Shown: in pieces, positions 1-20,850 of the stretch
Layout of the letters: the number at the start of each line of letters is the position of its first letter
How positions within the stretch are numbered: position 1 is the first letter of the stretch
DNA from: a virus
Length of the DNA stretch: 20,850 nucleotides
IMG/VR virus record: IMGVR_UViG_3300020020_000176
Location: 1-20,850 of that record
Reading direction: 5' to 3' (one strand)
The notes under the pieces: generated by a model
The model's input: only the letters and a program-made list of their open reading frames with translations
Told to the model about the DNA's origin: nothing
Databases searched by the model: none
Translations under genes and position numbers: made by a program

Positions 1-144
1 ACAAGCTTTGCATCGCAAAGTGGTGTGCTAGTCAAAGTAGGTGTGCGACTCGCGGGTCTTGATCCGCAAAGGGAGGACATTGTCATTGAGAGTGAGCCGA
101 CTGATGGTGAGGTAGTCAAGGAGGATGAGGAGCAGCAAGGTTAG
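1..144 (+). CDS. C-terminal end of an unidentified gene (5' truncated by window)
   Basis: Frame 1 is open from the first base to a TAG at 142-144 and gives 47 residues. The visible part has a short hydrophobic stretch (GVLVKVGVRLAGLD) and a strongly acidic tail ending in EDEEQQG. Acidic tails of this kind are common on small phage proteins and say nothing specific about function. The gene reads rightward and converges on the leftward small-gene cluster that ends at 283. No start can be seen, so real length and family are unknown. It could be a chance open frame, but the acidic, well-ordered codon use makes a real gene more likely. Confidence 0.55.
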   Translation, partial: TSFASQSGVLVKVGVRLAGLDPQREDIVIESEPTDGEVVKEDEEQQG

Positions 145-224
145 TGCTTCACTTGATTGCCTAGTGGAGAGGCCTAGGTTAACTATGTCTTTGCTATAGA
201 ACATCTATAACGAGCGAGAGAATC

Positions 225-276
225 AAAAAAACCGGGAGCAGATCGGGGAGAGGGTCCAAGCCCGCCAAAGCGCGGG
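225..276 (-). terminator. Possible end-of-cluster hairpin and T-run (leftward)
   Basis: Just after the last stop of the leftward cluster (283-285), positions 261-265 (CCCGC) and 272-276 (GCGGG) can pair around a 6-nt loop. A run of seven A on the + strand (225-231) gives seven T on the leftward transcript, but it lies about 30 nt beyond the hairpin. The layout is therefore not a textbook rho-independent terminator. The rest of 145-282 has one weak inverted repeat (CCTAG at 160-164 with CTAGG at 174-178) and no gene I can support. A terminator is expected between converging units, so the call rests partly on position. Confidence 0.3.
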
Positions 277-282
277 TGAGAG

Positions 283-441
283 CTAAGTAGAGAGCTGCCA
301 GATAGCAAACCCGAGGAGTAAAAGGAGTGTGACTCCGGTAAGTAGTGACATCAGGGAGTCGAGAAGGAAGCCGAGGGATTCAGCATTGGAGGCGTATCTG
401 CCGGTCCAGTAGCCGATGATGAGGAAAGGGAGGACGAGCAT
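283..441 (-). CDS. Small membrane protein, 52 aa (holin-like size)
   Basis: ATG at 441-439 and TAG at 285-283. The product has two hydrophobic stretches: residues 1-10 (MLVLPFLIIG) and about 31-50 (a leucine-rich segment ending in FAIWQL), separated by a short polar part (GRYASNAESLG). The start is firm: an AGGAG lies 7 nt upstream, inside the end of the preceding gene, whose TGA (444-442) directly abuts this ATG, so translation is probably coupled. It is the last gene of the leftward cluster. Size and two possible membrane segments would fit a holin, antiholin or other small phage inner-membrane protein, but I recognise no family. Confidence 0.75.
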   Translation of the reverse strand: MLVLPFLIIGYWTGRYASNAESLGFLLDSLMSLLTGVTLLLLLGFAIWQLST

Positions 442-696
442 TCAGACTCTCCTGAAGGGGTGTTTGAGGCTCCAGAATTTAGCTATGGCTGTGAGCACGT
501 TATAGTCCTTGTCTTTGACAAAATCCTTCAATACAGCCTTGAGCATGCTACCTGAACATGAAGGGCAGAGATCGAACTCGGCTTGGATGATCTCCATACC
601 GTTGCCGTCAGATTGACGATCGATCGGGATGTGGATAGTAGTGAATAGATCAGTTTGAGCTGAGCAGTAGTCACAGAAGGTGATGGATTTTTTCAC
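442..696 (-). CDS. Small zinc-ribbon-type protein, 84 aa
   Basis: GTG start at 696-694, with GAGGAG upstream at good spacing; the stop TGA directly precedes the next gene. The protein has two CxxC pairs: Cys8/Cys11 (FCDYC) near the N-terminus and Cys44/Cys47 (CPSC), the spacing of a small treble-clef or ribbon-type zinc site. A hydrophilic linker separates them, and the C-terminal part has lysine-rich and hydrophobic stretches. Such one-domain zinc proteins are frequent in phage accessory regions, and most have no known role. The preceding gene ends at 697-699, so the two are contiguous. Binding of zinc is inferred from the cysteine pattern only; a nucleic-acid or protein-binding role is possible. 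Confidence 0.8.
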   Translation of the reverse strand: MKKSITFCDYCSAQTDLFTTIHIPIDRQSDGNGMEIIQAEFDLCPSCSGSMLKAVLKDFVKDKDYNVLTAIAKFWSLKHPFRRV

Positions 697-903
697 CTAA
701 ATTCTCCTCAACTGCGAATCGAGGGAATCGATGTAGCCCCAGAGCTTGAGCCCGATGTGAGCGGATTCGCGGGCTTCCAAGTGGCTGAGCACAGGGGTGT
801 TGGAGGGGCCGGGAATGGTGACGGCCTTGATGCCGTGCTTGGAGAGCTTTTCCAGCACCAGCAGACGGTTGAAGGGTTTTCGCATTTTCGTCCCATTAGC
901 CAT
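697..903 (-). CDS. Unidentified small basic protein, 68 aa
   Basis: ATG at 903-901, preceded by AAGGA about 8 nt upstream, and ending in TAG at 699-697 directly before the next start. The first codons overlap the last 8 nt of the upstream membrane-protein gene (ATGGCTAA arrangement), which supports coupled translation. The product is basic at the N-terminus (MANGTKMRKPFNRLLVLEKL) and contains no transmembrane segment or cysteine. I recognise no family. The stretch LLVLEKLSKHGIKAVTIPG could be a helix-strand unit. Function unknown. Confidence 0.65.
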   Translation of the reverse strand: MANGTKMRKPFNRLLVLEKLSKHGIKAVTIPGPSNTPVLSHLEARESAHIGLKLWGYIDSLDSQLRRI

Positions 904-1066
904 CAGATTTTTCCTTGATTGAGAAGCCGATCCAGAACAGGATGACAGCGATGATATAGGCTATCTGAGCCATATGATCGCTCTCGATCACGAGGTTGAA
1001 AACCAGGAGCAGGAAGTTGATGAAAGCTCCGATGTAGAGCACCCTACTATTAATCATCCTCGCCAT
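896..1066 (-). CDS. Small two-span membrane protein, 56 aa
   Basis: The open frame extends back to 1156, but that part overlaps the well-supported 1050-1220 gene, so I place the start at ATG 1066-1064 (GGAG just upstream). A second ATG at 1057-1055 would give 53 residues and overlap the previous stop in an ATGATTAA arrangement. The protein has two hydrophobic helices, residues about 8-27 (RVLYIGAFINFLLLVFNLVI) and 33-50 (a segment ending in ILFWIGFSI), with a short polar turn (ESDH) and a charged C-terminus (KEKSDG). Topology and size resemble phage holins or small exclusion proteins, but no family can be named. It sits in the leftward overlapping cluster. Confidence 0.7.
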   Translation of the reverse strand: MARMINSRVLYIGAFINFLLLVFNLVIESDHMAQIAYIIAVILFWIGFSIKEKSDG

Positions 1067-1220
1067 CCATCTCCAGCGATGCCTGTCGATCCATTTCAAG
1101 TTCTTCGATGATGAGACGGAGCCCTTGACGATAGTCCTCAGTAGAACAATCGACATTGGCTGCCTTGCCTACAGCTTCTCTTGCGATCTCCTCGAATGCT
1201 TTTTCGGTGTGGGCGTTCAT
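1050..1220 (-). CDS. Unidentified small acidic protein, 56 aa
   Basis: ATG at 1220-1218, stop TAA at 1052-1050. The start overlaps the TGA of the upstream gene as ATGA, and an AGGAG lies about 7-8 nt upstream, so the start is well supported. The protein is acidic and mostly helical in appearance (KAFEEIAREAVGKAA, LIIEELEMDRQASLEMDGEDD), without membrane segment. Its 3' end overlaps the next gene by 17 nt. No family recognised. It could be a small regulatory or antitoxin-like protein, but nothing in the sequence proves this. Confidence 0.7.
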   Translation of the reverse strand: MNAHTEKAFEEIAREAVGKAANVDCSTEDYRQGLRLIIEELEMDRQASLEMDGEDD

Positions 1221-1360
1221 AGACGATCTCCTGAAATCTTGTCAGCAACCCATCCCATGACCCCAATTGCAAGGCCAAGCAATGCTCCGACCGCGATGAG
1301 TCCCAAGATCAGGATTGCTATCAAGCATATTGCCAGTCCAAACTCATAGATCAGGGTCAT
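1217..1360 (-). CDS. Small membrane protein, 47 aa
   Basis: The open frame begins at a GTG at 1456, but the first 32 residues would be proline-rich and have no ribosome binding site worth the name. I choose ATG 1360-1358, which gives MTLIYEFGLA followed by a long hydrophobic segment (residues about 8-36, rich in Ile, Leu, Ala and Gly) and a charged tail (ADKISGDRL). An AGAGG is present but lies very close to the ATG, so initiation may be weak. The stop overlaps the next start as ATGA. Glycine and alanine spacing in the helix (GLIAVGALLGLAIGVMG) suggests a helix-packing membrane peptide. Function unknown. Confidence 0.6.
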   Translation of the reverse strand: MTLIYEFGLAICLIAILILGLIAVGALLGLAIGVMGWVADKISGDRL

Positions 1361-1472
1361 GCCTCTTTTCTCTGCAATCGCTGTGCCATCTGGGGAAAGG
1401 GTTGAGGTAGGTTGGGGGGCAACTCCGCGATGCGGAGGTAGTTGGTTGGAGATCACTCTTGGAAAAGGAAGG

Positions 1473-1563
1473 TGGTGGGCCTGCCCGGATTCGAACCGGG
1501 ATGGGCTGCTAAGTCCCGTCTGATTTTGAGTCAGATGTGTATGCCAATTCCAACCACAGGCCC
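1473..1563 (-). tRNA. tRNA-Leu (anticodon CAA)
   Basis: A complete type II cloverleaf is readable on the minus strand. The acceptor is GGGCCTG paired with CAGGCCC, followed by discriminator A and an encoded CCA. The D-arm has the leucine-like TGGTTGGAATTGGCA. The anticodon stem TCTGA/TCAGA encloses loop CTCAAAA, giving anticodon CAA (reads UUG). A long variable arm precedes the T-arm (CCCGG TTCGAAT CCGGG). Length is 91 nt with CCA. It starts 6 nt after the stop of the 1570-1869 gene, so it is probably cut out of the same leftward transcript. The bases 1361-1472 after it hold a perfect 6-bp inverted repeat (CTCCGC at 1423-1428, GCGGAG at 1432-1437) and no convincing gene. Confidence 0.95.
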
Positions 1564-1569
1564 GTTGAA

Positions 1570-1869
1570 TTACCCTTCAATCACACCAATTTCGGGGAGG
1601 ATTGGAGGTTTGCGCTTTCTTTTCTGAGGCTTTTTGAGGGGAATTTCCCACTCATCAATAACCATCAAGCGGGGGATGAAGGTGCGAGTGCGGAATTTGC
1701 CATCCTCTCCTTGATCCATTGCTAGGGTGACGCCTTCCGGGTCGGTCCTGACGAGTAGACCGAGAGTGGTGTATTTCCAGGGCCGGTGAACAATATCACT
1801 CGATTCCGCTTCATCGAGAGCGTTCAGGTGGGCGTCTCCCCAGACTACGACCCAAGCTTTTTTAGTCAT
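1570..1869 (-). CDS. Small conserved-looking phage protein, 99 aa, function unknown
   Basis: The frame is open back to 1947, but ATG 1869-1867 has a strong GGAGG-type site upstream and overlaps the stop of the preceding 37-aa gene in an ATGACTAA arrangement, so it is the likely start. Residues 5-70 have the look of a small beta-barrel phage or bacterial protein of unknown function: VVVWGDAHLNAL, then a TTLGLLVRTDPEGVTLAMD strand pair, then FRTRTFIPRLMVIDEW. The C-terminal 20 residues are basic and proline-rich (KKPQKRKRKPP), suggesting nucleic-acid or membrane contact. The stop lies 6 nt before the tRNA-Leu 5' end, so mRNA and tRNA are likely co-transcribed. The family resemblance is from memory and not verified. 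Confidence 0.75.
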   Translation of the reverse strand: MTKKAWVVVWGDAHLNALDEAESSDIVHRPWKYTTLGLLVRTDPEGVTLAMDQGEDGKFRTRTFIPRLMVIDEWEIPLKKPQKRKRKPPILPEIGVIEG

Positions 1870-1975
1870 CCCAACCCCCTCCTTCAAACTTCTTCCCCAG
1901 CCATGAGCCAATGCCGATGGCTCCAGCCAGCATGAAAATGAGGCCAAGGAGCTGCAAAAATTCCTGATCAGTCAT
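1862..1975 (-). CDS. Single-span membrane micro-protein, 37 aa
   Basis: ATG at 1975-1973, stop TAA at 1864-1862, overlapping the next start by 8 nt. The protein has a short N-terminal polar part (MTDQEF), one hydrophobic helix at about residues 7-26 (LQLLGLIFMLAGAIGIGSWL), then KKFEGGG and an acidic end. A purine-rich GGGGG lies upstream, a modest ribosome binding site. It is the first gene of the leftward cluster. The overlap with a well-supported gene downstream is the main argument that it is real. Function unknown; size fits small phage membrane peptides. Confidence 0.55.
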   Translation of the reverse strand: MTDQEFLQLLGLIFMLAGAIGIGSWLGKKFEGGGWDD

Positions 1976-2091
1976 TTCAATAACACCCCCATCCTAGCTC
2001 CCGACAGCGGACTTAAGGCTCGTGGACTGAAGGGAGGCCTTCTAGGAGGGGGCTTCTAATAGCCTAGCAAACGGTGTGCCATAGTTGGGAT
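1976..2091. promoter_or_regulatory. Divergent intergenic region between the two transcription units
   Basis: This is the only gap between the leftward small-gene cluster and the rightward virion block, so promoters for both would be expected here or nearby. I could not find a convincing -35/-10 pair on either strand. The region holds a short direct repeat (GGCCTTCTA near 2037-2045 and GGCTTCTA near 2051-2058) and an inverted repeat in which GGCT (2051-2054) can pair with AGCC (2061-2064), flanked by CTA and TAG. The AGGAGGGGG at 2044-2051 is too far from either candidate start of the next gene to be its ribosome binding site in linear form. Confidence 0.3.
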
Positions 2092-2361
2092 ATGGACCCT
2101 GATGAGAGGGAAGAAACCATAGAGAAGCTTGTTGGGAGGCTCAAAGAGGCCCTGATGGCTGAGGTTCAGGGAATCAATGCCGCCGATGGGATGAGTGCTG
2201 CTCTGATTTTTACCTCTCGGCTGGCAAGGGCTCTGATCATGTGCTCTCACGACAATACTTCCAGAGTGACAAATACCCAGATGATTTGTGAGGCTTTGAG
2301 AGAGCTGGCTGACGATCTTGAGGAGAGTGAAGAAGGTAAGCCCATGATGATTGTGCATTAG
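2092..2361 (+). CDS. Unidentified small acidic protein, about 89 aa
   Basis: The frame ends at TAG 2359-2361. An upstream GTG at 2074 would give 95 residues; I prefer ATG at 2092 (MDPDEREETIEKLVGRLKEA), because the extra residues look non-coding. Neither start has a clear ribosome binding site. The product is mainly helical and charged: an acidic N-terminal helix, a middle ALIFTSRLARALIM helix, and an acidic stretch (LADDLEESEEGKP). It is the first gene of the rightward block, two genes before the terminase large subunit. That is a usual position for a small terminase subunit, but no helix-turn-helix is obvious and the size is small, so this is only a possibility. Confidence 0.7.
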   Translation: MDPDEREETIEKLVGRLKEALMAEVQGINAADGMSAALIFTSRLARALIMCSHDNTSRVTNTQMICEALRELADDLEESEEGKPMMIVH

Positions 2362-2373
2362 ACAGAGGTAAAG

Positions 2374-2838
2374 ATGGAGAAGCCCAAGGTTGATGAGACT
2401 GAGAAGGTTCTGGAGACTGATCCGGAAAAGTATGTTGATGTAAAACTGACGGTTGCTGACAGTAAAGTCATTGCGGAACCCGAGCCCCCCTATTTTGCGA
2501 CCAAGATTCGAGTCGAGTATGTGGATGGTTTCAGTTGGCTGCTGCTGGAAGATTTGGTTTATTATTCGCTTTTGATGGGAAGGATACAGATTCCCTCAGC
2601 ATTCACCACAGACTTCAATTCAGTTCCAAGGCCGTTCTGGAGGCTTTTTCCAAAGACTCAGTATGGTCCCGCTGCTGTTGTGCATGACTATTTGTGCAAT
2701 TACGGGCTGAATATGGAGCCGAAGATTGACAGGGCTCTGGCGGATAGGATTTTTGTGGAGGCTCTGGAGATTTGCGGGGCTCCTTGGTGGAAAAGGAAGA
2801 TCATGTATCTGGGAGTCAGGATTGGAGCACTTTTGTAG
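2374..2838 (+). CDS. DUF1353 family protein, 154 aa
   Basis: ATG at 2374 is preceded by GAGGT at good spacing. Residues about 70-110 carry the hallmark of the DUF1353 family: IPSAFTTDFNSVPR, then WRLFPKTQYGPAAVVHDYLC, containing the invariant TDF.SVPR and the AAVVHDYL motif. After this comes a run of helix (DRALADRIFVEALEICG) and a hydrophobic C-terminus. The first 45 residues are an acidic extension not typical of the family. DUF1353 proteins are widespread in phages and prophages near structural and packaging genes; their biochemical role is not established as far as I know. The conserved Asp and His-Asp residues suggest a metal or catalytic site. The terminase start lies 2 nt after this stop. 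Confidence 0.9.
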   Translation: MEKPKVDETEKVLETDPEKYVDVKLTVADSKVIAEPEPPYFATKIRVEYVDGFSWLLLEDLVYYSLLMGRIQIPSAFTTDFNSVPRPFWRLFPKTQYGPAAVVHDYLCNYGLNMEPKIDRALADRIFVEALEICGAPWWKRKIMYLGVRIGALL

Positions 2839-2840
2839 GT

Positions 2841-4334
2841 ATGGTAGGTAAAGAAGAATTTTCGGTTGTGGTAGAGGACAGGGCAACGGGGAAGGAAGAG
2901 ATCCTTTACTACCCCAATCCCAAGATGGTCGCCTTTCATGAAAGTGATGCTCCCTATACGCTGAGTCATGGAGGCAGGAATTCAGGGAAGTCTACCGCTC
3001 TCAGGTGGGATGCTCATATGCGGAACTTACGCATAGACGGGCACAGGGCTTTACTTCTGCGACGGACCTTCCCTCAGCTCAGAGGGTCGCACTTCGACCG
3101 GGCCGAGGTTGAGGCGAAGAAGCTGGGAGCAAAACCTTTCAATCGCACACACCATTTTATCGAGTATCACAATGCGAGTAAGCTCCAGTTTGGTCATTGC
3201 GAGAGTGATGCTGCCATTTTAGATTATCTGAGTCAGGAGTGGGATTGGATCGGGTTTGACGAGCTGACGACCTTTACGTTTGATCAGTTCATCAGGATTG
3301 CAGGATCAGCGAGGACAACTAGGACGAGTGGGAGGAAGGCGTATGTGAGAGCCGCGACGAATCCGATTGGCACAGGAGCAAGTTGGGTCAAGCGGTATTT
3401 TATCGACAAAAGCATTACTTTTGATGAGAACGAGAAGTATGATCCGAAAGAGTGGGTAGATATTCAGGCGAATCTGGCTGATAACCCCCATGCTGATCGT
3501 CAGGAGTATGAGAGAAGGCTGTTGATGTTGCCCTCAGAAGCACTGCGGCGGGCATATAAGGATGGTGAGTGGCTGGTTGAGGGTCAGTTTTTCAGCGAGT
3601 TCAAGGAGACGAAGGAAGGAAATACGTGGCATTGTATTAGTCAACTGCCGACTTATAACGGGGTTCCGTTGCTCAAACTCGGGCACCTTGAGATCACGCG
3701 GGCTTTGGATTGGGGATATTCGGAGGCTGAGCCGGGGGTTTGTCTGTGGGTTGCTCACTTGCCCGATGGGACGGCGATTGTGATCAAGGAGTGGGTTTTT
3801 ACTAGGAAGATTCCTGAGGAGGCAGCGAGGATTATCAAGGAAAAGAGCGAGGGAATGAGGATCAGATACACGGTTTGCGACCCGAGATGTTTTCATGAGG
3901 AGATCGGGGAGAGCATTGCGGATACCTTTGCCAAGAACGGTGTGGGAATGATTGCGGCGGATAATGATAGAGAGAATGGCTGGGTAAGGGTTCATAGCTG
4001 GCTGGTTGGAGAGTATGCTGATGGAGTAATGGTGAGGCCTAGGTTGAGGTTTTTGAACCCAACTGAGCTTGGAGCAGGGTATATGGGCGCACCGTATACA
4101 ATAAGAACCTTGCCCAGCCTCCAGGTTGATCCTAAAAAGCCTTCTGATATCTCTCAGGGTGAGGGGGTTGAGGACCATGCTGCCGATGCCTTGAGATATT
4201 GGGCCATGAGCAGACCAGCTCCTTCCAGAGTAAAGATTGGAGATCCCTTTGCCAATCTACCCCCCGAACTGAGACGCCTGATTAGGGGAACGAGCGAGAG
4301 GGATGACATACTTGGCGAAGAGAGCGTGAGGTAA
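2841..4334 (+). CDS. terL: Terminase large subunit (packaging ATPase and nuclease)
   Basis: This protein drives DNA into the prohead and cuts the concatemer. I place the start at ATG 2841, 2 nt after the previous stop (497 aa); an upstream TTG at 2772 would overlap DUF1353 and is less likely. The N-terminal ATPase domain has a Walker A motif GGRNSGKS (residues about 44-51) and a Walker B with catalytic glutamate, DWIGFDE (Asp140, Glu141). The C-terminal RuvC/RNase H-like nuclease domain shows its three acidic positions: ALDWGY (Asp290), CDPR (Asp347) and the DHAADALRYW motif (Asp449). All key residues are present, so the enzyme looks active. Length is normal for the family. The portal gene follows after 4 nt. 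Confidence 0.97.
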   Translation: MVGKEEFSVVVEDRATGKEEILYYPNPKMVAFHESDAPYTLSHGGRNSGKSTALRWDAHMRNLRIDGHRALLLRRTFPQLRGSHFDRAEVEAKKLGAKPFNRTHHFIEYHNASKLQFGHCESDAAILDYLSQEWDWIGFDELTTFTFDQFIRIAGSARTTRTSGRKAYVRAATNPIGTGASWVKRYFIDKSITFDENEKYDPKEWVDIQANLADNPHADRQEYERRLLMLPSEALRRAYKDGEWLVEGQFFSEFKETKEGNTWHCISQLPTYNGVPLLKLGHLEITRALDWGYSEAEPGVCLWVAHLPDGTAIVIKEWVFTRKIPEEAARIIKEKSEGMRIRYTVCDPRCFHEEIGESIADTFAKNGVGMIAADNDRENGWVRVHSWLVGEYADGVMVRPRLRFLNPTELGAGYMGAPYTIRTLPSLQVDPKKPSDISQGEGVEDHAADALRYWAMSRPAPSRVKIGDPFANLPPELRRLIRGTSERDDILGEESVR

Positions 4335-4338
4335 TTGA

Positions 4339-6342
4339 GTGATTGATAAACCTACTTCTGCGGGAGCTTGGAAGGGACGGATCAGTGCTTGTAAAGAGCT
4401 GAGACGATCCATGCTGACGACTTGGCAGGATAATGTCAGCTATCGGAGGGGTAAGCCGTTCAGGACCAAACCTACCGATGATACTGTCAATGTGCCTCAG
4501 GACTGGAGCCGCACAAAAAATAAGCAGGCCAAGCTTTTCTATCAGGTGCCGGAGATCAAGTTAAGGCCGAGAATGCCTGAGTTTGCCGGGGCTGCGCCGG
4601 TATTTGCTTCTGCTGTCAATTTCCAGCTCACACATAAGGTCAAAGCCCACCATATGATGAACGAAGTCCTTGCCGATGTTATTAATGCGGCAGGCATAGG
4701 AGTGTGCAAGATCGGCTATGAAGGAAAGTTTGACTACAAAGAGGCCACGGTTCAACAGGAAAAGGATTATGAGGCAGACGTTTGGAAGGAAATGCAGACG
4801 GCTGGCCAGATCGAATCCATACAGACCCCTCAGGCGGTTTATGAATGCTACTATGCGCGAAGGATCAGCCCAGCACACTTTCTCTGGCCTTCAGAGTTTT
4901 CAGGGTCGGACTGGCAGGAGGCCCCGTGGCTTGGATGGGAGGGGTATTTACCCATCGCTGAAGCAAGGCGAAGAGGATGGGTAGATGCGGATTTCAAGGG
5001 TGAAGAGATTACCGATCACGAGTGGAGGCTGATCAAGGACTATGAAGAGCAGCAGAGGAGCAGCGATGCGTATGTCAGATACTCAGAAATTTTCTATCGC
5101 TGTTCTGTATATGATGAAAAGGAAAAGGACCCCCGAAAAATCAAGAGGGTTGTGATTGTCAATGGATTGCCCAATGACAAGGCCAAGGTGATCGATGAGG
5201 AGTTCAAGTGGCAGGAGTATAAGCAGGAGTCAGGGCAGTGGATTGGGATGACGACTTTCCCGATCAAAGTGCTGACTCTGACCTATATCAGTGATATGGC
5301 AGTGCCGCCCTCAGACTCAGAAATTGGCAGGCCACAGGTCAGGGAGTTGATCAGGGGCAGGAGCCAGATGGTCAGGCAGAGGGAGAGTAGCCTGCCCATG
5401 CGCTGGGTTGATGTCAACATGGTTGATGAAGAGATTGTTGATTTGATGCGAAAGGGAAAGTATCAGAACATCATCCCGATGAATGGGCCGGGGAATAATG
5501 CTATTGGAGAAGTGGCAAGGGCTCAATACGGGAGGGAGAATTTTGAGTTCGACAAGGTTGCCAAGCAGGAGTTGGATGAGGCGTGGAGCATGGGGGCTCC
5601 TCAGCAAGCCGCTCAGCAACCTGGAGAAACGACTGCGACCGAGATCAATGCCATGCAGACGGCACTGAATGAGAGGCTGGATTATGAACGATCAATGGTC
5701 CTGAGGTTTTTCATGGAAGTGGCAGAGGGAGTTGGGAGTTTGATGCAGCTCTTCTCTGATGATATGGACTATGCAGAAGTGGTTGGTCAGACTGGATTGG
5801 CCAGTCTCCAGGCATGGAACAAAGAGATGATCAGGGGGGATTTTATATTTGAAGCCAAACCTGATAGTCAGTTGAGGGTTGACGTGGGCCAAAAGAGAGC
5901 CGAAAGCTTGAACCTCTATAAGTTGCTCAGGAAAGACCCTCTCATAAATCCTCAAGGGCTTGTGCAGGAAGTTCTATTGATGCACGGAATAGACCCAACT
6001 AAAGCGATGGCTCCTCCACAGCCGCCGAAAGAAGAGCCTCCGAAGAAGTCTTACAGCTTCAAGGGGGAAGATTTGCTCAATCCGATTGTTGTAGCGATTA
6101 TTCAACAGGGGCCTGATCCTTTGACTCCGGATGATATTGCGGCTGCAAAGAAGCTGATTGAGGATGCAGCGGGGATAGAAGATCCGTCAATGGTCCCAAG
6201 CCCAGGTCAGCCTCCGAGTGAAGGAGCACCAACAGGTGAGAACCCTGAACATCCGGGGCCTGCTGATGTAGTGCAGCCCCTTAATCGACGTTACAGTGAG
6301 CAGAGCACGACTGGAGTGGAAGGTTCACGGGATTCAACATAG
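4339..6342 (+). CDS. Portal protein, 667 aa
   Basis: This is the dodecameric ring at the capsid vertex through which DNA enters and leaves. GTG start at 4339 with GAGG about 7 nt upstream; the gap from terL is 4 nt. Size (667 aa) and position (terL-portal-scaffold) are typical of podovirus-type portals. Within the protein, a stem and crown-type region around residues 420-475 contains GETTATEINAM followed by a long amphipathic helix, a pattern common to portals. The C-terminal 120 residues are proline-rich and of low complexity (PPQPPKEEPPKK, then SPGQPPSEGAP), which may form a flexible barrel or tail. The N-terminal domain is rich in Trp and Tyr. Assignment rests on synteny, size and the TATE motif. 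Confidence 0.88.
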   Translation: MIDKPTSAGAWKGRISACKELRRSMLTTWQDNVSYRRGKPFRTKPTDDTVNVPQDWSRTKNKQAKLFYQVPEIKLRPRMPEFAGAAPVFASAVNFQLTHKVKAHHMMNEVLADVINAAGIGVCKIGYEGKFDYKEATVQQEKDYEADVWKEMQTAGQIESIQTPQAVYECYYARRISPAHFLWPSEFSGSDWQEAPWLGWEGYLPIAEARRRGWVDADFKGEEITDHEWRLIKDYEEQQRSSDAYVRYSEIFYRCSVYDEKEKDPRKIKRVVIVNGLPNDKAKVIDEEFKWQEYKQESGQWIGMTTFPIKVLTLTYISDMAVPPSDSEIGRPQVRELIRGRSQMVRQRESSLPMRWVDVNMVDEEIVDLMRKGKYQNIIPMNGPGNNAIGEVARAQYGRENFEFDKVAKQELDEAWSMGAPQQAAQQPGETTATEINAMQTALNERLDYERSMVLRFFMEVAEGVGSLMQLFSDDMDYAEVVGQTGLASLQAWNKEMIRGDFIFEAKPDSQLRVDVGQKRAESLNLYKLLRKDPLINPQGLVQEVLLMHGIDPTKAMAPPQPPKEEPPKKSYSFKGEDLLNPIVVAIIQQGPDPLTPDDIAAAKKLIEDAAGIEDPSMVPSPGQPPSEGAPTGENPEHPGPADVVQPLNRRYSEQSTTGVEGSRDST

Positions 6343-6356
6343 GAGTGATTTAGTTT

Positions 6357-7313
6357 ATGGATATGTCAGAAGTGATTACTCAGAGTCTTGAAGGCACTGA
6401 AGGACGAGAGGAAGAGCCCCGAGAGCAGGAAGAGCAGGAAGCTCCGGTTGAAGTAGAGCCTCAGCCTCAGACTCCAAGCCCCGAGGAAGAAGCCGAGGAG
6501 GCTGAGATTGCCAAGTTGCAGCAGGAGCTTGCGGCTGCAAATCCCAAGCTTCAGGGGAAGATCGATGTTCCACGGCATCAGGCAGTGCTGACGAGGACTC
6601 GGAATCAGTATGAGGCGAAACTCAAAGAGGCTCAGGAAAGGTATGAGAAGGTCAAGTGGGCTGAGGAGAAGGAAGCTCAGGCTGCGCTCCAGGCCTTGGC
6701 ATTGGCTGAAAGTGATCCTAAGGCCTTTGTAGAGCTGTTGATGAAGGATAAGCGGTATGGGGATCTGCTTCAGTTCAAGGAGATCAGGGAAAAGGCTGAG
6801 GAGATTGCTCAGCGTCCTCAACCAAATGCAGCGACTCCCGATGGCCAGTTTCAATACTACGATGACAAGGGGATTGAAGAGCTATTGGGTTGGCACGGTC
6901 AGCAGATCGAATCCGGGCTGATGAAGAAGCTGGAAGCGAGGTTCGGGCCGATTGAACAGAGGTATAAGTCGGAAAAAATCTGGAATGAGGCAAGAGAGAG
7001 AAACAGGGTAGTTTTGGAAGGTGCAAGGAAGAGCTGGAAGGGTTTCAATGAGAATGAACAGGCGATTGGTCAGTTTTTGAGTAAGAACCCTCAAGCGACC
7101 TTGCATGATGCCTATAGGGAGGTTGTCATTCCTGCACTGGAAGCTCAAGGTCGGGCGAATAAGGAGGCTTTGAGGAAAGAGATTCTGGCTGAAATGTCCA
7201 AGAAGCCCAAAGCGAATACTGAAGATACAAGGGTTGAGGCAGAAAGAGTGGCAGATGAGGGCGGGAAGCGATCGGTTGCTGATATTGTTCGGGCTAATTT
7301 GCCGAGGGAATAA
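6357..7313 (+). CDS. Capsid scaffolding protein, 318 aa
   Basis: ATG at 6357 (a second ATG at 6363 is possible), with AGGAG about 11 nt upstream. The N-terminal 55 residues are extremely acidic and proline-rich (REEEPREQEEQEAP and similar). Residues about 50-125 form a predicted coiled coil (AEIAKLQQELAAANPKL, then KLKEAQERYEKVKWAEEKEA), and further charged helices follow. This composition, with no cysteine and almost no globular core, is the signature of internal scaffolds that shape the prohead. Scaffolds normally bind the major capsid protein through a basic C-terminal helix; here the C-terminus has a KRSVADIVRANLPRE segment. Unusually, the capsid gene does not follow; it lies about 10.5 kb downstream. 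A minor alternative is an internal head protein. Confidence 0.82.
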   Translation: MDMSEVITQSLEGTEGREEEPREQEEQEAPVEVEPQPQTPSPEEEAEEAEIAKLQQELAAANPKLQGKIDVPRHQAVLTRTRNQYEAKLKEAQERYEKVKWAEEKEAQAALQALALAESDPKAFVELLMKDKRYGDLLQFKEIREKAEEIAQRPQPNAATPDGQFQYYDDKGIEELLGWHGQQIESGLMKKLEARFGPIEQRYKSEKIWNEARERNRVVLEGARKSWKGFNENEQAIGQFLSKNPQATLHDAYREVVIPALEAQGRANKEALRKEILAEMSKKPKANTEDTRVEAERVADEGGKRSVADIVRANLPRE

Positions 7314-7582
7314 TGAATTTGAATGAAATTCCTTTGATTGGGCAGACTCATGCGGTTCATGCAGGGGATTGTTCGGCTGTAGTGACTTGTTTATGTAAGC
7401 CGGGGAATAGCCCCTTTTTGATCCCCTCTACTCAGGTTCAGGTGATGTGTAATGCGTGTAAGGGTATTTATCGGCTTATGGGAGCGATGTTTGATGCTCA
7501 GAAGTCGTCAACCCCTATTGTGGCAGTGGCACAGGTGGGAAGATTGGTCGTTGAAGACGAGCCTCAACCTACTGTAAACTAA
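7313..7582 (+). CDS. Small CxC/CxxC protein, 89 aa
   Basis: The start ATG overlaps the previous TAA as TAATG (7311-7315), so translation is coupled to the scaffold. Cysteines are at 20, 26 and 28 (CLC) and at 46 and 49 (CNAC), which would make a zinc-ribbon-like site with strands on either side (QVQVMCNACKGIYRLMG). The C-terminus is a hydrophobic strand region and a short acidic tail. No family recognised. Phages often carry such small metal-binding proteins in the head gene block; the role is unknown. Confidence 0.75.
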   Translation: MNLNEIPLIGQTHAVHAGDCSAVVTCLCKPGNSPFLIPSTQVQVMCNACKGIYRLMGAMFDAQKSSTPIVAVAQVGRLVVEDEPQPTVN

Positions 7583-7594
7583 TTTTCAAGGTTC

Positions 7595-9670
7595 ATGATG
7601 CACAGACTCAAAACAATTCTCTCTCTCGCCCTTTTCATGCTGATCCCGACTACGGTCTGGGCTCAGTTCCCATTACAGACAATTGGATCGATTCTGCCAA
7701 GGTCAGCAGCCGATACTCTGACGAGTCAGGGGGATTGTTCTGTTCCTGTAACGACATTTGGTTTTCCTGGGTTTGGCTTTCAGATCACAGGATCATTCGA
7801 TGCGACGGTGCAGTTTGAGGTTAGCTCTGATGGGTCAAACTACCGGCCCCTCAATGTCGTAGCTTCAAACAGCAGCACTCCCTCGACAACGACCACTGTG
7901 GTTGGGATGTATACAGGATCGTTTACAGGTGCAAGCCATATCCGGGCATGTGCGACTGTCTATGCATCAGGAACAGTGACAGTGGTTGCTTCTGCCACGC
8001 TGGGAGGAGGATCTGGAGGAGCTGGCGGGGGAGGGGGTTCGGTGACTCAGTTTCCCGAAGACGGCGGGCACACGACAGGGGATAGTGGTGTGCAGTTTTT
8101 GGCGGTCAGGAATGACGCAGGGACAGTGCTGGCGGGGACGACACTTGACTACATTCCACTCACCACTGATGCCACTGGAGCGTTGAGGGTTGCGGTTACT
8201 GCGGCTGCGGGAGGAACGAGTTCGACGTTTGGAGCTGCGGTTCCTTCTCAGGGCACAGCGGTTGGGTTCAGTGACGGCACCAACATGGTTTCTGCAAGGG
8301 CCTTTGATACAGATACTTCAGGCGGGGTGTTTACCACTCTGCTGACAAATCTGGTTTTCAGGACAGCGGGCACTCCTGTTGAGGCTGGTATAGCGGCTAA
8401 TCCTTTCAATGTCGTGTTTCCCAGTGCTCAGGCAGTTACTCAATCAGGAACTTGGAACGTCGGGACTTTGACGACGGTTACTAATCCGGTTGCGGTGACT
8501 CAAAGTGGCACATGGACGAATAACGTCGGCACCTTTCCTGACAATGAACCCTTCAATCTCGCACAGTGTGCGGGAGTTACGTGTCTAACTGGTAATGGAG
8601 CTTCTGGCACAGGGGCTTTGAGGGTCACAGTAGCCAATGATTCCACAGGAACAATCATCGCGTCACAGGCGACAGCAGCGAATTTGAATGCTCAGGTTGT
8701 TGGCACAGTGGCGGTAGATGGAGCAGTCAGCGGGAATCCGGTGCCGTCTAGTTATCGAGCCTCCACAGCGGTGCCGACGGCAGTCTCCGCAGATAACGAT
8801 GTGCAGCTTGGATGGGTGACGAGGATTGGGCTGTTCAATTCTGCGCTGAGGGATCTGGCCGGGGATAGTGCGATGGATGAAACCAACAATGCACTGAGAG
8901 TCAATGTGGTGACAGGAGCGGGAGGAGGAGCGAATATTGTTGACGATGCGCCCTTCACTGTCGCGGTAACTTCCTTGACTCCTGTTGGCGGCATATTCAG
9001 GACTGCACTAGACACAGTTGATGACAACGATTCAGGAGCGTTTGCCATGACTCAACGGAGAGCATTGCACATGAGCCTGAGGAGAGAAAGTGATGGGGCT
9101 GAGTGGGGAGTGGCGGCGACTGCTCCTGTAGCAGTGCGTTTCTCAGACGGATCAAGCTTCCTTAATCTTGCTAGCGATTGCACCCACGATTCTGCGGTCT
9201 GTGCGTCTGGCCCGGTAAAGATGTTGGAAGCGGTGAGTGATCTGAGTGCCAATACGCCTGTTGCTGATGGCGATGCGGTGAGAGCGGTTGGGGATTTGAA
9301 TGGAAGGGCAATTCAGATCATTGGGTGTGACAGGTCAGCAGCGGTTGGAGGGGTGACAACCATTACTGATGGATCGAGCACCGCAGCAACAGGCTTTGCG
9401 GCACAGGGAGCAAGCATTTTCAATGAAGTCAGAAATGTAACGATTGTAAATACATCAACGACTCCTGTGACAGTGGATATGAGAGATGGAACTGCGGGGT
9501 CGGTGCTTTATACCTTCCCGGTTCCTGCCTCCACAGATAACACGCATGGTGGTGTGACGATGAATTTCACAGTGCCTCGTTATGGAACTGCCAACACACC
9601 GATTGCCTTTGATCCCTCAGCAGCAGCTACAAGCATCATTATCTCGGCCACTGGATGCAAGGTGAAGTAA
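7595..9670 (+). CDS. Large beta-rich protein with secretion signal, 691 aa (putative surface or virion-fibre protein)
   Basis: ATG at 7595 (or 7598) with AAGG upstream. The N-terminus is a textbook Sec signal: MMHRLKTILSLALFMLIPTT then VWA/Q, with cleavage likely after Ala23. The mature protein is Ser/Thr/Gly/Ala-rich beta sequence. A Gly-rich linker near residue 140 is followed by strand repeats such as AVTQSGTW (two copies around residues 280-305) and FSDGTN / FSDGSS (near 225 and 515). The C-terminal 100 residues (VDMRDGTAGSVLYTFPVPAS and after) match a beta-sandwich seen in phage structural proteins. It starts a chain of three signal-bearing genes joined by TAATG overlaps. Virion proteins do not usually have signal peptides. 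Either it is exported from the host, or the hydrophobic end has another role. Confidence 0.8.
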   Translation: MMHRLKTILSLALFMLIPTTVWAQFPLQTIGSILPRSAADTLTSQGDCSVPVTTFGFPGFGFQITGSFDATVQFEVSSDGSNYRPLNVVASNSSTPSTTTTVVGMYTGSFTGASHIRACATVYASGTVTVVASATLGGGSGGAGGGGGSVTQFPEDGGHTTGDSGVQFLAVRNDAGTVLAGTTLDYIPLTTDATGALRVAVTAAAGGTSSTFGAAVPSQGTAVGFSDGTNMVSARAFDTDTSGGVFTTLLTNLVFRTAGTPVEAGIAANPFNVVFPSAQAVTQSGTWNVGTLTTVTNPVAVTQSGTWTNNVGTFPDNEPFNLAQCAGVTCLTGNGASGTGALRVTVANDSTGTIIASQATAANLNAQVVGTVAVDGAVSGNPVPSSYRASTAVPTAVSADNDVQLGWVTRIGLFNSALRDLAGDSAMDETNNALRVNVVTGAGGGANIVDDAPFTVAVTSLTPVGGIFRTALDTVDDNDSGAFAMTQRRALHMSLRRESDGAEWGVAATAPVAVRFSDGSSFLNLASDCTHDSAVCASGPVKMLEAVSDLSANTPVADGDAVRAVGDLNGRAIQIIGCDRSAAVGGVTTITDGSSTAATGFAAQGASIFNEVRNVTIVNTSTTPVTVDMRDGTAGSVLYTFPVPASTDNTHGGVTMNFTVPRYGTANTPIAFDPSAAATSIIISATGCKVK

Positions 9671-10377
9671 TGAACAGGCTCAGGAAACTTCTCCTCCCAC
9701 TGATCCTGATCAGTTGGGTAGGGGTGTTGTATGCAGCGGTGTTTGTGAATGACACTTTTACCGATGCAGATAATGTGAACATTGTGGATCACACGCCTGA
9801 CAGTGGTGGAGTGTGGACTAATGGCTCTGTTTGTTTCTCCCAATTGCCAGTAAGCGATCACGATGACATTTACCATCTCAGCGATCTGAACGGCTGCACG
9901 GTTTTCAATGATCAAGCTCCGAACAGTGCTGAGTATAACGTCCAGGTCGATCTCGTTTTCCATTCAGGGAGCGTTGCGGATTATTCTCTGGGAGTGTCTG
10001 GAAGAGCGGCTTCGGCAGCAGAGACTTACTATGCTTGTGCCTACAACGGATTTGAGAATGAATGGACCCTTTATAAAGCTGTGGCGGGGACCTTTACAGG
10101 GTTGGATGGAGAAGCGGCAAGTATCAGTTCAGGGAATACTTATACCATCAGGTTGGAGATAACTGATGCGCTCAAGACCTGTTTTGTGGACGAAGTTGAA
10201 GTAGCTTCTTCGGCGGATAATGCAATTACAGCAGCAGGGTTTGCAGGTTTGAACAGCTACCGAGAGACTAACATCGGCGGGATGCACTTCGATAACTTCT
10301 CAGCTTTCGATATTGAGGCTCCAGTTGGAGGCACAAAAGGTAAGAGGCTTCTGTTGCTAGGGGTAGGTGGAAAGTAA
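9670..10377 (+). CDS. Secreted LamG-like (concanavalin fold) protein, about 235 aa
   Basis: The frame is open from 9655, but ATG 9670 overlaps the previous TAA as TAATG and has AAGGTG upstream, so I take that start. A signal peptide is clear: MNRLRKLLLPLILISW then VGVLYA, cleavage likely after Ala22. The mature part (residues 24-220) looks like a LamG or concanavalin-like jelly roll: it begins with FVNDTFTDADN, includes the strand YTIRLEITDALKTCFVDEVEV, and ends HFDNFSAF. Such domains bind carbohydrate or act as beta-sandwich modules. The protein ends in a basic, glycine-rich tail (GGTKGKRLLLLGVGGK). The C-terminal domain of the next gene appears to be a distant relative. A receptor or sugar-binding function is inferred, not shown. 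Confidence 0.78.
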   Translation: MNRLRKLLLPLILISWVGVLYAAVFVNDTFTDADNVNIVDHTPDSGGVWTNGSVCFSQLPVSDHDDIYHLSDLNGCTVFNDQAPNSAEYNVQVDLVFHSGSVADYSLGVSGRAASAAETYYACAYNGFENEWTLYKAVAGTFTGLDGEAASISSGNTYTIRLEITDALKTCFVDEVEVASSADNAITAAGFAGLNSYRETNIGGMHFDNFSAFDIEAPVGGTKGKRLLLLGVGGK

Positions 10378-13040
10378 TGAGACGTTTCAGGGTTCTTTTA
10401 GTTCTCCTTGCTCTTGCAGTGATTGTTCCTACCAAGGTCAGCACGAGGCGCACGATCTTCAATCTTGCGAATTGTAATCAAAGCACCCTCGCCAGTGCTG
10501 TTTCATCGGCGGTTGACGGGGATACGATCAATCTCCCCACCTGCGCCGTGAATTGGTCCTCTGGCATCTTCGTTAACAAGTCGATCACGATCCAAGGCGC
10601 CGGAATGACCAGCACAGTCATCACCAGCACAGAGGTTCCAGTCGGGGGTGTCCTGCAACCGATGATCGATTGGAACACCAAGAGCACGGGAAATACTCCT
10701 GCCGGTTTTACCAAGCTAGCAAATCTGACTTTAAATGGAGGATCTGGGGGTGAGGGAGGCAACCAAGTCCCCATGCTGCGACTGAGCGGCAACAGCGGGC
10801 GCGTCGTCATCCTCGGCGTCCACATCGTCCAGACTCGCCAAGAAGGTTTCCGCGCTACCGGCTATGTGCGCGGGGTCTACGCTAACGGTGCCCTGACCCA
10901 CAACGGCTTTTTCGGCGTGTCCATGCGAGTTGAGCACGAGAATTGGGGGGATCACAGCGGTGTCGGTGGAACAGGATGTGGAGGGTGTGGTGACAAGTCG
11001 TGGTCAGAGCCCTCCTCGCTGGGCACCGATCAAGCTTTCGTCTTCGAGAACAACGTCTTCATCGACAACACCGGACTCGCGGGACTGGCCTTCCTCGGCG
11101 ATGGCTGGAGCGGCTTGCGCGTCGTGTGGCGGTTCAACGAGATCCGCAACACCCAGACCGGCAACCACGGCCTAGATTCCGGTGGGCGCTTCCGCAGCGC
11201 ACGCCAATGGGAGTATTACCGCAATACCATCATCAACGATGTCTTCGTAGATGGAGTGTTCGGCACTCGCGGCGGCACGGGGCTCGTGTTCGACAACACC
11301 GTGTCAGTCACGGGAGGAGGAGGCGCGAACAAAATCTTCAGCATGTCGAGCTACCGGAACAATCCAGCTCCGACAGGCGGGGTAAGGGCCTCTTATTGGC
11401 CTTGGAGTCGATGCAGCATTCTACCCGTCAGCTCTATTACCCGCTCTGGCACCACTGCGACCCTCACGACCGATGGTGGAGACGGCACTGGACATTGGAG
11501 ATGTGCGCGCTCGGGGCTCTCGTGCGATGGTGCCGTGTTCGCCCAGTCCAGCAGACCGTGGATCGAAGTGCGAGGCGCATCAGACTCTCTCTATAACGGG
11601 GTGTTTCAGGTTGACGATACGCCAACCAGCACTACCATCACTTACACGATGCCGGGAACTCCTGCTGCGAATGCATCAGGCACCTTGACACTACGCTCTC
11701 CCTTCGATCAGAACGCAGAAGCATCCGGCTACCGCTGCATGGATCAGGTAGGCTCCGGTCAGCAGAGCACCATGATCAGCGGCGTGAACCCAACCCCAGG
11801 CTCATTCACAGAAGCCCTTGAGCCGGTCTACATCTTCAACAATATCTATAATGGTTCCCTCCAGAGCGCATCCGTGGTTCATGGCTCGGGGGCGACGGTC
11901 GAGAACCGTGAATACTACAACCAAGCCACGTCGTTCAATGGCACGGTAGGAGTTGGTAGGGGAGTCATCGCCTCTCGCCCCGCAACCTGCACGACAGGGG
12001 TTTCGTATTGGGCGACTAATGAAGGCGAATGGGACTCGACCAACGGGGCAACCCCTGATGGAAGGCTTTACAAATGCACCGCGACGAACACTTGGACGCT
12101 GTTCTACACGCCTCTGGCCTATCCTCATCCTTTGCTGAGCGGTGCCGTGCCCGAGAGCCCAGTCGTCATCATCACGTCACCAACGAGCGGCGATCACTAC
12201 GACACACTCACGTCCTCGGTCACAATCACCGGCACGGCTACTGATGATGTGTCTGTTAACTCGGTCAGCTACTCCAGTGATCGTGGTCCGTCAGGCTCGT
12301 GCTCGTTTGCTTCGCCGCCTAACTTCTCATGCTCCAGCATTTCACTCTCATCTGGCGTGAATGTCATCACAGGCACGGCTACTGATGGCACGCTGCAAGG
12401 CACAGACATACTCAACGTCCTTTTCCTTGCGGCCAACATTGATGAGTCTGATAACTTCGACAGGGCTAATTGGCCAACCTTAGGCCCGTGGTGGACACAG
12501 CTTGGCACTTCCAGCCCGTATGCGATTGCCAGTAACTTTGCGGTGGGAGTTGGGTCTAACTTCGACTGTGCGGCTTGGAACCAATTCAGCTTCAATGATG
12601 ATCAGTTCTCAGAAGCTACAATAGGATTTGTTGCTGATACCACTAATGCGGTCAGGGTTGCGGTTAGGATTAGCGGTTCAGGAGCATCGCATAACAGTTA
12701 CTTTTTGAGCACCGACGGTTTGAGTGGGAGTGGGCATACTTTTATTGGCAAGTTCATTGGTGGTTCGCTTGAAGTATTGCAGGACATTGCAACAACCTTC
12801 ACTGCGGGAGATGTCATGAGCTTGGAGGTTGCAGGATCAAACCTGAAGGCTTTCAAGAACGATGTGCAGATTGGAATTGATCAAGCAACAGGTGGTCAGT
12901 TGACTTCGGGCTCAGCGGGGCTATGCTTTTATGGAGCTGCTTCGTCACTCAACAATTGGAGTGGTGGTAATCTGGAGGAAGGTCCACCTGACCCCCCTCT
13001 AGGAACCGGGATAGTAAGATTCAGGCGTGGTGGAGGATAA
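10377..13040 (+). CDS. Secreted right-handed beta-helix / Ig-like / LamG-like mosaic protein, 887 aa
   Basis: ATG overlaps the previous TAA (TAATG). Signal-like N-terminus: MRRFRVLLVLLALAVIVP, but no clear cleavage site. Domains in order: a pectin-lyase-like right-handed beta-helix beginning TIFNLANCNQSTLASAVSSA with GDTINLP and ITIQGAG strands (about residues 27-370); a mixed region to about 600 with an aromatic cluster near 545-590; a bacterial Ig-like domain (PVVIITSPTSGDHY to ILNVLF, about 594-685); and a LamG-like domain (NFDRANWPTLG onward, about 690-870). It ends in a basic tail (TGIVRFRRGGG). Beta-helices often bear depolymerase activity in phage tailspikes, but no catalytic residues can be fixed here. 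Codons in 10440-12400 are GC-richer than those of the neighbours, a sign of acquisition from another source. Confidence 0.82.
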   Translation: MRRFRVLLVLLALAVIVPTKVSTRRTIFNLANCNQSTLASAVSSAVDGDTINLPTCAVNWSSGIFVNKSITIQGAGMTSTVITSTEVPVGGVLQPMIDWNTKSTGNTPAGFTKLANLTLNGGSGGEGGNQVPMLRLSGNSGRVVILGVHIVQTRQEGFRATGYVRGVYANGALTHNGFFGVSMRVEHENWGDHSGVGGTGCGGCGDKSWSEPSSLGTDQAFVFENNVFIDNTGLAGLAFLGDGWSGLRVVWRFNEIRNTQTGNHGLDSGGRFRSARQWEYYRNTIINDVFVDGVFGTRGGTGLVFDNTVSVTGGGGANKIFSMSSYRNNPAPTGGVRASYWPWSRCSILPVSSITRSGTTATLTTDGGDGTGHWRCARSGLSCDGAVFAQSSRPWIEVRGASDSLYNGVFQVDDTPTSTTITYTMPGTPAANASGTLTLRSPFDQNAEASGYRCMDQVGSGQQSTMISGVNPTPGSFTEALEPVYIFNNIYNGSLQSASVVHGSGATVENREYYNQATSFNGTVGVGRGVIASRPATCTTGVSYWATNEGEWDSTNGATPDGRLYKCTATNTWTLFYTPLAYPHPLLSGAVPESPVVIITSPTSGDHYDTLTSSVTITGTATDDVSVNSVSYSSDRGPSGSCSFASPPNFSCSSISLSSGVNVITGTATDGTLQGTDILNVLFLAANIDESDNFDRANWPTLGPWWTQLGTSSPYAIASNFAVGVGSNFDCAAWNQFSFNDDQFSEATIGFVADTTNAVRVAVRISGSGASHNSYFLSTDGLSGSGHTFIGKFIGGSLEVLQDIATTFTAGDVMSLEVAGSNLKAFKNDVQIGIDQATGGQLTSGSAGLCFYGAASSLNNWSGGNLEEGPPDPPLGTGIVRFRRGGG

Positions 13041-13469
13041 ATGGCTGATATTGTTACCAACAAGTGTAAGTTTGAGTTGTTTACAGGGGATGCGAACCTT
13101 GATGCAGCAGATTTGAGGATTCTACTCCTGACCACGGCTGGATCGGTCACAGCAGATACGAATTTTGTCAGCGATATCGTGGCAAATGAACTATCGGTTG
13201 GAGGGTATGCGAGACATACTCTGGCTGGAGAGACGGTCACTGAGGACGATACCAATGACTTTGCCTATCTGGATGCGACTGATGCGTTGTTTGCAGCACT
13301 GGCAGCAGGGCAGACCATTGGATGGGGAGTGTTGTTCAGGCATACGGGAGCTGATGGCACGGCTCCGGTGTATGCGGGGTATGACATTACCGATACTCCG
13401 ACCAATGGTGGAGATGTGACATTACAGTGGGCAACACCGGCTAACGGTGGACTTTTGAAGGGTGCATAG
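13041..13469 (+). CDS. Small beta-rich virion-type protein, 142 aa
   Basis: ATG directly follows the previous TAA, with GGAGG just upstream. The sequence (KCKFELFTGDANLDAADLRILLLTT, then YARHTLAGETVTEDD and a C-terminal beta strand) resembles small phage structural proteins often annotated as hypothetical next to tail or fibre genes. There is no signal peptide and no cysteine pair (one Cys at 9). The pattern of alternating strands suggests a small beta barrel. The gene lies between the secreted trio and a series of short genes with tight spacing. A role as an attachment or collar protein is possible, but not shown. Confidence 0.7.
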   Translation: MADIVTNKCKFELFTGDANLDAADLRILLLTTAGSVTADTNFVSDIVANELSVGGYARHTLAGETVTEDDTNDFAYLDATDALFAALAAGQTIGWGVLFRHTGADGTAPVYAGYDITDTPTNGGDVTLQWATPANGGLLKGA

Positions 13470-13470
13470 A

Positions 13471-13857
13471 ATGATGGATTTTTTGAAGGGTTTCAAGAAA
13501 CAGGCCGCACATCCCGAAGAGCGGTATATGAGAAGGAGTTTTGCTCTTCCCAAGGAAGTAGTGGAAGGGATTTCAAAGCCCTTTCAGTATGTGAAGGTGT
13601 GGACTTGCAGGTGTGGGGCTGAGTTGAAGATCAGGGCACGAGAGGACAGGAGTAATGGGCCGAGTAATTTTGTGGCCTATGGGATCGAGTCGTTGAGGAA
13701 GGGACATTCTAAGATCAAGTCGAGTGATTTGACATGGGATGGACTGGCAGAGGAGAGAGGTTGGAAGACCCAGCCGGTGGAATGTCCAGCGTGTCAGCGA
13801 GGGCTGAGTGTGGAAGAGTATAAGCGGTTGAAGAGGGAAGGTCTGTTGGAGGAGTAG
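13471..13857 (+). CDS. CxC/CxxC zinc-type protein, 128 aa
   Basis: A GTG at 13462 gives three more residues, but ATG 13471 (or 13474), 1 nt after the previous stop and with AAGGG upstream, is the natural start. Cysteines 46/48 (WTCRCG) and 105/108 (ECPACQ) form a split zinc-ribbon-type site, with a basic insertion between them. The N-terminus is basic (MMDFLKGFKKQAAHPEERYMRR) and the C-terminus is a charged helix (LSVEEYKRLKREGLLEE). No family recognised. It is one of four small cysteine-pair proteins in this window. Confidence 0.72.
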   Translation: MMDFLKGFKKQAAHPEERYMRRSFALPKEVVEGISKPFQYVKVWTCRCGAELKIRAREDRSNGPSNFVAYGIESLRKGHSKIKSSDLTWDGLAEERGWKTQPVECPACQRGLSVEEYKRLKREGLLEE

Positions 13858-13860
13858 GAG

Positions 13861-14583
13861 ATGGCGTTCCCGACTGTAGTTACTACAGCAATTACTGATG
13901 GCACCACTGCAACTGCCACTCCAGCGATCAATTTACCCGGATCTCTTGTATCAGGTAATTTAATCTTCGCGGTGATCAGAACTGAAGTTGCGGGGACGAT
14001 TACGTGGCCAGTAGGCTGGACTCCACCACTGTTTGAGGGGAGTCCTGACGCGGATTCGGGTCATTCCAGTTTCGCGTGCAAGCTGTCAAACGGGGGCGAG
14101 GGAGGGACTGTTGTTCTGGGGAGCGGGAATGGTAAGTTTGCAGGATCGGCTTATCAAATCAACGGAGCTGAAGTCCCTGCGATTCAGTTGCCTGAACTTT
14201 CAACCGTGGCGATTGGCACAGATGCACTCCCTAATCCAACTACCTGCACACCAACAGGCGGGGCGAAGGATTACCTGTGGATTTTCGTCAATACTCATGA
14301 GGGTGAACAGGTCAGTCCACCGGCAGCGAACCCGACCAACTACTCCTCGAATAAGATTGGCGGGGACAGTGGCACGGCTGGAGCAGTCACAACCAACTGT
14401 CGAGTAGCATTGATTACTCGCACTAATAATGCGGCAAGTGAAGATGCGGGTTCGTGGACTATCAGTGCTTCTGGCAATTGGTCAGCATGGGTAGTTGCAG
14501 TTCACCCAGCAGCTCCAGTAGTAGCGGCTGCTTGGCTACCGGGAAGAGCGTCACAAGGGCAGTTTGCGAGATTGAGGAGATAA
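13861..14583 (+). CDS. Beta-sandwich virion or fibre-type protein, 240 aa
   Basis: ATG at 13861 with GGAGGAGTAGGAG immediately upstream. The sequence is almost entirely beta strand: INLPGSLVSGNLIFAVIRTE, TITWPVGWTPP, then KFAGSAYQINGAEVP and a later SWTISASGNWSAWVVAVHP strand. This arrangement, with a GNLIF strand and a WPxGWT motif, recurs in phage fibre-associated and bacterial surface proteins of unknown function. There is no signal peptide. The protein ends in a basic tail (LPGRASQGQFARLRR). Likely part of the particle surface, by context only. Confidence 0.7.
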   Translation: MAFPTVVTTAITDGTTATATPAINLPGSLVSGNLIFAVIRTEVAGTITWPVGWTPPLFEGSPDADSGHSSFACKLSNGGEGGTVVLGSGNGKFAGSAYQINGAEVPAIQLPELSTVAIGTDALPNPTTCTPTGGAKDYLWIFVNTHEGEQVSPPAANPTNYSSNKIGGDSGTAGAVTTNCRVALITRTNNAASEDAGSWTISASGNWSAWVVAVHPAAPVVAAAWLPGRASQGQFARLRR

Positions 14584-14584
14584 G

Positions 14585-15055
14585 ATGCAAGGACGAATGT
14601 ATACGGTGACGATTTCTGGAGTGGCCAGTCCTGCGACGGCTTTTGACTTTCTGGAGATCGTTCCTGCGACTGCCAAGCCGATCAGACTGCGAAGGATTGT
14701 GATTGCTCAAACAACTGAGCCAACGACTGAAGAAGAGCAGTTGGCAATGACGGTTGTGAGGGGTCATGCTACGAGTGGTTCAGGTGGAGATACGACTCCC
14801 GATGGGGGGCCTCTGAATTCAGTGACTCCAGCAGCGGGTTATACGGCAGAGACAATGAACACAACCATTGCCTCCACCGGCACTCCGATCAATCTGGTTG
14901 AGGATGCATGGAACACACGAGCTGGGAGAGATTTGGCGTTTGCTCCCGAAGAGGCTCCAGAAGCGGTCAATGGTGAGAGGTTGGTAGTGAGATCGAGTGC
15001 TCCTGCTGATGCTGTGACCATTCGAGCGACTTTCTGGATCGAGGAACTTGGCTAA
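14585..15055 (+). CDS. Phage structural-type protein, 156 aa
   Basis: ATG at 14585 has GAGGAG upstream; an internal ATG four codons on (MYTVTISG) is possible. The sequence follows a pattern I recall from small phage virion proteins: MYTVTISGVAS, then DFLEIVPATAKPIRLRRIVIAQ, then VVRGHATSGSGG, TTIASTGTPI and ERLVVRSSAPADAVTIRATFWIEE. These features suggest a beta-sandwich with a conserved RGH and TTIAS. The last 8 nt overlap the next start. Exact role in the particle is not known. Confidence 0.78.
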   Translation: MQGRMYTVTISGVASPATAFDFLEIVPATAKPIRLRRIVIAQTTEPTTEEEQLAMTVVRGHATSGSGGDTTPDGGPLNSVTPAAGYTAETMNTTIASTGTPINLVEDAWNTRAGRDLAFAPEEAPEAVNGERLVVRSSAPADAVTIRATFWIEELG

Positions 15056-16079
15056 TAGCTACGTCTATCGTAGACCGTATAGAAGGCCCCCTCCACGGGG
15101 GCTGATTCTCCCTGTTGACAATGCGACCACTCTGGTTGCAGGGACTCCGACTGTTACATTTTCGACTCCAGCAGCGACAAGAGTGGCTGGAGTTTCGACC
15201 GCAGTAACGGGGACTCTTGTAGTTACAATTACCAATCCTGCTGTGACTAGGCTGGCCACGATCACTAGGGTGACAGGCACGCTGACGGCGACGATTACAG
15301 CAGGGGCGGTTACTACAGTGCCAGGGAACAGCACAAGAGTTGCAGGGACTCCGACAGTTATAGTCACAGCTCCTTCTCTCACTACAATTCCAGGTGGAGT
15401 GACGAGGGTTGCCAATCCCCCTACGATGATTCTCACTGCTCCTTCAGTAGTGAGATTGGCGACGATTTCACTCCTTCAGGGAGCTGGATTGGTGACATTC
15501 AGTGCTCCAACAGCGGTAAGGACGGCTGCTGTTACGAGGACCGCTGGAGCACCTACATTGGTGATCAGTGCCCCAACCCAAGCGGTTAACACAGGGGGAG
15601 GGAATCAGGACATTGAGGCTGGGGCTCCCTTTGTGACCTTTACAGTAGGGGCAGTGACTACGACAGCGGTAAGGACCGCAGTGGCAGGGGCACCTACCAT
15701 TACCTTCACCAATCCGGCTTTGGTGAGACTAGCAGCGGTGACGAGGGTTCAGAATGCTCCTACAGTGACGTTCAGTGCTCCAGCAATTGTGACCGTGCCG
15801 ACAGCGGTAAGATCAGCAGGGACTCCAGTGGTGACGTTTACCAACTTGGGGAGTGTGAGGACGACTGCAAAGACTCTGCTTCAGGGGGCAAATACGATTG
15901 TGTTCAGTGCCCCTGCTGCAACCAAATCGACCACGACTACAGTGCTCACAGGCAGTCAGACAGTTGTTTTTTCAACAGGTGCAGGGTTGACTGTGGTTGG
16001 AGGAGATCAGATCCCTCAGCTTCATGTGGGAAGATATCGGTATCGGTATAGTTATGGAATGGTGACTAAGGATGACTAG
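15048..16079 (+). CDS. Tandem-repeat beta protein, 343 aa
   Basis: No ATG fits near the frame start. A TTG at 15048, inside the end of the previous gene, is preceded by GAGGAA, and it gives ANSYVYRRPYRRPPPRG as the N-terminus. Residues 28-316 are about 13 tandem repeats of 22-23 residues with the pattern G-x-P-T-V-x-F-S-x-P-A-x-x-R. The repeats are Thr/Val/Ala-rich and lack charged residues apart from periodic Arg. A Gly-Gly-Gly insertion at 183-185 interrupts the array. The ends are Arg/Tyr/Pro-rich, and the C-terminal part reads HVGRYRYRYSYGMV. The repeat length suits a beta-solenoid or a string of small strands, as in fibre shafts. Its stop overlaps the next gene. Function unknown. Confidence 0.78.
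   Translation: MANSYVYRRPYRRPPPRGLILPVDNATTLVAGTPTVTFSTPAATRVAGVSTAVTGTLVVTITNPAVTRLATITRVTGTLTATITAGAVTTVPGNSTRVAGTPTVIVTAPSLTTIPGGVTRVANPPTMILTAPSVVRLATISLLQGAGLVTFSAPTAVRTAAVTRTAGAPTLVISAPTQAVNTGGGNQDIEAGAPFVTFTVGAVTTTAVRTAVAGAPTITFTNPALVRLAAVTRVQNAPTVTFSAPAIVTVPTAVRSAGTPVVTFTNLGSVRTTAKTLLQGANTIVFSAPAATKSTTTTVLTGSQTVVFSTGAGLTVVGGDQIPQLHVGRYRYRYSYGMVTKDD
15129..15995 (+). repeat. Protein-level tandem repeat array (about 13 units of about 66-69 nt)
   Basis: The coding repeats are well diverged at DNA level, but conserved in amino acid pattern (VAGTPTVTFSTPAATR-type). Examples are units at residues 28-50, 98-120, 189-209, 233-250 and 300-318. Divergence of codons between units suggests an old array held by selection on the protein, not a recent slippage product. 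Confidence 0.8.
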
Positions 16080-16407
16080 ACATTATGTGTTGACGTTGAA
16101 TGGGGCGGCACAGCAGCTTTCGAGTGCGCTGGGAGGGGATGAGGACAGGCAGCTCTCAGCGGTCTGGTTGAGCCCGAGAGGGAGCAATGCGAACCTGATC
16201 TTCATCGGTGGGAGTGCTACGTTGACCAGCACGAACTATGGAGTGAGGCTGGAGATTCCAGTGAGTAGCGTTCCTCAGGCACCTTTCAATCCGGGGGAGT
16301 TTGCGGGAGGGAGTCTGGAGAGGTTCAGGAGCCCGATCAAGATGGGGAATTTCTGGGTGCTCGGGACGAATGGAGAGTTTTTACATATTCTCGCGGTGGA
16401 TTACTAA
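16072..16407 (+). CDS. Small virion-type protein, 111 aa
   Basis: ATG at 16072 overlaps the stop of the repeat protein by 8 nt. The sequence begins MTRHYVLTLNGAAQQLSSAL and includes DRQLSAVWLSPRGSNANLIFIGG and a C-terminal FWVLGTNGEFLHILAVDY. This looks like a small beta-barrel found in phage particles (a head or tail surface protein), with Thr/Ser/Gly strands and no cysteine. Function is inferred from context. Its stop overlaps the next start as TAATG. Confidence 0.72.
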   Translation: MTRHYVLTLNGAAQQLSSALGGDEDRQLSAVWLSPRGSNANLIFIGGSATLTSTNYGVRLEIPVSSVPQAPFNPGEFAGGSLERFRSPIKMGNFWVLGTNGEFLHILAVDY

Positions 16408-16730
16408 TGCCTTTATATGATTTCAGGTGCGATGCTTGTGCTACCGAGTTTGAACATTTTTCAACTGTTGCTGCTAGGAATAGCGTTCGTTGTAAGGGTT
16501 GTGGAGGATCTGTTGAGAGACTATACAAACCAAGTGCTGTTGTCAGTGATAGTATTCCTGGCGGGTTGGTTGTGGATCACGTTCTAACCAATCCTGATGG
16601 GAGTCCAGCAAAGGTCTATAGCAAGAGTGAACTGAAGAGGAGAATGGCTCAGATGGGGTATGAGAACCACGTAGAGCACAAGCCTGAGAAGGGCTCAGAC
16701 AAAAGTAAACATACGAGTAGGTGGTTTTAG
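16407..16730 (+). CDS. FmdB-like zinc ribbon protein, 107 aa
   Basis: ATG overlaps the previous TAA as TAATG. The N-terminus MPLYDFRCDACATEFEHF followed by VRCKGCGGSVERLY is the FmdB-type zinc ribbon (CxxC at 8/11 and 29/32). The rest has a DHVLTNPDGSPAKVYSKSEL segment often seen in phage versions, then a basic C-terminus. FmdB-type ribbons are found as putative regulators in bacteria; the phage form has no established role. It is the last rightward gene before the leftward tRNA island; the stops of the two converging genes are 5 nt apart with no terminator between them. Confidence 0.9.
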   Translation: MPLYDFRCDACATEFEHFSTVAARNSVRCKGCGGSVERLYKPSAVVSDSIPGGLVVDHVLTNPDGSPAKVYSKSELKRRMAQMGYENHVEHKPEKGSDKSKHTSRWF

Positions 16731-16735
16731 GGCTT

Positions 16736-16972
16736 TTAGTCGGTTTGCTTGAGAGGGCTTATCCACTGCTGGCCGAACTTTGAGCCTTTCATGCGCTTGT
16801 GCTCACTCTTGGCATTGACAGAGAAGTTGGGCTTGATCCACCAGCTTTCGGCAGGTTTATTGGCCTCCTCTCGATAGCGTTCAGGCACCTTGGTGCTCTG
16901 AGCCTTAAAGCGATCGATATTGGCACGCTGACGCTTGGTGAGGGCCTTGTTGTCGATTTGAGGTTTACGCAC
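16736..16972 (-). CDS. Small basic protein, 78 aa, at the end of the tRNA unit
   Basis: The frame is open back to 17053, but that part lies inside the tRNA-Trp gene, so a start must lie after 17019. Candidates are GTG 16972-16970 (chosen) and TTG 16993-16991. Neither has a good ribosome binding site, so the start is uncertain. The product is basic and hydrophilic (KPQIDNKALTKRQRANIDRF, then RYREEANKPAESWWIKPNF and KRMKGSKFGQQWISP). Tryptophans at the WW and QW positions are notable. No family recognised. Codon order looks real, and the gene follows the tRNAs directly on the same strand. Confidence 0.55.
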   Translation of the reverse strand: MRKPQIDNKALTKRQRANIDRFKAQSTKVPERYREEANKPAESWWIKPNFSVNAKSEHKRMKGSKFGQQWISPLKQTD

Positions 16973-17001
16973 TTTGTTTACGCATTTCAGCAATTTGAAG
17001 T

Positions 17002-17018
17002 GTTCATTAATAATGAAC
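17002..17018. repeat. Perfect inverted repeat abutting the tRNA-Trp 3' end
   Basis: GTTCATTA (17002-17009) and TAATGAAC (17011-17018) are perfect inverted copies around one base. The right arm ends at the base next to the CCA end of tRNA-Trp. As RNA it would have only a tiny loop, so it is better seen as a DNA-binding palindrome, a site-specific recombination core, or a 3' trailer signal. No function can be fixed. Confidence 0.75.
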
Positions 17019-17093
17019 TGGCGAAGGAGCAAGGATTCGAACCCTGATTGCAAGATTTTGGAGATCCGCCGATTGCCTTTATCTTACTCCCTC
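17019..17093 (-). tRNA. tRNA-Trp (anticodon CCA)
   Basis: The acceptor GAGGGAG pairs with CTCCTTC (one G-U), followed by G and an encoded CCA. The anticodon loop CTCCAAA gives anticodon CCA, the Trp codon UGG. The T-arm is CAGGG TTCGAAT CCTTG (one G-U). The D-stem has 3 good pairs with one A-G mismatch, and the anticodon stem has one C-U mismatch and one G-U pair, so the gene is somewhat degenerate yet complete. Total length 75 nt including CCA. It lies 6 nt after tRNA-Pro. Confidence 0.88.
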
Positions 17094-17099
17094 ACAAAT

Positions 17100-17174
17100 T
17101 GGTGGAGAATGAAAGGTTTGAACTCCCGATCCTTCGCTCCCAAAGCGAATGCCTTACCGCTCGGCTAATTCTCC
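17100..17174 (-). tRNA. tRNA-Pro (anticodon TGG)
   Basis: The acceptor GGAGAAT/ATTCTCC is perfect, followed by A and an encoded CCA. The D-arm is GCC..GGC, and the anticodon stem TTCGC/GCGAA is perfect, around loop TTTGGGA. Anticodon TGG reads CCA and, with modification, other proline codons. The T-arm GGGAG TTCAAAC CTTTC has two G-U pairs. Length 75 nt including CCA. It sits between tRNA-Asn and tRNA-Trp in the leftward unit. Confidence 0.93.
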
Positions 17175-17227
17175 AAAAACTTTGGGCAGATAGGAGCGAC
17201 CTACAGGGAGCCTCACCTTTGATGCTT

Positions 17228-17268
17228 ATGGGGCACTGTATCGTCATACAGTCGATCTCGACACCCAT
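17228..17268 (-). other. Structured intergenic element between tRNA-Pro and tRNA-Asn
   Basis: Positions 17228-17232 (ATGGG) can pair with 17264-17268 (CCCAT). Inside is a perfect 7-bp hairpin, ACTGTAT (17235-17241) with ATACAGT (17246-17252), and an alternative 5-bp hairpin, GTCGA (17251-17255) with TCGAC (17258-17262). It has no usable anticodon loop and no T-arm, so it is not a tRNA. It could be a small RNA, a processing signal in the tRNA precursor, or a degenerate tRNA remnant. No other gene is visible in 17175-17310. Confidence 0.35.
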
Positions 17269-17310
17269 CAATTCTACGGGCCTCTCTCCCCTTGCTGCCT
17301 AAACTCAAAA

Positions 17311-17385
17311 TGGCTGTGAGAGCTGGGATCGAACCAGCGACTACATGATTAACAGTCATGCGCTCTACCGCTGAGCTATCTCACA
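17311..17385 (-). tRNA. tRNA-Asn (anticodon GTT)
   Basis: The acceptor TGTGAGA pairs with TCTCACA over 7 bp, followed by G and an encoded CCA. The D-arm is GCTC..GAGC, the anticodon stem CATGA/TCATG surrounds loop CTGTTAA (anticodon GTT), and the T-arm is GCTGG TTCGATC CCAGC, perfect. Length 75 nt. The 5' end lies at the end of a T-run that follows a GC-rich hairpin (see the terminator candidate), so the gene begins where a terminator would end. Confidence 0.94.
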
Positions 17386-17429
17386 AAAAACGCGGGGGGA
17401 AAGTTCTAGTAGTAGGCTCTCCTCCCCGC
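17385..17429 (-). terminator. Terminator-like hairpin between tRNA-Thr and tRNA-Asn (leftward)
   Basis: Read leftward, GCGGGG (17429-17424) pairs with CCCCGC (17397-17392), GGA (17422-17420) pairs with TCC (17400-17398), and one base is bulged, around a 19-nt loop. One G and then six T (17390-17385) follow, the layout of a rho-independent terminator. The T-run runs into the first base of tRNA-Asn. It could set the amount of downstream tRNAs relative to tRNA-Thr or help 5' processing. The remaining gap up to 17517 holds no gene I can support. Confidence 0.5.
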
Positions 17430-17517
17430 TATCCCCTTGAGGCTATCCATCAGAGCTACTATGAAGGACCGCTCTCCAAGCTTAGCAATGGCTTTGTTTA
17501 GGGGAATCTCAAAATTA

Positions 17518-17593
17518 TGGAGCCACCTGAGGGGATCGAACCCCCGACCGGCTGATTACAAATCAGCAGCTCTGCCTGCTGAGCTAAAGTGGC
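17518..17593 (-). tRNA. tRNA-Thr (anticodon TGT)
   Basis: The acceptor GCCACTT pairs with AGGTGGC (one U-G), followed by T and an encoded CCA. The D-arm is GCTC..GAGC; the anticodon stem GCTGA/TCAGC is perfect around loop TTTGTAA, giving anticodon TGT (reads ACA). The T-arm is GGGGG TTCGATC CCCTC. Length 76 nt. It is the first gene of the leftward tRNA unit, about 18 nt after the expected transcription start. Confidence 0.95.
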
Positions 17594-17597
17594 CCTG

Positions 17598-17625
17598 TTG
17601 ACAAACCTAATGCAAAGACTATACC
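17598..17625 (+). promoter_or_regulatory. Sigma70-type promoter for the capsid gene
   Basis: A perfect -35 TTGACA (17598-17603) is followed after 16 nt by TATACC (17620-17625), a 4/6 match to the -10 hexamer. It points right, toward the major capsid gene, which begins 168 nt further on. It is the best-matching promoter I found in the window. The -10 overlaps the leftward tRNA promoter. Confidence 0.55.
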
Positions 17626-17626
17626 A
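17618..17626 (-). promoter_or_regulatory. Extended -10 promoter for the leftward tRNA unit
   Basis: On the minus strand the bases read TGG then TATAGT (17623-17618), an extended -10 (TGnTATAAT-type, 5/6 in the hexamer). No good -35 lies at the right distance (CAACGT-like at best), as expected for an extended -10 element. A start about 7 nt on would leave a leader of about 18 nt before tRNA-Thr. Confidence 0.45.
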
Positions 17627-17642
17627 TTTTAGTCACGGGCAC

Positions 17643-17792
17643 GTTGATTCGCCCGATACCCGATTCAACACCTTCAACGACTCACTGATTCGCAACCCAG
17701 CGATACGGGTTCAGGCAGAGCGGAAGCAAATACGCTGAACCAAAAACAGCCCCCGAAGTGTATTCGGAGGCATTTCTAGTGAGGAAATTTCA
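17643..17792 (+). promoter_or_regulatory. Structured 5' leader of the capsid mRNA
   Basis: No gene is present here. Three hairpins can form: GTTGA-t-TCG (17643-17651) with CGA-t-TCAAC (17661-17669); GGTTCAG (17708-17714) with CTGAACC (17735-17741); and a 9-bp stem with a single C-A mismatch (17749-17757 with 17763-17771) and a 5-nt loop. The last ends about 12 nt before GAGGA (17781-17785), the ribosome binding site of the capsid gene. Such leaders usually stabilise abundant mRNAs or shield the 5' end; regulation is possible too. Confidence 0.5.
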
Positions 17793-18728
17793 ATGGCACT
17801 AACGATTTCACAGATCGTTGCCTCCAGCTATAACGCTGTTGTAGCAGAGCGCAAAAAGCCTGCCAATCAGTGGGAAGAGTCAGCCATGATCCGCGAGATG
17901 AAGCGGCAAGGTATGGTTGAGTCTATTCCCGGTGGTCCTCAGATTGAGGCACCGCTCGACTATCGCCGGAATCCAGGCGCGGAATTCAACCTGCTTGACC
18001 TTGATCCATTGGTCATGGGCAAGACAGACGTTGTGACTGCCGCGATCTACGACCCCGCTCAGGTGTCGATTCCGGTTGTGTGGTCTAAGGCAGACGAGAG
18101 CAAGAACCCTACAGAGAACCAGAAGATCAACTTTGTCAGTAATTTGCTGACAAACGCTCTGGCCTCTCACGATGACCTTTTCGAGCAGAACATCTTTGCG
18201 GTAAGCAATGCTGCATTTTTGGGCCTCCAGACTCAGATTCCTGATTCCGGTCAGGGCACAGTTGGAGGGATCAATGCTGCGGTGGAGCTGTGGTGGAGGC
18301 ATTTTACCGGCACCTATGCTGCGGCAGGCACAGACCTGATCGCGAAGATGGCGATTGCGTTCAACACGGCCCAGAAGGGAACAGGCGGGCAGGGGCCTTC
18401 TCTGATTGTTTCGGATGCCGAGACACAGGGGACATTTGAAGGCACACAGCAGCCCCTTCAGCGGTGGGTTGACTCTCAGGATTTGAAGGCTGGGTTTAAG
18501 ACTCTGGCTTACAAGTCTGCACGATACATCTATTCGCAGTTCGGCAACAATCGAATCTACTTCCTCTCCAACAAGGGTGTTGGGCTGAAGTATTTCGAAG
18601 GGGCCATGAGGCAGAAGGGTGATACTCAGGAGATCAACAATGCTCAGGGTTATCGCTTCTTCATTCATTCGATGGCACAGTTGATTGTGACCATGAAGTC
18701 TCGGAATGCGATTCTGACAGAAGTCTAA
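17793..18728 (+). CDS. Major capsid protein (probable HK97 fold), 311 aa
   Basis: It builds the head shell. ATG at 17793 with GAGGA 7 nt upstream. The order of features fits the HK97-fold capsid proteins of podo- and siphoviruses: a charged helical N-arm (residues 1-45), an E-loop-like region (about 50-100, with PLDYRRNPGAEFNLLDLDP), a long spine-type helix around 110-135, and the segment QTQIPDSGQGTVGGINAAVELWWRHF (in pieces at 145-170), whose GTVGGI...WWR pattern is typical of a large capsid group. The C-terminal part has P-domain-like strands (KSARYIYSQFGNNRIYFLS, FIHSMAQLIVTM). Length is normal. Its own promoter, leader and terminator fit a highly expressed gene. Scaffold lies far upstream. 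Confidence 0.93.
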   Translation: MALTISQIVASSYNAVVAERKKPANQWEESAMIREMKRQGMVESIPGGPQIEAPLDYRRNPGAEFNLLDLDPLVMGKTDVVTAAIYDPAQVSIPVVWSKADESKNPTENQKINFVSNLLTNALASHDDLFEQNIFAVSNAAFLGLQTQIPDSGQGTVGGINAAVELWWRHFTGTYAAAGTDLIAKMAIAFNTAQKGTGGQGPSLIVSDAETQGTFEGTQQPLQRWVDSQDLKAGFKTLAYKSARYIYSQFGNNRIYFLSNKGVGLKYFEGAMRQKGDTQEINNAQGYRFFIHSMAQLIVTMKSRNAILTEV

Positions 18729-18733
18729 TAGCG

Positions 18734-18762
18734 AGGGGGGTCTTTGGCCTCCCTTCTATTTT
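18734..18762 (+). terminator. Hairpin terminator after the capsid gene
   Basis: AGGGGGG (18734-18740) pairs with CCTCCCT (18748-18754) around a 7-nt loop, with one G-U pair, then a T-rich tail (TTCTATTTTC). It starts 5 nt after the capsid stop. The tail is interrupted by C and A, so termination may be partial, letting some transcription reach the cement gene. Confidence 0.6.
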
Positions 18763-18796
18763 CTGGAATATTTACTTTAGGTAAGAGGACAATAAA

Positions 18797-19252
18797 ATGG
18801 CACAGCTTACAGGACTCGGGGGAGCATATGAAGCTGGTAACTCCGAAGATCGGACTACCACTGCAAAGGCCCAGCTCGGGGCTCTAGCCTATGACAAATT
18901 GGGTAATGAATACCGATATGTCAAGGCCGGAGCAGCAATTGCTGCGGGGGATGCTGTCAGGTTTCAGGGCTCGGCTCTGGGATTTGACGATGTTAGGCCT
19001 ACATCAGCAACATTGCAGACGGTTGTTGGTGTTGCGCTCACAGCTTTTGCTTCAGGCGAATTCGGGTTCGTTCTGAGGCGAGGAATTGGAAGTGTGAAGA
19101 CCACAGGATCGGTTGCAGCGAATATCGGGTTGGCGTCGAGTGGCACAGCAGGCACACTGGCAACCACAGCAGCGACAGATACAGCGGATCTTGCTGCGAC
19201 TGTGTTGGTCAGTGCAGCGTCACCGCAGGTTTGTTATATTCAGGGCATCTAA
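18797..19252 (+). CDS. Capsid cement/decoration-type protein, 151 aa
   Basis: ATG at 18797 with AGAGGA upstream. It follows the capsid gene directly and precedes a strong terminator, the typical place for the head decoration protein. The sequence is beta-rich and Ala/Gly/Thr-rich: EYRYVKAGAAIAAGDAVRFQ, TVVGVALTAFASGEFGFVLRR, then SGTAGTLATTAATDT and a final SAASPQVCYIQGI. The AIAAGDAV and GVALTAF strands resemble the small beta-barrel capsid-stabilising proteins (DUF2190-like), by memory and not verified. N-terminal residues 1-25 are polar and flexible, as in cement proteins that reach over the shell. Confidence 0.78.
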   Translation: MAQLTGLGGAYEAGNSEDRTTTAKAQLGALAYDKLGNEYRYVKAGAAIAAGDAVRFQGSALGFDDVRPTSATLQTVVGVALTAFASGEFGFVLRRGIGSVKTTGSVAANIGLASSGTAGTLATTAATDTADLAATVLVSAASPQVCYIQGI

Positions 19253-19275
19253 CAGCTCTGGAGAGAGACGGATGG

Positions 19276-19314
19276 GCGTCTGGATATACTAGTCTATGTC
19301 CAGGCGCTCTTTTT
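19276..19314 (+). terminator. Strong rho-independent terminator after the cement gene
   Basis: GCGTCTGGA (19276-19284) pairs with TCCAGGCGC (19299-19307), nine pairs with one T-G, extended by ATA/TAT. The stem is followed by TCTTTTTG. This is the clearest terminator in the window. It separates the high-expression capsid/cement pair from the lower-copy genes that follow. The rest of 19315-19399 is leader sequence, with a weak TTGGG/CCCAA hairpin (near 19352-19372). Confidence 0.85.
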
Positions 19315-19399
19315 GTTAGAGCACAGGATTCGGTTAGTAAGTCACACAGAAGTTGGGAGTCCAAAATCCCCAATTTCATCTCCATCATAGGAGTCAGTA

Positions 19400-19972
19400 A
19401 TGGAACAACCAGAAGTGCCCAATATCAAGGTCAGGGATTTGGAAGCGGAAATTTTGCAGGGTGAACCGGAAGATCAGCTCATTGGGAAAGAGCCAGAGCA
19501 GCAGGTTTTGGATGACAAGCAGATTCAGGCTATGCATACCAAGGCTTTGGTTGATGTGGCTACAGCGGTCAAGTTGCTGGTGGAGCAGCAGGGGGCCACT
19601 CGTCAGCTCACGATGAATGAGATCAAGCCAGTGACACCGTGGAATCCTGAAGGGAAGAGGGATAGGATCAAGCTGAAGCAGGAAGTGTTTCAGCATGGGT
19701 ATTATCTCAATCCGATCATGATGACCGAAGCCACGATTGATCTTTTCAATCAGATCAAACCGGGCAGGTATTTTGGCAGGAAGATCGAGGTTCAGAGGCT
19801 CAATAACGGGGAGCTGAATATCACTTGGAGCAATGCCAAGTTGCAGGACCGGATTGAGATGTATATGAAGTTCCCTCACATTGATGACATTTTGAAGTAT
19901 TGCATCGAGGAGAGAAAGCAGAAGGAAGCTGCTAAGAGACGAGGGGATTTCAGCGAGGACGAAGCTGTTTAG
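19400..19972 (+). CDS. Unidentified phage head-module protein, 190 aa
   Basis: ATG at 19400 with AGGAG about 6 nt upstream. The N-terminal third is acidic (residues 1-45: VRDLEAEILQGEPEDQLIGK, then EQQVLDD) with helices; the middle has a run of strands (EIKPVTPWNPEGKRDRIKLKQ), and the C-terminal third includes GRYFGRKIEVQRLNNGELNI, suggesting a small beta domain, then a charged helix (IEERKQKEAAKRRGDFSEDE). No family recognised. Position between cement and adaptor suggests a head or head-tail role. Function unknown. Confidence 0.72.
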   Translation: MEQPEVPNIKVRDLEAEILQGEPEDQLIGKEPEQQVLDDKQIQAMHTKALVDVATAVKLLVEQQGATRQLTMNEIKPVTPWNPEGKRDRIKLKQEVFQHGYYLNPIMMTEATIDLFNQIKPGRYFGRKIEVQRLNNGELNITWSNAKLQDRIEMYMKFPHIDDILKYCIEERKQKEAAKRRGDFSEDEAV

Positions 19973-19985
19973 TTAGGAGAGAGCC

Positions 19986-20645
19986 GTGACATTCAAACAA
20001 TTGCAAGATCGTGTGATGGGACGGCTCAACCTTTCCGAAAGTGCCGCCCGCACACGGATCAAGGATTTCATCAACGAACGCTATAGGAGGCTGGCGACGA
20101 GTATCAGTTTGGGGAGAGTGAGACGAGGGACAGTTAGTGTGAACACTATAGTCGGGACCTTTACTTACTCTCCTGCGACTTTGATCAAGCCTTATACGGT
20201 CATTTATCCGGCAGGGAATCGAGTGCTGGAAGAGATGAGCATGGATCAGATCAGGTTGATTGATGCTGACTCTAGTTTGTCTGGGCCTCCTGAAAGGTTT
20301 GTGGTGCAGAAGTTCAATGCTGCCACGGTGACGATTTACATTCACCCCAAGCCTGATGCTATTTATGCACTGCAAATTGACGGGATGCTGACAGGGACAG
20401 ATATGACCGCTGATGCTGATGTGCCAGCTTTTCCAGAGGATTTTCATGACGTGCTGGAGTTCGGGGCATTGAGTGATGAGTTGGAGAAGATGGAAAAGTA
20501 TAAGATGGCCGAGAAGTATGAGAAGGCCTATCAGGAGAGGAAGAGAGAGCTGAGATATTTCATCGCCAAGTCAGCTTATCTTGAGCAGAGCCAAGGGGAT
20601 CAGTGGTGGATTGGTCCTTGGTATGGCGTGAGTAATTGGTATTAA
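19986..20645 (+). CDS. Head-tail adaptor-type protein, 219 aa
   Basis: GTG start at 19986, AGGAG 6 nt upstream. The N-terminus MTFKQLQDRVMGRLNL followed by TRIKDFINERYRRLATSISLGR (residues about 23-45) is a helix pair seen in the adaptor proteins that sit under the portal in podo- and siphoviruses; I recall the SU10-type adaptor family. The middle (about 46-130) has strands for a beta domain (GTFTYSPATLIKPYTVIYP, then FNAATVTIYIHPKPD), and the C-terminus is a long charged helix (DELEKMEKYKMAEKYEKAYQ) plus an aromatic end (GPWYGVSNWY). Place downstream of the capsid genes is typical. Family assignment from memory. Confidence 0.72.
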   Translation: MTFKQLQDRVMGRLNLSESAARTRIKDFINERYRRLATSISLGRVRRGTVSVNTIVGTFTYSPATLIKPYTVIYPAGNRVLEEMSMDQIRLIDADSSLSGPPERFVVQKFNAATVTIYIHPKPDAIYALQIDGMLTGTDMTADADVPAFPEDFHDVLEFGALSDELEKMEKYKMAEKYEKAYQERKRELRYFIAKSAYLEQSQGDQWWIGPWYGVSNWY

Positions 20646-20646
20646 C

Positions 20647-20850
20647 ATGGGCAAGATACCTGCTGAACTTTACATCCAGAATTTGAGAGGGGGGTTGAAT
20701 GATTTCGACAACCCCAATGCTCTGGGTGAGGATCAATGCACTGTGGTCGAGAATATTGATTTTACCCGCTCGACTCTGGGAGGGAGGAGGCTCGGGACTG
20801 ATGTGATCGATATGACCAGCTCGACGTTGAGCGGTGCGATTGTCTTTCTG
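20647..20850 (+). CDS. N-terminal part of a virion-type protein (cut by window end)
   Basis: ATG at 20647, 1 nt after the previous stop; open for 68 codons to the window end. The visible sequence has ELYIQNLRGGLNDFDNPNAL, then EDQCTVVENIDFTRSTLGGRR and LGTDVIDMTSSTLSGAIVFL. The GGLNDFDNPNAL... pattern recurs at the N-termini of phage proteins that form beta-propeller or tail-hub structures. It would be the next tail or connector component after the adaptor, but the rest is not in the window. Confidence 0.7.
   Translation, partial: MGKIPAELYIQNLRGGLNDFDNPNALGEDQCTVVENIDFTRSTLGGRRLGTDVIDMTSSTLSGAIVFL

Follow-up and report, generated by a model that had tools for sequence, protein, structure and literature searches.

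What would three consecutive genes with secretion-type N-termini be doing inside the virion block of a tailed phage, when particle assembly in such phages is regarded as entirely cytoplasmic? The question is raised by a 20,850-base linear virus record of IMG/VR (hereafter the window), which comes from an uncultured phage and was analysed as DNA sequence alone. The three genes are called P1, P2 and P3 below, and together the cassette.

Organisation of the cassette

The late block of the window runs through the genes for the terminase large subunit (TerL), the portal, a scaffold-like protein and a Cys-rich protein, then P1 to P3, small structural-type genes and the capsid. The genes upstream of the cassette (2772..7313, plus strand) comprise TerL (2772-4334), which matches phrog_2, the portal (4339-6342), which has no PHROG match and was named by its position and by homologues in relatives, and the acidic scaffold-like protein (6357-7313), likewise assigned by position. 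Between scaffold and P1 lies a gene for a small Cys-rich protein (7313-7582, 89 aa), possibly zinc-binding (CLC...CNAC), for which family searches gave no match. P1 (7595..9670, plus strand, 691 aa), described here from the ORF list, its translation, an alignment of relatives and structure prediction, is followed on the same strand by P2 (9670..10377, 235 aa, or 240 aa from an alternative start at 9655) and P3 (10377..13040, 887 aa). A sequence-only reading of this DNA had reported three consecutive ORFs of these lengths joined by TAATG; both junctions, 9668..9672 (TAA 9668-9670, ATG 9670-9672) and 10375..10379 (TAA 10375-10377, ATG 10377-10379), are exact, which confirms that the genes are tightly coupled within the late block. 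These overlaps point to late, coupled expression. The boundary after P3 has no such overlap, P3 ending at 13040 and its downstream neighbour beginning at 13041. Promoter- and terminator-like sites around the cassette were at shuffled background, the genes overlapping or adjoining one another.

The gene directly after P3 (13041..13469, plus strand) encodes a phrog_644 homologue, whose counterpart in a related contig, L091, lies beside the portal. Seven small structural-type genes fill the interval between P3 and 16730. A 343-aa protein encoded at 15048-16079 has about ten Thr/Val-rich internal repeats of the RVAGTPTVTFSAPAVTR type and gave no match in family searches. A cluster of four tRNA genes (Trp, Pro, Asn and Thr; 17019-17593), on the minus strand opposite to the late genes, separates the accessory genes from the capsid gene, and a Leu tRNA is found at 1473-1563. 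The major capsid protein (17793..18728, plus strand) matches phrog_9953 (2e-21) and is followed by decoration- and tail-type genes.

Signal peptides were called with a home-made rule-based predictor that weighs n-region charge, h-region hydrophobicity and the -3/-1 rule. On calibration genomes it returned exactly Lom, Rz and Bor for lambda, nothing for T7, and Rz plus one antisense ORF for P22. In the window it flagged P1, P2 and P3 and no other among 29 non-overlapping ORFs; all three have a positive n-region and a hydrophobic h-region of 10-15 residues. The signal peptide of P1 (residues 1-23, 7595..7663, plus strand) is predicted to be cleaved at VWA↓Q (MMHRLKTILSLALFMLIPTTVWA↓QFPLQ), and AF2 modelled residues 2-15 confidently as a helix. 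That of P2 (residues 1-22, 9670..9735, plus strand) ends at LYA↓A (MNRLRKLLLPLILISWVGVLYA↓AVFVN), a site read by eye, the script having given a later, implausible one. P1 and P2 thus carry sites of the A-X-A type. P3 begins with MRRFRVLLVLLALAVIVPTKVST... (10377..10448, plus strand) and has no canonical cleavage site, which makes this segment either an atypical signal or a candidate signal anchor; the P3 homologue at L017:9833-12235 (28% identical) has a canonical site, AEA↓ACTG. No lipobox, such as might mark an exclusion protein of the Llp/Cor type, was found at the N-termini of the three proteins. The occurrence of three adjacent signal-peptide genes is beyond chance, and the earlier description of secretion-type N-termini, clear for the first two proteins, agrees with these predictions. 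Its suggestion of a membrane-associated coat found no support beyond the lack of a clear cleavage site in P3.

P1 consists, in order, of the signal peptide, an N-terminal beta domain, a Gly-rich linker, VTQSGTW-type repeats, a domain holding the family motif FPDNEPFN (8534..8557, plus strand, from the alignment) and a C-terminal beta domain; the mature protein has 8 Cys. Behind its signal peptide P2 has 4 Cys and what looks like a lectin domain of the ConA/LamG type, judged from weak matches below the cut-off to the GH59_C lectin and DUF6250 families. P3, with 14 Cys, comprises a putative beta-helix-like region, a Cys-paired segment (TCTTG..YWAT..YKCTATNTWTLFYTP), a Big_7 Ig-like domain (PF17957; residues 595-640, 12159..12296, plus strand; 24.8 bits against a cut-off of 24.1) and a C-terminal ConA-like part. 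The beta-helix assignment is read from sequence pattern, because Pfam, NCBIfam, PDB sequence searches and a profile comparison with other cassette proteins all gave no confirmation. A P3 match to a lambda-type decoration protein in the PDB sequence search (E 0.16) was at chance level and was set aside, and the scan for P3 relatives returned only L017, already known. The structure prediction that had been called for was run on P1 and P3 and was poor for both. The P1 model, built with 23 relatives, had a pLDDT of 46.5, its usable parts being the N-terminal helix and some of the C-terminal beta domain, and a viral fold search with it gave weak matches only; the P3 model, built with one homologue, had a pLDDT of 28 and was discarded. 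Searches of Pfam, NCBIfam and PDB sequences found no catalytic domain in P1, P2 or P3, and none of the three matched a tail-fibre PHROG. The part of P3 between 10450 and 12160 has a GC content of 58% (GC3 67%), compared with about 50% in the flanking sequence, a step that suggests a mosaic gene and is consistent with a separate origin.

The P1 family and the cysteine pattern

Relatives of P1 were collected from 38 IMG/VR loci and a few annotated phages. They share a segment of 52 residues containing FPDNEPFN, in which 8 residues are invariant across 21 phage sequences, an invariance that arises partly by selection because FPDNEPFN was one of the search seeds. The motif occurs in 39 viral contigs, as compared to 3 contigs in 84,980 bacterial and archaeal genomes; the family is, as far as motif occurrence indicates, almost exclusively a phage one, and a host origin of P1 is unlikely. 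The three contigs from the genome scan are MAG contigs and were not used for host assignment. When all in-frame starts were examined, about 28 of 36 distinct contigs encoded a P1 with a signal peptide, some ten of these calls depending on a downstream start chosen for its signal peptide or, for n-regions devoid of positive residues, on reading by eye; with uncorrected ORF starts the figure was 15 of 34 P1 genes.

Export signals also cluster around P1. With uncorrected starts, 18% of genes at most three genes away from P1 had a signal peptide, compared to 4.6% of those further away (Fisher p = 7e-6). Further signal-peptide genes lay within four positions of P1 in 21 of 28 signal-plus contigs but in only 1 of 8 signal-less ones, and in that single case the neighbour was an antisense ORF. 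The two forms differ at their N-terminus as well: signal-less P1s possess a MADN-type N-terminal domain, which we infer to serve virion attachment and which is absent from signal-plus P1s. A gene of the window itself, on the plus strand at 13861..14583, belongs to another such family. Its 240-aa product has no signal peptide and starts MAFPTVV, which coincides with the mature start of signal-plus homologues in L026 (50% identity, FA↓FPTVA) and L014 (YA↓AFPTL); this family shows a switch between signal-plus and signal-less forms directly.

The cassette is accessory. Three relatives of the window phage, L002 (TerL 58%, portal 55% and capsid 56% identical), L091 (portal 49% and capsid 64%, with a copy of 13041-13469 that is 77% identical) and L092 (TerL 61%), are all partial contigs. 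No signal-peptide gene appears in the available sequence of any of them, a stretch that for L002 and L091 spans the portal-to-capsid interval.

Cysteine counts provide an independent line of evidence for export. In exported bacterial proteins that form disulfides the number of Cys tends to be even, a property used for predicting DsbA substrates (PMC7678975). Mature signal-plus P1s contain 4, 6, 8, 10 or 12 Cys, the window P1 with its 8 among them. The count was even in 26 of the 27 signal-plus P1s having any Cys (binomial p 4e-7), and the eight signal-less P1s had 0, 1, 0, 0, 1, 1, 3 and 0 Cys (Mann-Whitney p 7e-5), p-values that are indicative only because family members share ancestry. Among signal-less proteins taken from these contigs as controls, the count was even in 94 and odd in 127. 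Two signal-plus members, in L055 and L065, lack paired Cys. A corresponding loss was seen for P2, whose four Cys are missing at the aligned positions in signal-less homologues of Rhizobium phage X3_15 and Microcystis phage Mvi-Yong1342-1. Cys parity, the matched signal-plus and signal-less homologues and the co-occurrence of export signals give good support to the prediction of real export into an oxidising compartment.

Some features of individual contigs were recorded alongside. L065 is an AT-rich contig with four strong signal peptides followed by Gln at +1 (ANA↓Q, SNA↓Q, ANA↓Q and VNS↓Q). This fits the Q-rule prediction for a Bacteroidetes host, the rule being specific to Bacteroidetes (PMC5837995). 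Gln at +1 is found in many signal-plus P1s, and the Q-rule was dropped as evidence for them since most of these contigs look non-Bacteroidetes. The same Bacteroidota-type phage contig encodes, at L065:16463-18649, a 729-aa signal-peptide protein that ends in a domain matching Por_Secre_tail (PF18962, type IX secretion sorting) with a score above the Pfam cut-off. Because the gene adjoins an integrase-like ORF at the contig end, it could be cargo or flanking host DNA.

Fibre kinship and the site of action

Signal peptides, Cys pattern, coupling, accessory status and the fibre kinship of the family are thus supported by sequence, and the proposals for function that follow differ in where the proteins would act. 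Our preferred reading, to which we give about even credence, is that the cassette is an accessory set of exported, beta-rich proteins resembling fibres and adhesins or lectins, made late and masking receptors or matrix at lysis rather than residing inside the particle. P1 to P3 would be made together with the late virion genes and exported by the host Sec pathway, signal peptidase I cleaving P1 and P2, and P3 being either exported or membrane-anchored. The proteins would fold outside the cytoplasm, probably with disulfides, and may attach to glycans of the infected cell, either on its surface or extracellular. Most likely, receptors and matrix would in this way be occupied or altered before and at lysis, and the progeny would not be stuck to the infected cell or its debris. 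Receptor masking is preferred for the window because its signal-plus P1 lacks the N-terminal domain of the signal-less members.

That same absence weighs against the next reading, which we hold as possible but unlikely: that the proteins are virion fibres which, once exported, become oxidised and form trimers in the periplasm or outside the cell, and attach to particles at or after lysis as receptor-binding fibres. Such assembly has, to our knowledge, no precedent in tailed phages. It is made a serious reading by ctLwi270 (L046), a complete circular genome with the same layout as the window, namely portal, P1, a lectin and a pectin-lyase-like protein, P1 and both others having signal peptides. 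Six recognisable fibre-like genes of ctLwi270 encode signal peptides: P1, a 197-aa protein, a Laminin_G_3 lectin, a GH28/pectate-lyase-like protein, a 164-aa fibre-like protein and a PF07484 collar protein, the signal peptides of the lectin and the 164-aa protein being read by eye. The last of the six is a canonical tail-collar fibre (L046:13349-14374, minus strand) encoded directly behind the tail-hub gene; its signal peptide, MIVLVLLFLLLSISSADA↓GTIT, is followed just past the cleavage site by a fibre-type N-terminal stretch, FNGDIDTIYSEFNGNISNANI, and its N-terminus is secure because the gene begins within the stop of the gene before it. None of the fibres recognised in ctLwi270 clearly lacked a signal, but several of its virion genes have no assigned function and may include one for a signal-less receptor-binding protein. 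All clearly recognisable fibre genes of this phage being signal-plus, the pattern suits decoys no better, and perhaps less well, than it suits virion fibres that are assembled after export.

Kinship with fibres extends to other contigs. In the phage of L061 and L062 the order is TerL, portal, P1, a signal-plus 257-aa protein, scaffold and capsid, followed by signal-plus proteins of 251 and 813 aa, a 106-aa protein and a signal-plus protein of 738 aa. The 813-aa protein has a Beta_helix domain and matches tail-fibre PHROGs 863 and 6202, and the 738-aa protein matches tail-fibre PHROG 892. The tail fibre of cyanophage KBS-S-2A, a distant homologue, is signal-less, and it counts in favour of the virion-fibre reading. 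In its general form, the proposal that some tailed phages export receptor-binding fibres via Sec, form their disulfides outside and use them at lysis to finish the virion or to cover the host surface, part of the phage being assembled extracytoplasmically, seems to us rather doubtful.

Secreted lectins or polysaccharide-degrading enzymes acting on the matrix, as auxiliary carbohydrate genes that would nourish the infected cell or loosen polysaccharide outside it, are improbable. This proposal is favoured by ctLwi270, L012, L022 and L061, whose equivalent genes have GH28/pectate-lyase, Laminin_G_3 and Beta_helix domains; the lack of a detected enzyme domain in P1 to P3 and the fibre-like rather than enzyme-like character of P1 count against it, and a late virion operon is an odd place for a metabolic gene. 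The sequence-only reading had proposed adhesins or polysaccharide-acting proteins. The weak lectin match of P2 and the domains found in ctLwi270 keep this plausible, but no enzyme domain in the cassette backs the enzymatic half. Still less probable are lysogenic-conversion genes (morons) which, like lambda lom and bor, would alter the surface of the lysogen. Lom is itself a signal-peptide protein encoded among the lambda tail genes, and the cassette, not seen in the three partial contigs L002, L091 and L092, is accessory as a moron would be, but its genes are translationally coupled in the late block with no flanking space, the surrounding promoter- and terminator-like sites do not rise above background, and the window contains no integrase. 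That the hydrophobic N-termini are no export signals and P1 to P3 are ordinary virion fibres assembled in the cytoplasm, as their virion-block position and the existence of signal-less family members might suggest, is very improbable in view of the A-X-A sites, the Cys parity and the Cys loss in signal-less homologues.

Relation to known phage proteins

Single exported phage envelope proteins (Lom, Bor, Llp) and signal-less fibres with these domains are already known. Our searches of the open-access literature yielded no account of a tailed phage whose virion block holds a cassette of exported fibre-like proteins from translationally coupled genes, and no description of a fibre-like family that occurs in exported disulfide-type and non-exported forms. 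The signal-less, Cys-poor and the signal-plus, even-Cys forms of one family constitute a natural experiment, and to judge from the P1 family, passage of fibre-like proteins through Sec late in infection may be common among environmental phages, with receptor masking, work on the matrix or fibre assembly outside the cell as suggested uses. Target proteins of phage diversity-generating retroelements (DGRs) have been stated to lack signal peptides, and this was used as support for a phage-tail origin (PMC6199706). A signal peptide alone should not serve to dismiss a gene as non-viral. The location of the cassette in the virion block stands as previously described; the contradiction then seen between export and that location needs qualifying because of the lom precedent and because the homologues include signal-less virion-type fibres.

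The cassette resembles phage tail fibres and tailspikes, such as PF07484 collar fibres and the pectin-lyase tailspikes of Rhizobium phage RHph_X3_15, which occupy the same virion-block position and share related repeat, lectin and beta-helix domains, the P1 and P2 families including signal-less phage members. P1 departs from them in that a signal peptide replaces the N-terminal domain of the signal-less P1s, and the cassette in its paired Cys and the lack of tail-fibre PHROG matches. Secreted carbohydrate-active genes of soil viruses resemble the equivalent genes of the relatives in their beta-helix/GH28-like and lectin domains, whereas P1 to P3 have no enzyme domain, P1 no enzyme match at all, and the genes are coupled to virion genes. 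Lambda Lom and Bor are likewise signal-peptide envelope proteins of a tailed phage, Lom being encoded between tail genes; these are morons, Bor a lipoprotein and Lom an outer-membrane protein, whereas the window holds three translationally coupled, fibre-like genes of a late operon. The superinfection-exclusion lipoprotein Llp of phage T5 is exported, blocks the receptor FhuA and prevents adsorption to fragments of lysed cells (PMC9586334). Its mode of action may, by analogy, be a guide to that of the cassette, although Llp is a small lipoprotein made early whereas P1 to P3 are large, late and not lipoproteins.
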